Shown here in pieces: positions 1 to 64,000 of a stretch of DNA of 64,000 bases. Source of the DNA: Sphingobacteriales bacterium 50-39. GTDB taxonomy: Bacteria; Bacteroidota; Bacteroidia; Chitinophagales; Chitinophagaceae. Made by a program: the position numbers and the translations under genes. The notes under the pieces were generated by a model. It saw nothing but the letters and a program-made list of their open reading frames with translations. It did no database searches and was not told the origin of the DNA. The first letter of the stretch is position 1. Each line of letters starts with the position of its first letter. The stretch is taken from contig MKTZ01000015.1 in the NCBI GenBank assembly GCA_001898505.1, positions 434,001 through 498,000 of the forward strand. The letters run 5' to 3'.

Positions 1-184
1 TGACTCGACGGGTGTTTACCTGGGGCCGATGAATAGCAATGGCAATCCTATTGTCATCAATGGGCTTTGGGCGCTGGATTTTCCTATCAATGAAGATCCT
101 CATGGGGATCCGGCCAAGTTGTTATTTACCGCAGGACCCGGAGAGGAGGCGCATGGTTTGTATGGGTTTTTGAAGAAGCAGTAA
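1..184 (+). CDS. TIGR03118-type protein, C-terminal end (partial)
   Basis: Only the last 60 codons are in the window; the frame starts at base 2 and the stop is TAA at 182-184. The tail reads GLWALDFPINEDPHGDP...LLFTAGPGEEAHGLYGFLKKQ, which resembles the end of the TIGR03118 family of secreted beta-propeller-like proteins (typical ending: LWAL..G......LYFTAG..DE.DGLFG). The function of that family is unknown. The gene is followed at once by a strong hairpin and by a dispersed repeat, so it probably ends its own transcript. The assignment rests on a short tail and is my recognition of the family, not a search result. Confidence 0.6.
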   Translation, partial: DSTGVYLGPMNSNGNPIVINGLWALDFPINEDPHGDPAKLLFTAGPGEEAHGLYGFLKKQ

Positions 185-207
185 CGACCATTCAATTGTG
201 AGCAAGG

Positions 208-233
208 AAGGACGTCCCGATGGGGGCGTCCTT
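208..233 (+). terminator. Hairpin after the TIGR03118-type gene
   Basis: AAGGACG at 208-214 pairs with CGTCCTT at 227-233; the stem extends through a T-G wobble and CCC/GGG to a 4-base loop (GATG), giving about 11 pairs. It starts 24 bases after the stop codon. There is no clear T run, so factor-independent termination is likely but not certain. Confidence 0.5.
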
Positions 234-323
234 ACCAGGAACCGCCGGCGGCGGTTCGTCCGAAGGACAGACATTAGCCCTATGCGGGAATTGGGCTATT
301 TTCGGGCGAAGACCAATTCCCGC
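232..323 (-). repeat. Dispersed palindromic repeat, copy R1
   Basis: Three nested palindromes follow each other: GAACCGCCG/CGGCGGTTC (about 239-257), GTCC-GAA-GGAC (258-268) and GCGGGAATTGG/CCAATTCCCGC (284-294 with 313-323, 18-base loop). The block from GTCCGAAGGACAGACATTAGC through the third palindrome recurs almost unchanged at 50827-50891 (R5), and the first part is shared with the copy inside xylB (10682-10776, R2), where the reverse strand likewise reads TTC-TGGT-AGG at the far end. It lies between two genes that converge (TIGR03118-type and the helicase), a place where it could act as a two-way terminator or RNA-stabilising structure. The strand given is the one on which the shared CTAATGT block reads forward. 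Confidence 0.75.
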
Positions 324-332
324 ACTTATTAT

Positions 333-3300
333 CTAACTAAACAAATACGCCACATCGTCCTGGGTCAGTTTCTTCACAAACCCACTCTCATCTCCCACCA
401 GGTCCGCCGTCAGCTGACGCTTCTTCTCCTGCAGCTGCAATATCTTCTCCTCCACTGTATCCTTACATATCATCCGGTAGGCAAACACCTTTTTCACCTG
501 TCCGATACGATGACTCCGGTCGATGGCCTGTTGTTCGGCCGCAGGGTTCCACCAGGGATCCACCAGGTATACATAATCCGCTGCGGTCAACGTCAAGCCC
601 ACTCCGCCTGCTTTCAAACTGATCAAAAAGACCCTCGTATCCTCCTGGTCCTGGAATTGCTGCACCGATCTTCTCCGCTCCTCTGCTCCCACACTCCCAT
701 CTAGGTACAGATATGGGATGCCCCGCTCAGACAATGCCTCGCGTATCAGTCCCAGCATAGATGTAAATTGTGAAAAGACGAGCGCCTTGTGGTGACCGGT
801 ATTCTCCTCTATCTCCCTTATCAGCTCATCCAGCTTGGCGCTGGCCGATGCTCCATTAATAGCTGTTTCAGGGCCGGCGGTGGCTTTTCCCGGGCCGGCG
901 GTGACTTTTCCCGGACCCTCAGTGGATTTTTCCGCCCCCCCGGCAGCCTCTTTCAGCAATGCCGGGCTGTCACAGATCTGACGTAGCTTGGTAAGCCCCT
1001 CCAGGATATAAATACTGCTCCGTCCTACCCCATCCTCCGCGATATGCTCGAGTATGCTCTCCCTATAATGATCCTTATAGCTGTCGTATATCTTTCGCTG
1101 CTCGGCTCCCATCTCACACCACAAGATCATCTCCGTCCGGTCGGGAAGGTCACCCGCCACCTGTTCCTTGGTCCGTCGAAGTATAAAAGGATATACTAAC
1201 TTACGGAGTCGCGCAGCCGCCTCTTTATCACCATTTTTATCGATAGGCGTGGCAAACTCCATACGAAAAAAATCCTGGCTGCCCAGCATGCTCGGATTTA
1301 AAAAGTCCATTTGCGCATAGAGATCAAAGGTGTTATTCTGTACAGGGGTCCCGCTCAATGCCAGCCGGTTTCGCGAAGACAGCTGCTGTATTGCCCTGCG
1401 CACCTGCGAGGCGGGATTCTTGATAGCCTGGCTCTCATCCAGTATGATATATCCAAACGTCCTGGAGGCAAAATGCTGTATATCGTTGCGCACCATCCCA
1501 AAGCTGGTAATGATCACATGAGCCCTGGCAAAGGTCTCGTCATCCAATACCCTGTCGGCCCCATAATGGATATGCCAGTCCAGCCCCGGCGCAAACTTTT
1601 TCAACTCCGCCTCCCAATTATATATCAGCGAGGTGGGACAGATCACCAGATGCGTCTCCTCCGGATAATGATCTACCAGGTGTTGCAGGAAAGTGATGGT
1701 CTGCAAGGTCTTCCCCAGGCCCATATCATCCGCCAGGATGCCGCCCCACCCCATTTCATCCAACAGGCACATCCATTGGAACCCCGCCTGCTGATAATCC
1801 CGGAGACGGGCCTGTATACCTGCCGGCACTGCATGATCCTTTGCTTCCCCAATGCCCAGCAGCCGCTGTTTTTTCAATTCCAGTTCCGCACGCAGCTCGC
1901 CTTTTCCAGACCCGGCGCCGCCACCCGTGGCAGGGTCTTCAGACAATCGCTCCTCCAATAGTCCCCAATGTACCTTTGGCAGCTTCAGCAGCCCATCCTT
2001 CACTTGTCCCATCTTCATCAACATGCCATACTGTTGTATCCACTCTTTTGGCAACATCCCCAGGCTGCCATCTCCCAACAGAATAAAATCCTGACGTCCC
2101 AGTATCGCTTTTCTCAATTCATGCAGCGGCACCACCTGATCCCCATAGCTAACACGTATAGTGAGGTCGAACCAATCGATACCCTTACCCGCTATCAGCT
2201 CCAGCCTGGGTACATTCGTATTGTATTTGAATTTTCGAAGCTTATTCATCCCCAGGACAGGGATGTCCAGCTGCAGCATCTTTTGATAGAATTGCAGGAA
2301 CCAGCTTTTTTCCAATGCCTCCTTAAAGTTCAGATAGAAATATCCATTGTTCTGTCCGGAGAATTTCGGATGCAGTCCACGTATGGCCTCTGTGAGTACG
2401 TCCTCCTCCTCGCGACGCCGCGATACGACGAAAACACTGTTCTCCTGCTCGATCCTCGTCTGTTCCTCATACTCTCCCTCTATCTCCAGGTTCGAATAGA
2501 GCCACTTAGGTTTCAACAGGAGAAAATTCTCATTGAGCTCGCTGACATATACCCTTCCCTGCGGCGCGATATCCACCATCTCCGTGCGTATGACCGCATC
2601 CATGTCCACAGGATACTTTTCCGCCAGTGGCTTTACCACCGTCTCCATATAGCGCGGCAGACCCAGTTCAGGCACCATCTGCCATTCCGTACGGAAGGAC
2701 TTCAGCACCTCCACATCTTCCTTCTTCAACAGGAAGAACTCATTCCCACTCTTCAGGAAAAAGGACAGCTGTGTAAAATCGTCCAGGGGAAAGGCATTGT
2801 TATTGATCGTGACGAAGCAACGCATCCCGAGACGACTATTTTCTTTTTCAACCTTGAATTGCAGACTGGGCGTAAAAGAGCTGATTGCCGCCGGTCGCAC
2901 GCTATGGTTGGCAAAACCTACTCCCTCCGGCAGATAGAACAGCCGCTCGATGGCCGGCGCCAATGGCTTCAATTCCTGCAGGATGCCACCCACATAATCG
3001 TTCAATAATGGCAGATGCCGCTCATCCACGTGCTCAAAGGGCTTTTCCGCATCTTTCAGCCAGGCAAACCCACAACGGACAAGATGATCCACCAGGGCAT
3101 CGTCCCTGAGACGTTTGATCACAGCAGCGACAGCTGCCGGCAGGCCATTCAGATAAGCCAGAAAGTTGGTCCCGGCGAGAGTGATACGTTGAAATGTCCG
3201 GCCTTCTTTCTTTTCCATTATCATCAGCAGCTCTACGGCCAGCCCTCCCCTCTTCGCATTGTTGAAATTCAACAATACACCCGTTGAGAAATTGCTCTTT

Positions 3301-3365
3301 CCCGTAGTTCCCGCAGTCGCCGCACTCGTATTTACAATGATCGTTTTTTTGGGAATATTTGTCAT
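333..3365 (-). CDS. SNF2-family DEAD/DEAH-box helicase
   Basis: A 1010-residue SWI2/SNF2-type ATPase, expected to remodel protein-DNA complexes or move along double-stranded DNA. Residues 1-500 are a long N-terminal region without a motif I recognise. The ATPase core then shows motif I ILADDMGLGKTLQ (about residue 545), motif II DESQAIKNP (about 643), motif III LALSGTPVQN, and in the second lobe LVFSQFTSML, LDGSV, FLISLKAGGVGLTLTAADYV and the motif VI box QAIDRSHRIGQ (about 945-955). A low-complexity linker with a 21-bp tandem repeat separates the lobes. ATG at 3365 (MTNIPKK) is the first start and no better one is near. Architecture is that of the bacterial HepA/RapA-like SNF2 proteins common in Bacteroidota. 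It is transcribed away from acpP. Confidence 0.95.
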   Translation of the reverse strand: MTNIPKKTIIVNTSAATAGTTGKSNFSTGVLLNFNNAKRGGLAVELLMIMEKKEGRTFQRITLAGTNFLAYLNGLPAAVAAVIKRLRDDALVDHLVRCGFAWLKDAEKPFEHVDERHLPLLNDYVGGILQELKPLAPAIERLFYLPEGVGFANHSVRPAAISSFTPSLQFKVEKENSRLGMRCFVTINNNAFPLDDFTQLSFFLKSGNEFFLLKKEDVEVLKSFRTEWQMVPELGLPRYMETVVKPLAEKYPVDMDAVIRTEMVDIAPQGRVYVSELNENFLLLKPKWLYSNLEIEGEYEEQTRIEQENSVFVVSRRREEEDVLTEAIRGLHPKFSGQNNGYFYLNFKEALEKSWFLQFYQKMLQLDIPVLGMNKLRKFKYNTNVPRLELIAGKGIDWFDLTIRVSYGDQVVPLHELRKAILGRQDFILLGDGSLGMLPKEWIQQYGMLMKMGQVKDGLLKLPKVHWGLLEERLSEDPATGGGAGSGKGELRAELELKKQRLLGIGEAKDHAVPAGIQARLRDYQQAGFQWMCLLDEMGWGGILADDMGLGKTLQTITFLQHLVDHYPEETHLVICPTSLIYNWEAELKKFAPGLDWHIHYGADRVLDDETFARAHVIITSFGMVRNDIQHFASRTFGYIILDESQAIKNPASQVRRAIQQLSSRNRLALSGTPVQNNTFDLYAQMDFLNPSMLGSQDFFRMEFATPIDKNGDKEAAARLRKLVYPFILRRTKEQVAGDLPDRTEMILWCEMGAEQRKIYDSYKDHYRESILEHIAEDGVGRSSIYILEGLTKLRQICDSPALLKEAAGGAEKSTEGPGKVTAGPGKATAGPETAINGASASAKLDELIREIEENTGHHKALVFSQFTSMLGLIREALSERGIPYLYLDGSVGAEERRRSVQQFQDQEDTRVFLISLKAGGVGLTLTAADYVYLVDPWWNPAAEQQAIDRSHRIGQVKKVFAYRMICKDTVEEKILQLQEKKRQLTADLVGDESGFVKKLTQDDVAYLFS
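871..933 (-). repeat. 21-bp tandem repeat, three units, inside the helicase gene
   Basis: Units at 871-891, 892-912 and 913-933; the first two differ by one base, the third is diverged. On the minus strand they encode 7-residue units (KSTEGPG, KVTAGPG, KATAGPE) in the linker between the two helicase lobes. The unit length is a multiple of three, so copy number changes keep the frame. Confidence 0.8.
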
Positions 3366-3473
3366 ATTGAAAAACCAGCAATGATTTTTTTCACGTTGAA
3401 AAGGGGCGTAAAAATAATGTTAATTCTTTGTTACAGGCCGCAATTTTGTCCCCATCCCCCACCACCCCAGCGT

Positions 3474-3481
3474 ACCTTTGC
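3474..3481 (+). promoter_or_regulatory. Candidate -7 box for acpP
   Basis: TACCTTTG matches the Bacteroidota -7 consensus TAnnTTTG exactly. A TTTG-like -33 element (ATTTTG near 3444-3449) lies 24 bases upstream, slightly further than usual. The start codon of the acyl carrier protein gene is about 105 bases downstream. Confidence 0.45.
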
Positions 3482-3587
3482 AGTCCATGCTTGCCTGGCC
3501 TGGAGCCTTCGCCCGGCCACAGCCTGCGGATCGCTCCCGCAATAATCATTATATAAATGGAGTTATAGCTCCGGAAAATCTGATCGC

Positions 3588-3842
3588 ATGGGTACTATCG
3601 TAAATATATCCTACATAGAGACAAAAGTGAAAGCCATTATGATGGATAAGCTCGGTGTAGAAGAACATGCTCTGGACAGGAAAGCCTCCTTCCGGAATGA
3701 CCTGGGTGTGGATTCACTGGACATGATCGAAACCATCATGGAGCTGGAAAAAGAATTCAGCATCACCATCCCCGATGAAGCCGCGGAAAAACTGACCACC
3801 GTAGGTTCCGTCATCGACTATATCGTTGCTCAAAAGAATTAG
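3588..3842 (+). CDS. acpP: Acyl carrier protein
   Basis: An 84-residue acidic four-helix carrier protein. The phosphopantetheine attachment motif is GVDSLDM, with Ser43 the modified residue, followed by the usual helix II (IETIMELEKEFSITIPDE). The body matches fatty-acid-type ACPs; the N-terminus (MGTIVNISYIE) is about six residues longer than the minimal form, and an internal ATG (MMDKL) is too late. No fab or polyketide synthase gene is adjacent, so it may be a second, stand-alone ACP or the housekeeping copy separated from fabF. A 24-codon reading frame follows 15 bases after the stop. Confidence 0.93.
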   Translation: MGTIVNISYIETKVKAIMMDKLGVEEHALDRKASFRNDLGVDSLDMIETIMELEKEFSITIPDEAAEKLTTVGSVIDYIVAQKN

Positions 3843-3857
3843 TCGTAACTTTATATC

Positions 3858-3932
3858 ATGGCCACCGTAAAGAATATCTTACTCAAAGTATTCAAGGCGA
3901 TCTTCATTCGCAAAAAGGATTGTTGTAAATAG
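3858..3932 (+). CDS. Possible 24-residue basic microprotein
   Basis: A short frame, MATVKNILLKVFKAIFIRKKDCCK, starts 15 bases after the ACP stop. The sequence is amphipathic and basic with hydrophobic positions spaced every 3-4 residues, and ends in two cysteines. It could be a membrane-surface peptide co-transcribed with acpP, or chance; nothing else supports translation. Conservation downstream of acpP in relatives would decide. Confidence 0.25.
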   Translation: MATVKNILLKVFKAIFIRKKDCCK

Positions 3933-4093
3933 CTGATTGCGACATTTATCAGTTATTACCCAACCACCCGTAGTACCAGTCTCCATCTATGGTGTTTATA
4001 TTCCGCTGATCAAGATTAAAGCCCTCTGTTCCACAATACATATAATCTTTGTATGCCATACTTTATCTACGAACCACGCCACATTTTATCGTT

Positions 4094-6160
4094 ATGAGAA
4101 TCGTTTGCCTGCTCACCTCCATCTTGCTCATCCTGTCCTATACACCATCGTCTGCCCAGGGCAGGTCCGCTGTCCGAACTATGCCCCCAGCTACATCCGC
4201 CCTTCCTTACGACTTCCTCGCCCGGGATCTGGATCGCACGACGAGCCCGGTCACAGACTTTTTCACCTATGCCAATGGCGGATGGATCAAAAGAACACCC
4301 ATCCCTCCCGAGGAGAGCTCCTGGGGCATCGGCCACCTGGTACAAGAAGACATTTACCGGCGTCTGCGTAAGATATCGGAAGATGCCGCCGTTGCAAAAG
4401 GCCCCGCGGGCAGCGTTACACAACAGATAGGCGACCTCTGGTACAGCGGCATGGACTCGGCGGTCATCAACAGCCAAAAACTCACACCTTTAAAAGAAAC
4501 CTTTGACCGTATAGACAATATCCATACCACGGGGGACCTGCTCCGGGTTTCGGCCGCCCTCCACAGGAAAGGCATAGATGTCCTCTTCTCCGACAACATA
4601 GGGCAGGACGATATGAACAGCGAAAAGATGACCTATCAACTGTCCCAGGGAGGACTTGGAATGCCCAATCGCGATTATTATTTCAATACCGCCAAAAAGC
4701 CGGCCCAGGTACGCAAGGCATACAGACACTATCTCTTTCTTATCTTCCGGCGTCTGGAGCATGACAGCATTGCCGCACAGCAAAGGGCCGAAGCCGTCTT
4801 CCGTCTGGAGACAAGGCTTGCCAAAGCCTCCCGCAAGCTGGAGGACCTTCGCGATCCGATAAAGAATTACAATAAGCTTGGCCTCGATGCCCTCGGGAAG
4901 CTCTCACCTGCCATCAGCTGGAATGACTGGCTAAAAGACATGGGCATCAGTGGACCCGACTCGTTCATCGTACGTCAGCCCGAATTCTATACGGCATTGA
5001 ATACTGAGCTCGCAGGCACATCACTCGCCGACTGGAAAAACTATCTCCGGGTGCATGTGCTATTAGCCGCCGCGCCCTACCTGGACGGGCGGTCCTATGC
5101 CGAATATTTCCAGTACCGCAGGACGCTTACGGGCGCCGCCATGCCAAGACCCCGCTGGAAAAGAGTTTTGGATGCGGAAGAAGGCGTCCTGGGTGAAGCC
5201 TTGGGACAGTTGTTTGTAAAAGAATATTTTAATGCAAAAGCCAAACAGCGCTACAGCGATCTCGTGGAAGCTATCCGCAGCGCATATGAGCAAAGGATCA
5301 AGAAGCTTACCTGGATGAGTGACAGCACCAAACAAAAGGCCCTGAACAAGCTGTCCCATATCACCAAAAAAGTAGGCTATCCGGATAAATGGAAGGATTT
5401 CAGCAGCCTGAAAATAGACAGGAGCTCCTATGTCCTCAATATGCAAAGGGCCGCGGAGTGGTGGAGCGATTACATGATCGGCAAATTGAACAAACCCGTC
5501 GACAGGACGGAATGGGATATGTCACCGCAGACCTACAACGCTTATTACAACCCCAACAACAACGAGATCGTGCTTCCTGCCGGCATATTTGCCGTGCCCG
5601 GCAAGAGAGATGAGGAGCTGGACGATGCTTTCGTATATGGTTATGCGGCGGCGTCTACCATCGGCCATGAGATCACGCATGGCTTTGACGACCAGGGGCG
5701 GCAGTTCGATGAGAAAGGCAATCTCAACAATTGGTGGCAGCCCGCCGATGAGCAGCAGTTCAAGCAACGGGCCGCGATGATCATAAAGCAGTTTTCCGAA
5801 TTCAGCCCGGTGGACACCCTTCATGTCAATGGCGACGCCACACAGGGTGAGAACATCGCCGATCTGGGAGGCCTGCTCCTGGGACTGGATGCTTTCAAAC
5901 TCACCGACACATATAAAAGGGGAGACACCATCGGGGGCCTCACACCTCTCCAGCGTTATTTTTTGGGCTATGCCTATGCGTGGCTGTACCAGGAGAGAAA
6001 AGAAGTGCTTGTTACGCAACTGCTAACGGATGTGCACGCCCCTGCCAGGGAGAGGGTTAATGGTCCTGTGGTCAATGTCCCCGAATTCTATGAAGCGTTC
6101 GGCGTGCGGCCCGGGGATAAGATGTATCGGGCAGACAGCCTGAGAGTGAGTATCTGGTAA
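4094..6160 (+). CDS. M13-family (neprilysin-like) zinc metallopeptidase
   Basis: A secreted or periplasmic endopeptidase for peptides, about 688 residues. I chose ATG 4094 because it begins a good signal peptide (MRIVCLLTSILLILSYTPSSAQG); the frame stays open 15 codons further upstream without a signal. After the signal: M13 N-terminal domain (about residues 45-430, DFFTYANGGWIKRTPIP) and the catalytic domain. The zinc site is HEITH at 525-529 and the third ligand is Glu586 in GENIADLGG; the substrate-binding NAYYNPNNNEIVLPAGI motif precedes them. The end (VRPGDKMYRADSLRVSIW) resembles the usual C-terminus, where PE/M13 enzymes finish with the CxxW tryptophan. No partner genes are evident. 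Confidence 0.93.
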   Translation: MRIVCLLTSILLILSYTPSSAQGRSAVRTMPPATSALPYDFLARDLDRTTSPVTDFFTYANGGWIKRTPIPPEESSWGIGHLVQEDIYRRLRKISEDAAVAKGPAGSVTQQIGDLWYSGMDSAVINSQKLTPLKETFDRIDNIHTTGDLLRVSAALHRKGIDVLFSDNIGQDDMNSEKMTYQLSQGGLGMPNRDYYFNTAKKPAQVRKAYRHYLFLIFRRLEHDSIAAQQRAEAVFRLETRLAKASRKLEDLRDPIKNYNKLGLDALGKLSPAISWNDWLKDMGISGPDSFIVRQPEFYTALNTELAGTSLADWKNYLRVHVLLAAAPYLDGRSYAEYFQYRRTLTGAAMPRPRWKRVLDAEEGVLGEALGQLFVKEYFNAKAKQRYSDLVEAIRSAYEQRIKKLTWMSDSTKQKALNKLSHITKKVGYPDKWKDFSSLKIDRSSYVLNMQRAAEWWSDYMIGKLNKPVDRTEWDMSPQTYNAYYNPNNNEIVLPAGIFAVPGKRDEELDDAFVYGYAAASTIGHEITHGFDDQGRQFDEKGNLNNWWQPADEQQFKQRAAMIIKQFSEFSPVDTLHVNGDATQGENIADLGGLLLGLDAFKLTDTYKRGDTIGGLTPLQRYFLGYAYAWLYQERKEVLVTQLLTDVHAPARERVNGPVVNVPEFYEAFGVRPGDKMYRADSLRVSIW

Positions 6161-6225
6161 GAATCTTCACCTGCCATATACTTTCCTGCGGACAATGTCG
6201 TTCTACGAGCATACCCACTTTTTAT

Positions 6226-6909
6226 ATGACCATCCGGACGGCATGCCTTTTCGTATGTGTGGTCTGCTCGCTGGTGGCCAGATCGCAGCAGCGTGACACC
6301 ATGCGGATCATCCACACCCTCGATTCTTTGTATCGCTCCTTGTCTAAATGGGTCGATACTTTTTATCTGGCGGACTACATAATGCCTACCGACCGCGACC
6401 ATAGTAATTACAGTGTTTCGGGGGAAGAGGCGCTACTGCTGAAAGATCTCATCGACAGCGGCGTGGAGGTGACCTTTACTCCTGAACAGGTTCGACAGCT
6501 ATTCCTTCCTCACGAGGTTCACATCATCAGCCGAAAGGCATTCTTAGAAATGAAAAGGGCCCCATTGGTCCTGACCAGACCTGAAAGACATGTCCGTAAC
6601 AAACAGAATCGACTGCTTCGGCGTTGGATAGAAGATGACATGGCCATAGATAAAAAATATCCTTCAGATTCGGCTCATTACAATTCTGAAGAATATATTT
6701 CTAAATGGAAGAAATACGATGAACGAGACTCCATGCTGCGCGCCAATAAATATGCCCAATCGGCGGACCTCAAACAAGTTCGGAACAGAAAAAGGCTGAT
6801 GATCTTTGCACCCTTTCTACGATACAAAGATCATTGGATGATGGTGATGTATATATATTCCGGATACTATCATGAGCTGGATACGATATTTTCGATCATC
6901 CAGCTTTAG
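6226..6909 (+). CDS. Secreted protein of unknown function
   Basis: 227 residues with an N-terminal signal (MTIRTACLFVCVVCSLVARSQQ). The mature part is charged, with no Cys lipobox and no motif I recognise; it has a FTPEQVRQLFLPHEVHIISRKAFLEM segment and a C-terminal stretch rich in Tyr and His (FLRYKDHWMMVMYIYSGYYHELD) that looks like the end of a beta-sheet domain. It starts 65 bases after the metallopeptidase gene on the same strand, so they may share a transcript, and it ends four bases from the convergent symporter gene. Function unknown. Confidence 0.7.
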   Translation: MTIRTACLFVCVVCSLVARSQQRDTMRIIHTLDSLYRSLSKWVDTFYLADYIMPTDRDHSNYSVSGEEALLLKDLIDSGVEVTFTPEQVRQLFLPHEVHIISRKAFLEMKRAPLVLTRPERHVRNKQNRLLRRWIEDDMAIDKKYPSDSAHYNSEEYISKWKKYDERDSMLRANKYAQSADLKQVRNRKRLMIFAPFLRYKDHWMMVMYIYSGYYHELDTIFSIIQL

Positions 6910-6913
6910 CTTC

Positions 6914-8584
6914 CTACCAGAATATCGTATACAATGCCGCCAGCAATCCGCAAATGATCAGCGCACCCACGGCAAATCCCGGATTGACCCTGAACATTTT
7001 CCTGTCAACTTCCAGTCCATGCGGCTGTACACCTCTCTTATTGTCCCGCAGGCTGATAAAGTACATGCCGACGACACAGATGACGAATACAAAACCCATC
7101 CTGTCCAGGAAAGGTATCTCATACACGCCGTTATCATTGGCCTTGGCAAACCCAAAGGGCGCCAGGAACGAAAGATTGGTCCATAAAGGAAGGAACTTGA
7201 AGAAGAAGGCAAAAACCAGCCCGCCCACCGTCGCAAAAAGAGCGGCGTTCGACGTAGTCTTCTTCCAGAAGAATCCCAGGATGAACATGGCGAATATGCC
7301 CGGAGAGAAAAATCCCGTATACTCCTGTATGAACTGGAATCCCCCCTTCTTATCGATGCCCAAAAAAGGCGATATGATAATGGCAACGATCATGGCTACC
7401 ACCACCGTCATCCGGCCGATCCAAACCATCTTACGCTCGTCGGCCTCCGGCCTGATCTTCTTCTTGTAAATATCCAGGGTAAAGATGGTAGAGATGCTAT
7501 TGACCTTGCCCGCCAGCGATGCTACCACCGCCGCCGTCAACGCAGCAAAGGCCAGCCCCTTCAATCCCGCCGGCAGCAGGTTCAGGAGCACGGGATACGC
7601 ACGGTCCGGATTTACTTCCCCATTCTGGAGCATCTCCGTGCTGAACACATTTTGTTTATACAGCAGATAGGCCGCAATACCGGGAATGACCACGATCACC
7701 GGCATCAGCATCTTCAAAAAGGCGGCAAAAAGTATCCCACCGCGCGCCGTCTTCAGGTCAGCGCCCAAAGCACGCTGTGTAATATATTGATTGCATCCCC
7801 AGTAGTTCAGGTTCACGATCCACATCCCCCCGATCAGCACCGTAAGACCCGGCAGGTCCATATAATTGGGGTTATCCTTTTTAAAGATCATATGGAAGTG
7901 ATCATCCACATGGGACGTCAGCAGCTTCATTCCATTGAGCACGCCCTTGGTCCCAAAATGCTCGGCTACCAGGTTCAACGCGATGTAGGTAGTGACAAGC
8001 CCGCCCAGTATGAGGAAGAACACTTGTATCACATCTGTATAGCCAATGACCTTCATACCTCCCAGCGAGATGACGATGGCAAAGATGGCCAGCCCCAGCA
8101 TACAGGCCGTGAAAGGAAGTCCGGAAATGCTGCTCACCGCCAACGCGCCCAGATAAAGGATGGAAGTGAGGTTCACCACCACGTACAACAACAACCAGAA
8201 AACAGCCATGATCATCGCCACCAGGGAGTTATACCGCTGATGAAGAAATTGCGGCATGGTGTAGATCTTATTCTTGAGATACACCGGTATAAAAAAGATA
8301 GCCACGATCATCAACGTGGCTGCCGCCATCCATTCATACGTAGAGATGGCAAGACCCATCTTAAAACCGCTGCCGCTCATCCCGATGAACTGCTCGGCGG
8401 ATATGTTGGAGGCGATCAGCGAAGCGCCAATGGCCCACCATGTCAACGAACCCTCCGCCAGGAAATAGTCCTTGGTGCTGGTCTGCGCTGACTTCTTACG
8501 TTGGTATACCCACCAGCCGTACAATGCAACAATGACAAAATAAATAAGGAAAACAATGTAATCGCGGGTCTGTAACATTTGCAT
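6914..8584 (-). CDS. Sodium/solute symporter of the SSS family, probably for xylose
   Basis: A 556-residue inner-membrane protein with the 13-14 hydrophobic segments of sodium/glucose-type (SGLT-like) carriers. I start at ATG 8584 (MQMLQTRDYIVF), next to the first membrane segment; the open frame extends 14 codons further but these are not typical. Recognisable family stretches are KDYFLAEGSLTWWAIGAS, SAEQFIGMSGSGF, GGMKVIGYTDVIQV, NYWGCNQYITQRALGA and SLAGKVNSISTIFTLDIYKK. It closely resembles the symporter at 50943-52649 in the arabinose cluster, so the two are paralogues. Position behind xylB-xylA points to xylose (or a xylose-containing sugar) as substrate; this is inferred from context. 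A 148-base gap holding a hairpin separates it from xylA. Confidence 0.9.
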   Translation of the reverse strand: MQMLQTRDYIVFLIYFVIVALYGWWVYQRKKSAQTSTKDYFLAEGSLTWWAIGASLIASNISAEQFIGMSGSGFKMGLAISTYEWMAAATLMIVAIFFIPVYLKNKIYTMPQFLHQRYNSLVAMIMAVFWLLLYVVVNLTSILYLGALAVSSISGLPFTACMLGLAIFAIVISLGGMKVIGYTDVIQVFFLILGGLVTTYIALNLVAEHFGTKGVLNGMKLLTSHVDDHFHMIFKKDNPNYMDLPGLTVLIGGMWIVNLNYWGCNQYITQRALGADLKTARGGILFAAFLKMLMPVIVVIPGIAAYLLYKQNVFSTEMLQNGEVNPDRAYPVLLNLLPAGLKGLAFAALTAAVVASLAGKVNSISTIFTLDIYKKKIRPEADERKMVWIGRMTVVVAMIVAIIISPFLGIDKKGGFQFIQEYTGFFSPGIFAMFILGFFWKKTTSNAALFATVGGLVFAFFFKFLPLWTNLSFLAPFGFAKANDNGVYEIPFLDRMGFVFVICVVGMYFISLRDNKRGVQPHGLEVDRKMFRVNPGFAVGALIICGLLAALYTIFW

Positions 8585-8693
8585 ATAGCAGCGGCTGTTT
8601 TTAGTGTAGGTGTAAAAATAGGGCAACCGGCCAATTATTCATCGATCCGGCGGCCCTTTTTATAGATTAAATTGTGCCAAAAATAGTCCATCA

Positions 8694-8725
8694 CCCCGCG
8701 GAGAACTTCGTTCCCCGGGTAGGCC
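8694..8725 (+). repeat. Dispersed palindromic repeat fragment R6, xylA-symporter gap
   Basis: The block GGAGAACTTCGTTCCCCGGG at about 8700-8719 matches part of the copy at 46672-46760 (GGAAGAACTTCGTACCTCGG) with three differences. It folds as a hairpin: GGAGAAC pairs with GTTCCCC around a TTC loop, and flanking CCCGC/CGGG bases can extend the stem. On the transcript of the minus strand it lies between xylA and the symporter gene, where it could lower or set the expression of the symporter. Confidence 0.5.
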
Positions 8726-8732
8726 CAATCCA

Positions 8733-10061
8733 CTAAATATACCGATTGATCAGGTTTTCCAGGTATTCCTGGCGCCCGCTGATCACTTTTGGCTCGCCGT
8801 TAGCGATCGCATACTCCCTCAGATCCTCCAGGGACAGGCCCCCTTTCTCATAAGCAGCCCCTTTGCCGCTGTCAAAGGACGCGTATCGCTCAGCGCGTAT
8901 CTTTTTGTATTCAGATTGTTTCAAAATGGTATCCGCAACCAGCAACGCCCGGGCAAACGTATCGATCCCGCCGATATGCGCATGGAACAGGTCCTCCGCA
9001 TCCGTGGAATTCCTGCGGCGCTTGGCGTCAAAGTTGATCCCTCCACCCTGGAATCCACCACCCTCGAGGATGATCAGCATGGCTTCTACCAGCTCATTGA
9101 TGTTATTGGGGAACTGGTCCGTATCCCAGCCATTCTGATAATCGCCCCTGTTGGCGTCCATGGAGCCCAACATACCCGCATCTACCGCTACCTGCAGCTC
9201 GTGCGTAAAGGTGTGACCGGCCAGCGTGGCATGATTCACCTCGATGTTCAGCTTAAAATCCTTTAGCAGATCGTACTGGCGAAGGAAGCTGATGACCGTG
9301 GCGCTGTCATAGTCATATTGATGCTTGGTAGGCTCGCAGGGTTTCGGCTCGATAAAAAACACCCCCTTAAATCCTTGTTTGCGAGCATAATCTTTCGCTG
9401 TATGGAGGAACCGGGCCAGGTGTTCCTGTTCACGCTTCATATTGGTATTTAAGAGGCTCATATATCCTTCCCGTCCTCCCCAAAATACGTAATTATGTCC
9501 CCCCAGGGCTATCGTTGCATCCAGCGCAGCTTTGACCTGCGCGCCTGCATGGGCCAGCACGTGGAAGTCGGGATTGGTAGCCGCGCCATTCATATAACGG
9601 CGATTGGAGAAAAGATTGGCCGTACCCCACAACAGCTGCACCTGGCTGGCCGCCTGCTTCTGTTTCGCATACTCCGTCAGCGCTTGCAGTCTTTTCTCAT
9701 TATCCGACACATCATTCGTATAATCCACCACATCCACGTCATGGAAACAATAGAATGGCAGGTCCAGCTTGGTGATGAATTCAAAGGCGGCATCCATCTT
9801 ATCCTTGGCACGCGCTACAGCATCCGCCTTATCATTCCAATCATAAAGATGGGTAGGCTCTCCAAAAGGATCGGCCCCATTGCCACAGAAAGAATGCCAG
9901 TACGCAACGGCAAAACGCAAATGCTCTTTCATCGTCCGCCCCGCAACGGTCTTGTTCGCGTCGTACCAACGATAGGCCAGCGGATTGTCCGTCTGCGGCC
10001 CTTCATATTTTATTTGTCCTATCCCCTTAAAGAATTCTTTGTCACCCGTAATTACTGGCAT
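8733..10061 (-). CDS. xylA: Xylose isomerase
   Basis: Converts D-xylose to D-xylulose in the cytoplasm, the first step of the isomerase pathway. 442 residues from ATG 10061 ([13 protein letters not shown]), the usual length for the long (class II) enzymes; the upstream open frame codes nothing typical. Class II features include [15 protein letters not shown] (active site, substrate binding), [17 protein letters not shown] (metal-binding Glu), [13 protein letters not shown] (metal-binding Glu/His region) and DANRGD (metal-binding Asp). It lies 19 bases downstream of xylB and so is co-transcribed with it. Confidence 0.97.
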
Positions 10062-10080
10062 AGCTGATTTTTTACGTCGT

Positions 10081-11661
10081 TTATAAATATTTAAGTAATA
10101 TCTCTTTCCACCGGTTATACAATTCCTCGTACTCGCCGGCGCTTCCGGGATCAACCCGTTGCAGCGGCTTCCTTCCCGCAAATGCCTCTTTCCCGCTGCG
10201 GAAAATGCCCGCCCCGATGCCGGCGCCCAGGGCAGCCCCCACGCTGCCATCATTGTCATACAGCTCCACAGGCGTCCGCGTGGCGTTTACAAATGCTTCC
10301 GTAAACACGCTGCTCAGGAACATATTCGCCCGGCCGGCCCTGATCACCGAAGGGTTCATCCCCCCTTCGCGCATGATGTCCAATCCATAGCGAAAGGCGA
10401 AGGCAATACCTTCCTGGCCCGCCCGGTAGATATGCGCAGCGCCATGCTGGTTGAGGTCGATGTGCTGTATATGCGCCCCGATGATCCGATTGCGGAATAT
10501 CCGCTCCGCGCCATTGCCAAATGGCAGCACCACCAGCCCCTCGCTGCCCGGCCGGATAAGAGCCGCCTCCTTGTTCAATGAGACATAGTCGGCGCCGCCC
10601 CCTGTATGATCGCGTATCCAGCGATTGAGGATACCGGTGCCGTTGATACAAAGCAGGATGCCGATGCGCTTCTCAGCCTCACCAGAACGAGCCGGAGGCT
10701 CGTTGTCCAGAACCGTAGGTTCCGACCGAGGAGGACCGTGTCGAAGCAGGTCCGACGAAGGCCTACCAACATTAGATACCGGGAGACGGTAGTTGACGTG
10801 TGCGAAGGAATTTACGCGTGAGGCCGGATCATAAACCAGTTTGTCGCTCACCCCATAGATGACCCCCGAAGTCCCCGCGGTGGCAGCTACCTCCCCGGGT
10901 TCCAGCACATTTAACGACAACGCATTGTTGGGCTGGTCCCCTGCCTTGTAGGTTACAGGTATTCCCTTCTTCAGTCCCAGCGTCTGCGCCACCTCGGCCA
11001 TCAACTCTCCATGAGCCGAAAATACGGGCCGGATGGCAGGTATCAATCCCTTATCAAAACCAAAATAACGGAAGATGTCTTCAGAAAGCTCGTCCCTCTT
11101 AAAATCCCAGAAGATGCCCTCTGACAGGGCCGGAATGCTCGTAGTCACCTCGCCCGTCAGACGTAGTCCGATATAATCCCCGGGAAGCATTATCCGGTCA
11201 ATCTTCTCATACACACGAGGTTCCTGGTCCTTGACCCAGGCCAGCTTGGCCGCTGTAAAATTGCCCGGTGAGTTCAACAGATGAGAGAGGGTTCTTTCTT
11301 CCCCAATGGCGGCAAAAGCCTTATCCCCATAGGGAACGGCCCGGCTGTCACACCAGATGATGCTGTCTCTCAATACCCGCCTGTCCTTGTCCACCGTCAC
11401 CAGCCCGTGCATCTGATAAGCAATGCCGATGGCAGCGATATCCTGGGGATCATAGGCGCCCGAAGCATTCGCCTTCCGGATGGCCTGCTGTACATACTCC
11501 CACCATGTCTCGGGAGACTGCTCCGCCCATCCCGGCTGCCGGACAAGTATCGACGCTTCGGTATCGGGGTATTGAGCTGTCGCCAGCGTTCGCTGCGCAG
11601 CCGCATCCACCACAGCCACTTTTATCGATGAAGTTCCCAGATCAATCCCAAGTAATAGCAT
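10081..11661 (-). CDS. xylB: Xylulokinase with an in-frame repeat insertion
   Basis: Phosphorylates D-xylulose with ATP to xylulose 5-phosphate. FGGY-family kinase: N-terminal phosphate loop [30 protein letters not shown], the sugar-binding [11 protein letters not shown], and C-terminal GGGADY and [16 protein letters not shown]. Start ATG 11661 places the first beta-strand at residue 1. The protein is 526 residues, against about 495 for the family, and the excess is a segment of about 31-35 residues between [10 protein letters not shown] and [12 protein letters not shown] (bases 10682-10776) rich in Pro, Arg and Ser. That segment is a copy of the dispersed palindromic repeat. It falls where normal kinases have a short loop, so activity may be kept; this is inference. 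First gene of the xylB-xylA-symporter set. Confidence 0.95.
10682..10776 (-). repeat. Dispersed palindromic repeat, copy R2, inside xylB
   Basis: Read on the minus strand this 95-base block starts TCTAATGTTGGTAGGCCTTC and ends near GAGCCTCCGGCTCGTTCTGG. It shares CCTTCGTCGGA and CTCGGTCGGAACCT with copy R4 (46672-46760), GGACAACGA-CCTCCGG with R5 (50806-50842) and the distal TTC-TGGT-AGG end with R1. GAGCC-TCC-GGCTC forms a hairpin at the same place where R1 has the different but also palindromic GAACCGCCG/CGGCGGTTC, so pairing is kept while sequence changes. The insertion has no stop codon in the xylB frame and adds the residues [13 protein letters not shown]...NEPPARSGE. Confidence 0.8.
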
Positions 11662-11730
11662 GCAGTCGCCTTTTTTTAATGTCCGAAAAACGGGTCTTAG
11701 GGAAATGTAGCCCTTTTTTAAAATCGGCGG

Positions 11731-11762
11731 TAAATATAGGTGAAAATGAGACGATAATGCAA
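11731..11762 (-). promoter_or_regulatory. Candidate promoter of xylB-xylA
   Basis: On the minus strand a TTG (11762-11760) is followed after 21 bases by TATATTTA (11738-11731), one base away from TAnnTTTG. The -33 TTG lies inside the LacI-type operator, so a bound repressor would cover it. The transcript would have a leader of about 65 bases before xylB. Confidence 0.4.
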
Positions 11763-11771
11763 TCGGTTGCA
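11758..11771. promoter_or_regulatory. LacI-family operator
   Basis: TGCAATCGGTTGCA fits the LacI-family operator pattern TGnAAnCGnTTnCA at every fixed position, with the central CG typical of this family. It sits between the divergent xylB and LacI-type regulator genes, overlapping the likely -33 element of xylB. The neighbouring regulator is the obvious ligand-responsive protein to bind it. Confidence 0.75.
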
Positions 11772-11843
11772 ATAAATATTTTGAAAAACCCATTTTGGCA
11801 AAAAAAGCTTCATATTTGTGCCAAAATCGTCTCTCCCACAAGC

Positions 11844-12869
11844 ATGGACCCTAAAAAAGACATCACCATCTACGATATTGCCAAAGTGCTCAACCTCTCC
11901 CCCGCCACCGTCAGCAGGGGCCTGAAAGACCACCCCGCTATCAATATAAAGACCCGCAAACGGATCACCGACATGGCCCGTCAGATGGGCTACCGGTCCA
12001 ATAACTTCGCCAGCAATCTTCGCCGGCAAAAGACCAATACCATCGGCATCATCGTACATGAGTTGAAAAGCCAGTTCATCAGCTCTGTCCTCGCCGGTAT
12101 CGAAAAGGTCACCGCCGACGCTGGGTATGATCTTATCATCGGCCATTCCTCCGAAGACTATAAAAAAGAGGCTGCCAACGCCCACAACCTCTTTCACAAA
12201 CGGGTAGATGGCCTCATTGCTTCCCTGGCCTTCGACACAAAGGACCTGGATCACTACACACCTTTTATTCAAAAGAAAATACCCATCGTATTCTTCGATA
12301 GGGTCGAGGAAGTCCCCTACGGTACAAGGGTCATCATCGACAACGTCCGGGCAGGCTATGAAGCCACCGCCCACCTTGCAGCACAAGGCTGCAAGCGTAT
12401 CGCCCATCTAACGGCGAACCTCACCCGAAACGTATACGCAGGCCGTCTGAAAGGCTACAAGCAGGCCCTGGCAGACAACGGTCTGTCCTTCGACCCCGCC
12501 CTCCTGCTCGTAGGCGATCTCAGTGAAACGCATGCACTCCAGGCCGCAAAACAAGTCCTCAGCATGAACCCCAGACCCGACGGCATATTTATAACCAATG
12601 ATTTTTGCGCAGCCGTATTTCAGCAGGCGCTGAAGGAAGCAGGTTGCAGGATCCCGGAAGATATAGCCATCGTTGGTTTTAACAACGATGTCATCTGCAA
12701 GATCATCGCCCCCAAGCTCACTACTATCAACTATCCCGGTGAAGAAATGGGGGAAAAAGCTGCTCGCAGCCTGCTCGAACAGATGGCCGGGCATGCGTCG
12801 GCAAAATCTACAGATACAATAATAATCAAGTCGGAATTGATAGTAAGAGAGTCGTCGGTGAAGAAGTAA
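11844..12869 (+). CDS. LacI-family transcriptional regulator, probably of xylose genes
   Basis: 341 residues from ATG 11844 (MDPKKDITIYDIAKVLNLSP). The helix-turn-helix reads IYDIAKVLNLSPATVSRGLKDHPAI (residues 8-32), followed by the hinge helix (NNFASNLRRQKTNTIG) and a periplasmic-binding-protein-like sensor domain (residues 63-341; FFDRVEEVPYGTRVIIDNVRAGYEA, RPDGIFITNDFCAAVF, VGFNNDVICKIIAPKLTTINYPGEEMG). It is divergent from xylB and an operator of the LacI type lies between them, so it most likely represses or otherwise controls xylB-xylA-symporter in response to xylose or a derivative. The Bacteroides XylR is a Nudix-type protein, so this is a different solution; I therefore give no symbol. 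Confidence 0.92.
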   Translation: MDPKKDITIYDIAKVLNLSPATVSRGLKDHPAINIKTRKRITDMARQMGYRSNNFASNLRRQKTNTIGIIVHELKSQFISSVLAGIEKVTADAGYDLIIGHSSEDYKKEAANAHNLFHKRVDGLIASLAFDTKDLDHYTPFIQKKIPIVFFDRVEEVPYGTRVIIDNVRAGYEATAHLAAQGCKRIAHLTANLTRNVYAGRLKGYKQALADNGLSFDPALLLVGDLSETHALQAAKQVLSMNPRPDGIFITNDFCAAVFQQALKEAGCRIPEDIAIVGFNNDVICKIIAPKLTTINYPGEEMGEKAARSLLEQMAGHASAKSTDTIIIKSELIVRESSVKK

Positions 12870-12990
12870 GAGCTATTTCTTACGTAGCAGCTCTTCGGAT
12901 TGATCGTGAATAGCTCGTTAATAAGAAAATTCTAATGAACTACTAATCCTTCTCTAATTCATCTTTTACTGGTCCCTAATACCCGCCTTC

Positions 12991-12998
12991 TACCTTTG
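12991..12998 (+). promoter_or_regulatory. Candidate -7 box for the response regulator-SusC-SusD genes
   Basis: TACCTTTG matches TAnnTTTG exactly, 56 bases before the response regulator start. No clear TTTG lies 19-22 bases upstream (the sequence there is TACTGG), as is common where an activator is needed. Confidence 0.4.
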
Positions 12999-13053
12999 TT
13001 CCGGATTCAATTGCATCGAGGGATAAACCTGCATGCAGCAATCCTGAAAAGCC

Positions 13054-13761
13054 ATGCATATCCTTTTGGTAGAAGACGATCCGAAGACGGCCCATTTTAT
13101 AAAAAAAGGTTTTACCGAGCTCGGAGATGAACTGGACATCGCCGTCGATGGGATTTCGGGCAAAAGGCTGGCTTTGCAAAGCAAGTACGACCTGGTGATC
13201 CTGGATGCCGTTCTGCCTTATCTCAACGGCTTCGAATTGTGCCGTCACATCCGCCAGGAAAACACCGAAGTCCCGATACTCATGCTGACAGGTCTTGGCA
13301 GTATCAAAGACAAGGTCGCAGGGCTGCAGACGGGAGCTGACGACTATCTCGTCAAGCCGTTCCATTTTGCAGAATTGCTTGCACGTGTACGGGCGCTGTA
13401 TAGAAGAGGTCATCGGCCTGTGCCGGATGTCATACATAAGATAGGCGACCTTGAAGTAGACGTGCATCGGATGGCGGTACGCCGGGCCGGAAAGCTCATT
13501 CAGCTCACCAAAAAAGAATTTTTTCTTCTACGATTGCTGGTCCTTAACAAAGATGTTGCGTTGTCGAAGCATTTCATTGCGCAACAGGCATGGGGAGACT
13601 ATACCGAAAAAGAAAACAATATAGTCGGCGTATATATCGGCTACCTGCGCGGCAAGATCGATAAAGGTTTCGCGACCCCGTTGATCCATACCGTGCCTGG
13701 CGGCAGCTATATGATAAAAGACACTGAAGACAGTACAGCAGACCACCCATTAACTACTTAA
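13054..13761 (+). CDS. OmpR-type response regulator
   Basis: 235 residues: receiver domain (1-120) with acidic pocket EDD (7-9), phosphoacceptor Asp51 in DLVILDAVLP, Thr in MLTG and the conserved Lys in DDYLVKPFHF; then an OmpR/PhoB winged-helix domain (about 130-225, LTKKEFFLLRLLVLNK...VGVYIGYLRGKID...IHTVPGGSYM). No histidine kinase is next to it; the next gene, starting eight bases after the stop, is a SusC. The tight spacing suggests that the regulator is transcribed with the susCD pair and controls it. Its kinase must be encoded elsewhere. Confidence 0.93.
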   Translation: MHILLVEDDPKTAHFIKKGFTELGDELDIAVDGISGKRLALQSKYDLVILDAVLPYLNGFELCRHIRQENTEVPILMLTGLGSIKDKVAGLQTGADDYLVKPFHFAELLARVRALYRRGHRPVPDVIHKIGDLEVDVHRMAVRRAGKLIQLTKKEFFLLRLLVLNKDVALSKHFIAQQAWGDYTEKENNIVGVYIGYLRGKIDKGFATPLIHTVPGGSYMIKDTEDSTADHPLTT

Positions 13762-13769
13762 TATTTGTT

Positions 13770-16700
13770 ATGAATCCGAAACATTACACGCGCCTTGAAA
13801 ATAGCATTACAAAAGAAAGAAAAAGCATGTTGCCCGCCCTGCTGCTTATCCTGGGGATGGGAACGCTGCCCGGCCTGTGCTTTGGCCAGGAAAGGATCAT
13901 CAGGGGCATCGTGAATGACAGCACCGGTCACCAGCCGCTGGGCGGCGTGTCGGTGGCGGTAAAAGGGCAACGCAAAGGCACTACTTCCGGCGCAGACGGC
14001 GTCTGGGCCATACGGGTACCCGGCCCGAATGCCATCCTGGTATTCTCCTTTGTCGGGTATAAAAAACAGGAGATAGCGCTGCAAGACAGCACTACCTTTC
14101 TCTCCATCCATCTTGCTGCTGATTTCGGGTCGCTGAATGCCATGGTAGTCACCGGTTATACCCGGCAGAGCAAGGTCAAGACCACCGGCTCACTGACCAC
14201 CATTCCCGGATCGACACTGCAAAATGTACCGGTAGCATCCCTCGATGTCATGCTTCAGGGAAGGGTACCCGGTCTTTATGTAGGCACGCCCACCGGCCAG
14301 CCCGGCGAGTCGGGCAGGATCACCTTGAGAGGTATGGGCTCGATCAACGGCGATGTACAGCCGTTGTATATCATGGATGGCGTGCAGGTCTCCAACAGCA
14401 GCTTCTCAGGGCTCAACCCGGATGATTTCGAGTCGGTGGTAATTCTGAAAGACCCGGCATCCACCGCCCAATACGGCTCCCGGGCCGCCAATGGGGTCAT
14501 CGTCATCACCACGAAGAAAGGGAAGGCCTGGGAAGACGGCAAGACCAGGGTCGATCTCAAGACCTATTTTGGAGCTTCCAAAGTCAACAACTCCAAATGG
14601 GACCCGATGAACACCACCCAGCGCCTGCGTTTTGAAGAGATCATCCAGGATCCCACGCTGCCCGGCTGGGAATATTCCCCAAACAATCCTTATAAGACCG
14701 TAGGCGGCGCCCAGGTGGCAAAGACACAACAGGATTACCAATACGGGAATTATTATCTGGACAGCCTGCGCAAGATCAATACGGACTGGCGAAAATACCT
14801 GCTGCGCACCGGTCTGACCCAATCCGATGCCATTAGCCTGTCGGGCTCCAACGGGAATACCAGCTTCTATATCTCCATGGGATATCTTCACCAGGAAGGA
14901 GTGGCGCTGAACTCAGGTATCGAACGATATAGTCTCCGGGGCAATGTACAAAATACCAACGGCCGCCTGACGAGCACCCTGAACACCGGACTGGTCCGCT
15001 CGCAGATCCGATATATCCAGAATGAAGGGGTCGCACCGACCGCAGGCGGAGGGACATCCGCCGGAGGCGGGATCTCCGCCAACAATCCCATTGCCGCCCT
15101 CTATTTTGCCTTGCCATATGAAAAGCCCAACGTGAATAACACAGGTCCGGCAAACTACGGCTCCGATGCCCTGAATGAATATGCCAATTCCAGCCTTATG
15201 AATGTCCAGCTCAAGTCGGTAATCTCGCTCAATGAGACCTACCGTCTGTCAAACGCCTGGCAACTCACCGGTACGGCGGGAGTGGAATACCAGCAGGATC
15301 ATGTCACCAATTATCTCGCCGCCAACTCTTATTTCGGACAACAGGTGAGTACAGGCAACCAGGGTATGTACCAGGACAGTCTTACCATGCGGTATCGCCT
15401 CGTCGCCAACGGCGGTGTCCGTTATCTGAAAAAGCTGGGCGGGGACCAGGAGATAGAAGCCAACCTGCTGGCGGAGGCCAACCGGAGCTATGGCACCTAT
15501 GCCGGATTCACCGGTTATGGATTGAATCCACAGTTGGGCAACAACCCTTCAGCCATTACCCAGGGCACATCCGCCAACAACTTTATCCCCAATGTAGCCG
15601 GCAGCACCATTGCCAACAACCTGCTGCTCTCGCAGATCGCCTTGTTCCGCTACTCTTTCGGTACCAGGTATACGCTTACCGCAAGTTTTCGCCGGGATGG
15701 ATCATCCCAGGTGCCTTCCAACAACCGGTATATCTACCTGTATGCCTTCGGCGGAAAATGGAATATACTGTCCGAACATTTTATGGATGGCTTCCGGAGT
15801 ATCAGCACCCTGCGACTTAGAGGCAGCTGGGGCCTGACCGCCAACGCCGGCGGCTTCTCCAGTGACTACGGCTACAGGACTCTGTATGGGTTGTCGAACT
15901 ACTCCGGTAATACGGCCCTCGTCCCCCAAACCCCCGGTAATCCCGGCTACAACTGGGAATACAACCGCACCGGTGACATCGGCCTCGAATATGGACTGCT
16001 CCACAACCGCATCTATGGCGAGATCGACTGGTACAACCGCGTCACCAACAATCTCTTTGTCAACAAGAACCTTTCCCTTACTTCCGGCTGGTCCAGTGTG
16101 GCCGCCAACCTCGGCAAGGTCAGGAACAGCGGAGTGGAGCTGGCCATCAACGGCGACCTCATCAAACGCACTGACCTCACCGTGACCCTCGGGATCAATT
16201 TTGCCTATAACAAAAACACCGTGCTCTCCCTTGGCGGCGACCAGCAACAGTTCATCGACGAGATATCGCTCAACCGGGTGGGATATCCGCTGGGAACTTT
16301 CTATGCCGTCCGTTGGGCCGGCGTCGACCCGGCGACGGGCGCGCCACAGTACCTGGACAAGAACGGCAAAGTTACTACTACCTACAGCACCGATAATGCA
16401 GTTCCCCTGAAGGCGACCTGGGACCCACCTTACAAAGGCGGCGCCTCTTTGACAGTGGCCTACAAGAGGCTGGAATTCTCCGTACTCTTCAGCTTCATCC
16501 GGGGCATGTCCCGCCTGCATTTCCCTTACCTGTACAGCCACTCCGCCGACCCCAATTACCGCGTGTACAACCAGTCCGTGGATATGTTGAAGATTTGGCA
16601 GCATCCTGGCGACAGGACCGACTTCCAGGGCGCTTCCTATACACGACAGATCAATTCCAGCGACGTACGCAGCTCGGATTATATCAAGCTGAGGAACCTT

Positions 16701-16895
16701 GCCATCAACTATGAGCTGCACGTAGGGCCGTCGATGGGAAAATATGTGCGCACCATCAAACTGTTCGCACAGGGACAAAACCTCTTCTCCTGGATGAAAT
16801 GGAAAGGCTTCGACCCCGAAGACGCCAATGACATCGCACAATATGAATACCCCATGCCGCGTACCGTGACAGCCGGTCTGAATGTATCCTTCTAA
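13770..16895 (+). CDS. SusC-family TonB-dependent outer-membrane transporter
   Basis: 1041 residues. Start ATG 13770 gives a long leader with a basic stretch and then a signal (MLPALLLILGMGTLPGLCFGQ, from 13827); the second ATG is also possible. After the signal: carboxypeptidase-regulatory-like domain (GIVNDSTGHQPLGGVSVAVKG), plug domain (MVVTGYTRQSKVKTTGSLTTIPGSTLQNVP...GRVPGLYVG...RITLRGMGSINGDVQPLYIMDG) and a C-terminal beta-barrel ending in PRTVTAGLNVSF with the terminal Phe expected for outer-membrane insertion. It imports oligosaccharides or other nutrients with the SusD gene 19 bases downstream. No glycosidase adjoins it on this strand, so the substrate is unknown. Confidence 0.95.
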   Translation: MNPKHYTRLENSITKERKSMLPALLLILGMGTLPGLCFGQERIIRGIVNDSTGHQPLGGVSVAVKGQRKGTTSGADGVWAIRVPGPNAILVFSFVGYKKQEIALQDSTTFLSIHLAADFGSLNAMVVTGYTRQSKVKTTGSLTTIPGSTLQNVPVASLDVMLQGRVPGLYVGTPTGQPGESGRITLRGMGSINGDVQPLYIMDGVQVSNSSFSGLNPDDFESVVILKDPASTAQYGSRAANGVIVITTKKGKAWEDGKTRVDLKTYFGASKVNNSKWDPMNTTQRLRFEEIIQDPTLPGWEYSPNNPYKTVGGAQVAKTQQDYQYGNYYLDSLRKINTDWRKYLLRTGLTQSDAISLSGSNGNTSFYISMGYLHQEGVALNSGIERYSLRGNVQNTNGRLTSTLNTGLVRSQIRYIQNEGVAPTAGGGTSAGGGISANNPIAALYFALPYEKPNVNNTGPANYGSDALNEYANSSLMNVQLKSVISLNETYRLSNAWQLTGTAGVEYQQDHVTNYLAANSYFGQQVSTGNQGMYQDSLTMRYRLVANGGVRYLKKLGGDQEIEANLLAEANRSYGTYAGFTGYGLNPQLGNNPSAITQGTSANNFIPNVAGSTIANNLLLSQIALFRYSFGTRYTLTASFRRDGSSQVPSNNRYIYLYAFGGKWNILSEHFMDGFRSISTLRLRGSWGLTANAGGFSSDYGYRTLYGLSNYSGNTALVPQTPGNPGYNWEYNRTGDIGLEYGLLHNRIYGEIDWYNRVTNNLFVNKNLSLTSGWSSVAANLGKVRNSGVELAINGDLIKRTDLTVTLGINFAYNKNTVLSLGGDQQQFIDEISLNRVGYPLGTFYAVRWAGVDPATGAPQYLDKNGKVTTTYSTDNAVPLKATWDPPYKGGASLTVAYKRLEFSVLFSFIRGMSRLHFPYLYSHSADPNYRVYNQSVDMLKIWQHPGDRTDFQGASYTRQINSSDVRSSDYIKLRNLAINYELHVGPSMGKYVRTIKLFAQGQNLFSWMKWKGFDPEDANDIAQYEYPMPRTVTAGLNVSF

Positions 16896-16914
16896 ATAAA
16901 AAATCAAATAACCC

Positions 16915-18333
16915 GTGAGTAAAATAATTAAATTCCTTGGGCTATCTGCCCTCATGCTTTCCTCCTGCTCCAAACAACTGAACATTACACCCAAAGACCA
17001 GGTGGATGCCACCACCGTATTCACCAATGCGAACGATCTCGAACAGGGGGTGCTCGGCGCCTATGCCAGCTGGAAAGAAGAGTATCTTGTGCGCATCGCA
17101 TCCGTAACATCCGATGAGTGCAGGATAGGAACACAAAATTCCGGCGTCAGCCTCACCGATGCCGGGCAGAACCTTTTTCGCTGGGCTTTCACCGCAACAA
17201 CCTCCGAGATCGGGCAGCCCTGGGCCAATGGTTATACCGTGATCAATAACGTCAACCTCATCCTGGACGCCATAGACGGTGTGCCCGTCGCCAACAGCAG
17301 CGACAGTCTCCGAAAGCAGCAGCTGAAAGGGGAATTACTGGCCATCCGTGCTTTCCAGCATTTCGACCTCTACCGTGTATATGCCTATTCAGGAGTCTAT
17401 GATCCCAATGCGTATGCAATACCGTATGTAACCTCGACCAATATCTATAGCCAGCCATCCCGGCCCACCGTCGCAGCCTTCTTCACTCAGCTAAAACAGG
17501 ATATGACAAATGCCGAATCGCTCATCGCCGCTGCTCCCGCCGTCACACGGATGGGTTTGACCTCGCTGTATGCGCTGGAAGCCCGCGTGGCATTGTACAC
17601 CAATGACTGGCCTACGGCCATCGACCGCGCCGGCAAAGTGATCAACGCCGCCCCTTTGGCTTCCACAGCCACCTTCCCCTCTATCTGGACCGACGCAGGC
17701 ACACAGGAAGTGATCTTCAAACTGGCAAGGACCAATCAAAGTCCTCTGCGTCCCGGGGATCTCTGGTACAATATCCCATATAACGTTTACCTCTTCGCTC
17801 CTTCCAAGACGTTGATGAGCCTGTATGATTCGACGAATGATATACGTTACCATAGCTATTTCTCCACGGATCCTGCGCTCACCGCCAGCGGTCAGCTCCC
17901 CGATGTCATTGTCAAATACGCCGGCACGGCAGGCGCACAAAACCTCAACGATTTGAAAGTCTTCCGCACCGGGGAGTTCTATCTCATCCGCGCCGAAGCC
18001 TATGCACGCAGCGGTGCTCTGCTCTCGGCCACCGCCGATCTGAATGCTTTACGGGCCGCACGGATCACCGGCTATCAGCCCGAAATATTCGCCAGCGTGA
18101 ACGATTTCCTTACAGCCTTGTTTACAGAGAGGTATAAAGAGCTACCTTATGAAGGTCATAGGCTATACGATCTCAAACGGGCGGGGATGAATATCGTCCG
18201 TCAGCCCGCAGACTGGCCTCAGGGCGCCAGCACCGGTACGCTTACCCCTTCTGCTCGCTATTACAACATTCCTATTCCGCAGGCAGAAGTACTTGCCAAC
18301 CCAAACATTAATCCGAACAATCCCGGCTGGTAA
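16915..18333 (+). CDS. SusD/RagB-family nutrient-binding lipoprotein
   Basis: 472 residues. It starts with GTG at 16915; only this start supplies the complete lipoprotein signal (SKIIKFLGLSALMLSSCSKQL, Cys in LSSC as lipid site). TPR-like N-terminal half (DLEQGVLGAYASWKEE, LLAIRAFQHFDLYRVYAYSG) and RagB/SusD C-terminal region (IRAEAYARSG...ALFTERYKELPYEGHRLYDLKRAG, ending IPIPQAEVLANPNINPNNPGW). It caps the SusC barrel just upstream and binds the substrate at the cell surface. The NPNNPGW ending is typical of the family. Confidence 0.94.
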   Translation: MSKIIKFLGLSALMLSSCSKQLNITPKDQVDATTVFTNANDLEQGVLGAYASWKEEYLVRIASVTSDECRIGTQNSGVSLTDAGQNLFRWAFTATTSEIGQPWANGYTVINNVNLILDAIDGVPVANSSDSLRKQQLKGELLAIRAFQHFDLYRVYAYSGVYDPNAYAIPYVTSTNIYSQPSRPTVAAFFTQLKQDMTNAESLIAAAPAVTRMGLTSLYALEARVALYTNDWPTAIDRAGKVINAAPLASTATFPSIWTDAGTQEVIFKLARTNQSPLRPGDLWYNIPYNVYLFAPSKTLMSLYDSTNDIRYHSYFSTDPALTASGQLPDVIVKYAGTAGAQNLNDLKVFRTGEFYLIRAEAYARSGALLSATADLNALRAARITGYQPEIFASVNDFLTALFTERYKELPYEGHRLYDLKRAGMNIVRQPADWPQGASTGTLTPSARYYNIPIPQAEVLANPNINPNNPGW

Positions 18334-18423
18334 GGGCCTTCCTCCGTACCCTATGTTTCCATGACTATCCCGGTACAATACAACGTTTTCCCCGCCCGAC
18401 CAGTCAACCTGCAAACTTCTTTA

Positions 18424-18772
18424 ATGAAAAATATCCTCCTATTCCTGACCGCCGCCGCCATAACAGCCACCTCCTGCTCCAAATCCAGCCGCCCCGAGCC
18501 TCCGGACAATGGCTGCATCGAAAGGGTCGTGATCAGCCAATCCCCCTCCCTTCTCAACCTCACCCAAACCAGGACGGTAGACAGCCTCATGGATGTAAAC
18601 CACATCAAAAGGTACACTCGACCATACCTACGGAGCGCCTAAGCAGGGGACGACTCTCGATACCGTGCCATCCCTCAGCCTGGCCCACCTAAGGACACTG
18701 TTTTCGAACGACCTTAAAAAACAGGAACATGAACATACCGTCACCTACGGGTTTAGAGACAGCATCGACTAG
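18424..18772 (+). pseudogene. Decayed lipoprotein gene, paralogue of 33533-34231
   Basis: The first 60 codons (MKNILLFLTAAAITATSCSK...NGCIERVVISQS...TRTVDSLMDVNHIK) match the intact lipoprotein at 33533, with its lipobox. Then about 55 codons are missing and the frame changes; from about 18617 a second frame reads DHTYGAPKQGTTLDTVPSLSL and AHLRTLFSNDL, matching the intact LDTISSLSLRRLRTMFTSEL region, and ends at TAG 18770-18772. The last third of the gene is absent. About 45 bases before the start are also similar in both copies (CAACGTTTTCCCCGCCC), so the leader was duplicated too. Confidence 0.8.
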
Positions 18773-18781
18773 CCCGCATTA

Positions 18782-21541
18782 TCAGCGCCCCGCGACCTTC
18801 CTGACCCTGAGACAGTCGATCATCGCCTGGTTGATATCCCCATTCATATTATCATCGAAATCCTCCAATCTCAATTCTATGACATGTCGCCCCTTCCCAA
18901 GCCTGATCTTCACCGGATTGCTATATCCCCAGTTGCTCCATTCGCCCTTTCCCCGCTGCGGCAATACAATGGTGCCCTCCACCCTGTCATCCACCGCCAT
19001 CGTTCGTATAGCGCATTTATTCTCCGTATTGGTGGGACCATTCCCATTGGCATATCGTACGTCGATGACATACGCCCCGTCATCCGTCACATCCACCGGG
19101 AATCGCACCACCCGGTTAGTCCCGCCGCTGACCTCGATAAATCCTTCCCCCGTAAACCCCTTGTAATCGTAAGAAGCCCTTGATGCAATATCCTCCGCCT
19201 GATACAACAGAGAATACTTCTCCTCCCCCGTCATCAAGGGCTCGGAAGCAAAAGACTCGACCCCCGCAGTATCTATCGCAATCACCTGGTATTCCACCAG
19301 TGCACCGCCGCCTGGCGCCCGCATCCGGGTGGAACGTACAACTGCCGCCGGCTGCCCATTCTTCAACACTTTAAATCTCGCAGCCCCTTTTACAGCATGC
19401 CAGACCAGCTCTCCTTTTTCAACGTGCACCTCCGGCGTGGGCAGAGAGAAACGGACAGGGCGCAGCGTTGAAGAAATTCCGGTCGCCTGCCCCGACGCCG
19501 CTCCGGATACCACCCCTTCCGTCATCCGGATATATACGTTATGCCTACCCGTTAGCCCCGTAGGGATCACCCGTCCGGTCATAGTCTTCCCGTCCAGCCG
19601 GATATCCGCCATCCGATTGCCATACCCTTCCAGCTCAATATCCAGCACAGCACCCCTGTAACCAAAACCGCTCAACTTCCGGATGCCCCCCATCGTCCGG
19701 GGAACAAAAGGCTGGAAAGCGAGACCGCTGTCCGTCAATCGCAATCCAAATAGAACCTTATGTACAAGACTGATACTCCCCGAAAGGCTCCAGAGCATAT
19801 TGCTGGAATTGATCTGCGTCCCCGCATAATCCCCATTGTCCGCCTCGAAATTCTCTTTATTCGTAAGGAACAACGCGGCAGGTCTGTAAATATCCCCTAT
19901 CCCTTTCATCACCGCCCGCTCATCGCCCGCCCGGGCCGCCGCCAGCGTCCAGAAGGATTCTACAAAAGGCCAGATCGCATTGTTATGATAAGGAGGTATA
20001 TCCGGGATCTGAGGATAAATACAGGGAATGCCAAAAGCCGTCATGGGAGCACGACGGATGATCTCCTTACTCCTATCGGCGCCGGCAATATCCCATAATA
20101 TGCAAAGCGCCTCCCCCAATGCCTCCCACCTCGGCGAAACGATCAGGTTATTCCTGCCATAGAGATATTGGGCATAATATCCTTTTTCCGGCAACCATAA
20201 ATACCGGTTGATCCCACGCCGGATCTGCTCGGCGACGGCAGCACGCTTTTGCGCGGTCGCTTCATCCTTTAAGAGATGGGCCATCTTCGACAGCACTTCG
20301 TTGGCGCGGAAATGTACGGCATTGGTGCCCAGACATTCACTCTGAAAGATATCCGCCGGCTGCATCCATCGCGGGTAGGTCTGCTCACGCCAGTCGAGAA
20401 AGGATGATTCTCCCATGACCAATCCCGTTACCCGGTCGTATGCAACATGATCGTCGTCCTCCATCGATCGCTTGATCACCTCGTAGGCTGTTTTGAGCCA
20501 GCCCTCATCCCCCGTGGCCAGATAGATCTCCCAGGCCGCCGCCGCCCAGATCATCCTGTCCGTGCTGCAGGGATAGGCGCCGCCCGTACCCGTATCCTGG
20601 ATGATCCGTCCTTTTCCATTCACCTTCCGGAGAAGGCTTTTCATAGCCACCGCCGGCTGCATATACGCCATGGATAAAATAATACTATAGCTGACATCCC
20701 TCGTCCATACACCCGCCCACTCCTTGCCCGTCCGGAAAGTGCTGTCCTGCTCCACCGCCCTGCACATTTCTTCCAGGGAGAGGTTATACAGCGCATCCGA
20801 CACAGGAAATGGTGATCGATATTGGGGGAAAGCAGCGACATCCTTCGACAGCTTCCACCGGGCCGCCGGCTGCTGCCTGTCCTCCGCCCGATTGAGCAAC
20901 AAGGTCGCCTCATAAATATGATCGCCGTCCTCATCGGTGAGCTGCAGCTGCGGATGATTGACCAGGTTGTCGAAATCCCAGATCATCGGCGGAGTACTGC
21001 CGGCCACATACACTCCCTTGAAATCTTCTTTATAGATCTTATCTCCACGGAATGTCGTAAAATATCCCTGCTCCCCAAAAGCCTTGAAAACCTCGCGCAG
21101 GTCCGTACGCAACGTCAGCCGCGTGTCCGGGTCCAGGTACACCGGCCCGGCGGAAGGCTTCTCCGTCAGCTGTATTCCAAACCGTATCAGGGGTGTCACA
21201 CACACCCCATCTTTCCCGATACACGTGAAATGATGGTCCGTCCCCGACACCATCTCGTTGTCCTTACCGTTGATACTGAACTTGAAGCTGATCCGCGCAT
21301 CCTTGTATCGGGCGGCCGGGCTCTTATAATCCGATACTATCTCCGTAGACGACAACACCCGGGAGGTAAACTCCTTTTTCTGCACCACGCTGTCCGCATA
21401 CACCGTATAATCGGGTGTCCTGAGAAGCACCCGAGCCGCAGAAGGCCTGGAGACATTAGCTTTTTGTCCAGACTGCGCATACCCCCTCCCGCCAGCGCCC
21501 GCCAATACCAGCGCAAGCACTGCCCGCAAAACATTTTTCAT
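18782..21541 (-). CDS. Secreted (alpha/alpha)6-barrel glycoside hydrolase with C-terminal carbohydrate-binding module
   Basis: 919 residues with a signal peptide (MKNVLRAVLALVLAGAGGRGYAQ). The centre (about residues 245-620) is a six-hairpin glycosidase fold of the GH15/GH63/MGH1-like type: EWAGVWTRDVSYSIILSMAY (about 272-291), TGGAYPCSTDRMIWAAAAWEIYLATGD, MGESSFLDWREQTYPRWMQP, and GIPCIYPQIPDIPPYHNNAIWPFVESF. The end (about 775-919, YQAEDIASRASYDYKG...) is a CBM6/CBM35-like module. It is the last gene of the alpha-glucan locus, ten bases after the GH66 gene, so it probably trims or debranches oligosaccharides released by GH66. The exact GH family is uncertain. Near the mature N-terminus ANVSRPSAARVLL is encoded by a repeat-like segment. 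Confidence 0.8.
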   Translation of the reverse strand: MKNVLRAVLALVLAGAGGRGYAQSGQKANVSRPSAARVLLRTPDYTVYADSVVQKKEFTSRVLSSTEIVSDYKSPAARYKDARISFKFSINGKDNEMVSGTDHHFTCIGKDGVCVTPLIRFGIQLTEKPSAGPVYLDPDTRLTLRTDLREVFKAFGEQGYFTTFRGDKIYKEDFKGVYVAGSTPPMIWDFDNLVNHPQLQLTDEDGDHIYEATLLLNRAEDRQQPAARWKLSKDVAAFPQYRSPFPVSDALYNLSLEEMCRAVEQDSTFRTGKEWAGVWTRDVSYSIILSMAYMQPAVAMKSLLRKVNGKGRIIQDTGTGGAYPCSTDRMIWAAAAWEIYLATGDEGWLKTAYEVIKRSMEDDDHVAYDRVTGLVMGESSFLDWREQTYPRWMQPADIFQSECLGTNAVHFRANEVLSKMAHLLKDEATAQKRAAVAEQIRRGINRYLWLPEKGYYAQYLYGRNNLIVSPRWEALGEALCILWDIAGADRSKEIIRRAPMTAFGIPCIYPQIPDIPPYHNNAIWPFVESFWTLAAARAGDERAVMKGIGDIYRPAALFLTNKENFEADNGDYAGTQINSSNMLWSLSGSISLVHKVLFGLRLTDSGLAFQPFVPRTMGGIRKLSGFGYRGAVLDIELEGYGNRMADIRLDGKTMTGRVIPTGLTGRHNVYIRMTEGVVSGAASGQATGISSTLRPVRFSLPTPEVHVEKGELVWHAVKGAARFKVLKNGQPAAVVRSTRMRAPGGGALVEYQVIAIDTAGVESFASEPLMTGEEKYSLLYQAEDIASRASYDYKGFTGEGFIEVSGGTNRVVRFPVDVTDDGAYVIDVRYANGNGPTNTENKCAIRTMAVDDRVEGTIVLPQRGKGEWSNWGYSNPVKIRLGKGRHVIELRLEDFDDNMNGDINQAMIDCLRVRKVAGR
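21425..21460 (-). repeat. Dispersed repeat fragment R3 inside the glycosidase gene
   Basis: On the plus strand GAAGCA, CCG, GAAGGCCT and ACATTAG occur in the same order as in xylB copy R2 (10742-10775). The gap between GAAGGCCT and ACATTAG is four bases in both; the gap between GAAGCA and GAAGGCCT differs by exactly three. ACATTAGC is also shared with R1 and R5. It encodes NVSRPSAA at the mature N-terminus, in the same frame as NVGRPSSD of xylB. Confidence 0.5.
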
Positions 21542-21551
21542 TGGTCAGTTT

Positions 21552-23291
21552 TTAATATTCCGCGACGATCATATCCCAATAGGTCAGTGATGGCAGGATA
21601 AAGGAAATGGCATTCCCGTTGCGGGTAAAAGATATCTCCTTCAAAACGCCTCCGTCCACATCCGGTGAGGCCATCCATAATTTTGATACGGGTTTCGTCG
21701 TCGTAAGTATAAAAGATAAGTTTGAATAAGTCGCAGGTACTGTCTGGCTACCGTTGGTATCCCGCCAGTCGAACGAGGCGGCCGAACTGAAATTGATCAG
21801 GTGTATCACCTGGCGGCTGCCCATGTCCTTGCCGATCATGGATATGCTGCCGTTCTGGGGCGGCCAGTTATTCAGGCTGATCTTCCCATCCACTGAAACA
21901 AGACCGGGATTATTGAAAGCGCCTCCATCCCTGAGCAGGTTCTCATATCCCGTGAGAAAATCATAATAGCGGACAATAGCCTGCTGGAGATCTGGTTTCA
22001 TTTTCAGGTTGTCATTGGGAAAGTATTCCTTGCACAACATATGATCGCCCATCTCCAGGTGCGCTCCGCCAAAAGCAAAAATTACCGCATCCGCCAGCAG
22101 CACGCCGGGAGTATTGAAATAGCCCGGATTGTTCGCTAAATTCCAATTCATATAGGCAGTCAGTACCGGCTTTTTCGTATTCCCGCTCCAGGAATAGTCG
22201 TCCGTAATAATCCGGGCCAGATCGCTGAATCCTTCATTAGGCGCCCATACTTCCGTATAGAGAAAGTCTACAGGCGCCTTAGCGATATTTCCCTGCTGAC
22301 CGAACTGGTTGACCGCATTCATCACCAGCCGCTTGGACGGCGCATAGCTCTTCATGGCAGCCAGGAAAGAACCAAAACCTGTCGCCACATCGATAACGTT
22401 TCCATTATAATCATACATAGTGCCCAGGTCTCCCACCTGGTCCACATGGTAGCCGTCGAAAGCATATACATCGTACATATCTTTCGTCCGCCCGGCGATA
22501 TATTGCTGCCAGGCAGGATTGCCGGGATTCGTCAACCATATATTACTCTTGAAAGGGGCGCTGAGCCTGTACCCCGCCCAGACCTGGTGCTGCTGGTCCG
22601 TATACATATACCACTGATCCGAAACGCCGTCCGCCGCCGCATCATTCAGCGCGCCATAGCAGAGGTTATAGGACATGGCCATCATACCCCGTGCATGGGC
22701 AGCCGAAATATAGTGATCCACCGTCGTGCGATAACAATCCCTGCTGGCGATGTCCTTCCAACTGGCTGCCGGGCTGGACACCGTACCCGCCAATGGCTGA
22801 TGATGCTCATAGCTCCAGTCATAGAATTGCAGCCCGTTGATATGCAGCCTGGTGAGATTGCTCACTACCGAGTCCATATAAGTACCCGTGAGCGCACCGA
22901 ATGCAGATAGGTGTCCATATCGCGGAAAACGTCCCCAGTCCGAAGAAATGTCCACGGCAATGCTGCCATAGATCTTCTCTGTCCCGCCCGCTGCATTATA
23001 TACATCCACCATGTACCCTGTAAAATCCGCCGATGGAGCCGTCCATTGCCAGCTCTTACCCGTGACACCCGTTTCGGCGATCACCCGAGACAGCTGCCGG
23101 TATCTCACCCTGGCTGTGGCAGGCAGCGCCTTGTCCATCGTAAACAGCACCGCATCGCCCGGCTTGTAAACAGCCTTGTCGGTAGTAAGCGCCACCGTTG
23201 TATCACCCGCATAAACAGGAGGGGTGGAATGACTCCCATCCTTCTTACAAGCCGTCAGGGAAAAGACCCCAGCCAGAATAATATTGATCAT
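21552..23291 (-). CDS. GH66 family dextranase or cycloisomaltooligosaccharide glucanotransferase, lipoprotein
   Basis: Acts on alpha-1,6-glucan (dextran), cutting or transglycosylating it at the cell surface. 579 residues from ATG 23291, chosen because it begins a lipoprotein signal (MINIILAGVFSLTACKKD) and clears the preceding gene by ten bases; an in-frame ATG at 23330 would overlap it. An Ig-like N-terminal domain (about 30-130) precedes a (beta/alpha)8 barrel with GRFPRYGHLSAF, INGLQFYDWSYEHHQP, FDGYHVDQVGD (about 276-286, nucleophile Asp region), VMNAVNQFG and LYTEVWAPNEGF (acid/base Glu region), and a C-terminal beta domain. These are GH66 hallmarks. The length and lack of a large inserted CBM35 favour an endo-dextranase. 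Confidence 0.88.
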   Translation of the reverse strand: MINIILAGVFSLTACKKDGSHSTPPVYAGDTTVALTTDKAVYKPGDAVLFTMDKALPATARVRYRQLSRVIAETGVTGKSWQWTAPSADFTGYMVDVYNAAGGTEKIYGSIAVDISSDWGRFPRYGHLSAFGALTGTYMDSVVSNLTRLHINGLQFYDWSYEHHQPLAGTVSSPAASWKDIASRDCYRTTVDHYISAAHARGMMAMSYNLCYGALNDAAADGVSDQWYMYTDQQHQVWAGYRLSAPFKSNIWLTNPGNPAWQQYIAGRTKDMYDVYAFDGYHVDQVGDLGTMYDYNGNVIDVATGFGSFLAAMKSYAPSKRLVMNAVNQFGQQGNIAKAPVDFLYTEVWAPNEGFSDLARIITDDYSWSGNTKKPVLTAYMNWNLANNPGYFNTPGVLLADAVIFAFGGAHLEMGDHMLCKEYFPNDNLKMKPDLQQAIVRYYDFLTGYENLLRDGGAFNNPGLVSVDGKISLNNWPPQNGSISMIGKDMGSRQVIHLINFSSAASFDWRDTNGSQTVPATYSNLSFILTTTKPVSKLWMASPDVDGGVLKEISFTRNGNAISFILPSLTYWDMIVAEY

Positions 23292-23301
23292 TGAGATACA
23301 C

Positions 23302-24774
23302 TTATTGTTTGACAATGGATATCGTTTCATACAGCTGGTTGAACGTGATCGTGTAGTTGCCCGCCGCAGTGATCGACCACTTGTAATCATTGGCATCGGC
23401 CGTCCCGCCGCCGTGGGGCACAAAAGGAGCATTCCCATCCGTCAGCGCGGGATGATTCATATCCGGCCGGAAAAAATCGCAGCCCCAATCCCCCGTCTTC
23501 ACGGGTATTTTGAACTCACCGGCGGTCAATGGGCCGCTATAGGTGAAGGTATACGGGTCTCCCGCCACCGGCGTCATCACAGTCGGACTATTGATATTCC
23601 ATCCATTGGGCGTCGCATCCCCCACCATCCACAACGCCGTATAAGGAGTGAAGGGCACGATATGAATGGAATTGGAAAGGATATTCAGCGATATTTTGTA
23701 TGGGCCCGCATTGGTGATCACCCACTTGTTGTCCGGAGGATTGGCATTGCCAAAGGTAAGCGCCGCCGTCGTATCCGTTATCGGCGGATGGTTGGTCAAA
23801 GGCCGGTAAAAGTCTCCACCCCAATTGCCCGTAGAAGTGGGAAATTTAAATTCGCCCGCCTTCAGCACTTCATTATAATGAAATACATAGGCATTGAAAG
23901 GATCTACCTTCAGCTGGTTGGGATTATCGATATTCCAGCCGTTGGGCGTCGCGTCCCCTACGATCCATAGTTTGGAGTATAAAGGAGCCTGCGCTTCCGA
24001 CACTACGATGGTCAATGACAGCAAGTTTACATCGATGGTGTACAGATTACCCTTGCTGATCGTAAACTTGTCATCCGGATCGCTGTCCGCGGTGCGATAG
24101 AATAAATGAGCGCTGTCGGCGCCCTCGTTGTACGAAGGCAAAAAAGATCCCCGGGTGGTGATGAACTTGAACTGGCCGGGCGACAGCACACCCGTATAGT
24201 GAAAGAGCCCCGGGATGGCGGCATCCGGCGTCAGACTATCGGCCGCATTGGCGTTCCAGCCGGTGGCTGTTGCATCCCCGAAGATATACAGGGTAGTCGA
24301 CACCGGCTTGTAAGGCGTCACCGTTATGGTCACAGGGACAGAAGTATCACCCTTCATGGTCCCGTCCCCGATGATGGTATAGATACGCGCCTGCAGGGTA
24401 AAGGCCGCACCCGCCGGGGCGGACCAGTAAGTGGACAATAGCGTGTTCATGGCAAGGTTCGTATAATTGAGGGAATAGACCCCCTTGCCGATATTGTTCT
24501 TCAGAGACGAAGAAAAGTTATTCCCCTTCTTATCCATCTCCAATACATAGGTGATGGAGGCGCCGTAGCCGTGATTGGAGCCGGTGGACCAATTCACCGT
24601 CAGCGCTGTTTTGTCCCTGCCCGACTCGTCGAGCCGCAGGGTGGAATCCGACAGACTGATCGTCAGTGGTCCATTGTTCGCTACAGGGGCGAAATTCTCT
24701 GTTTTTTTACAGGCCCCGAAGCATAGCATCAGCGCCGTCAGGCAACAGAGGGGCAGAAAATATATACGTGACAT
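23302..24774 (-). CDS. SusE/SusF-like outer-membrane glycan-binding lipoprotein, three tandem binding domains
   Basis: 490 residues from ATG 24774 (MSRIYFLPLCCLTALMLCFGACKK, lipobox FGAC). An N-terminal SusE domain (about 35-135: PLTISLSDSTLRLDESGRDKTALTVNWSTG in part) is followed by three repeats of about 105 residues, each opening with L-[YW]-x-[FV]-GDAT-[AP]-x-GWN (near 165, 271 and 381) and containing F-KF or F-K-P and a DF-RP motif. This is the SusE/SusF starch-binding repeat; in the family each repeat can bind one stretch of glucan. Placed between SusD and GH66, it is a surface glycan-binding protein of the dextran locus. Confidence 0.9.
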   Translation of the reverse strand: MSRIYFLPLCCLTALMLCFGACKKTENFAPVANNGPLTISLSDSTLRLDESGRDKTALTVNWSTGSNHGYGASITYVLEMDKKGNNFSSSLKNNIGKGVYSLNYTNLAMNTLLSTYWSAPAGAAFTLQARIYTIIGDGTMKGDTSVPVTITVTPYKPVSTTLYIFGDATATGWNANAADSLTPDAAIPGLFHYTGVLSPGQFKFITTRGSFLPSYNEGADSAHLFYRTADSDPDDKFTISKGNLYTIDVNLLSLTIVVSEAQAPLYSKLWIVGDATPNGWNIDNPNQLKVDPFNAYVFHYNEVLKAGEFKFPTSTGNWGGDFYRPLTNHPPITDTTAALTFGNANPPDNKWVITNAGPYKISLNILSNSIHIVPFTPYTALWMVGDATPNGWNINSPTVMTPVAGDPYTFTYSGPLTAGEFKIPVKTGDWGCDFFRPDMNHPALTDGNAPFVPHGGGTADANDYKWSITAAGNYTITFNQLYETISIVKQ

Positions 24775-24842
24775 GGCAAGAGATTTTGGGATAAAAGATA
24801 TTTGTTGGCAGGGTGTGGCACTGGCCAACCCAGCACGCGTTT

Positions 24843-26315
24843 TCAATAACCAGTGTTTTGCGTAAGATGAGGATTTGCATCCCGCTCGATCTGCGGTATC
24901 GGCATCAGCAAATTTTTCGCCGTCGCATTGGTCTTCCCGATGGAATGCAGGAAATTCAATCCATACTGTCCATTGTCCACCCGGATAAGATCGAACCAAC
25001 GCTGCCCCTCGAAGGCCAGCTCCATCCGCCGCTCATGCAACACCGTATCCCGGAGGGCCGCCTTCGACAAGCCAGGCTGCACGTCCGGCAATCCCGCCCT
25101 CTCCCGCACACGGTTCAAAGGCGCCAGCGGGTCACCCTGTCCCGTCTCGTTCCTCGCCTCCGCCTCCATCAGCAGCACATCCGCATAGCGCAGCACGGGA
25201 AAATCCTCCGCACTGGTATTGTATTGCGGCGACACCGACGTAGGCACCAGGAATTTCCGCACATTGTAGCCCGTGGTGGAATAGCTGCCGTAGTATGCAT
25301 TCCCGGAAAAATTCGGACCGCCCTCATACAGTATGGTAAGGTCCTTCCGGAGATCGCTTGCCTCATAGCTGTTTACAAACTCCTGGGTAGGCTGGTTCCA
25401 CCCATAGCCGCCTCCGACAAAAGTCGTATTCCTCGGACCCATGAAAGGACTCGTCCAGGAAGCCTGGTTCAGGTCGTCGAAAAATCCATAGGTCGTCCCC
25501 CCGCTGTATTGCACTTCAAACAGCGATTCAGAGGAGTTCTTATGCGCCGGATCGAAATTGTCTGCATAGTTGCTGTTCAGGGTATAGCCCAGCGCCGTTA
25601 CCTGTTGGCACAAAGGGATCGCGTCCGCATACCTGCCCAAGGTCAGATATACCTTCGCCAGTGTACCTACCGCAGCACCCTTCGAAGCCCTGCCGATATC
25701 CGCGCCGCTGTAAGTTTCCCTCCCCGGCAGCGAGGCGATGGCATCCTTCAGGTCCTGGATGATCTGGTCATATACCTGCGATTGGGGAGTGCGCGCTGGG
25801 TACAGATCATCCGAAGGAGTCTGCGGCTTCGTGATCAGCGGGATATCCCCGAAATACCGCACCAGGATGAAGTAATAATTCGCCCGCAGGAATTTAGCCT
25901 CCCCCACTATCCGACTTCTCAGCGTCGTATCGATATTCATGCCCGGCACATTCTGTATAACAAGATTGCAATAGAGGATGCCCGGATAGGGACCTCTGTA
26001 GAGATCCAGCACACCCGCATTGGACGGGTCCGTGGTGAAATTGGCCTCCTGCACGGTCTCGATCCCGTCCGTTCCCCCGCCTGCGCCTACGACGCTGTTC
26101 CCCGCAATGATGTCCGAAGTCCACATCCGCATATTATATAGCTTGGGTCGCTGCAAGGGCTGATAGGCAGCGTTGACAGCATTGAGAGCATCGTCCTTTG
26201 TCCGGAAATAATTGGCCGAATTGATCGTATCCAACGGAGCCTTGTCTAAATATTTCTTACAGCCGGCTATGGACAGCAAACAAAAGACGGCTATGATGTA
26301 TTGACTATTCTTCAT
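24843..26315 (-). CDS. SusD/RagB-family nutrient-binding lipoprotein of the dextran locus
   Basis: 490 residues, lipoprotein signal MKNSQYIIAVFCLLSIAGCKKYL with Cys in IAGC. N-terminal SusD-like TPR region (LDKAPLDTINSANYFRTKDDALNAVNAAYQPL, AKFLRANYYFILVRYFGDIPL) and RagB C-terminal domain (PVLRYADVLLMEAEARNETG, VLHERRMELAFEGQRWFDLIRVDNG, LLMPIPQIERDANPHLTQNTGY). It starts 11 bases after SusC and is followed after 68 bases by the SusE-like gene. It binds the oligosaccharide and lids the SusC barrel. Confidence 0.95.
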   Translation of the reverse strand: MKNSQYIIAVFCLLSIAGCKKYLDKAPLDTINSANYFRTKDDALNAVNAAYQPLQRPKLYNMRMWTSDIIAGNSVVGAGGGTDGIETVQEANFTTDPSNAGVLDLYRGPYPGILYCNLVIQNVPGMNIDTTLRSRIVGEAKFLRANYYFILVRYFGDIPLITKPQTPSDDLYPARTPQSQVYDQIIQDLKDAIASLPGRETYSGADIGRASKGAAVGTLAKVYLTLGRYADAIPLCQQVTALGYTLNSNYADNFDPAHKNSSESLFEVQYSGGTTYGFFDDLNQASWTSPFMGPRNTTFVGGGYGWNQPTQEFVNSYEASDLRKDLTILYEGGPNFSGNAYYGSYSTTGYNVRKFLVPTSVSPQYNTSAEDFPVLRYADVLLMEAEARNETGQGDPLAPLNRVRERAGLPDVQPGLSKAALRDTVLHERRMELAFEGQRWFDLIRVDNGQYGLNFLHSIGKTNATAKNLLMPIPQIERDANPHLTQNTGY

Positions 26316-26326
26316 GATGGCAGCGT

Positions 26327-29300
26327 TTAAAGGTTAATGTTGATTCCTACACTGATGGTCCTTGTCACCGGGTAAACGCTATAATCCACTCCATTCACCC
26401 CCACCTCCGGATCAAAGCCGCTGTAATGGGTGAAAGTATAGACGTTCTGACAGGAGCCGTAGAGGCGCAGCGATGAGATACCCGCCCGCCGGGTGAGTGA
26501 AGGTGAAAAAGTATAGCCTAACGTTATATTCTTCACGCGGAGATAAGAGCCGTCCTCGATATATCGATTCGAAACGCGTGTATTCTGGTTGGGATCACCA
26601 TAAATGGCGCGGGGCATGTAACTGCTCGTCCCCGGTCCCTCCCAACGCTGTAAAGTGCGGGTGGTCTGGTTCTGAGCGATGGACATGCTCTCCTGGTTGA
26701 TATTGTTGGCGTTGAAGATCTTATTCCCATATACACCCTGCAGATAAATATTCAGGTCAAAGCCCTTGTAGGAAAAGCTGTTGCCCATGGAGTAAATAAA
26801 CCTTGGGTTAGGGTCGCCGATATAAGTGCGGTCCTTCTCGTTGATCACCCCATCGCTGTTCAGGTCGGCAAACCGGATATCACCGGGACTCGTGCTGTTG
26901 GCAGCAGTAGTACCTGCCTGCTGGAGGGCATGATTATCCACCTCTTTCTGGCTCTGGAATATGCCGTTCATGACATATCCGTAAAATTCGTTGGCAGGAT
27001 GTCCCACCTGGTCGATCCCGAAGTAAGCATTCAGGCCGTAATTGTCCACATACAAGGGTGTACTGTCGTTCAGACTTTTTATGATATTCTGGTTAAAAGA
27101 AATATTCAGGTCCGTGCTCCAGGTGAAAGGCCCCGTCATATTTTTGGTGGACACGGTAACCTCGATCCCCTTGTTCTGCATGCTGGCCGCATTTACGGAA
27201 GGCACCACCGTGCTGGAATATCCCGTTGTCACCGGTACGATGGCGGGCACCAGCATTTTGGAAGTGTTCTTCACATAAGCATCCACCGTGACATTCACCC
27301 TGCTGTCCAGCAGGGAGGCGTCGATGCCGATGTTGCCCTGCGACACCTGCTCCCACTGCACATTGGGATTGGGCAGCACCAATGGATATACGATACTCAC
27401 CGGATGTCCATTGAAGTTATATTGTGCGATCTGCAGGGCGGAAGCAAAAGAGTAGTTCCCGATGTTCTGGTTCCCCGTAACCCCATAGCCCGCCCGCAGC
27501 TTCAGATCATTGATAAACGGCAATCCCTGAAAAAAATCTTCTTTGGAGATACGCCACGCCAGGCTGGCGGATGGGAAGGTCCCATACTTGTTGTTCCCGC
27601 CAAATCGGGAAGAGCCATCCCTTCTCAGCGTGGCAGTAACAAGGTATTTGTCCTGGTACGTATAATTCACACGCCCCATAAAGGAAAGCAGCGACCATTC
27701 CGAAGCGTTGCCCCCTGTATTGGTCACCCCCGTCCCGCTGCTCATCTGCTGGGTGACATCGCTGGGGAAGCCCGTCTTATTACCGTTGAGAAAATCGTAC
27801 CGGTTGTTTTGCGCGCTGCTGCCCGCCAGCACCGTCAGGTGATGGTCGGCTCCGAAGTTCCGGTCATAGGTAAAATAATTGTCCCACAGATAGGTGAGGT
27901 TCTTGTTATATTGTTGGAAGAGGTAAGCCGAAGTCTGTGGATTGGGCTGAAAATTATAGACAGGCGCCCAGGACCTGCTGTCGAAAAATTGCGCCTGGAT
28001 ACCCCCCGTGGTTTTGAACTTCAGCCCTCTGAACAATGCCAGCTCCGCATACGCCGATCCAAGGACATTATACCCCTTTGTCTCATTTTGATTGACATGA
28101 GCCGTCCCGATCTGGTTGGTGATATCGCCATACCACAGCGGATTACCCAATACATTGGACCAGGTGCCGTCCTTATTATAAAGAGGCTGCACAGGGTTGG
28201 AAGCCATCGTGCTGCGTATATCGTAAGACCCGCTGGGTTTGTCGTCCACCGTCAGGGTAAGATTATTCCCGAAGCTGATCCAGTTCAGCGGTCTTGCCTG
28301 GCTGTTGAATTGCACCGTATAACGTTTGTAGCTGGTCTGGGTGACGATGCCCTGCTGGTCCAGCACCCCTCCGCTGACATAGTAATTGTATTTATCCGAG
28401 CCGCCCGAGTAAGACAGGGAAAAATGCCGCATAGGCGCCGTCCTGAAAAGGGCGCCCAGCCAGTCGGTGCCCTCGCCCAGCGAGTCGGGATGGGCAAAAG
28501 CCGGGTTGACCGTCTGATTGCCTGCCGTCAGCATCTCGTTGTTCAAAGCGGCAAATTGCGAGGCATTCAGCATCTTTACCACCTTGGCCGCACGCTGCCA
28601 TGCGCTGTAATAGTTGAATGACAGGTGCCCTTTGCCGTTAGCGCCCTTCTTCGTGGACACCAGGATCACCCCATTGGCGCCCCTCGATCCATATATCGCC
28701 GCGGCAGACGCATCCTTCAATACGTCGAAAGAAGCGATATCGTTCGGATCGAGATTGTTCAGGGGTGCGTCCGTAGGAACCCCATCCACTACGATCAGCG
28801 GATCGGCATTATTGATCGTACCCGTACCCCTGATCCGGAAAGTGACATTGCTGCCCGGTGCGCCCGAAGAGATCACCTGCACCCCCGAGGCCCTTCCTTC
28901 CACCGCATCGCCGATGTTGGCAACAGGCAGTGAAGAAAGTTCTTTTGTATCCACCGAGGCGACGGAGCCGGTAAGGTCCTTTTTCTTCACCGTGCCATAA
29001 CCGATGACGACGACATTCTGCAGCTTTCCGCCGGAAGGCGTCAGCGTTACCTCCACATTATCACGGCCATCCAGGGCAATCACAGCGGACTCATAGCCCG
29101 TATAAGAGAACAGGAGCGTATCCCGCGCTCCGGAAAAAATGGTGAACTGGCCCGCCGCATTGGTCACTGTCGCGGCATTAGCCCGGCCCTTTACCCGGAC
29201 CGTAACACCCTCCATAGGCCCCCCGTCCCCGCCGGACAATATTTTACCGGAGACCTTCCCGGTCTGGGCCTGCGACAGGCATGGCGCCAGCAATAAGAGT

Positions 29301-29338
29301 AAGATGAGAAGAGAAAATGAATAACGTAAGCAGTTCAT
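26327..29338 (-). CDS. SusC-family TonB-dependent transporter of the dextran locus
   Basis: 1003 residues from ATG 29338, the start of a good signal peptide (MNCLRYSFSLLILLLLLAPCLSQAQ); the frame extends 29 codons upstream through the HTCS leader and is not used. Regulatory-like domain (GKVSGKILSGGDGGPMEGVTV), plug (NVVVIGYGTVKKKDLTGSVASV, GRASGVQVISSGAPGSNVTFRIRGTG, DPLIVVDGVP, VLKDASAAAIYGSRGANGVILVSTKKG) and barrel ending VTRTISVGININL. Imports isomaltooligosaccharides from GH66 action, by context. First gene of the minus-strand set and divergent from its HTCS regulator, 135 bases apart. Confidence 0.96.
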   Translation of the reverse strand: MNCLRYSFSLLILLLLLAPCLSQAQTGKVSGKILSGGDGGPMEGVTVRVKGRANAATVTNAAGQFTIFSGARDTLLFSYTGYESAVIALDGRDNVEVTLTPSGGKLQNVVVIGYGTVKKKDLTGSVASVDTKELSSLPVANIGDAVEGRASGVQVISSGAPGSNVTFRIRGTGTINNADPLIVVDGVPTDAPLNNLDPNDIASFDVLKDASAAAIYGSRGANGVILVSTKKGANGKGHLSFNYYSAWQRAAKVVKMLNASQFAALNNEMLTAGNQTVNPAFAHPDSLGEGTDWLGALFRTAPMRHFSLSYSGGSDKYNYYVSGGVLDQQGIVTQTSYKRYTVQFNSQARPLNWISFGNNLTLTVDDKPSGSYDIRSTMASNPVQPLYNKDGTWSNVLGNPLWYGDITNQIGTAHVNQNETKGYNVLGSAYAELALFRGLKFKTTGGIQAQFFDSRSWAPVYNFQPNPQTSAYLFQQYNKNLTYLWDNYFTYDRNFGADHHLTVLAGSSAQNNRYDFLNGNKTGFPSDVTQQMSSGTGVTNTGGNASEWSLLSFMGRVNYTYQDKYLVTATLRRDGSSRFGGNNKYGTFPSASLAWRISKEDFFQGLPFINDLKLRAGYGVTGNQNIGNYSFASALQIAQYNFNGHPVSIVYPLVLPNPNVQWEQVSQGNIGIDASLLDSRVNVTVDAYVKNTSKMLVPAIVPVTTGYSSTVVPSVNAASMQNKGIEVTVSTKNMTGPFTWSTDLNISFNQNIIKSLNDSTPLYVDNYGLNAYFGIDQVGHPANEFYGYVMNGIFQSQKEVDNHALQQAGTTAANSTSPGDIRFADLNSDGVINEKDRTYIGDPNPRFIYSMGNSFSYKGFDLNIYLQGVYGNKIFNANNINQESMSIAQNQTTRTLQRWEGPGTSSYMPRAIYGDPNQNTRVSNRYIEDGSYLRVKNITLGYTFSPSLTRRAGISSLRLYGSCQNVYTFTHYSGFDPEVGVNGVDYSVYPVTRTISVGININL

Positions 29339-29473
29339 GATGCAATCGTTTAGGTGCGTAAAATAACGATCCGGCGGCGAATTCCTGTTTCCTATACGTA
29401 CCAACTTATTATCAAAACGTCTCAATTTGTTCCACGGGATTACGATATCATTTCGCTATTTTTAGGCCCGCCG

Positions 29474-32400
29474 ATGAAAAAATGGTTGCTGATATTATCA
29501 ATGCTCACAGCGGGTAAATACCTGGCCGCGCAATCCTATTATTTCCGCAATTACCAGGTAGGCGATGGCATATCCAGCAACACGATTACCTGCATCGCTC
29601 AGGACAAAAAAGGGTTCCTGTGGTTCGGTACGCGCAATGGGCTTAACAGATATGACGGGGCCGGCTTCCGGCAATTCCGCAACGATGCGGGCGACCCCGG
29701 CAGCCTGGGCAACAACTCCATCCTATGCCTGGCGGAGGACACAGCGGAACATCTCTGGGTAGGCACCCATGAAGGCGTCTACCTTTATGATCCGGTGCAT
29801 GAAAAATTTTCACGCTTCGACAGGATACCCCGCGCAGAAGTGCGGTTCGTAGCCGGCGACCACACGGGCAATATCTGGCTGATCTCCGGCAATGTCCTGT
29901 ATAAATTCAACGCCACTTCCAACAAACTGCTGGCCTATTATATGTCCGGCGGCGGCGCCGTGGCGCTCGGCATCGGAGACAACGGCGCTATCTGGTGCGC
30001 TACCCTCTCCGGACTGGCTAAATTGTACGATCCATCCTCAGACAAATTCATCGACTATGACATCGCCGCATTGCAGAAAAGCGCCGCACCCATCTATATA
30101 CAGACCCTCTATCCTGTAACGGACACTACCGTCCTCATCGCCACCCTGCAACAGGCTCTTCTGCTCGATACAAAGACCGGCCGTTGCCGCAATGTGTTCC
30201 AGGGACACCCCTGGGCAGATCATATCCAGGTGCATAAGATCATTCGCCAATCCGACGGCCGATTCTGGTTCGGGACAGAGAATGGATTGTATATACTCGA
30301 CCTGTCCACCGGCGACGCTCAGCTCATACAGAAACGCTATGCCGACCCGTATTCCATCAACGACAACGTGATCACGGATTTCTGGAGAGACAAGGAAGGC
30401 AGCACCTGGGTAGGCACCTTCTTCGGCGGCGTCAATTACTATTCACGGCAGCTGAACCAGTTCCAGAAATATTTTCCTCAACCCGGAGCGGGTAGCCTCA
30501 GCGGCAACCTCGTCCATGAAATATGCGCGGACAAGGCGGGCAACCTTTGGATCGGTACGGAGGATGGAGGGTTGAACAAGCTGGATGCCCACACAGGCCT
30601 GTTCAAGCATTTCACACCGGGCAAAAAGCCTGGCGACATTTCCTACCAGAACATCCATGGGCTGCTGGCCGACGGCGACACCCTCTGGATCGGCACCTAT
30701 GAACATGGCCTGGACCTCATGGACCTCCGGACGGAAAAGGTGATAAAGCATTATGAAAAAAACAATGAGCCGGGATCGCTGCGCGGGAACTTTATCGTCA
30801 CCATTTACAAGACTCCAAAGGGAGATATCCTCATCGGAACCTGGGACGGCCTCTACCGGTACGACAGGAACAAAAAGAACTTCCAGCTGCTGCCCTATTT
30901 CAACCGGCAGGCCCAGGCCATCCATCAGGACGCCGAAGGAACGTTGTGGGTGGCCAGCTATGGCAGTGGCGTCTATTTCAATAATGAAGCCACAGGAGTG
31001 AAAGGGAATTTTCAACATGATCCTAAAGACACGAATTCCTTACCCAATAATTACGTCAACAATCTGTATGAAGACAGCCGGCATAATATCTGGTTCTGCA
31101 CGGAAAGCGGACTCTGTAGATACGACCGCAGCCGCCGCAAGATCATACGTTGCGCGGAAGAGCCTGGCCTGAGAGACAAGCAGGTCTTCCGGGTGCTGGA
31201 AGACGACAACGGCATGATCTGGGTCTCCACCTCGAAAGGATTGGTTAGTATGGACCCGGAAAAGAATACAGGCAGGGTCTTCAACACCGACTATGGGCTT
31301 CTGAGCGATCAGTTCAACTATAACTCCGCCTACAAGGACAACAGCGGCAGGCTGTTCTTCGGGACGGTGAAAGGCATGATCAGCTTTGCACCCTCCGCCA
31401 TCGTCCGCAATACCTTTATACCCCCCGTCGATATCACCAGCCTGCAGGTGAACAACAGCGACCTGAAGATCGGCGTCCCCGGTTCCCGCTTCCCCCAGGC
31501 CCTCCCTTATTCTACCTCCATCACCCTCCCCTACGACAGTTCTACCATCAGCATACAAGTGGCCGCCCTCAGCTATACCATGCCCTCCATGAACGAATAC
31601 CTCTATAAAATGGAAGGACTGGACAAGGATTGGGTACACCTGAAGGGCGCCCGGAAGATCTACTATACCAAGCTGCCACCCGGGGACTATGTGTTCAAAG
31701 TAAAAGGTTCCTCCGCCGGAGAGGTATGGAATGATAAAGAGACCACCCTTGCCATCCACATCCTGCCGCCACTGTGGGCCCGTCCCTGGGCCTATGTGCT
31801 CTATGTGCTGACAGCGCTGGCCGTCGTGTTCATACTCGTCCGGTATTATTACATTGCATTGCGGGAAAAGAACCAGCGGAAAATTAAAACCCTGGAAATT
31901 GAAAAAGAGCGCGAAATTTACAACGCCAAGATCGAATTCTTTACCAATATCACTCATGAGATCCGGACACCGCTGACCCTTATAAAATTACCCGTTGAAA
32001 AATTATTAAGACACGGCGTCTCGGACCCTGCCCTAATCGAAAATCTGGTTATGATCGACAAGAATACCAACCGGCTCATCCACCTCACCGACCAGCTCCT
32101 GGACTTCCGCAAGGCTGAAGCCAACAACTACACCCTGAACTTCGTCAAGACGGATATCAACGAGCTGCTAAGAGAGCTCTTTGCCACCTATAAACCTATC
32201 GCCGAAGAAAAAAAGCTCAGCTTCCGGCTGGAGATACCCCGCGTGACCCTGCTGGCCTATGTAGACCCCGAAGCTTTCCGGAAGATCCTCAGCAATCTCT
32301 TCAGCAATGCCCTCAAATATGCCGATCAGACCATCCTCATCCGGCTCCTGCCGTTCAACAGCGACGACCATCAGTTCCATATAGAATTTAAAAATGACGG

Positions 32401-33454
32401 TTTCCGGATACCGGCGGATATGAGGGAAAGGATATTCGAGCCCTTCTTCCGGCTGAAACAAACGGAGAAATACGCCGGCACCGGCATCGGCCTTCCCCTG
32501 TCCAGATCGCTGGCGGAATTGCACAAGGGAACCCTCCGGCTGAAAGAACCTTCCGATACATTCAATACCTTCTACCTGTCTATTCCCATTCATCAGCAGA
32601 ATGAGATCGACCTGGGTGAATACGAGACCATTGAAAGCAGCGCCCATCCTTCTTCTCCTGAAGATGTACAAGACCGTCCTTATCATCCCTCTCAACCCAC
32701 CCTGCTCCTCGTCGAGGACAATAAGGAGATCGCCGGCTTCCTGCAGAAAGAGCTGTACTCCAAATTCAACGTACACACAGCGTCCAACGGCCAGGAGGCG
32801 CTCGAGGTGCTGTCCGGCGAAACTATACAATTGGTGATCAGCGATATCATGATGCCCGTCATGGATGGGATAGAGCTATGCCGGAAAATGAAGACGGACA
32901 TTCAATACAGCCACATACCCATCATCCTGCTCACCGCGAAGAACACGATAAAGTCCAGGATCGAAGGGCTGGAAACAGGCGCCGACGCCTACATCGAAAA
33001 ACCCTTTGTATTCGAGCACCTGCTGGCGCAGATCAACAACCTGCTGCACAACCGCAACATCGTAAAAGAATACTACGCCCATTCTCCCCTCGCTCATATA
33101 AAAGGGATCGCTTCCTCGAAGGCCGATACATCCTTCCTGGAAGAGCTGCAGCGGATCATCGACGAAAGAATTACGGACACCGACCTGGATGTGGATATGC
33201 TTGCCAGGATGATGAATATGAGCAGGGGCACTTTTTACAGAAAGATAAAAGGTCTCTCCGATCTGACCCCTAATGAGCTGATCACTATCTCCCGGTTAAA
33301 AAAGGCGGCCGAACTGCTGGCCGAAGGGAAATATAAGATCACGGAGGTGGGCCGTATGGTAGGCTATCACCTGAACAGTAATTTTTCCAGGGACTTTTCC
33401 AGGCAGTTCGGCATGTCGCCCTCTGTCTATGTGAAGAACCTTCAAGGATCCTAA
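29474..33454 (+). CDS. Hybrid two-component system sensor-regulator (HTCS), AraC output
   Basis: 1326 residues from ATG 29474 (signal MKKWLLILSMLTAGKYLAAQ); upstream in-frame codons overlap the SusC promoter. Periplasmic part: two-component propeller repeats (residues 20-670, repeated GFLWFGTRNGLNRYDG-like units) and a Y_Y_Y domain (about 690-760). One membrane helix (about 770-795) leads to HisKA with phospho-His828 in FTNITHEIRTPLTL, HATPase (FSNALKYAD, GTGIGLPLSRSLAELH), receiver domain with Asp1124 in LVISDIMMPVMDG, and an AraC-type DNA-binding domain (about 1225-1326, MNMSRGTFYRKIKGLSDLTPNELI). It senses a glucan fragment in the periplasm and activates the divergent susC operon. All catalytic residues are present. 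Confidence 0.97.
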   Translation: MKKWLLILSMLTAGKYLAAQSYYFRNYQVGDGISSNTITCIAQDKKGFLWFGTRNGLNRYDGAGFRQFRNDAGDPGSLGNNSILCLAEDTAEHLWVGTHEGVYLYDPVHEKFSRFDRIPRAEVRFVAGDHTGNIWLISGNVLYKFNATSNKLLAYYMSGGGAVALGIGDNGAIWCATLSGLAKLYDPSSDKFIDYDIAALQKSAAPIYIQTLYPVTDTTVLIATLQQALLLDTKTGRCRNVFQGHPWADHIQVHKIIRQSDGRFWFGTENGLYILDLSTGDAQLIQKRYADPYSINDNVITDFWRDKEGSTWVGTFFGGVNYYSRQLNQFQKYFPQPGAGSLSGNLVHEICADKAGNLWIGTEDGGLNKLDAHTGLFKHFTPGKKPGDISYQNIHGLLADGDTLWIGTYEHGLDLMDLRTEKVIKHYEKNNEPGSLRGNFIVTIYKTPKGDILIGTWDGLYRYDRNKKNFQLLPYFNRQAQAIHQDAEGTLWVASYGSGVYFNNEATGVKGNFQHDPKDTNSLPNNYVNNLYEDSRHNIWFCTESGLCRYDRSRRKIIRCAEEPGLRDKQVFRVLEDDNGMIWVSTSKGLVSMDPEKNTGRVFNTDYGLLSDQFNYNSAYKDNSGRLFFGTVKGMISFAPSAIVRNTFIPPVDITSLQVNNSDLKIGVPGSRFPQALPYSTSITLPYDSSTISIQVAALSYTMPSMNEYLYKMEGLDKDWVHLKGARKIYYTKLPPGDYVFKVKGSSAGEVWNDKETTLAIHILPPLWARPWAYVLYVLTALAVVFILVRYYYIALREKNQRKIKTLEIEKEREIYNAKIEFFTNITHEIRTPLTLIKLPVEKLLRHGVSDPALIENLVMIDKNTNRLIHLTDQLLDFRKAEANNYTLNFVKTDINELLRELFATYKPIAEEKKLSFRLEIPRVTLLAYVDPEAFRKILSNLFSNALKYADQTILIRLLPFNSDDHQFHIEFKNDGFRIPADMRERIFEPFFRLKQTEKYAGTGIGLPLSRSLAELHKGTLRLKEPSDTFNTFYLSIPIHQQNEIDLGEYETIESSAHPSSPEDVQDRPYHPSQPTLLLVEDNKEIAGFLQKELYSKFNVHTASNGQEALEVLSGETIQLVISDIMMPVMDGIELCRKMKTDIQYSHIPIILLTAKNTIKSRIEGLETGADAYIEKPFVFEHLLAQINNLLHNRNIVKEYYAHSPLAHIKGIASSKADTSFLEELQRIIDERITDTDLDVDMLARMMNMSRGTFYRKIKGLSDLTPNELITISRLKKAAELLAEGKYKITEVGRMVGYHLNSNFSRDFSRQFGMSPSVYVKNLQGS

Positions 33455-33532
33455 CCTCACCCTATTCAGCCCATCCCCCGTCCCTAATGCAACGTTTTCC
33501 CCGCCCAGCGTGTCAATCTACAAATCGCTCTC

Positions 33533-34231
33533 ATGAGAAACTTGCTCCTTTTCCTGGCCGCAACCACTACTACCGTCCTAACAGCCACCTCCTGCTCGAG
33601 GTCCAGCTCTCCAGCCCCTGACAATGGCTGCATCCAACGGATCGTGATCAAACAGTCCGATGCCGGCCTCTCTCCCGAACATACCAGGACGGCAGACAGC
33701 CTCTTTGATGTAAACCACATCGATCATCGCAATTATCGATACTATGCATTTCAATCCGACACCTTTCAGACACTATATTCCCCTTTTAAAAAATATGACG
33801 AGAAAGTCATCCGGCTGGACCAGTACGTCAATGGACTGAGAATATTCAATGGAGAGATAAACTATATCTTTTGGGACGGGGCACTCCATTATATAGCCGG
33901 CAAGCCGATACAAAGCGCCAATCTCGATACCATTTCATCCCTTTCTCTCCGACGGTTACGAACAATGTTCACCAGCGAGCTCCTCAGGCCAGGCGCCAAT
34001 GTCACCCCGGGATTCACCGACAGTTGCTATAAGGCTGAGTTTGGATATTTCAACCTGTCCAACGACCTCGAGCCGCAGAACCTCGTCAAGGCCTGGCGCG
34101 TGACGATCAACTATTCCAGCGCCAGTTGGTATGCCCCCTATGGTTATGGATACCCCTATGATGGTTATCCCGCCGCCTACTATAAAGACAATGGACAGCT
34201 TATCGGATTTGCCGGGAATATCATCAACTGA
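33533..34231 (+). CDS. Lipoprotein of unknown function
   Basis: 232 residues with a lipoprotein signal (MRNLLLFLAATTTTVLTATSCSRS, Cys in ATSC). The mature protein opens with NGCIQRIVIKQSDAGL and contains a repeated FxS/FNG pattern (YVNGLRIFNGEINYIFWDGALHYI) like PepSY/FTP-type prodomain folds; the C-terminus is rich in Tyr, Pro and Gly (YAPYGYGYPYDGYPAAYY). I do not know its function. It lies 78 bases after the HTCS and ends four bases from the convergent phosphoesterase gene. A broken paralogue sits at 18424-18772, also directly behind a Sus-type gene. Confidence 0.8.
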   Translation: MRNLLLFLAATTTTVLTATSCSRSSSPAPDNGCIQRIVIKQSDAGLSPEHTRTADSLFDVNHIDHRNYRYYAFQSDTFQTLYSPFKKYDEKVIRLDQYVNGLRIFNGEINYIFWDGALHYIAGKPIQSANLDTISSLSLRRLRTMFTSELLRPGANVTPGFTDSCYKAEFGYFNLSNDLEPQNLVKAWRVTINYSSASWYAPYGYGYPYDGYPAAYYKDNGQLIGFAGNIIN

Positions 34232-34235
34232 TACC

Positions 34236-37200
34236 TCAATACTGCCACCCCAGTTTAATAAGGGCCATACCCCCTTCCGTGCCTTGCGCATAGTTGGCCG
34301 TCAGTATAAATTGTCTCAGGGGGCTTACCCAGATCCCGCCTCCATACCCATCATGCCAGCTGTTGCTCTTTTCGCCGGCCAGCCATACCCTTCCCACGTC
34401 GTTGAACAGGTGTATCCCAAAAGCTCCGGGGAAAAGATAGCTTCGGAACTCGGCCAATTTGATGCGCAGGTCGATGTTATGATACACCGCCTCGTCGCCT
34501 GCAAAACGGAATTTGCGGTAGCCCCGCAGGTTCTCCGTCGCCCCCAGGAACTGCGCCTGGTAGAACTCGTAATTTCCGAACGTCTTGCCATAACCCGCCC
34601 TCGTGGCGATCACCACATTCTTACGGGTATTGAAGCTGATGAACAGCGCCAGGTCCGACTGAAGTTGCGAAAAATTATTACTTGCATGGCTCAGTCCGCC
34701 ATAGGCTGCAAAGTTCGACTCCCAGTAAATACCCCTGCCCGGGTTGATCTTATCATCCCGGTTGTCGATGATCACGGTAGCCTTGCCGCCCGCATAGGAC
34801 TTCGACCGATATAGCATAGCCTTGTTGAGCCCATTCAGTTCCGTATGGTTGATGAACCGGTCTTTATTATCCGCGCTGTCCAGGTTCACATGCTCGAAGG
34901 CAGGCCCTGCTGCCAGCTGTAACACCCTGCCCAGCTTCTTGCGTAGCTGCAGATCCGCATCATATTGAACAAACCGGGCCCTGTAATAACGGATACCCTC
35001 CGGCGCGTGCTTGTCATAGGCCGTCTCATTCCCCAGACCAAAGAAATTGATCGTATTGTTGGGCGCCAGCACCTTCCCATGGACCAGCAGGTCCAGCGAA
35101 CCGATGGCCTTGGTGGCTTCCAATGAATACCTGAACGCATAAGCCTTTGTTGACAGCGAATGCTCCGCCGACAGGATCTGCAAGGTCTTGTACGGATCCT
35201 TGTGAAAACCATGCGTCGTATAACGGAAACCCGCACCGATAAAGAGCCCATCGTCAGGGTTATAGGCAAAGGTCAGCGACGGCGCCAGAATATTATAGTG
35301 GTATCCCAGCGTGGAATTGCCCACATAGCCCATCCGGATGATTTGGTTCACTGACGGATCACGCGACAGGAATTTCCGTTCCGGTCCATTGCCTTCAAAA
35401 GAATTCTTCTCCGTACTCAGATCATATATTCTCGTCTTCCCCGCCGGGGCCTTCACCTCATTTCGATAGTCATCGCTGCCCGGACCTCCGACAATGCGGA
35501 CGATCGTCCTTCCGCCGCCCTCGCCATGGATATGGAACTGGTCGTCCCCACCCTGTCCATACAGCCTGATCTCCCCGGTGACAGCGGATATAAAGGTCCG
35601 GCTGTAGAGCTTCTTACCCGTCTGCCCATCCTTGCTTAGCTTATACACCGTCACAGTGATCGAATCCCCGGGCCGCCGCTCCACATCGAACAATTCACGC
35701 TTGTCGCTGCCATAGATGCTGACAGTTTTGGAGATAAATGCATAATAATGCATCATCTCCCCGACGAAATATTTACGCCGCCCCTTCAGCTGGGCAATGA
35801 TCCAATCCATAGAATAACCCTGCACCGCCGAAGGCTGCTGCTTCAACGCCGACTCGATCAACGAATCCGTCATCAACGCCATCACCGCCTCGGCCCCATC
35901 CCGCCAATCCTTTTCCGTCAGCTCATTTAAATAGTTCCGGTCGAAGTTCCGCGCAGAGTAGCCCAGCCCATCGATGTTCCTCGCCTTGGCCCGAAACCCC
36001 TGCAGAGCCGGCACCGCCCATGCCGAGCCGACGATATATGTAAGAAACCCGTTGTTGATAAAGAATGGTTGGTCCCGGTCCCTTGGCACAGGTGATAGCG
36101 TTTTCCCCTTCCCATTGTCCACCGCCATCCATCGCCATTGATCCTCGTGCCGGTCGAAGTCCATCATGAACAGATCCAGCATCCTCGCCCGCAGGGCCGC
36201 CCGCTGATCCACGTTGTTGTCGTTATCCGACTTCAGCAGGTACTCGAGGTCCCACATATTATAGGTCTTCTTCCCATTGCCGGGCTCATGTTCTTCCAGG
36301 AAGGCAAAGAGATTGCCATAATCCGCCCTGAACCTCCCCAGCCGGGGATCGTCCGGTACATACACCAGCTGTGGCGTAGCATGTGGCACTCCCAACGCCT
36401 GCGCCAGCGGCGGAACGGACAAAGCCGCAAAAGGATAGGAAGCAGACACCCCATCGGACACCAGGTCGCGCACGAGCGCATCACCCTGCAGCACATCCGG
36501 CAAAGCCTGGTCATCCACATATTTCTTTACGCCCCGAAGAACATACTGCCTGCCGTTCGGGCCCGAGATCCGCAGTGAGCGCGTCTGGCTGCCTCCGCCC
36601 CGTTGCAACGGTGTCCAGCCCGTCATATCGAAGACCTTCACCTTCACCGGTGTCGCCCATTCCTTCCGGTAATTGGTCCCAAGCAGCCAGCGTTTGAACC
36701 CGCCCGCCAGGAACTCCCGGTCCCCTACCGCCATCACACTATCGGGGAAGTTCCGGACGATGGCCGTCGTGTCGACATGCGGGATCAGCGGCGTCACCGC
36801 AGCTGTATAAAAAGGCTGGTCGAGCCCCTGCGCCTCCATGGTAAAAAAGCGGATCTCGCTCCGGCCGCTGGCATGCAGCTCGATGGTCGCAAACCCGGTA
36901 TTCTCCCTTGCCATCAGCGAATGCGCCCCCATCTTCACCCGCGTATTCTTCGAACCCGCACCGCTCACCACATAATACACGCTATCTTGTTGCAACAGCT
37001 GTAGCGTATGTTCATGACCGGCAACATGGATGATATTCGAATGCCCCCGGATCACCTCCTCCAGCTGCTCTCTCATTTCCTTATACCGGGGATTACGCGT
37101 ATCCTGCACATTTCCGAGCGCACCCCGGGAGATGGGATAGATAGATCCGATCACCGGCAAAGGAATATACAATCCCGAATGGAGGTCGGTCAACGGAAAA

Positions 37201-37898
37201 ATATGCTGCTTTAAGGTATAGTATCCCCCATGCATCCCATGGGTGTAGAAAGGATGATGCATCGCCAGCACGATCAGCCGGTCCGGGTACAGGCTCACGA
37301 TATCCCGCAAGGCGTTGACGATCGACTTTTCATTCTTGCAATCACAGCCCGATTCAAGCCCCGGTCGCTCGCCCTTATCCTCCAGCCACCACTGGCTGTC
37401 CATACACACCAGCACCATCTTATTCCCGAGCGGGATCGCCACCGGTCCGGGACAGCCTCCCTTGGGGAAGAAATCCACATTCGCCATTCCAAGCCCGGTG
37501 ATATACGCTTCTTCATTCCTCACCTGCTGCCAGCCCCCCGGCCTCCCTTGCTTCCAGTCATGATTCCCCGGCACAAAAAAAGCCTTCGCATTCTTCCCCG
37601 CCACCACCGACACCTGGTAGTCCAGTATCTTTCGAGCCGCATCGAGACCTGCCGCACCATCGGATGGCATGCCCGCCGGGTAGATATTATCGCCAAGATA
37701 CACTAGTACATTGCTGGTGTCATTCCAATCGACATGCTGTTTGAGCCAGTCACACACCGGATGAAGTCCATCCTTCAGCTCCCCGGCATCGCCCACCAGG
37801 AACATCCGCTGAACCACCGGGTCGGTCTGGCTGTACCCAACAAAAGAGATCGCGCCGGCAAAACAAACAAGGCTGATGATTCTTAGTACTGTTCTCAT
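34236..37898 (-). CDS. Calcineurin-like phosphoesterase fused to an outer-membrane beta-barrel
   Basis: 1220 residues from ATG 37898 (signal MRTVLRIISLVCFAGAISFVGYSQ). N-terminal metallophosphoesterase (about 25-330) with FLVGDAGE, YLGDNIYPAG, VPGNHDWKQG, MHHPFYTHGMHGG and VAGHEHTLQLL, i.e. all five metal-ligand blocks. A middle region (about 450-830) has no motif I know. The C-terminal third (about 860-1220: IINPGRGIYW-like DKINPGRGIYWESNFAAYGG, RAGYGKTFGNYEFYQAQFLGATENLRGYRKFRFAGD, ending ALIKLGWQY) is a BamA/TamA-type surface-antigen barrel. This fusion occurs in Bacteroidota; the substrate is unknown. Last gene of a four-gene set. Confidence 0.9.
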   Translation of the reverse strand: MRTVLRIISLVCFAGAISFVGYSQTDPVVQRMFLVGDAGELKDGLHPVCDWLKQHVDWNDTSNVLVYLGDNIYPAGMPSDGAAGLDAARKILDYQVSVVAGKNAKAFFVPGNHDWKQGRPGGWQQVRNEEAYITGLGMANVDFFPKGGCPGPVAIPLGNKMVLVCMDSQWWLEDKGERPGLESGCDCKNEKSIVNALRDIVSLYPDRLIVLAMHHPFYTHGMHGGYYTLKQHIFPLTDLHSGLYIPLPVIGSIYPISRGALGNVQDTRNPRYKEMREQLEEVIRGHSNIIHVAGHEHTLQLLQQDSVYYVVSGAGSKNTRVKMGAHSLMARENTGFATIELHASGRSEIRFFTMEAQGLDQPFYTAAVTPLIPHVDTTAIVRNFPDSVMAVGDREFLAGGFKRWLLGTNYRKEWATPVKVKVFDMTGWTPLQRGGGSQTRSLRISGPNGRQYVLRGVKKYVDDQALPDVLQGDALVRDLVSDGVSASYPFAALSVPPLAQALGVPHATPQLVYVPDDPRLGRFRADYGNLFAFLEEHEPGNGKKTYNMWDLEYLLKSDNDNNVDQRAALRARMLDLFMMDFDRHEDQWRWMAVDNGKGKTLSPVPRDRDQPFFINNGFLTYIVGSAWAVPALQGFRAKARNIDGLGYSARNFDRNYLNELTEKDWRDGAEAVMALMTDSLIESALKQQPSAVQGYSMDWIIAQLKGRRKYFVGEMMHYYAFISKTVSIYGSDKRELFDVERRPGDSITVTVYKLSKDGQTGKKLYSRTFISAVTGEIRLYGQGGDDQFHIHGEGGGRTIVRIVGGPGSDDYRNEVKAPAGKTRIYDLSTEKNSFEGNGPERKFLSRDPSVNQIIRMGYVGNSTLGYHYNILAPSLTFAYNPDDGLFIGAGFRYTTHGFHKDPYKTLQILSAEHSLSTKAYAFRYSLEATKAIGSLDLLVHGKVLAPNNTINFFGLGNETAYDKHAPEGIRYYRARFVQYDADLQLRKKLGRVLQLAAGPAFEHVNLDSADNKDRFINHTELNGLNKAMLYRSKSYAGGKATVIIDNRDDKINPGRGIYWESNFAAYGGLSHASNNFSQLQSDLALFISFNTRKNVVIATRAGYGKTFGNYEFYQAQFLGATENLRGYRKFRFAGDEAVYHNIDLRIKLAEFRSYLFPGAFGIHLFNDVGRVWLAGEKSNSWHDGYGGGIWVSPLRQFILTANYAQGTEGGMALIKLGWQY

Positions 37899-37950
37899 GA
37901 TCGCAATTTTTATTCGCTCCGCGGGCGCCCTCCGGCCCTTCCGCCCGTGC

Positions 37951-38847
37951 TCAAGGCTTGTACGGGAAATACAGGACATTCGCAATCCCCTGCCCCCCTT
38001 CGTTGGAGACATACATATTCCCTTTGCTGTCAAAGGCCAGTCCTTCCGGCTGCTTGAACAGCAAGGGCTTCAACGAATAGGCGGACTTCAATTTCCAGTG
38101 ATCATCCAATATAAGCAAAACTTTGTTGACAGAGGAAATGATATACCACTCTCTTGTGATAGGGTGGCGGGCCAGACAGGAAGGGTGAAACTTCTTCTTT
38201 CGTTGTTCCTCGGGCAGGTTGATATGCGACACGTCCACCGTAAAATGGGACGTCACGGCAAAATGGCCGTCCTTACGACGGTTCAATTTATATACCGATA
38301 CTTCATCACGCTGATCGTCCTGCTTGCAATTCTTACAGAGGGCGTACACATCGGGGCCGCCATCCCCATACAATCCTTCATACTCGCCCGGCGGTAGAAC
38401 ATTGAGCGATTCATCCACATGTTTTATTTTTCCCCCGCGCCTGATCTCATCGGCAGGGAACGAGAACAACGATCCGTCGCTTCGAAGGACCACCAGGTAA
38501 TTTCCGTCTACCACCGTCACATCTTCATAATCCCCATGTTTGCCAAATTTGGCATACGCGAGCTTGCCCGATCCGGGTTTGAAATAAAAGAGTTTTCCAT
38601 CCTCGTCCTCGATAGCATACAGGGTGTCGTCGTTGGGCCGTATAAAAGTGATGCCCGAGATCTCATGCAGGGCTTCACTCATAAGGAACTTCCGGGGACT
38701 GGTCAGATCATAACCGGGCGGCGAGGCAGGATCATGGCCATGCGATGAGGTCGGATTATGGCCACGTGGTGAAGCCGCCGGCATGCCGTCGTCGCCACAT
38801 CCCCAGCCGGAGAATACAAAAAGACATATGATGCAAATTATCCTCAT
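37951..38847 (-). CDS. SdiA-regulated-like beta-propeller lipoprotein
   Basis: 298 residues with a lipoprotein signal (MRIICIICLFVFSGWGC, Cys17). A linker of three similar octets (PRGHNPTS, SHGHDPAS, PPGYDLTS) leads to a propeller domain: LHEISGITFIRPNDDTLYAIEDEDG, YEDVTVVDGNYLVVLRSDGSLF, YEGLYGDGGPDVYALCKNCK, PSCLARHPITREWYIISSVNKVLLILD and FKQPEGLAFDSKGNMYVSNEGGQGIANVLYF. This is the SdiA-regulated (PF06977-like) family, proteins of the cell envelope with calcium-binding propellers. It starts five bases after the GAF gene, so it is co-transcribed. Role unknown. Confidence 0.85.
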   Translation of the reverse strand: MRIICIICLFVFSGWGCGDDGMPAASPRGHNPTSSHGHDPASPPGYDLTSPRKFLMSEALHEISGITFIRPNDDTLYAIEDEDGKLFYFKPGSGKLAYAKFGKHGDYEDVTVVDGNYLVVLRSDGSLFSFPADEIRRGGKIKHVDESLNVLPPGEYEGLYGDGGPDVYALCKNCKQDDQRDEVSVYKLNRRKDGHFAVTSHFTVDVSHINLPEEQRKKKFHPSCLARHPITREWYIISSVNKVLLILDDHWKLKSAYSLKPLLFKQPEGLAFDSKGNMYVSNEGGQGIANVLYFPYKP

Positions 38848-38852
38848 CGATG

Positions 38853-41276
38853 TTATCCTGCCGCCCCGATCACAGCCGACCCCGCCGAAGCTGCCGACTC
38901 CACGGGAGCCGCTGGCACTGTCCCTGCGGGACCACCCAGCTTTACCCCTACCCGGAAGGCACGCAGCCCGCTGACCCCTTGCAGCTCCTCCAGCTCCAGG
39001 TGCTCCAGGTCATCTTCCAGCACCCCCTTTTCTTGCAGATACTTCACATAGCCAAGGTATTCCTCGGCCTCCTTCTCATTAAAATAGATGACCGCGATCT
39101 TACCCGGCTGCGTCAGCCGCTCATTACTACCCCGGATATGCACCTTATCCACTCGCTTCTTTACCACCTGGTATCGTATATTATAGCCCCCTTCCACGTC
39201 GAACCTCCGCTCGTCCTTGCGGAAGCTGATGTCGATGGGATTGGAATGTACAAAGATCAGCTGTGTCGTTACCAGCCTGCCCGGCATCTGTGTGGTATGC
39301 GTAGCCATGGCTATCGTCGCCATGGATGTCAGCTGCCAGAGACGAAGGTTCCGCAGGTAGATCAGATCAAAAGGCTTGTCCGGCGCGATGGACTGACCGA
39401 TATAGATATCGTATTCAACCCCGTCCGTCCGGAACTTCTCGAAATAGCAGGGATAGGTTTTCTGCAATTCCTCCATGGCCTTCTCCAGTTGCCGGTTCAC
39501 CGTCTTATTGATCGTTTGTATCGAAAGCTCCAGGTCGCGACGCGCCTTGAAGGCGATGCCCGTATCCTCATCGATGGCCTTTAGATAAGGGGCTATGATA
39601 GATGCCGTATCCGGCCTGCTGTCCGAGAAATGCGCAAAGAAGACATCCACTTTCTCCTTCAAAAAAGTATTCAGCTCCATCTCCTCCGCCGTCGTCAGCA
39701 TGCCCGAGATGGCCTCCTGCCATTTGTGGCATTGGAAGATGAGCTCTTCCAGCAATCCCAGCCCGGAGTATTTTTGCAGATTGATCAGCGTAAATATCAG
39801 TATTTCGAACTGGGTCTCCAGGTCCTTCCTCAGCGCATTGTTCCGCTCCACCGTAGAATTGCGGATATCGATGGCCCCATAGAGGGGAAATACATTTTCA
39901 AAATATATCGTGTCGATGACAGGTCGCTGCTCACCCCACTGCTGTTCCCGTATATAGTGCCAGGCAGCCTCGTTGAACTTCCATTCCACCGCGGGCTGGA
40001 TAGAGGTAAAATTTTCTTTGGTCACGGCTTTAAGCTCCGCCTCGAACTCGTCGATGTTCTTTTGCAGCAGCTGCGCCAGCAGGGGCAGCACGATGTCCAG
40101 CTTGTAGAGCAGCGCATGATCCAGCGTACCCTCTTTACGGGAGGAGACCTCCAATACACCTGCTAATTGTGCATTGTACCAGACAGGCAGCAATGCATAT
40201 GCTTTTATGCCGCTGTTACGCAGCATCTTGAGGAAAAAGATCTTGTTGTCCGTGGATTCATCGAGGTTTTCATAAAAGATCAGCTTCGGGTCCTTAAAGT
40301 ATTTCTCCGCCATGGAGAGATAGGTTTCTTCCGCCTCGCCGTGCTGGAGGGCCGCCTCGGCCATTACGCTATGACAGTAGACCTCATCCGAAAAGACAGG
40401 CTTCCCATTTACCCTCAAAAAGGGCATCAGCCCAAAGTCCACCGCGTCACTGCCCGCCAGCGCACGCAAGCTCCGGATGGCCATGTCATAATGCGTATGT
40501 CCATCCAAGTGATCCGGCTTGAGGATCGTATTCTTGATGGATTCCACTACATACTCCGTGGTGATATCCGTCACCGTGATGGCGGAAAACCCTTCAAACC
40601 GGAAGAGGGTCAGCGGCAGATGCTCCATGAGGAAGGAAATGGCCGTACCGTCGTGCATGTGCACCTGCAGTTCCTCCATGTCCAGGTGCGGAAGGGGCTC
40701 CCTGGGTACGACATCGACAAATCGGGTATCTACATTCAGCCGGTAAAAGCCCGATGCCCCCGTGGATTCATCGGTAAAGGAATGGATGATCGTGCTGGAA
40801 GGGAAATAGGTCGTGAAGTTATACAACCGCTGGATGATGAGGGAATAGGTAAATTCCAGGTTGATGCTCTTGCGGTTGTGGTTCTCTTTGTCGATGAGGG
40901 ATGCGCGAACCTCGCCCGACACCGGGTCGCGGAGGAGATCATAGAAAGGTCCTGTCCCATAGAAGATGACAGGACGCATGGGCACGCTCAATGCCCACAG
41001 ATTGTTCCGCTCGTCCTCGATAGCAGGGAACAGCGCCGAATAGATCAGCTCATTCAGGTCCTCATATCCCGTGACTTCTTCTATCGGGATAATATCCTTG
41101 CCTTTCAGGCGATTTTCAAAATGACTGATGACAAATTCCAGGTACTTGAGCTTCATCGTCTTCTCATGCATCTTGCGATCTTTGAGGAAGTCGATAAATC
41201 TCCGGAAGGACAGACGGCTGTCGATCAGCTCCCCCCCTTCCAGCTTTTCCGCTATATTGAGCACGAAGTTTTGCAT
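38853..41276 (-). CDS. GAF-domain protein of about 800 residues, unknown function
   Basis: 807 residues, cytoplasmic, no membrane segment. A GAF-like region lies near residues 310-405 (FYENLDEST, IFFLKMLRNSGIKAYALLPVWYN, LAGVLEVSSRKEGTLDHALLYKLDIVLPLLAQLL). The N-terminal 300 residues read as an alpha/beta domain (FRFEGFSAITVTDITTEY) with no clear match, and residues 430-620 are mostly helical. The tail after residue 780 is Ala/Gly/Pro-rich and looks disordered. GAF domains bind small ligands, often cyclic nucleotides, but the ligand cannot be read here. It starts 11 bases after the HD-Pycsar-effector gene and overlaps nothing, so the two are probably one transcript. Confidence 0.75.
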   Translation of the reverse strand: MQNFVLNIAEKLEGGELIDSRLSFRRFIDFLKDRKMHEKTMKLKYLEFVISHFENRLKGKDIIPIEEVTGYEDLNELIYSALFPAIEDERNNLWALSVPMRPVIFYGTGPFYDLLRDPVSGEVRASLIDKENHNRKSINLEFTYSLIIQRLYNFTTYFPSSTIIHSFTDESTGASGFYRLNVDTRFVDVVPREPLPHLDMEELQVHMHDGTAISFLMEHLPLTLFRFEGFSAITVTDITTEYVVESIKNTILKPDHLDGHTHYDMAIRSLRALAGSDAVDFGLMPFLRVNGKPVFSDEVYCHSVMAEAALQHGEAEETYLSMAEKYFKDPKLIFYENLDESTDNKIFFLKMLRNSGIKAYALLPVWYNAQLAGVLEVSSRKEGTLDHALLYKLDIVLPLLAQLLQKNIDEFEAELKAVTKENFTSIQPAVEWKFNEAAWHYIREQQWGEQRPVIDTIYFENVFPLYGAIDIRNSTVERNNALRKDLETQFEILIFTLINLQKYSGLGLLEELIFQCHKWQEAISGMLTTAEEMELNTFLKEKVDVFFAHFSDSRPDTASIIAPYLKAIDEDTGIAFKARRDLELSIQTINKTVNRQLEKAMEELQKTYPCYFEKFRTDGVEYDIYIGQSIAPDKPFDLIYLRNLRLWQLTSMATIAMATHTTQMPGRLVTTQLIFVHSNPIDISFRKDERRFDVEGGYNIRYQVVKKRVDKVHIRGSNERLTQPGKIAVIYFNEKEAEEYLGYVKYLQEKGVLEDDLEHLELEELQGVSGLRAFRVGVKLGGPAGTVPAAPVESAASAGSAVIGAAG

Positions 41277-41287
41277 GACGGTGGTTC

Positions 41288-42520
41288 TTATTTCGACGGG
41301 TAGGCCAGGGCTGCGATCATGAATGCGAGTACGGATATGATCAGACCATACATAAAGGTATTATAGGACAATCTGAGCCAGCGGTACTTATTCCCCAGGG
41401 CAATGCCCTGAAAATAGACGTCCCGGATCAGGCTCCCGTACAGGAAGTCCCGGTCGTCCATCATTTGTAACATGCCACTCGCATACTCCTGCAGGCTCAT
41501 CTTATAAAAATTTCCAAAGAAGAGAAGGTTTACCTTCTTCTCATCCAGGTCCTGCTTGCTAAAAGTGCCCGGAGGAATATGCGGCCGGGTCGCCAGGATA
41601 GAAAAAATGATCGTAGCCAGGTTCACGGTCAACAATATCGTGGCGGGTATGGCCAGGTTCGTATGTTCCTCTATCTTACGGAGCAGCAAACTTAATAACA
41701 CCGAAATAATGATAGAGTTCACCTGGATCATGATATGGGCCTTGCTATCCGCCTGGCTGCTGAGACGTTGATTGTTGTTGGAGGTGATCCTGAACACGGT
41801 ATCGATCCCCCTGCCCGGGTCTTTTTTCTTTTTCTTCCTTTCCTTCTCTCCACCGCCTTCGACCGGGTCATCTTCCTGTTCATGTAGCCGTAGGAGGGCG
41901 GTGAGGGTATTGGTTATAGGCGGCACGCCCTCCTTTGCCCGCAGTTTATCCAGGTTCTCCTGTTTTTTTTCATTCAGGAGCAGTCTGCAATAGTCCGTAT
42001 GATAGTGGTGGGTCTCCAGCAGCCGGATCGTGCTCTTACGCCAGTCCTCCTTGCTGATCTGCTTATTCTGGACAGCCTCCATCTCCTTGCGCATCAGCTT
42101 GTTCCTTGCGCCAAAGTCATCCGTCCCCAGGTGAAAAAGGTCCCCGTCGCAAACGATATCCTCCAGTAAATTGGTTGGTTTTTGGGGTATTTGTGTAGCC
42201 AGGATGCATCCTTTTATGGATTGGATGGCCTCCGCATCCACGCCCGTACCCGTCAGAAAGGCAATGGCCATCTCCGCCCCCCGCTGCTCATGTCCCGAGG
42301 CTCCCCCGTTGAAATAGCCCGTGTCATGGAACCAGGCCGCCACATTTACAATAAAAAAATCCCTTTCGGATAGTTGATAATGCTGGGCGATCATCCTTAC
42401 CGCCTTGACCACTTGCTCGGTATGAGTACGATCATGATAAACGATCTTTTCATCGACATGCGAGCTAAAGAAATTCCGTACGTACTGTTGAGTTTGGTCC
42501 AGTATGATATTGTAGTCCAT
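41288..42520 (-). CDS. HD-domain phosphohydrolase fused to a Pycsar-type (PycTM/DUF5706) membrane effector domain
   Basis: 410 residues from ATG 42520 (MDYNIILDQTQQYV). HD domain (1-200) with YHDRTHTEQV (His29/His33), AAWFHDTGY (His65-Asp66), GHEQRGAE (His77) and a later CDGDLFHLG Asp, i.e. a complete metal site. A charged linker (KERKKKKKDPG, about 250) leads to FRITSNNNQRLSSQADSKAHIMIQ and two membrane helices (IQVNSIIISVLLSLLL and IPATILLTVNLATIIFSIL), then a third at the C-terminus (MYGLIISVLAFMIAALAY). That is the Pycsar effector (PycTM) pattern. No pyrimidine nucleotide cyclase gene is next to it; the neighbours are a GAF protein and an EamA exporter. The HD part may degrade the signal that the membrane part responds to; inference. 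Confidence 0.85.
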   Translation of the reverse strand: MDYNIILDQTQQYVRNFFSSHVDEKIVYHDRTHTEQVVKAVRMIAQHYQLSERDFFIVNVAAWFHDTGYFNGGASGHEQRGAEMAIAFLTGTGVDAEAIQSIKGCILATQIPQKPTNLLEDIVCDGDLFHLGTDDFGARNKLMRKEMEAVQNKQISKEDWRKSTIRLLETHHYHTDYCRLLLNEKKQENLDKLRAKEGVPPITNTLTALLRLHEQEDDPVEGGGEKERKKKKKDPGRGIDTVFRITSNNNQRLSSQADSKAHIMIQVNSIIISVLLSLLLRKIEEHTNLAIPATILLTVNLATIIFSILATRPHIPPGTFSKQDLDEKKVNLLFFGNFYKMSLQEYASGMLQMMDDRDFLYGSLIRDVYFQGIALGNKYRWLRLSYNTFMYGLIISVLAFMIAALAYPSK

Positions 42521-42572
42521 ACCCGCGTAAGGTACAGATTTCCGTGGATTTTCTAGCGTGCCGACAGCTATC

Positions 42573-43640
42573 TTAGCTGGCCCGCCGGGCTCCAAGGATA
42601 GCCCCAACGCCGGACCTTCTGTCTGCACCGCCAGTGGCCTTGGCTGGCCCGTTGTTTGTAGCCCGGGCAGCAGCCCCCGCCCTGTATTTTGCCAGATTGA
42701 TCAGCAGTACGCTCACCAGTATGATAGCCAGTCCTAACAGCTGGACAGGAGACATATTTTCACCCGCAAAAAATACCCCCAGCAGCACCGCGACCACCGG
42801 GTTGACATAAGCGTGTGTGCTCACCTGTGTGGCCGACCGGACCTGCAGCAGCCAGGTAAAGGCGGTGTATCCCGCCAGCGAACCCATCGTCACCAGGTAA
42901 AGGACGGCCAGCCATGAGGTGGCCGACACATCCTGCCAGTGGAAATGCGAAAGCTCGCCACTACCCCAGCTCACCGGCACAAAGGCAATCCCTGCCGCCA
43001 ACATCTGCCAGCCCGCATTCACGGAATTGGGATTGCCCGCCGCGCGATATTTGGAATAAAGAGAACCCGCAGCCCAGCAGATAGACCCGACGATCAACAC
43101 ACCCAAAGCGATCAACTGCCAGTGACCTCCCACTCCCTTCACCGTTCCTCCCTCCCCTGCCGCCTGCGCAGCGGCGCCAAAAGAATGCATCAGCCGCTCC
43201 CCAAACAAAAGGATCACTCCCGCAAATCCGATCAACAGTCCAATGATAGTCTCCCTGCTGCTAAAATTCTCTTTCCATTTGCTCTTATCCAGCAGTACAA
43301 ACCAGATGGGGCCTCCCGCCAGCAGGATCGCCGCCAGTGAACTTGCCACATACTGTTCGCTCCAGATCAGCCCTCCATTGCCCAAGAATAAAAGCAGCAG
43401 GCCGCTGACGACAGCCGGACGTATATATTTCCAGGAAAAGATCTTTTCCTTCCGGACGACGCACCATGCCAGCATCAATACCCCTGCCACAATAAAACGC
43501 ATGGCCCCCAGGATATAGGGAGGGATATGCTCCAGCGACATGCGAATAAAGAAATAGGTCGAACCCCACACTATATACAGGATGGCAAATGCGATAACAA
43601 CTTGTATGGTTGGGACAGGTCTGTTTGATGAGGGAGACAT
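42573..43640 (-). CDS. EamA/DMT-family transporter
   Basis: 355 residues with ten hydrophobic segments in two EamA repeats (about 10-150 and 180-320); family stretches are FAILYIVWGSTYFFIRMSLEHIPP at the start and LYLVTMGSLAGYTAFTWLLQ, STHAYVNPVVAVLLGVFFAGENMS in the second half. Proteins like this (YedA/RhtA type) export amino acids or other metabolites. It starts four bases after the Lrp-type regulator ends, so the regulator probably controls it, as in many Lrp-exporter pairs. The C-terminal 25 residues (GPAKATGGADRR...) are low complexity. Confidence 0.92.
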   Translation of the reverse strand: MSPSSNRPVPTIQVVIAFAILYIVWGSTYFFIRMSLEHIPPYILGAMRFIVAGVLMLAWCVVRKEKIFSWKYIRPAVVSGLLLLFLGNGGLIWSEQYVASSLAAILLAGGPIWFVLLDKSKWKENFSSRETIIGLLIGFAGVILLFGERLMHSFGAAAQAAGEGGTVKGVGGHWQLIALGVLIVGSICWAAGSLYSKYRAAGNPNSVNAGWQMLAAGIAFVPVSWGSGELSHFHWQDVSATSWLAVLYLVTMGSLAGYTAFTWLLQVRSATQVSTHAYVNPVVAVLLGVFFAGENMSPVQLLGLAIILVSVLLINLAKYRAGAAARATNNGPAKATGGADRRSGVGAILGARRAS

Positions 43641-43644
43641 AACA

Positions 43645-44118
43645 CTACTTTTTTTGTATCGGTATCTGTATTTTCTGCTCTTCTTTTACGGTCTCGAGGA
43701 CAATGGTTGTTTTCGTGGACTGGATAGAGCCAATGGTGGCAAATTCATTTCGCATCAGGGATATCAGCGAGGCCGAGTCGGCCGTACGCACCTTCACCAG
43801 GAAGCAATCCTCCCCGGCAATGTGATGCACCTCCTGCACTTCCGGGATCTTCGCCAGCTGCTGCCCCGTAACATTACATCCCAGTCCGTCCGTGCTCTTG
43901 ATGAAAATAAAGGCCAGCAGCTTCTGCTCCACCGCGGCCGGGTCGATATTGGTGGTATAATGCCGGATGACCTTTCGCTGCTCCAGTTTCTTCACCCGCT
44001 CGAGTACCGCCGAAGGGGCCATGTCCAGCTTCTTGGCCATATCTACATTCGGGATACGCGCATTCTCCTGCATCAGCTGAAGGATATGCATATCGATATT
44101 GTCCAAAAGGAAATCCAT
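43645..44118 (-). CDS. Lrp/AsnC-family transcriptional regulator
   Basis: 157 residues from ATG 44118 (MDFLLDNIDMHILQLMQENARIP). N-terminal helix-turn-helix (VDMAKKLDMAPSAVLERVKKLEQRKVI, residues 25-50) and C-terminal RAM/ligand-binding domain (FIFIKSTDG, VQEVHHIAGEDCFLVKVRTADSASLISLM). It probably senses an amino acid and regulates the EamA exporter that follows four bases later. Confidence 0.95.
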   Translation of the reverse strand: MDFLLDNIDMHILQLMQENARIPNVDMAKKLDMAPSAVLERVKKLEQRKVIRHYTTNIDPAAVEQKLLAFIFIKSTDGLGCNVTGQQLAKIPEVQEVHHIAGEDCFLVKVRTADSASLISLMRNEFATIGSIQSTKTTIVLETVKEEQKIQIPIQKK

Positions 44119-44434
44119 AATAATTTTTGGTAAATGTAGTAAATTTCAGAATAAAATACAGCAAAATAGATTTAGCTTAGAATTATATTCGAAACCACCC
44201 AATATCTGCAGCCCCGTGATGAAAAATGCAACAAAAAAAGTCGACCTGCCAGTACAGTTTTCGACTTTTTCTTTAAAATTTGAGGCGATTGGGTAATCTA
44301 GTGATTTGAAAATGAGGGAATTCGATCTGACATTGATTTAGGACAATCGCATGCCGCCGATGGCAACTATTTAATAATATGATCTTTAGTACCGATACTA
44401 TTAGAATAAAGAAAAATAAATTAAGTTTAGCGAT
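44119..44434. other. 316-base AT-rich gap without a gene
   Basis: Holds the leader of the Lrp gene, an isolated terminator-like hairpin (44235-44270) and an AT-rich stretch before the gene at 44435. No open frame with coding character was found on either strand. Base composition drops sharply here compared with the genes to the left, marking the edge of an AT-rich patch that continues to about 46.86 kb. Confidence 0.6.
44235..44270. terminator. Isolated terminator-like hairpin
   Basis: AAAAAGTCGA (44235-44244) pairs with TCGACTTTTT (44261-44270) around a 16-base loop and has T or A runs on both sides, so it could work in both directions. No gene on either strand ends at it: the Lrp gene starts to the left and the next gene starts to the right. 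It may be left from a lost gene. Confidence 0.4.
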
Positions 44435-44755
44435 ATGGATAGCTATCTGCAATTGGCTTCGGGAGATTCGGCGGAAGCCGTCTCCCTTCGGGACATTCAA
44501 AATGCAATTAAAACCATAAGAGAAATGGACGACGAGCACGGTGCTTTCTGGGTAGGTATCATCGAGGATGACGAGATCGTTCTGGAGACCCATAAGGATT
44601 TAACTGTAATAGGTTTCTTGCCTGGAATGGATGGCCAGGAAATCCGCGCTCGAATGCCGAACTGGATTGAAGTGGAGCAACTCTATACCTTGTTCCTTGA
44701 TCAAAAGTTTGATGCAGTAAAAAGTATTTTGAATATCTCCGCGCTGCCGCGCTGA
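44435..44755 (+). CDS. Small acidic protein of unknown function
   Basis: 106 residues (MDSYLQLASGDSAEAVSLRD...), acidic, no signal or membrane segment. Pattern of secondary structure looks alpha-beta-beta-alpha: SLRDIQNAIKTIREMDDEHG, AFWVGIIEDDEIVLETHKDLTVIGFLPG, WIEVEQLYTLFLDQKFDAVKSIL. The size, charge and a VxGxLP-type strand recall immunity proteins of polymorphic toxins (Imm1-like), but I cannot confirm that. AT-rich relative to the surrounding genes. It is followed after 87 bases by the HEAT-like gene on the same strand. Confidence 0.65.
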   Translation: MDSYLQLASGDSAEAVSLRDIQNAIKTIREMDDEHGAFWVGIIEDDEIVLETHKDLTVIGFLPGMDGQEIRARMPNWIEVEQLYTLFLDQKFDAVKSILNISALPR

Positions 44756-44842
44756 TTCCTTTTTTAGTCGAATATTGTGGTTTAAAAAAAATGGTTTTAC
44801 GTACCTCAAGTACTAATATCTTATAAAAAATAAACCTTTAGA

Positions 44843-45577
44843 ATGGGCACTTACGTTAAAGGATTAATTTCAAGGATGTCCGACGATTCGTATCGTACAG
44901 GAGAGAGACGGATAGAAAATCTCTATGAAAGTGAAAAAACTATTTCATGGGCCGCCTATGAAGAAGCGAGGCTTCTTAATGATCCAGCATTATTTGTGGA
45001 ACTATCCAGCCTAATTGATAGTACCGACGACAATAACACAAAGCATCATGCCTATTTTATTTTGGGACACAATGCAAAAAACATAAAGGATCTTAATGCA
45101 ACAAAATATTTATTAAAAAAACTGGCTGAAGAAAAGGATAAAACTATTTTAGTTACTATTCTTGATAGACTGGCCGAACTGTATAAACCCAGAGAATTTG
45201 ACACGTCATACATTTACAAGATGACAAGCCATCGTAATTGGCAAATACGAGGTGCGGCTTTTGAGGCTCTGACAAATAATGAAAATCAGGTTGAGGATTT
45301 TTTGATTGACAAGTTGATTACGACAGAAAAAAAAGATGACATTAAGCCTTTACTGACATCTCTTTTGCATGTAGGTACAGCTAAATCAATCCCTCATGTG
45401 GAGAAACATCTGAAAAATAGGCAGCCATTTATTAAAAGCTATTCAATAAATGTTCTGACTACAATTATGTTAAGAGAGAAATTCACCTTTGAGGATATAC
45501 AAAAACAACTAAAAGTATCGATGGATTTCGTTCAAACCCACTTTGACAGACTTGATACATTGACAAGGCCCGGATAA
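44843..45577 (+). CDS. HEAT-repeat-like helical protein, unknown function
   Basis: 244 residues, all-helical. Repeating units of about 30 residues with HEAT character are visible: AAYEEARLLNDPALFVELSSLID, TKHHAYFILGHNAKNIKDLNATKYLLKKLAEEKD, TILVTILDRLAELYKPREFDT, NWQIRGAAFEALTNNENQVEDFLIDKLI and DIKPLLTSLLHVGTAKSIPHVEKHL. Such repeats bind proteins. It is clearly AT-rich and sits with the small acidic gene before it; a role as an immunity protein or phage-related factor is possible but unproven. Confidence 0.75.
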   Translation: MGTYVKGLISRMSDDSYRTGERRIENLYESEKTISWAAYEEARLLNDPALFVELSSLIDSTDDNNTKHHAYFILGHNAKNIKDLNATKYLLKKLAEEKDKTILVTILDRLAELYKPREFDTSYIYKMTSHRNWQIRGAAFEALTNNENQVEDFLIDKLITTEKKDDIKPLLTSLLHVGTAKSIPHVEKHLKNRQPFIKSYSINVLTTIMLREKFTFEDIQKQLKVSMDFVQTHFDRLDTLTRPG

Positions 45578-45779
45578 TTTGCTCACGCCGTCACTCCCGC
45601 CTCAACCTGTCCCGGCTCGGTTCCGCGACCTCCATAGATTGGTCCGCATCTGTCCGGGAAAAGGTCCAATATATGCCCTTCGGACAACAAATCTGTGGTT
45701 CGTTCACATGACGAAAAAGCCATATATCATCTCCGTTAGAATCACTGATAAATGAAAGAAATCCTCCCTATAAGACAAT

Positions 45780-45998
45780 TCACTTGGATTCCCGGGTAGG
45801 GATCAGTAGTTCCCTTATATCCACGTCGAGGGCAAGAGCCATCTCCCGGAGCAGCTTCAAAGTAGGTTGGAATTCGTTGTTGCAAATCCGTGTAACGCTG
45901 TTGGGGGCGATACCTACCCTGGTCGCTAACTCTTTATGCGACATGTCTTTTTCAGCGAGTACTGCTTTAATTCTGTTGATTTTGATCTTTTGTTCCAT
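45780..45998 (-). CDS. Small XRE-family transcriptional regulator
   Basis: 72 residues: a lone helix-turn-helix of the Cro/CI type, with LAEKDMSHKELATRVGIAPNSVTRICNNEFQPTLKLLREMALALDVDIRELL covering helices 1-5. The LIPTRESK tail is short, so there is no sensor domain. It is a stand-alone regulator, of the kind found near mobile or toxin-antitoxin genes, and no toxin-like partner is visible next to it. A candidate promoter and inverted repeat upstream suggest autoregulation. Confidence 0.9.
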   Translation of the reverse strand: MEQKIKINRIKAVLAEKDMSHKELATRVGIAPNSVTRICNNEFQPTLKLLREMALALDVDIRELLIPTRESK

Positions 45999-46032
45999 TT
46001 CTCCGGCGGTTTGAGGGGTAAAGCCAATTTAG

Positions 46033-46070
46033 GTTATTTCTTGCATAACTAGCAAAGTCCTGCAAAGATA
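46033..46070 (-). promoter_or_regulatory. Promoter and possible operator of the XRE gene
   Basis: On the minus strand TATCTTTG (46070-46063) fits TAnnTTTG exactly. Just downstream, GTTAT (46033-46037) and ATAAC (46045-46049) form a perfect 5+5 inverted repeat with a 7-base spacer, overlapping the start of the transcript. This is a plausible site for repression by the XRE protein itself. Confidence 0.4.
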
Positions 46071-46135
46071 AACTTCTAACAATCAATATTTTCCGAATTA
46101 ATCAAATACGTCATTCATATTTTTCAATCAGTATA

Positions 46136-46456
46136 ATGTATTATAAAATGATTTTTACGTATCTTACTGGCATCCTAAAAATTTGGTTACGGCTCTGGCA
46201 TTTAAGTTTCTGTAATGTTTGTCCTGACCACATCCGTTCACTAATCCTTAACCAGGGGATACGCTTGTCGTTGTCCCCTGTTGTTTTGCCTTTACCGGCT
46301 AATCTCGCTGAATTGCCCATCCTCCAAAATCCGGAAGAAAAACAATCCCTCCGTCTGACCCCTGCCGACCAGGAATTCCTCACAAATCTCATGAACCAGA
46401 TGCTGACCTCGTCACAAAATAATCATCACTTGATTCCCTCAATGGCTAACCAATAA
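46136..46456 (+). CDS. Doubtful 106-residue frame, possibly decayed regulator
   Basis: The frame MYYKMIFTYLTGILKIWLRLW...MANQ begins in AT-rich DNA and has a basic aromatic start. Its second half (SLRLTPADQEFLTNLMNQMLTSSQN) resembles the stretch just before the DNA-binding domain of AraC-type or hybrid regulators (x-T-x-x-D-x-x-F-L-x-x-L-x), after which homology would be expected to continue but the frame stops. I take it as either a fragment or chance; no start signal is evident. Confidence 0.25.
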   Translation: MYYKMIFTYLTGILKIWLRLWHLSFCNVCPDHIRSLILNQGIRLSLSPVVLPLPANLAELPILQNPEEKQSLRLTPADQEFLTNLMNQMLTSSQNNHHLIPSMANQ

Positions 46457-46493
46457 CCCAAAAGGAGAATTGAATAACCACCCAAGAAAATTA

Positions 46494-46677
46494 TGCAACG
46501 ATTCCTGATCCTTTTCCGCGAACCCGCCGGACGCAAAGACTGGTCCGCACCGACCACCCCTCCCTGCAAGAACAAAACAAAGTCATCGTCCGTCGCTTCA
46601 ATACAGCGTTTATACAATACTGTGATATATTCGCCTTTCAGGAGATCATCGACCCTACAGGTCATCAATTAGCCTAA
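46494..46677 (+). pseudogene. Fused remnants: YCII-like start and SnoaL/ester-cyclase-like N-terminus
   Basis: From ATG 46494 one frame reads MQRFLILFREPAGRKDW, similar to the start of YCII-type proteins (M-x-x-F-L/M-L-x-F-R). From about 46564 another frame reads LQEQNKVIVRRFNTAFI and continues DIFAFQEIIDP to TAA at 46675-46677; NK-x-I-V-R-R-F-N is the conserved opening of SnoaL-like ester cyclases. Neither domain continues. Both look like ends of deleted genes joined together, just before repeat R4. Confidence 0.45.
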
Positions 46678-46760
46678 CGTCTGAGACCTTCGTCGGAAGA
46701 ACTTCGTACCTCGGGTACTTCGAAAGCTCCTTCTCGGTCGGAACCTCTCGGTCCCGGTCA
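46672..46760 (+). repeat. Dispersed palindromic repeat, copy R4, upstream of araB
   Basis: Block order: CTAACGTCTGAGA, CCTTCGTCGGA, then AGAACTTCGTACCTCGGGTA (palindrome GTACC-TCG-GGTAC), TTCGAAAGCTCCTT and CTCGGTCGGAACCT. CCTTCGTCGGA and CTCGGTCGGAACCT are identical in the xylB copy R2; the middle block matches fragment R6 (8694-8725) nearly base for base. It occupies the gap between a pseudogene and araB, ending about 105 bases before the araB start. Confidence 0.75.
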
Positions 46761-46865
46761 ATGTGATGGGTATTCCTCCGACCGGCCCGTCAGGCCGAAA
46801 ATATATTTTTAAAAACAAAAAAATAAATGTTATTTTGACAAGAATAAATACCGGAACCCCGCCAT

Positions 46866-48545
46866 ATGGGAAAAGATCAATTTGTCATCGGAGTAGACTA
46901 CGGCACCGACTCGGTCCGTTCCATCATCGTAAATACCGCTAACGGACAGGAGATCGCCTCCTCCGTATTTTACTATCCCCGCTGGAAAGACGGACTTTAC
47001 TGCAATCCTAATGACAATCAATTCAGACAACATCCCCTGGACTATGTCGAAGGATTGGAGTCCACCATCCTCGCCTGTCTGAAACAGGCAGGTCCCGCGG
47101 CAGCCGCAAGTGTAAAAGCCATCTCGATAGACACCACCGGCTCCACACCCGTGGCGGTCGACGAGACAGGCACCCCCCTGGGACTTACCCCGGACTTTGC
47201 GAACAACCCCAACGCATTATTCGTACTGTGGAAGGACCACAGTTCCGTGAAAGAAGCTGCCGAAATTAACGCCCATGCAAAGAATTTCCCCGTCAATTAC
47301 CTGCAGTTCGTAGGAGGCGTCTACTCCTCCGAATGGTTCTGGGCTAAGTTATTACATATATTGAGAATAGACCCCGCGGTAAGAAAGGCCTGCCACTCCT
47401 GGGTAGAGCACTGCGACTGGATACCCTTCCTTCTCACAGGCGGCAGGAAAGTCTCCGACATGCGTCGCGGGGTTTGTTCTGCCGGTCACAAAGCCCTATG
47501 GGCGTCAGCGTTCGGAGGTCTCCCCCCCGATGAGTTTTTTAGCACGCTCGACCCCTTGCTAAAAGGCTTTACGGCACGTCTCTTCACCCAAACCTATACG
47601 GCCGACCAGTCTGCAGGGAGGCTGTCGAAGCAGTGGGCTACAAAGCTGGGCCTTTCCGAAGATGTTATCATTGGCGTCGGCGCCTTCGATGCACACATGG
47701 GAGCCGTAGGCGGCCAAATTGAGCCATATCATCTTAGCAAAGTAATGGGGACTTCTACCTGCGACATGCTGGTAGCTCCCGTATCAGAAGTCTCCGGCCG
47801 GCTGGTAAAAGGTATTTGTGGTCAGGTTCCTGGTTCGATCATCCCCGGCATGATGGGACTCGAGGCCGGCCAATCCGCCTTTGGCGACGCTTACGCCTGG
47901 TTTAGGAACATACTTTCCTGGCCGCTGCAAAATATCCTGGGACAGACGACTCTACTGTCCGCCGAGACGGCCCGGGCGCTGGCTTCGGAGACTGCAGACA
48001 GGATCATACCCGAGCTGAGCCGCCAGGCAGCTACCCTCCCCCTCACCCCGGACAGCGAGCTGGCCGTGGACTGGTTCAATGGCCGCAGAACACCCGACGC
48101 CAGCCAGCTGCTAAAAGGCGCCGTCACGGGCCTTAGCCTGGGCACCGACGCTCCCCGCCTATTCCGCGCCATCGTGGAATCCACCTGCTACGGCGCAAAA
48201 GCCATCGTAGACCGATTCAACAGCGAAGGCGTACCGGTAAAAGGTCTGATAGGGTTGGGCGGTGTAGCCAAAAAATCCCCTTTCATCATGCAGATGATGG
48301 CCGATATTATGAATATGCCTATCCGGATACACCGTTCCGAACAGACCTGTGCGCTGGGCGCAGCCATGTTCGCCGCGACAGCCGCCGGCATATACAATAA
48401 AGTGGAGGACGCCATGACGGCTATGGGACAGGGCTTCGACACCAGCTACGATCCCAACCCCGCCAAAGTTCCGGTGTATGCCGAACGTTTCCGGAAGTAT
48501 CAGCAGCTGGGAGCATTCATCGAACAGCATACCACCGGCCATTGA
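46866..48545 (+). CDS. araB: L-ribulokinase
   Basis: Phosphorylates L-ribulose to L-ribulose 5-phosphate, second step of L-arabinose breakdown. 559 residues, normal for AraB: VIGVDYGTDSVRSIIVN at the start (phosphate 1 loop with GTDS typical of ribulokinases), ISIDTTGSTPVAVDETG, LFVLWKDHSSVKEAAEIN, GVGAFDAHMGAVGG and the C-terminal GLIGLGGVAKKSPFIMQMMADIMN. Upstream, TTATT (46830-46834) and AATAA (46843-46847) form a weak inverted repeat that could be part of an AraR site. First gene of araB-araD-araA. Confidence 0.96.
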   Translation: MGKDQFVIGVDYGTDSVRSIIVNTANGQEIASSVFYYPRWKDGLYCNPNDNQFRQHPLDYVEGLESTILACLKQAGPAAAASVKAISIDTTGSTPVAVDETGTPLGLTPDFANNPNALFVLWKDHSSVKEAAEINAHAKNFPVNYLQFVGGVYSSEWFWAKLLHILRIDPAVRKACHSWVEHCDWIPFLLTGGRKVSDMRRGVCSAGHKALWASAFGGLPPDEFFSTLDPLLKGFTARLFTQTYTADQSAGRLSKQWATKLGLSEDVIIGVGAFDAHMGAVGGQIEPYHLSKVMGTSTCDMLVAPVSEVSGRLVKGICGQVPGSIIPGMMGLEAGQSAFGDAYAWFRNILSWPLQNILGQTTLLSAETARALASETADRIIPELSRQAATLPLTPDSELAVDWFNGRRTPDASQLLKGAVTGLSLGTDAPRLFRAIVESTCYGAKAIVDRFNSEGVPVKGLIGLGGVAKKSPFIMQMMADIMNMPIRIHRSEQTCALGAAMFAATAAGIYNKVEDAMTAMGQGFDTSYDPNPAKVPVYAERFRKYQQLGAFIEQHTTGH

Positions 48546-48594
48546 GGTCCGGTCGGCAGGCGGTGCGGGCCATTGAGGGGCACAATCAACGACT

Positions 48595-49293
48595 ATGAGC
48601 AAATACAAACATATACAGGAGGCAGCCTACGAAGCCAATATGCAATTACCAAAGCTCGGGCTGGTCCTTTTTACTTTCGGCAACGTCAGCGCCGTCGACC
48701 GCGAGCTGGGCGTCTTCGCCATCAAACCCAGCGGAGTGCCATATGACGACCTGTCCCCCGATAAAATGGTCATTGTCGATCTGGACGGGAAGACCGTAAA
48801 AGGCAAGCTCCGTCCTTCCTCCGACACCCTCACGCACGCCGTGCTGTACAAACACTGGGAACACATCGGCGGCATCGTACACACCCACTCCACCTACGCC
48901 ACTGCCTGGGCCCATGCACAAAGGGATATCCCGATCTTCGGCACCACGCACGCCGACCATTGCACGGTAGACATCCCCTGCGCGCCACCCATGGACGATA
49001 CGATGATAGAAGGCGACTACGAATACCAGACGGGCTTTCAGATCATGAATGCGCTCCAGGCCAAAGGGCTCACCTACCAGGATGTGGAGATGATCCTCGT
49101 GGGCAATCACGCTCCCTTCACATGGGGCAAGACCGCGGAAAAGGCGGTCTACAACAGTGCCGTGCTGGAGACCATCGCACAGATGGCCTATCTGACAGAA
49201 CAGATCAGGAAAGATGCGCCCCGGTTGAAAGACTCCCTCATTAAAAAACATTACGAACGCAAACATGGTCCCAACTCCTATTACGGGCAATAA
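48595..49293 (+). CDS. araD: L-ribulose-5-phosphate 4-epimerase
   Basis: Converts L-ribulose 5-phosphate to D-xylulose 5-phosphate. 232 residues of the class II aldolase fold: [25 protein letters not shown] (phosphate and substrate binding), [34 protein letters not shown] (zinc ligands in [13 protein letters not shown], catalytic Asp), [12 protein letters not shown] and [21 protein letters not shown]. Starts 49 bases after araB, and araA follows 14 bases after its stop. Confidence 0.96.
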
Positions 49294-49307
49294 ATACACA
49301 TATCATC

Positions 49308-50807
49308 ATGGATCTAAAAAAATTTGAGGTCTGGTTTGTCACAGGCAGCCAGCATTTGTACGGAGAAGAAACATTGAAACAGGTAGCAGAGCATTCGAAG
49401 ACGATCGCGAAAGCGTTGAACGATGCCACGCAAATCCCTGTAAAGGTCGTGTTCAAGCCTACTGTAAAAACACCCGACGAGATATATAACATATGTGTAG
49501 AAGCCAATACTACCAGGGACTGCATCGGCATCATCGCCTGGATGCACACCTTCTCGCCTGCCAAGATGTGGATCGCCGGGCTTAAGGTCCTGCACAAACC
49601 CCTCGTACACCTTCACACCCAATTCAACAGGGATATCCCCTGGAGCGCCATCGATATGGACTTTATGAATTTGAACCAGAGCGCTCACGGTGACAGGGAG
49701 TTCGGGTTCATCATGACCAGGATGCGCCTGGAGAGAAAGGTTATTACCGGTCACTGGCAGGATGATCAGGTATTGGAAAGCCTTGGCGCGTGGGCCCGTG
49801 CGGCAGCCGGATGGCACGACTGGCAGGGCGCCCGCTTCGTACGCTTTGGTGACAACATGCGCCAGGTGGCCGTTACAGAAGGCGATAAGGTTGAGGCGGA
49901 GATCAAGTTCGGCTACGCTGTCAATACCTATGGCGTGGGTGATCTCGTAAAGGTCATCGGTCAGGTCAGCGATGCCTCCATCGAGCGGCTGGTAAAAGAA
50001 TACGACGAAAAATATACGCTGGCGCCGTCCCTGGGCAAAGGCGGGGAACAACATAATTCCCTGCGAGAGGCCGCCCGCATCGAGCTCGGGCTTCGCGCTT
50101 TCCTGGAAGACGGAGGGTTCAAAGGGTTCACCGACACATTCGAAGACCTGCATGGCATGGTCCAGCTTCCCGGCATTGCTGCGCAACGGCTCATGGGCAG
50201 CGGGTATGGATTTGCGGGGGAGGGCGACTGGAAGACGGCAGCCCTCGTGAGAGCTATGAAAGTAATGGGCCACGGACTGCCTGGCGGCAACTCCTTTATG
50301 GAAGATTATACCTATCATTTCGATCCTGATAACAGCCTGGTACTGGGCGCTCATATGCTGGAGATCTGCGAATCCATCGCGGAAGGCAAACCTTCATGCG
50401 AGATCCATCCCCTGGGCATCGGCGGCAAGGCCGACCCCGTCCGGCTGGTATTTAATGCCCCGGGAGGTCCAGCCATCAATGCTTCTATTATTGATATGGG
50501 CAACAGATTTCGGATGCTGGTAAATGAGGTCATTGCCGTACCGCCTATACAAAGTCTGCCCAAGCTGCCCGTAGCACGCGTGCTTTGGAAACCATATCCC
50601 GATATGAAGACAGGATGTACTGCCTGGATCTATGCGGGTGGTGCGCACCACACCGGCTACAGCCAGAACCTGACGGCGGAGCATATGCAGGACTTCGCGG
50701 ACATGGCAGGCATCGAATTCGCGCTCATCGGAAAAAACACCGACCTCCATCAGTTCCGTAACGAACTCCGCTGGAATGATGCGTACTATCAGCTGCACCG
50801 ATACTGA
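49308..50807 (+). CDS. araA: L-arabinose isomerase
   Basis: Converts L-arabinose to L-ribulose. 499 residues, the usual length. Opening [24 protein letters not shown], metal-ligand region [73 protein letters not shown] (Glu ligands and His), FMEDYTYHF and [13 protein letters not shown]. Repeat R5 starts right at the stop codon. Confidence 0.97.
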
Positions 50808-50891
50808 ACGGACCGGAGGTTCGTTGTCCGAAGGACAGACATTAGCGGTTTGCGGGAATTGGGCTAATTTTTGTCGAAGACCAATTCCCGC
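50806..50891 (-). repeat. Dispersed palindromic repeat, copy R5, behind araA
   Basis: Begins at the araA stop. It contains GTCC-GAA-GGAC (50827-50837), GACATTAGC and the palindrome GCGGGAATTGG (50852-50862) / CCAATTCCCGC (50881-50891) with an 18-base loop, in the same order and spacing as R1 at 258-323. The first part, read on the minus strand as GGACAACGAACCTCCGG, matches the far end of R2. It lies in the 135-base gap between araA and the symporter gene and may tune the expression of the symporter relative to the enzymes. Confidence 0.8.
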
Positions 50892-50942
50892 ATATTTAAA
50901 ACCAATAACCCCTAAACTCAACCATAAAATTTAAAGCTCCAT

Positions 50943-52649
50943 ATGAATAAAAACCTCGTTTTTGCCGATTATGTCGTCTTTGCGATCTATTTCGTCATCG
51001 TCGCCAGCTACGGTTACTGGATCTATCGCAGGAAGAAGAAGACCGTCACCGACACAAAGGACTTCTTTCTGGCAGAAGGTTCGTTGACATGGTGGGCCAT
51101 TGGCGCATCGCTGATCGCATCCAACATATCTGCCGAACAGTTCATCGGCATGAGCGGGGAAGGGTTCTTTGCGGGCATTGCGGTGGCGGCCTACGAATGG
51201 ATCGCCGCCATTGCGCTTATCATCATTGCCGTATGGTTCATACCGATATATCTGAAGAATAAGATATACACCATGCCGCAGTTCCTGAAGACACGCTACA
51301 ACGAGACGGTGGCCCTTATCATGGCCATCTTCTGGCTGCTGCTGTATGTCTTTGTGAACCTTACCTCCATCCTTTATCTGGGCGCCATCGCCATCAATGG
51401 TCTGGTCGGCGGGGATCATCTTCATAGCATCATGATCGGGCTGGCCATCTTTGCCCTCATCATCACCCTGGGTGGTATGAAGGTCATTGGTTTCACCGAT
51501 GTGATACAGGTGGGTGTCCTCATCATTGGCGGTCTTGCTACTACCTACCTGGCGTTGACGGTCGTCTCCGAAAGCTTTGGCCTGGGCAGCAGCGCCCTGG
51601 AAGGTTTCAAGGCTCTGATGCGGGATGCTCCGGAGCACTTTAAAATGATCTTCCATAAGCCGACCCAAAGCACCCCGCAGCTGGAAGTAGATAAGTACCT
51701 CGTGCTTCCCGGTATTGCTATGTATTTCGCTGGTCAATGGATCGTAAACCTCAACTATTGGGGATGCAATCAATATATCACGCAACGTGCTTTAGGCGCC
51801 AATCTCAAGACAGCCCGTACAGGCATTCTCTTTGCCGGCTTCCTCAAGCTGATGATGCCCATTATCGTCATGCTCCCGGGTATCGCCGCCTACGTGCTGT
51901 ATAAGAATGGCCATCTCAACCTCGATGGCGGCAGAAAGGATTATGCCTACTCAGCCATCCTGGGTTTCCTGCCCTCGGGATTAAAAGGCCTGTCCATCGC
52001 AGCCCTGACAGCAGCCATCGTTTCTTCCCTGGCCGGTAAGGTCAATAGCATCTCCACCATCTTTACGCTGGACGTCTATAAGAAGTATTTCAATAAAGAG
52101 GCAGATGAGCAAAAGATGGTATGGACAGGAAGGATGGCCGTCGTGCTGGCCATGGTCATTGCCATCCTCTTTACCTGGAAGGATTTGTTAGGCATTGGGG
52201 GCAAGGGTGGTTTTACCTTTATTCAACAGTATACAGGTTTCATCAGCCCCGGGGTGTTCGCCATGTTCCTGTTGGGGATGTTCTGGAAAAGGACCACCGG
52301 CGCTGCTGCCATTGCAGGGCTGGTCACAGGGTTCGTCCTTTGCATATTTTTCAACCAGTTCGCTCCCCAGGTCATGGGGCATGAAACGTGGTTCTACACC
52401 GCCTTCCCCACCCAGGAAGAGGTCAACGGAGCCTTGCAGACAGTCTGGAGGATACCCTTCCTTATCTGTATGGGACTGGCTTTCTTCTTTACGATGCTCG
52501 TCATGGTCCTCATCAGCCTGGGCGGCCCGAAAGTCAATCCCAGGGCCTTTGTCCTGGACAAACAAATGTTCAAAGTGGCGCCTTCCACAATGGTTCTCAT
52601 CGTCGTTACGCTGGTCCTTTTGATGGCGCTCTATGTAAAATTCTGGTGA
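50943..52649 (+). CDS. Sodium/solute symporter of the SSS family, probably for L-arabinose
   Basis: 568 residues, inner membrane, 13-14 hydrophobic segments. Same family landmarks as the xylose-cluster carrier: KDFFLAEGSLTWWAIGASLIASN, SAEQFIGMSGEGFFAGI, LGGMKVIGFTDVIQVGVLI, NYWGCNQYITQRALGANLKTAR and SSLAGKVNSISTIFTLDVYKK. Start ATG 50943 sits right before the first membrane helix (VVFAIYFVIVASYGYWI). Its place between araA and araR points to L-arabinose as the substrate (compare the araT carrier in Bacteroides). The C-terminal helix (MVLIVVTLVLLMALYVKFW) matches the one in the paralogue. Confidence 0.92.
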   Translation: MNKNLVFADYVVFAIYFVIVASYGYWIYRRKKKTVTDTKDFFLAEGSLTWWAIGASLIASNISAEQFIGMSGEGFFAGIAVAAYEWIAAIALIIIAVWFIPIYLKNKIYTMPQFLKTRYNETVALIMAIFWLLLYVFVNLTSILYLGAIAINGLVGGDHLHSIMIGLAIFALIITLGGMKVIGFTDVIQVGVLIIGGLATTYLALTVVSESFGLGSSALEGFKALMRDAPEHFKMIFHKPTQSTPQLEVDKYLVLPGIAMYFAGQWIVNLNYWGCNQYITQRALGANLKTARTGILFAGFLKLMMPIIVMLPGIAAYVLYKNGHLNLDGGRKDYAYSAILGFLPSGLKGLSIAALTAAIVSSLAGKVNSISTIFTLDVYKKYFNKEADEQKMVWTGRMAVVLAMVIAILFTWKDLLGIGGKGGFTFIQQYTGFISPGVFAMFLLGMFWKRTTGAAAIAGLVTGFVLCIFFNQFAPQVMGHETWFYTAFPTQEEVNGALQTVWRIPFLICMGLAFFFTMLVMVLISLGGPKVNPRAFVLDKQMFKVAPSTMVLIVVTLVLLMALYVKFW

Positions 52650-52716
52650 TTCGGGGCGACTGTCAGCCTAAAATGTATTAATTTGACCAATAATTCATTA
52701 ACGGGCGAACTCAACT

Positions 52717-53433
52717 ATGAATCAAATGAATCGTTATCCGGGAGAGACAAGGGTTTTGATGGCGGTGGACTGCATCATTTTTGGATTTGACGGGGCCGAT
52801 ATAAAGCTGCTCCTGGTGCAAAGGGGGCTGAAACCCGAAAAGGGCAAGTGGAGCCTTATGGGCGGCTTCCTCCAACCCCAGGAAAGCCTCGACCAGGCGG
52901 CCAACCGGATCCTCAAAAAGCTCACCGGCCTGGAAGGGGTGTATATGGAGCAGCTCCAGACCTTCTCGGACCCCCTCCGCGACCCCGTGGAGCGTACCCT
53001 TAGCGTAGCGTATTTTGCACTCATCGATATTCATCAATATGAGAAACAGCTCAGCAATGAGTACCATGCCGAATGGTTCTTGCTGAAAAAGACCCCGGAA
53101 CTTATATTCGATCATAAGAAAATGATGGAAATGGCTAAAAAAGAGCTGCGCTACAAGGCCTCCCTCCATCCCATTCTTTTCGAGCTGCTGCCGGCCAAGT
53201 TCACCATTCCACAGTTGCAGATACTCTATGAAGGGATCTATGACACCAAATTCGACAACCGGAATTTTAGCCGTAAGGTCCTGTCTACTGAATTGTTGAT
53301 CAAGCAAAAGGAAAAGGATAAGGCCAACTCAAAAAAAGGCGCTTTCTATTACAAGCTGGACAAGCGGAAGTATAAGGCCAATTTCCAAGCCTTCCTCAAC
53401 TTTATCCCCAACCCCGATAAGCTGCTGCTCTGA
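52717..53433 (+). CDS. araR: Nudix-domain transcriptional regulator of arabinose genes (NrtR/AraR type)
   Basis: 238 residues: a Nudix-like domain (about 10-150: VDCIIFGFDGADIKLLLVQRGLKPEKGKWSLMGGFLQPQESLDQAANRILKKLTGL) and a C-terminal winged helix (about 165-238: FTIPQLQILYEGIYDTKFDNRNFSRKVLSTELL). In the Nudix box the catalytic REx2E residues are not kept (NRILKK), so it is probably a sensor without hydrolase activity, as in the AraR of Bacteroides thetaiotaomicron, which responds to arabinose. Being last in the araBDA-symporter set fits that role; its operator in this genome is not proven. Confidence 0.88.
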   Translation: MNQMNRYPGETRVLMAVDCIIFGFDGADIKLLLVQRGLKPEKGKWSLMGGFLQPQESLDQAANRILKKLTGLEGVYMEQLQTFSDPLRDPVERTLSVAYFALIDIHQYEKQLSNEYHAEWFLLKKTPELIFDHKKMMEMAKKELRYKASLHPILFELLPAKFTIPQLQILYEGIYDTKFDNRNFSRKVLSTELLIKQKEKDKANSKKGAFYYKLDKRKYKANFQAFLNFIPNPDKLLL

Positions 53434-53721
53434 TCGACCTGATACCTGTCAGGATTGCATACTCCGGGTGTGCTGGCATTTTTACCCGCACCGACATTGC
53501 CAGCGCTCGTTGCGACAACGTTTGCGTAAATAATACACTGTATTACAATAGGGTTTGCTAACAACGCCAACACGATTTATACAGACTTAATCGGGAAATT
53601 TATGTCCTTTATATCTTGGTAAATTCAATGAGAATGGTAATTTTGACAGTTAACAGGGGTTCCGTCGAACGACGAATTTCCTGTCCGTCCCCAGTCTTTT
53701 CTTAAAAAAAATTGATATATT

Positions 53722-53784
53722 TAGTTTTGAATGGTCACAAAAGTCGTGACGCGAGGGCAATTTCTATTGCCCTCTCCTTTTTTT
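53722..53784 (+). ncRNA. Candidate small RNA (promoter, two hairpins, terminator)
   Basis: TAGTTTTG at 53722-53729 matches the TAnnTTTG -7 box. Starting about seven bases later, the transcript would fold into GTCAC (53734-53738)/GTGAC (53746-53750) and a terminator hairpin (53753-53774) and end in the T run at 53784, giving roughly 50 nucleotides. No TTTG lies at the right distance upstream, so the promoter is only half supported. Alternatively the whole is just the araR terminator, although it is 320 bases past the araR stop. Confidence 0.35.
53753..53784 (+). terminator. Strong factor-independent terminator
   Basis: GAGGGCAA (53753-53760) pairs perfectly with TTGCCCTC (53767-53774) around a 6-base loop and is followed by a run of T to 53784. 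It ends plus-strand transcription from the ara cluster or from a small RNA before it. Confidence 0.85.
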
Positions 53785-53979
53785 AGGAGCTAATAAATAG
53801 GGGTTGAAACGCTCAATTGGACGGGGCAGGAAGGTTTATTAAATTGTTGACCCGGCAAAACTACAATACATCCTAATACAATTTCCAACAACTTTTTTCA
53901 CCCTTAAACCAGTTTAAATGCTGCGGCCCCCGCCTGGCCCGTCCCTCACAACACTCAGGCCCTCACGTAACCCCGCCCT

Positions 53980-55344
53980 TCACGGCCTTATATGATACGC
54001 CTTCGGCTGTACGAAAGCCCGTATCCCCTGATACGACAACGTCATCCCCAATCCGGAATGCTTCCTGCCCGACCAGGGCAGACCCGCACTCACCCTGTCA
54101 CAACAATTCCAATAGACAGTGCCCGTATTCAATTCCTTCATCACCTGCTCCGCACGATCGAAAGACTTAGAATAAACAGCAGCCGTCAGACCATATTCCG
54201 TGTCCGCCATCAATTGCGCGGCCTCTTTGTCACTGCTCACCTTCTGTATACCTACCACGGGTCCAAACGACTCCTCGGTCATCAGCTTCATCCCATGATC
54301 CACACCCACAACGACAGCAGGCTCGATAAAATATCCTTTTCTGTTCACCTTCTGCCCGCCATACAACAGCTTCCCCCCCTTCGCTACCGCATCCTTTACC
54401 TGGTCCAGCAGGAAATCCAGCTGCCCGGGCCTGGTCAATGCTCCAATATCCGTACCCGCAGCCATCGGATCACCTACCACCATCTTCTTCATCTGCTCCA
54501 CATACGACGCCACAAAGGCATCATACACCCCTTCCTGCACATAGATCCTCTCCACCGCACAACAGCTCTGCCCATTGTTATACACCACTCCCTCCAATGC
54601 TGCCGCCGCTACCTTATCGATATCCTCCACATCATCCATCACATACAACGGGTCCTTACCCCCCAGCTCCAACTGACAAGGCACCAGCTTCGACGCCACC
54701 TTTTCCGCAATGTACCGGCCTGTCCGGTAGCTGCCGGTAAAGAAATATCCATCCAATGGCAGCTGCAGCAGCCACTCGCCGGCCGCGCCCCTCCCAATCA
54801 CCACCTGAAAAATAGCTTCGGGTACCCCACTCCGGTATAGCAACCGTTGTATATGCAGCCCGGTGAGCGTCGAATACTCCGACGGCTTGTACATCACTCC
54901 ATTCCCTCCAATGAGCGCAGGGATAAAGACATTCACTCCTACTAAATACGGATAGTTCCAGGCGGAGATGTTGGCGATCACACCCAACGGCTCGTATACG
55001 ATCTTTTCCCGCGTAGCTCCTTCCGTCGTCACCCATTCCTCCGCCAGCCATCGGACGGAATTGTCCAGAAAAAATTTTATTCGGGCCCTGGCCCCATTCA
55101 ATTCGTTATAAGATTGCTGCAACGGCTTGCCCGTCTCCGCGGTCAAGGTCGTCGCCAGTGTTTCTTTTTCCGCATCCAGCGCATCATAGAATTTGGCAAT
55201 GATCCCCACTCTTTCCTCCACCGGCCTGGCCGCCCACGACGACTGGCCGCCCTTCACCTGCTGATACTTCTCATGCACGGTAGCTTCCGTATCCTCTTTT
55301 ACTTCCTGTATGATCTCCTCCGTCGCCGGATTTATAATGGTCAT
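53980..55344 (-). CDS. NAD(P)-dependent aldehyde dehydrogenase
   Basis: 454 residues of the ALDH superfamily. Cofactor and active-site landmarks: PLGVIANISAWNYPYLVGVNVFIPALIGGNGVMYKPSE, GYFFTGSYRTGRYIAEK, LELGGKDPLYV (catalytic Glu), NNGQSCCAVERIYV (catalytic Cys) and EESFGPVVGI. Short for an ALDH, of the type acting on succinate or gamma-glutamyl semialdehydes. In this cluster it would oxidise gamma-glutamyl-aminoacetaldehyde to gamma-glutamylglycine. Its ATG overlaps the amidotransferase stop by four bases (coupled translation). Last gene of the set. Confidence 0.93.
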   Translation of the reverse strand: MTIINPATEEIIQEVKEDTEATVHEKYQQVKGGQSSWAARPVEERVGIIAKFYDALDAEKETLATTLTAETGKPLQQSYNELNGARARIKFFLDNSVRWLAEEWVTTEGATREKIVYEPLGVIANISAWNYPYLVGVNVFIPALIGGNGVMYKPSEYSTLTGLHIQRLLYRSGVPEAIFQVVIGRGAAGEWLLQLPLDGYFFTGSYRTGRYIAEKVASKLVPCQLELGGKDPLYVMDDVEDIDKVAAAALEGVVYNNGQSCCAVERIYVQEGVYDAFVASYVEQMKKMVVGDPMAAGTDIGALTRPGQLDFLLDQVKDAVAKGGKLLYGGQKVNRKGYFIEPAVVVGVDHGMKLMTEESFGPVVGIQKVSSDKEAAQLMADTEYGLTAAVYSKSFDRAEQVMKELNTGTVYWNCCDRVSAGLPWSGRKHSGLGMTLSYQGIRAFVQPKAYHIRP

Positions 55345-56057
55345 TGTTCAATTGTTTTTTTAATTTCCTCGATAAATCTGTTGCGGATATTCATATACAG
55401 CTCCCTGTCCCGAAAGCCATTGATGAACATCCTTTCGGGATGCCATTGCACAGCCAGCAGAAATGGCTTGCCACCTTGATCGGACCATTCGATGCCCTCG
55501 ATCACACCGTCGTCCGAATGGCAGTTCACACGCAGCCCTTCCCCCAATTGGTCGATCGCCTGGTGATGAGCGCTATTCGCCTCACCCCCTCCCCCCGAAA
55601 TAGTAAATAACAGGCTGCCCTGCTCTATCGTCACCCCATGCTGCATATCTGACTTCCGATGGTACTGATGCCGTTCATCCCTCTCCATACCCAGATCCTG
55701 CACCAGGGTCCCGCCACGAACAACATTGATCAGTTGCAGTCCTCTGCAAACACCCAGTACAGGCTTTTTTTGTTCCCAAGCCCGCTCCAGGGCCTTTATC
55801 TCGAATTCATCACGCTCTTTCTGCCAGCTCACCCCTTCTTTACTAATTCCGGGGCTATAGTCCTCGCCCCCGCCATAAAAAGAAGGATGTATATCTATCC
55901 CCCCCGACAGGACCAGCGCATCACAGGAATCCACGGCGGTAAGGTTGTTGTCCCCGGCGGAAAGCTTTATCACCTCGATGTTCTTTCCGTCCTTCAGCCA
56001 GCGCTCATAGTTGGCGTGCTTCTCCGGCGTCCCCGTATATGTCAACCCTATTTTCAT
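55341..56057 (-). CDS. Class I glutamine-amidotransferase-like gamma-glutamyl hydrolase (PuuD-like)
   Basis: 238 residues of the peptidase C26 type. Nucleophile Cys in KPVLGVCRGLQLINVVRGGTLVQDL, His in LLAVQWHPERM and a following Glu; SAHHQAIDQLGEGLRV is a typical PuuD-like stretch. Such enzymes cleave gamma-glutamyl amides such as gamma-glutamyl-GABA. Here the proposed product is glutamate plus glycine from gamma-glutamylglycine. It starts 16 bases after the alcohol dehydrogenase gene and overlaps the aldehyde dehydrogenase gene. Confidence 0.9.
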   Translation of the reverse strand: MKIGLTYTGTPEKHANYERWLKDGKNIEVIKLSAGDNNLTAVDSCDALVLSGGIDIHPSFYGGGEDYSPGISKEGVSWQKERDEFEIKALERAWEQKKPVLGVCRGLQLINVVRGGTLVQDLGMERDERHQYHRKSDMQHGVTIEQGSLLFTISGGGGEANSAHHQAIDQLGEGLRVNCHSDDGVIEGIEWSDQGGKPFLLAVQWHPERMFINGFRDRELYMNIRNRFIEEIKKTIEQ

Positions 56058-56073
56058 ATTATTATGCCCGCTC

Positions 56074-57237
56074 TTACAGCGCCTCCCGATACAATTTTTT
56101 AAAATCCTCCCGGCTCACAGGCTTGGGATTATTTGGATGACAAAAATCCGCAAACGCCAGGTCCGACAATGTCTCAATATGTTCCTCCTTCACCCCTACA
56201 TCCCGCAACTTCACCGGCAGCTTTAGCTCCTTGTTCAACGCAAAAAGCTTCTCCACCACCGCCTCGCCCGACTCGTCCTTCAGATCCATCGTCCTTGCTA
56301 TCTGACGGAATTTATCCTCGAAACCCGAAACATTGAACCGCATGCCGTAAGGGAGATTCACCGCATTGGCCAGTCCATGGTGCGTATCCAGCAAGGAGGA
56401 CAACGGATGCGCCAGCGAATGCACGACACCCAATCCCTTTTGAAAGGCAACGGCGCCCATCAGGCTGGCGATCATCATATTGCTCCTGGACGCCAGGTCG
56501 GGCTCATGTGTGGCCTGTACAATAGACCGTACGATCAGTGAAACGCCCTGCAGCGCAATACCCTCGCACATGGGATGGAACATCTTTGCGACATAGGCCT
56601 CCAGATTATGCGTCAGCGCATCCATACCCGTAGCCGCCGTAACAAAGGCAGGCAGGTCCATGGTCAGCAACGGGTCCGCATAAACGATCTTCGCCAGAAG
56701 CTTGGGTGAAAAGAGTATGCGCTTACGATGGGTATCATCTTCCGATATGATCGCACTCCGCCCCACCTCGCTGCCCGTGCCGCTGGTAGTAGGCACGGTA
56801 ATAAAATAAGGGACTTCCTCCGTAACATATTGATCCCCGCCGATGAGGTCGTCATAGTCGAAGAGGTCCCGGTGATGATGGATACGCAAAGCAATGGCCC
56901 TGGCCACATCCATGGCGGCTCCGCCGCCGATGCCGATGATCGAGTCCCGGTCGCCCGCCTTGAACGCCTCGCCGCCCTTCTCCACATCCGACTTCACGGG
57001 GTTCTTATGGATGTCGGAAAATACTTCCACGGAGCCCACCTTTGCCTTCAAATCCTCTACTATCTCTTTAAAAAATCCCAGCCCCGCCACCAGCGGGTCG
57101 GTCACCAGCAGGGGCCGGCTAAGACCCTGCGCCTTCAAATGCTCCGGCAATTCTTTTATAACGCCCGCTCCAAATCGAATAGTTGTCGGGAAATTGTATT
57201 GCCGGACGGTATTGAAATCTGTCATATTAATACTCAT
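56074..57237 (-). CDS. Iron-containing alcohol dehydrogenase
   Basis: 387 residues of the group III (Fe-ADH) family: TIRFGAGVIKELPEHL, SVEVFSDIHKNPVKSDVEKG, IIGIGGGAAMDVARAIA (NAD-binding GGG), VPTTSGTGSEVGRSAII, and the metal-ligand region TGMDALTHNLEAYVAKMFHPMCEGIAL plus GVVHSLAHPLSSLLDTHHGLANAVNLP with the conserved Asp and His residues. Starts at ATG 57237 (a second ATG lies four codons on). In this set it would oxidise the hydroxyl of gamma-glutamylethanolamide; an alcohol dehydrogenase would have no place in a putrescine pathway. Confidence 0.94.
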   Translation of the reverse strand: MSINMTDFNTVRQYNFPTTIRFGAGVIKELPEHLKAQGLSRPLLVTDPLVAGLGFFKEIVEDLKAKVGSVEVFSDIHKNPVKSDVEKGGEAFKAGDRDSIIGIGGGAAMDVARAIALRIHHHRDLFDYDDLIGGDQYVTEEVPYFITVPTTSGTGSEVGRSAIISEDDTHRKRILFSPKLLAKIVYADPLLTMDLPAFVTAATGMDALTHNLEAYVAKMFHPMCEGIALQGVSLIVRSIVQATHEPDLASRSNMMIASLMGAVAFQKGLGVVHSLAHPLSSLLDTHHGLANAVNLPYGMRFNVSGFEDKFRQIARTMDLKDESGEAVVEKLFALNKELKLPVKLRDVGVKEEHIETLSDLAFADFCHPNNPKPVSREDFKKLYREAL

Positions 57238-57239
57238 AG

Positions 57240-57413
57240 TTACTGATTAAGAAAAACATCGATCAATTGTCCAATATAGTCAACATAAGCCTTGGAGGGT
57301 TCAATAAATTTACCCCACTATGTGTTTTAGGAACCATATCTTTTGTGAGCAGCAACGCTTTCGTAGCATGCCTTTGCCAACTTTAATTGTATGGAAGCAT
57401 TTTTGTTACTCAT
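57240..57413 (-). pseudogene. Decayed HEPN toxin gene of a MNT-HEPN module
   Basis: The ATG overlaps the nucleotidyltransferase stop (ATGA). The first frame reads MSNKNASIQLKLAKACYESVAAHK and stops; a second frame reads KDMVPKTHSGVNLL, the characteristic HEPN PKTHSGV motif; a third frame ends KAYVDYIGQLIDVFLNQ, like the last HEPN helix. Together only 174 bases remain of about 390, and the segment with the catalytic R-x4-6-H is missing. The toxin must be inactive. Confidence 0.75.
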
Positions 57414-57724
57414 GCCTGCACCATTCGACTTTTTACGGTTTGGTGCAGTGAATAATAAGAAGGATTGTTTTCCCAATCATCTTTTTGGACAGTCAATGTA
57501 TTTATAAACGCCCCTATTTTCACGCTTAATGGGAAAAGGTTTGTATGTATGTTTTTCTTTATTGCAGAATCCACCGGCTGTTCCGTTAAGATCAAAATGT
57601 CCCAATCACTTTCTGATGTGGGCACGCCATAAGCCCTGCTGCCAAACAACAAGACCTTTGCACCGGGCACAACTGCCAGCACTTGTGATTTTATAGAGGA
57701 TAATATCTCATCGGCCGCTGCCAT
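57410..57724 (-). CDS. Minimal nucleotidyltransferase (MNT), antitoxin of a MNT-HEPN module
   Basis: 104 residues. The family motif VLLFGSRAYG, ten residues on SDWDILIL (GS-x-D/E-x-D metal site), is intact, as is a later acidic position. MNT proteins of this size AMPylate and silence a HEPN RNase encoded next to them. Its HEPN partner directly downstream is wrecked, so the gene is an orphan antitoxin. It sits between the glutamine-synthetase-like and alcohol dehydrogenase genes, in the same direction, in locally AT-rich DNA, and so splits a metabolic operon. Confidence 0.9.
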   Translation of the reverse strand: MAAADEILSSIKSQVLAVVPGAKVLLFGSRAYGVPTSESDWDILILTEQPVDSAIKKNIHTNLFPLSVKIGAFINTLTVQKDDWENNPSYYSLHQTVKSRMVQA

Positions 57725-57812
57725 CGCTCAAATTTCGCAATTATTTCTCTTTCTTTTTAGGATAACTAACAAATTATTAAAAATCAATTATTTACAACAA
57801 GTACCGCCTCCC

Positions 57813-59225
57813 CTAGATGATCTCAAAATACCTCCGCAGCTCCCAATCCGTCACTTCCCGGGAGAACTGCCTCCACTCCCACTCGCGTGTCCGGGTGAAG
57901 TGGTCTACAAATGTTTCTCCAAAAAGCTCCGCAGCCAGGGTCGAGCCCTTCATAGCCTGCGTCGCCTCCCAGAGATTTCGGGGCAGCACTCCCCTGCTCT
58001 TGTCCGCATAACCACTACCGCGTGTAGCCGGAATATCCAGCTTCAGCCCGGCCCGGATACCATACAGCCCGGACGCCAAACATCCAGCCATGGCCAGGTA
58101 AGGGTTTGAATCGCTGCCAACGACCCTCGTCTCCAGCCGGGTGGAAGTAGCGCTCCCTGGCAGGGCGCGAAGGGCGGTGGTCCGGTTGTCAATACCCCAG
58201 GTAATAGTAGTAGGAGCCCAGGCCCCTTCCACCAGCCGCTTGTAGCTATTGACAGTAGGAGCATACATAGGAAGGATATGAGGAAGACAATGCAGCTGTC
58301 CCGCTATATAACTTTCCATCAAGGGGCTGATACCCGTAGCGCTATCCCCATCGTAGAACAGGTTCCGCGCCCCATCGGCCGACCAGAGACTTTGATGCAC
58401 ATGACCGCTACAGCCAGGCAGGCTCTCGCTGAACTTAGCCATAAAGGTGGGAAGGACGCCATGCCGGTGGGCGATCTCTTTGACTCCCGACTTGAACAGC
58501 ACAGCCCTGTCGGCCGCTTCGAGCACTTCTGCATATAAGATAGCCGCTTCATACACCCCCGGACCGGTCTCCGTATGCAGCCCTTCCAATGGAACGCCGA
58601 ACTTCTCCAACAAATCGAAAAGGTCCTGGAAATAAGCGCTCCCCTGTGAAGCCCGCAGGATGGAATAGCCAAACATGCCCTGACTCAAAGGAGGCAGCTT
58701 CCGGTAATCCTCCGCCGCTACCTCACCTCCCTTGCCCAAAAAATTGAACCACTCGAACTCCTGAGAGAAATAGGCCTTATAACCCGCATCTTCGGATTGC
58801 TTGATCACTTTTTTCAACAACCCCCGGGGACAGACAGGAAGCGCATCCCCCCAGGTGGCCGCCGTGTCATCTGCCCCCGACCGGTCCGCCGGGGCGCCCC
58901 TAAAGTCTGCCAGAAAGAAAGGCAGGTCACCCTCCCATGGCACCCGCCGGAAAGTCCCAATATCGATCACGGCCTGCGCATCGGGATATCCCGTGTGCCA
59001 ACCTGTATACCGGCCATTATCATACGCCTGATCCCCCGCATCCCAGCCAAAAACCACGTCACAAAAACCAAATCCTTTCTCGGCTACAGACCTGAATTTC
59101 TCCAGGCTGATCAGCTTTCCCCGTAACACCCCGTCAATGTCCGTAACGGCCAGTTTGACCTTGGAAGCACTTTCCTCTGTCAGCTCCTGCAATAGCTCAG
59201 GCAGCGATGGTTGATTGCGCATCAT
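57813..59225 (-). CDS. Glutamine-synthetase-like gamma-glutamyl ligase (ethanolamine or polyamine type)
   Basis: 470 residues with the GS fold: beta-grasp start VKLAVTDIDGVLRGKLISLEKF, catalytic region FSQEFEWFNFLG, LHTETGPGVYEAAILY, CSGHVHQSLW (ATP and metal binding), NRTTALRALPGS and RLETRVVGSDSNPYLAMA. It is of the GlnA3/GlnA4 type that joins glutamate to amines rather than to ammonia. With an ethanolamine-type permease upstream and an alcohol dehydrogenase in the set, ethanolamine is the most likely amine. Its ATG (59225) lies 29 bases inside the permease gene, so the two are co-translated. Confidence 0.9.
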   Translation of the reverse strand: MMRNQPSLPELLQELTEESASKVKLAVTDIDGVLRGKLISLEKFRSVAEKGFGFCDVVFGWDAGDQAYDNGRYTGWHTGYPDAQAVIDIGTFRRVPWEGDLPFFLADFRGAPADRSGADDTAATWGDALPVCPRGLLKKVIKQSEDAGYKAYFSQEFEWFNFLGKGGEVAAEDYRKLPPLSQGMFGYSILRASQGSAYFQDLFDLLEKFGVPLEGLHTETGPGVYEAAILYAEVLEAADRAVLFKSGVKEIAHRHGVLPTFMAKFSESLPGCSGHVHQSLWSADGARNLFYDGDSATGISPLMESYIAGQLHCLPHILPMYAPTVNSYKRLVEGAWAPTTITWGIDNRTTALRALPGSATSTRLETRVVGSDSNPYLAMAGCLASGLYGIRAGLKLDIPATRGSGYADKSRGVLPRNLWEATQAMKGSTLAAELFGETFVDHFTRTREWEWRQFSREVTDWELRRYFEII

Positions 59226-60558
59226 CTGAACGTTTTGTAAAGTATTTAAACCAAATATAGGATACCAGCAATATCGAAAAATATATCAATGATAAATTTA
59301 TATACAACGTGATCATAGCCACCAGCGACACCACGGCGATCACCAGGGCAATAATAGGGAAATAAGGATATAACGGCGTCTTGAAAGGCCGCTCCAACCC
59401 GGGCTCCTTCTTCCGCAATACCAGCAAGGTCACCATCGCCAGTATAAACAGCGTCAATGCTCCAAAACAGGAAATGGTAATGATCTCATCCGTCCGCCCG
59501 GTCAATAAAGCAACGATACCGACACACATATTTATCACCAGCGCATTCATGGGCGTCCGGGTCCGGGAATTCACCTTCCCAAAGGCTGCCGGAATATATT
59601 TCACCCTCCCAAATTCGAAGGTTGCCCTGCTGGCCGCCAATATGATCCCATGAAACGAAGCAACGAGCCCCATCAACCCGATCGTGATTAGCAGGTGATA
59701 CATCGCGCCCCCACTCCCTGTGATCTTCGACAAAGCCAGCGGCAATGGACTGTTGGAAGTATCCGCCTTGCCGGACACGGGATACACGATCGCCTCCCAT
59801 CCCGCCACCCCGATAGAAGAAACAAAAACCAGTATGCACAACACGATCAGCGTAGCCAGCGCGGACCCGAACCCTATGAGCACATTCCGCTGTGGACGTA
59901 TGGTCTCTTCCGCCACATTGGCCACGCCCTCCAGTCCGAGAAAGAACCAGATGGCAAACGGTATGGCAGCCCATACCCCCCTCCACCCATTGGGGAAGTC
60001 ATTATGCCGCAGATTAGCATAGGAGAAATGTGGAAAACAGATACCCGCGAACAACAACAGCTCGAATACCGCAAAGATCGTGATCACCAGCTCGAACCCC
60101 GCGGCCGCCCGCACCCCAAGAATATTCAGCCCTGTAAAAAACAGATAGGCAAAGATGGCGATGACCGTGACGGGTATTTGGGGGAAGAAGATATTGAAAT
60201 AGGCCCCGATAGCCGCCGCGATGGCGGGAGGCGCAAAGAGAAACTCGATGAGCTGGGCCATGCCTGCCACAAAACCCCATTCCCTGCTGAGTCCCCGGGT
60301 AGCATAATCGAACACCCCGCCGGCCTTGGGGATCGCACAAGCCAGCTCCGTATAAGAGAAGGTAAAGGTTATGTAAAGGATAATGATAAAGAAGGTGGCA
60401 ATGGCCAGCCCCTTCGGCCCCCCTTCGGCCAGTCCCAGGTTCCATCCGAAATACATCCCGGAAATAACATATCCAACGCCAAGCCCCCACAACATCAGGG
60501 GACCCAGGGTACGAGAAAGAGTAGGGGTAGAGGAAACTTGCTCATGTTTGATTGCCAT
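59197..60558 (-). CDS. APC-family amine/amino-acid permease, ethanolamine-permease-like
   Basis: 453 residues with 12 hydrophobic segments. Typical of the ethanolamine permease family: LGVGYVISGMYFGWNLGLAEGGPKGLAIATF, FTFSYTELACAIPKAGGVFDYATRGLSREWGFVAGMAQLIEFLFAPPAIAAAIGAYFN, FAIWFFLGLEGVANVAEETIRPQRN, GLVASFHGIILAASRATFEFGR. First gene of the set. It imports the amine that the overlapping ligase gene then glutamylates; ethanolamine is favoured by family resemblance and context. Confidence 0.88.
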   Translation of the reverse strand: MAIKHEQVSSTPTLSRTLGPLMLWGLGVGYVISGMYFGWNLGLAEGGPKGLAIATFFIIILYITFTFSYTELACAIPKAGGVFDYATRGLSREWGFVAGMAQLIEFLFAPPAIAAAIGAYFNIFFPQIPVTVIAIFAYLFFTGLNILGVRAAAGFELVITIFAVFELLLFAGICFPHFSYANLRHNDFPNGWRGVWAAIPFAIWFFLGLEGVANVAEETIRPQRNVLIGFGSALATLIVLCILVFVSSIGVAGWEAIVYPVSGKADTSNSPLPLALSKITGSGGAMYHLLITIGLMGLVASFHGIILAASRATFEFGRVKYIPAAFGKVNSRTRTPMNALVINMCVGIVALLTGRTDEIITISCFGALTLFILAMVTLLVLRKKEPGLERPFKTPLYPYFPIIALVIAVVSLVAMITLYINLSLIYFSILLVSYIWFKYFTKRSDDAQSTIAA

Positions 60559-60600
60559 TCTTAAAGATAGCCATTTAAGACCTGAGTTTGTAAAATTTGA

Positions 60601-60608
60601 TAACTTTG
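60601..60608 (+). promoter_or_regulatory. Candidate -7 box of the CSLREA-protein gene
   Basis: TAACTTTG matches TAnnTTTG exactly, about 100 bases before the start codon at 60707. The sequence 19-22 bases upstream has no clear TTTG. Confidence 0.35.
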
Positions 60609-60706
60609 TACTATCTATTATATCTCCTTACCAGGTTCTCCCTCTCCCATAAAGAGCGATACGTATCCTTACAGGAATCAGATCGTTCACTTTAAAGCCA
60701 AAAGCA

Positions 60707-63604
60707 ATGAAACTCCTATTTGTTGCGCTGGCTGCTTTGCAGATCTTCACTATTCCCCTACAAGGCAATTGCCAGGATTCTTTGTTTATCGTCAACACTA
60801 CTAACGACGATGATGACCCGAATGCAGGTATGCCCGGGCATAAATGTACAGGTTTGCCGGGAGATTCATGTTCACTCCGGGCTGCGATCGAGAATCACAA
60901 TGCCAACCGGATCAACCCGCAGAACAGGATCAGCTTTTCCATCCAGAACGCACCCGGGTCGGGTAGCATTGTGATCAAGGTTGGCCAGACAGGGTTGGGG
61001 CCTTTGCCACCTATTCTTGGCTCGGTCGTCATAACAGCCCTCAATAGTTCGGGCGGTGGCGGATCTGTCCGCCGCATTGAAATAGACGGCAGCATGGCTG
61101 GACCCAACGCCGTCGGCTTGGACCTGCTGGGCGGCCAGTGCGAGATATCCTTCTTTATCATTAATAGCTTCTCCTCCCACGGGATCCACATCGGGGGAAC
61201 ACCTCCTCCGGGAGACGGCGGGCATCACATTGAAAACAATTTCATCGGCACGGACAGCACCGGCACTGTGGGTAAAGGCAATGGCGGAGATGGCATCTTC
61301 ATTGACAACACGCCGAATAATACCATCGGCGGCATAGGAGGACGCCGGAATATCATATCAGCCAATAATGGTTATGGGATCCATATTGTAGGAAGTGACA
61401 CAACCGTCAGCTTTCAACCCAACGGAGCAAAAAATAACATTGCGCAGGCAAATATCATCGGGTACGATTTTTTCAGTCAAAAACTATTGCCCAATGGCTT
61501 AGATGCCGTGGCCCTGGAAAATGCCCCCAGCAATACCATCGGGGGTACACAACAGAACCAGGGCAATACGATAGGCAGCTCCAGCGCTAATAATGGCATT
61601 TCCATAAAAGGCAGCCTTTCCGAGGGCATCTCCATACAAGGTAATTTCATCGGCCAGGACAGTGTAGGGGCCAAGTTCAAGGCCGGCATCTTTTGCAGGG
61701 GCGGAAAACAGCTTTCTATCGAGGGGAATATCCTGACCAACATCGATAGCGTGGGAATAGACATATTCCTGGATGCCAGCGGCAACTACAACATTCTTAA
61801 GAATCACTTTGACGGGGATATGAAGATCGGCAGCAAGTTCCGGTTCGGCCCCGGACAACAGGTAACTATCACCTACCAAAATAATTTTCACTTGAACAAT
61901 GGCACAGCCTTCGACGCGCAGGAATCCCTCACCGGCGCTATCAATTGGGTCGTTGCGGGCGATACCATCCGGGCCGGGATGGCGGGCGCTAACATCCTCT
62001 TTCAGGCAGCCGGCAATAAGAATTTTACGACCAATCGGTGGGAAGGCACTGCCGCCGTCGGCTTTAATTATGTAGCCAATGTCGGCCCGGGAGTACAGGC
62101 TAAGCTGACCCAAACTTCAGAGCTGTTCGCAAACAATGGCCTGCAGGGCAATTATGGAAAGATCACTGCCGGGGGAGAGTTCGCTGTCACCATGATGGAT
62201 ATTAATGGAAATGGCAATGGGAAAGATGCCTGCCGCCTGGACTTTGCAGTGGGTGGCAGCGCCAGCGTGATAGTAAATTCGACAAGGAATCATTGGGTCC
62301 TAAACGGATCTGCAGGATTGCGGATGGTCAGTGACGGCAACAACCTCGACCTGATCCAGGTATTCGTCGAGAAGGATCAGGCGGACAGGAATGCCATGGT
62401 CGGGCTCAATTTCCTGAATATGAAATTAAAGCACAGCCTCGCGGGCAGTACGATCACGAATAACGGCGGACCAGGTGTCCAGTTGGACGGGACCAGTGAT
62501 GTCAGGATAGACAGCAATACCATCACCGGTAATGCCGTTGGCGTATTGATCAACGATGTCGCCACCGGGTCCATGAGCGCCAATACCATCACCGGCAATC
62601 ATGGTGCAGGAGTCGCCCTGGCCGGTACGGGGACAGGCATCGATATCAGCGGCAACCTGATTTTTGGCAACACCGGCCTGGGGATCGACCTGGGCAATGA
62701 CGGCGTGACCCCAAATCACACCGGAGGCCCCATACCCGGTCCCAACAATTTCCAGAATCACCCCGTCCTGACGAGCGCAATCATAAAAGGAGCAGATACC
62801 ATTATCAATGGCACACTGAACAGCGCCGCGGGTGCGGTCTACCGGCTGGAATTTTTCTCCAACGACGCCTGCAACACCACCGGCTTTGGAGACGGTCAGA
62901 CCTTCCTGGGATTTAAGATGGTGACTACCGACAAGACAGGAAATGTTTCCTTTTCCGACACCCTGACAGGCGTGGGCGTATCGGCAAGCTCCGTCATTAC
63001 TTCCACCGCCACCGATTCCACCGGCAGCACCAGCGAATTCAGCGCCTGTATCCTGCCGAATGCCCTGCCCCTTCATTTGCTTGGCTTCACAGCAACCACC
63101 GACGGCAATTTTATCATATTGAACTGGACAACAGCCGGTGAGCGGAATACGAAATATTTTGCCGTTGAGCGCAGCGGAGATGGCGGCAATTTTGCCGTGC
63201 TGGGCCAGGTTCAGGCGGCAGGGAATGCGCCGCAGGAAAAAAATTATAGCTTCATCGACAGGATGCCTTTACCGGGAACCAATTTTTACAGGTTGGAAAT
63301 GATTGATCTGGACGGACGCTTCACCTATAGTAAGATGGTGGCCGTTAATAGGGATGCCCTCACGGACGCGTTCTTCCTGTTCCCTAATCCCACGTCGAAT
63401 GAATTGAGCCTCCAACTATCCGGCAGCGGTTTGTTTACAGTACGGCTCACAAGCACGGATGGCAGGATATTAAACAAAAAGGCTTTTCAATTGTCCGGCA
63501 ATATGTCGACCATCCTGGATATAAGCGCGCTTTCAAAAGGCGTTTATATTTTGACGGTGGAAAATGCAGGTCAGACACATTACAGAAAGTTTATAAAGCA
63601 GTGA
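60707..63604 (+). CDS. Secreted CSLREA/right-handed beta-helix protein with type IX secretion sorting domain
   Basis: 965 residues with signal MKLLFVALAALQIFTIPLQGNCQ. The N-terminus has the CSLREA motif in variant form (GDSCSLRAAIENHNAN, about residue 47-62). Then parallel beta-helix repeats (about 140-690: NNFIGTDSTGTVG, NTIGGIGGRRNIIS, NSSNTIGGT-like units, VRIDSNTITGNAVGVLINDVATGSMSANTITGNH), an Ig-like FnIII segment (LPLHLLGFTATTDGNFIILNWTTAGERNTKYFAVERSGDG) and a C-terminal type A sorting domain (FFLFPNPTSNELSLQLS...KGVYILTVENAGQTHYRKFIKQ). It is a surface or secreted protein; beta-helix proteins often bind or cut polysaccharides, but no catalytic site is visible. Confidence 0.9.
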   Translation: MKLLFVALAALQIFTIPLQGNCQDSLFIVNTTNDDDDPNAGMPGHKCTGLPGDSCSLRAAIENHNANRINPQNRISFSIQNAPGSGSIVIKVGQTGLGPLPPILGSVVITALNSSGGGGSVRRIEIDGSMAGPNAVGLDLLGGQCEISFFIINSFSSHGIHIGGTPPPGDGGHHIENNFIGTDSTGTVGKGNGGDGIFIDNTPNNTIGGIGGRRNIISANNGYGIHIVGSDTTVSFQPNGAKNNIAQANIIGYDFFSQKLLPNGLDAVALENAPSNTIGGTQQNQGNTIGSSSANNGISIKGSLSEGISIQGNFIGQDSVGAKFKAGIFCRGGKQLSIEGNILTNIDSVGIDIFLDASGNYNILKNHFDGDMKIGSKFRFGPGQQVTITYQNNFHLNNGTAFDAQESLTGAINWVVAGDTIRAGMAGANILFQAAGNKNFTTNRWEGTAAVGFNYVANVGPGVQAKLTQTSELFANNGLQGNYGKITAGGEFAVTMMDINGNGNGKDACRLDFAVGGSASVIVNSTRNHWVLNGSAGLRMVSDGNNLDLIQVFVEKDQADRNAMVGLNFLNMKLKHSLAGSTITNNGGPGVQLDGTSDVRIDSNTITGNAVGVLINDVATGSMSANTITGNHGAGVALAGTGTGIDISGNLIFGNTGLGIDLGNDGVTPNHTGGPIPGPNNFQNHPVLTSAIIKGADTIINGTLNSAAGAVYRLEFFSNDACNTTGFGDGQTFLGFKMVTTDKTGNVSFSDTLTGVGVSASSVITSTATDSTGSTSEFSACILPNALPLHLLGFTATTDGNFIILNWTTAGERNTKYFAVERSGDGGNFAVLGQVQAAGNAPQEKNYSFIDRMPLPGTNFYRLEMIDLDGRFTYSKMVAVNRDALTDAFFLFPNPTSNELSLQLSGSGLFTVRLTSTDGRILNKKAFQLSGNMSTILDISALSKGVYILTVENAGQTHYRKFIKQ

Positions 63605-63611
63605 GGGGCGC

Positions 63612-64000
63612 TTACCGCACCGCCCTGTTCAAATTCACTTTCAAGTCGACAATGAACTGCTCCGACGTGATCGTCACCCGCAGCTCATGGCTCTCGGGAT
63701 ATAAAAGATTCAGTCGTTTGCCAATATGTTGCAGCGACACAGTATTCCCATTCATCAGCGTGGAACTGTCGATAGGCTTGCTCCATCCCAGCCGCATCTG
63801 CAAGTGCCCATCCGCCACCCGCATCTCCAGGTCCATGCTCTTCTCGGGCATATCCATACTCGCCAGCTGACGAAATCCATTCTCCACCAGCGGCAATATG
63901 ATAAAGGGCGCAATACGCTCCCCCGTCAGATCACCGGACATCCGCACTACTACCTTCAGACTGTCCGGGTTACCGGTCTTCTCCAACCCAATATACTCCT
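63612..64000 (-). CDS. LytS-type sensor histidine kinase, C-terminal end (partial)
   Basis: The gene runs out of the window at 64000; only the last ~129 codons are present, continuing upstream without a stop. They contain the end of the His_kinase domain (EYIGLEKTGNPDSLKVVVRM), the N box IAPFIILPLVENGF and NTVSLQHIGKRLNLLYP, as in YehU/LytS kinases, followed by a beta-strand end. The expected G box before IGKRL is weak (GNTVSLQHIG). The partner LytTR regulator should lie upstream, outside the window. Confidence 0.85.
   Translation of the reverse strand, partial: EYIGLEKTGNPDSLKVVVRMSGDLTGERIAPFIILPLVENGFRQLASMDMPEKSMDLEMRVADGHLQMRLGWSKPIDSSTLMNGNTVSLQHIGKRLNLLYPESHELRVTITSEQFIVDLKVNLNRAVR

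Follow-up and report, generated by a model that had tools for sequence, protein, structure and literature searches.

The xylB locus

The window, a stretch of 64,000 nucleotides (G000:C15:434001-498000) within the 7.9-Mb draft genome of Sphingobacteriales bacterium 50-39 (G000), carries on its minus strand a gene, xylB, for an FGGY-family, xylulokinase-like kinase (10081..11661). From an ATG at 11661, it runs for 526 codons plus a stop, and its product contains the Pfam domains FGGY_N and FGGY_C. The best NCBIfam match is XylB, with a score of 284 bits that lies below the model's cut-off of 380. The named XylB records that match best come from the Chitinophagaceae and their kin, including a Puia dinghuensis MAG.

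Lodged within this gene are foreign codons (10681..10788, minus strand), corresponding to residues 293-328 of window:10084-11664:-. They end before LLCINGTG, and the reading frame stays open through them without a stop. The net gain relative to other kinases is 35 residues, rather than the roughly 31 that the initial annotation of this DNA had given: the span from RVN to NGTG is 62 residues in the window XylB, 43 in one relative (G001), and 27 in 101 of the 102 readable relatives, which are not all independent, as some named loci share their site sequence with genus loci. The relatives comprise 109 loci (29 from the genus and 80 named), seven of them unreadable by the pattern at the site. The expectation that most relatives would lack the segment was thus borne out.

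How might the kinase accommodate so much additional material? An AlphaFold2 model built with 36 sequences has a mean pLDDT of 85.5, and the only stretch below 50 is 293-329. This stretch is predicted to sit in the turn between strands 285-288 and 334-339, in keeping with the earlier suggestion that structure prediction would place it in a loop. The fold of the model matches xylulose kinases, with 2itm first. Against two relatives, xylB has dN values of 0.069 and 0.071 with a dS of about 1.5, a figure that is near saturation and mostly predates the insertion. Together with the model, this favors a working enzyme with a loose extra loop.

Anatomy of the repeat

The foreign codons contain a repeat copy, found at 10682..10775 on the plus strand as a full-length match (108.3 bits) to R1, a covariance model of the repeat built from 18 copies. 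The match includes modules A and B and the ACATTAG box, and in the orientation of the model it is antisense to xylB. On the plus strand, the order of a complete repeat is hairpin A, module B with its two hairpins, the box CAGACATTAG, and a large terminal hairpin C that comes in two sequence types, GCGGGAATTGGGC and CCGGAAAACGGGC.

To describe the xylB copy by its parts (all plus strand), the module A hairpin, AACGAGCC-GGA-GGCTCGTT, occupies 10686..10704, and six of its eight pairs have both bases changed in one or more of the 18 copies. The first hairpin of module B, GAACC-GTA-GGTTC (10710..10722), is seen in the sequence and in the DNA fold. The second (10724..10763) follows the pattern X4-GAG...CGAA-X4' and here reads GACC-GAG, an inner stem GGACC/GGTCC, and CGAA-GGCC; its outer helix has compensatory changes, and its inner stem appears in the covariance comparison. 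Last, at 10769..10789, comes the ACATTAG box with, by eye and in comparison with complete copies, only the first arm of hairpin C (CCGGGAGACGG). The initial annotation had recognized 10682..10776 as a palindromic repeat in frame inside xylB, and both the interspersed copies and the open frame uphold this. It had also equated the ends of the protein segment with those of the repeat, which holds in part: the segment covers the repeat together with half a hairpin and, since residues 293-328 correspond to bases 10681-10788, runs about 12 bases past the right end that had been given.

Other forms of the repeat consist of A and C only or of B only. Two partial A-C forms without module B were found in the window by model match and self-comparison, both on the plus strand: one at 235..324 (model match 235-277, hairpin C 245-324) and one at 50803..50892 (model match 50803-50845, hairpin C 50813-50892). 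A weaker, intergenic copy lies at 46674..46778 on the minus strand (43.4 bits; E of 3.3e-7 in the genome search).

The case for structure rests on a comparison of copies and not on the folding of a single one; the xylB copy by itself folds no better than shuffled sequences (z of -1.29 as DNA and -0.81 as RNA). Of 19 predicted pairs, eight show a change of both bases in one or more of the 18 copies. The outer helix of module B varies among copies as GAAC/GTTC, GACC/GGTC, GCCC/GGGC, and GATC/GATC. In the 119 of 175 copies in which its pattern was found, 376 of 476 pairs are formed versus a mean of 318.9 after partner shuffling, and none of 2,000 shuffles reaches 376, although the test is a lenient one because shuffling ignores relatedness. 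Neither terminal inverted repeats nor a target-site duplication, the hallmarks of a MITE of a DDE transposon, was seen in the aligned copies and sites, where ends vary and sites have diverged. With diverged flanks and copies that end at different modules, no target duplication or exact ends can be defined.

Could the repeat have been shaped for translatability? Among 140 copies of at least 80 bases, with the last 10 bases trimmed, the mean number of open frames per copy is 3.51; dinucleotide shuffles average 2.96, and flanking stretches (n = 278) 2.19. The idea was set aside, as this difference is small and may owe much to base composition.

Copy number and spread

By BLAST, the 95 bases of the repeat match at least 46 other aligned pieces of their own genome (best E of 1.2e-24; best 40 of 90 candidates scored), some of these pieces belonging to one copy. 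These matches go far beyond chance. Over long stretches, the xylB segment shares 80-93% identity with copies located elsewhere. The covariance model gives at least 70 matches in this genome at E<=0.01 and 101 at E<=1.

The same model places the repeat in at least 14 of 33 genus genomes. In a family sample of 195 genomes, searched with stricter filters, it was found in its own genome only; G009, G030, and G032, genus members that are also in the family sample, lacked it in both searches. Phage and plasmid records, from which near kin of the repeat's own genome may be absent, gave no match.

The copies examined in relatives were mostly the stronger ones among the matches listed. For the coding tests, 113 model matches less four short A-C matches (L034, L037, L141, and L149) left 109, which with 66 further copies made 175; five of these lie too close to an end for the coding-flank test.

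Copies inside genes

Repeat copies avoid genes. Only 5 of 68 copies in G000 were found inside them, four in frame and one breaking yhcG, and the window is about 88% coding. Besides xylB, the genes with in-frame copies are those for an alpha-N-acetylglucosaminidase (NAGLU), a MacB/FtsX permease, and a small unnamed protein (L025).

In the NAGLU gene (L015:934-3249, minus strand), the repeat falls between RRT and FYGKP when the DNA is aligned. Most genus homologues align to the protein in two parts, up to about residue 389 and from 418-419 on, and human NAGLU (4xwh) breaks at the same point. Among 18 genus loci, the segment is absent from 16, and two (G022 and G001) carry other material there, so that the site is not simply empty. 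The G022 gene (L083:2500-2649, minus strand) is a paralogue of another type, and its roughly 30 extra residues correspond to an A-C form (19.7 bits, E of 0.0019 with filters off) with hairpin C visible. That of G001 (L082, region 2500-2600) has seven extra residues, by eye hairpin A alone, for which the model E of 0.37 is not significant.

The G000 permease (L180:473-3211, plus strand) is about 19 residues longer than its relatives, which read VLKG-HFK or SFK up to PRK. L025 has 79 residues from HHRR to NLYKG versus 40 in G028 and G017; it is the weakest of the four G000 cases, because the region is variable. The orthologue comparison covered xylB, NAGLU, and this permease, and their inserts were absent from most orthologues.

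Sister species supply three more in-frame copies, in the MacB/FtsX permeases L332 (G003) and L349 (G022) and in the PTS enzyme I L361 (G008). These are the 3 of 107 fetched relatives' copies that are flanked on either side by coding sequence and whose genes have a Pfam domain; they fall outside the orthologue comparison, and the G022 NAGLU case was found apart from them.

Does the repeat impose a peptide of its own on its hosts? When the seven cases that have module B are anchored on CGAAG, five are read in sense and two in antisense orientation, and four frames occur in all: NAGLU, L025, and PTS enzyme I use sense phase 2, the G000 and G022 permeases sense phase 0, xylB antisense phase 0, and the G003 permease antisense phase 1. 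No single peptide is thus maintained.

The broken gene is of the yhcG type (DUF1016/PDDEXK). At L016:1567-2925, a copy interrupts it and leaves the nuclease domain split over two open reading frames (ORFs). Overall, the supported cases are eight in frame and stop-free versus one that breaks a gene, a count in which interrupted genes may be too few, as the two-ORF loci L159, L363, L368, L348, and L358 stand outside it.

Several other loci were considered and set aside. L172, L156, L352, and L035, taken as possible split genes, are actually neighboring genes. ORFs with one or no coding flank were not counted as in frame; nor were L315 and L334, which have no Pfam match, or L181 and L330, in which an ORF runs across the copy and the coding flanks differ in frame. 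L321, in which a fatty-acid hydroxylase and DUF2147 share one ORF, was likewise not counted. Its ORF (L321:454-1848, in G001) has repeat-derived sequence between the two domains, and the second gene may simply start inside it.

Origin of the extra segment

What, then, is the extra segment of XylB? Very probably, it is one copy of a short (about 60 to 150 bp), modular, structured, non-autonomous mobile repeat of one genus clade. The repeat would have reached xylB by transposition from another copy. Selection would remove most insertions into genes, and those that survive would be the ones that kept the frame, brought no stop, and fell in a tolerant loop. Read by the ribosome, the repeat would then form an additional, disordered loop in a kinase that would still work. 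By analogy, our reading is that the repeat may work much as the Rickettsia palindromic elements and the intragenic REPs do.

A more elaborate proposition is that the repeat enters the same protein loops again and again, is clade specific and still moving, has no transposase gene flanked by its own copies, and shows some site preference. Taken whole, this is rather unlikely. The same loop has been hit in three distantly related permeases from three species, which are 33-38% identical over aligned columns and carry the insert in two orientations. However, the permease family is large, with at least 27 matches in G000 (best 27 of 111 candidates scored), and the coincidence may be explained by many targets that share one tolerant loop. 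Similarly, the same NAGLU-family site has been hit in three species, by A plus B in G000, by A-C in the G022 paralogue, and by what is, by eye, hairpin A alone in G001. The occupation of this site in two of 18 genus loci slightly raises the odds of site preference.

What moves the repeat? One possibility, against which the chances are considerable, refines the mobile-repeat reading: a REP-like element might be moved in trans by resident RAYT-like Y1 proteins. Locus L050 encodes two adjacent relatives of the REP-associated tyrosine transposase (NF047646; 65.4 and 52.9 bits), although both scores are below that model's cut-off of 80. Of the 14 genomes that bear the repeat, 12 have weak Y1 matches about 200 residues long, and the hairpins and the lack of a visible target duplication would fit such a route. 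However, Y1 matches were not seen in G008 and G031, which bear the repeat, and were seen in G030, G019, and G023, which gave none; this mismatch points to common descent as the source of the overlap. No repeat match at E<=0.01 was found in L049 or L050, which span about 2 kb on each side of both Y1 loci. Nor are the GTAG and CGTC tags conserved: 8 of 18 copies have CGTC after hairpin A, and 5 of 18 have CCTAC, the reverse of a GTAG tag. If a mobilizer had to be named, our guess would be the L050 pair as the best candidate to hand.

The two genes of that pair lie at L050:1243-1812 and L050:1938-2537, and the first gives no Pfam Y1 match. An IS200-like transposase gene without flanking repeats is located at L049:1923-2402, and its neighbors, by eye, are apparent genes of aromatic amino acid biosynthesis.

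Alternatively, the repeat could serve chiefly between genes, as a structured regulatory or RNA element such as a structure at mRNA 3' ends, and its copies inside genes could be accidental. Such a role would be compatible with mobility; we consider it a little less probable than mobilization in trans. Coding sequence on the same strand on both sides was not found for 150 of the 175 copies, the structure shows compensatory change, and some sister-species copies lie between ribosomal protein genes, as at L156:2001-2101 (G017; between L14 and L24) and L352:1001-1098 (G027; between L16 and S17). On the other hand, the copies end at different modules, and Rfam at its gathering score gave nothing in the window and nothing on the repeat in nine repeat-bearing loci; the matches listed are tRNAs elsewhere and weak chance matches. 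Moreover, when the loci of G000 (68 copies) and G017 (39 copies) were compared, only three pairs matched on both flanks (L020/L137, L173/L141, and L174/L149), a turnover that favors mobility and that a conserved regulatory role would not predict, though older shared sites may be missed because blastn was run with flanks of up to 700 bases.

Far less probable is a native variable loop, in which the turn tolerates changes of length and the segment arose locally. In its favor, the xylB gene of G001 (L052) has a 16-residue segment at the same turn, and that of G016 (L055) has a Gly-rich insert after NRWIRDLANG, about 20 residues beyond the turn. The initial annotation had named a different segment in relatives as the sign of a native loop. 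Among the readable relatives, such a segment turned up in G001 only, where the DNA, by eye, is a local duplication of adjoining kinase sequence and not the repeat, which makes the loop tolerant rather than native. In the 101 relatives with the short spacing, that spacing is invariant. The dispersed copies, to which the segment is so closely similar, largely refute a local origin. Equally improbable is removal of the repeat from the mRNA, intron-like or as a ribozyme, to leave a normal protein: the repeat is indeed structured and found in conserved enzyme genes, but the frame would then not matter, and yet the tally of in-frame, stop-free cases is eight to one, with no Rfam match at the repeat.

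Relation to known repeats

Rickettsia is the best-known host of translated palindromic repeats. The initial annotation had looked to this host for a precedent, which stands, although the accounts available to us describe such repeats from elsewhere as well (PMC3733652, PMC2229807, and PMC10969869). As those accounts have it, the Rickettsia palindromic elements (RPEs) (Ogata et al. 2000, 2002) are about 105 to 150 bp long and occur both between genes and in frame in unrelated conserved genes (PMC2229807 and PMC10969869), and the guanylate kinase of R. conorii with such an insert is reported to be translated and active (PMC2229807, citing Abergel 2006). The family described here is similarly palindromic and similarly found both between genes and in frame in unrelated conserved genes. 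It differs in lineage and in modular make-up, a distinction that rests on published descriptions rather than on sequences. Further, each RPE is described as having a conserved peptide (PMC10969869), whereas the seven cases here use four frames and both orientations.

The intragenic GTAG/CGTC REPs are portrayed as small hairpin repeats, mostly intergenic, some of which are translated inside genes in several species (Opitutus terrae, R. conorii, Thauera, and others), and Bacteroidetes, too, are reported to have CGTC repeats (PMC3733652). The present repeats resemble them as small hairpin repeats that are sometimes inside genes. In contrast to REPs as described, with 20- to 40-bp units tagged GTAG or CGTC (PMC3733652), the unit is larger and the tags are not conserved. 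Enterobacterial RU/ERIC-type small mobile sequences are likewise described as fused in frame with other ORFs (PMC2229807); for several of these, terminal inverted repeats or target duplications are mentioned, neither of which is definable in this family.

How should the family be classified? It has three features of protein-coding palindromic repeats, the group that includes the RPEs: (i) dispersed multiple copies, (ii) hairpin structure across copies, and (iii) in-frame, stop-free inserts that most orthologues lack. One preferred frame with a conserved peptide, as in the RPE type, was not found; neither were the marks of a REPtron, namely, a conserved GTAG/CGTC tag and copies flanking a RAYT gene. 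A search of the open-licence literature turned up neither this repeat nor any account of in-frame repeats in the Chitinophagaceae. We file it as a new family of a known kind: the kind is in print, and the size, modules, and lineage differ.

The same behavior appears in large genomes of a phylum unrelated to Rickettsia, with uninserted relatives at hand. Each natural insertion, whether in the kinase, the glycosidases, the PTS enzyme, or the permeases, can be compared with close relatives that serve as controls, which makes it testable whether such inserts cost, change, or leave an enzyme alone, and what moves them. Is a loop that is used again, as in the permeases and NAGLU enzymes, merely tolerant, or is its DNA a preferred site? 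If repeated entry into the same loops were true, the repeat would go on supplying proteins with disordered segments.

Two minor observations concern sequence arrangement. At L018:2002-2263, two inverted copies lie about 70 bases apart, like REP dimers, and adjoining sequence is found again, with 80-100% identity over 34-70 bases, in loci of G001, G017, and G028. Within the window, 7380-8482 and 51048-52165 form an inverted match at 71-88%, probably representing paralogous genes.
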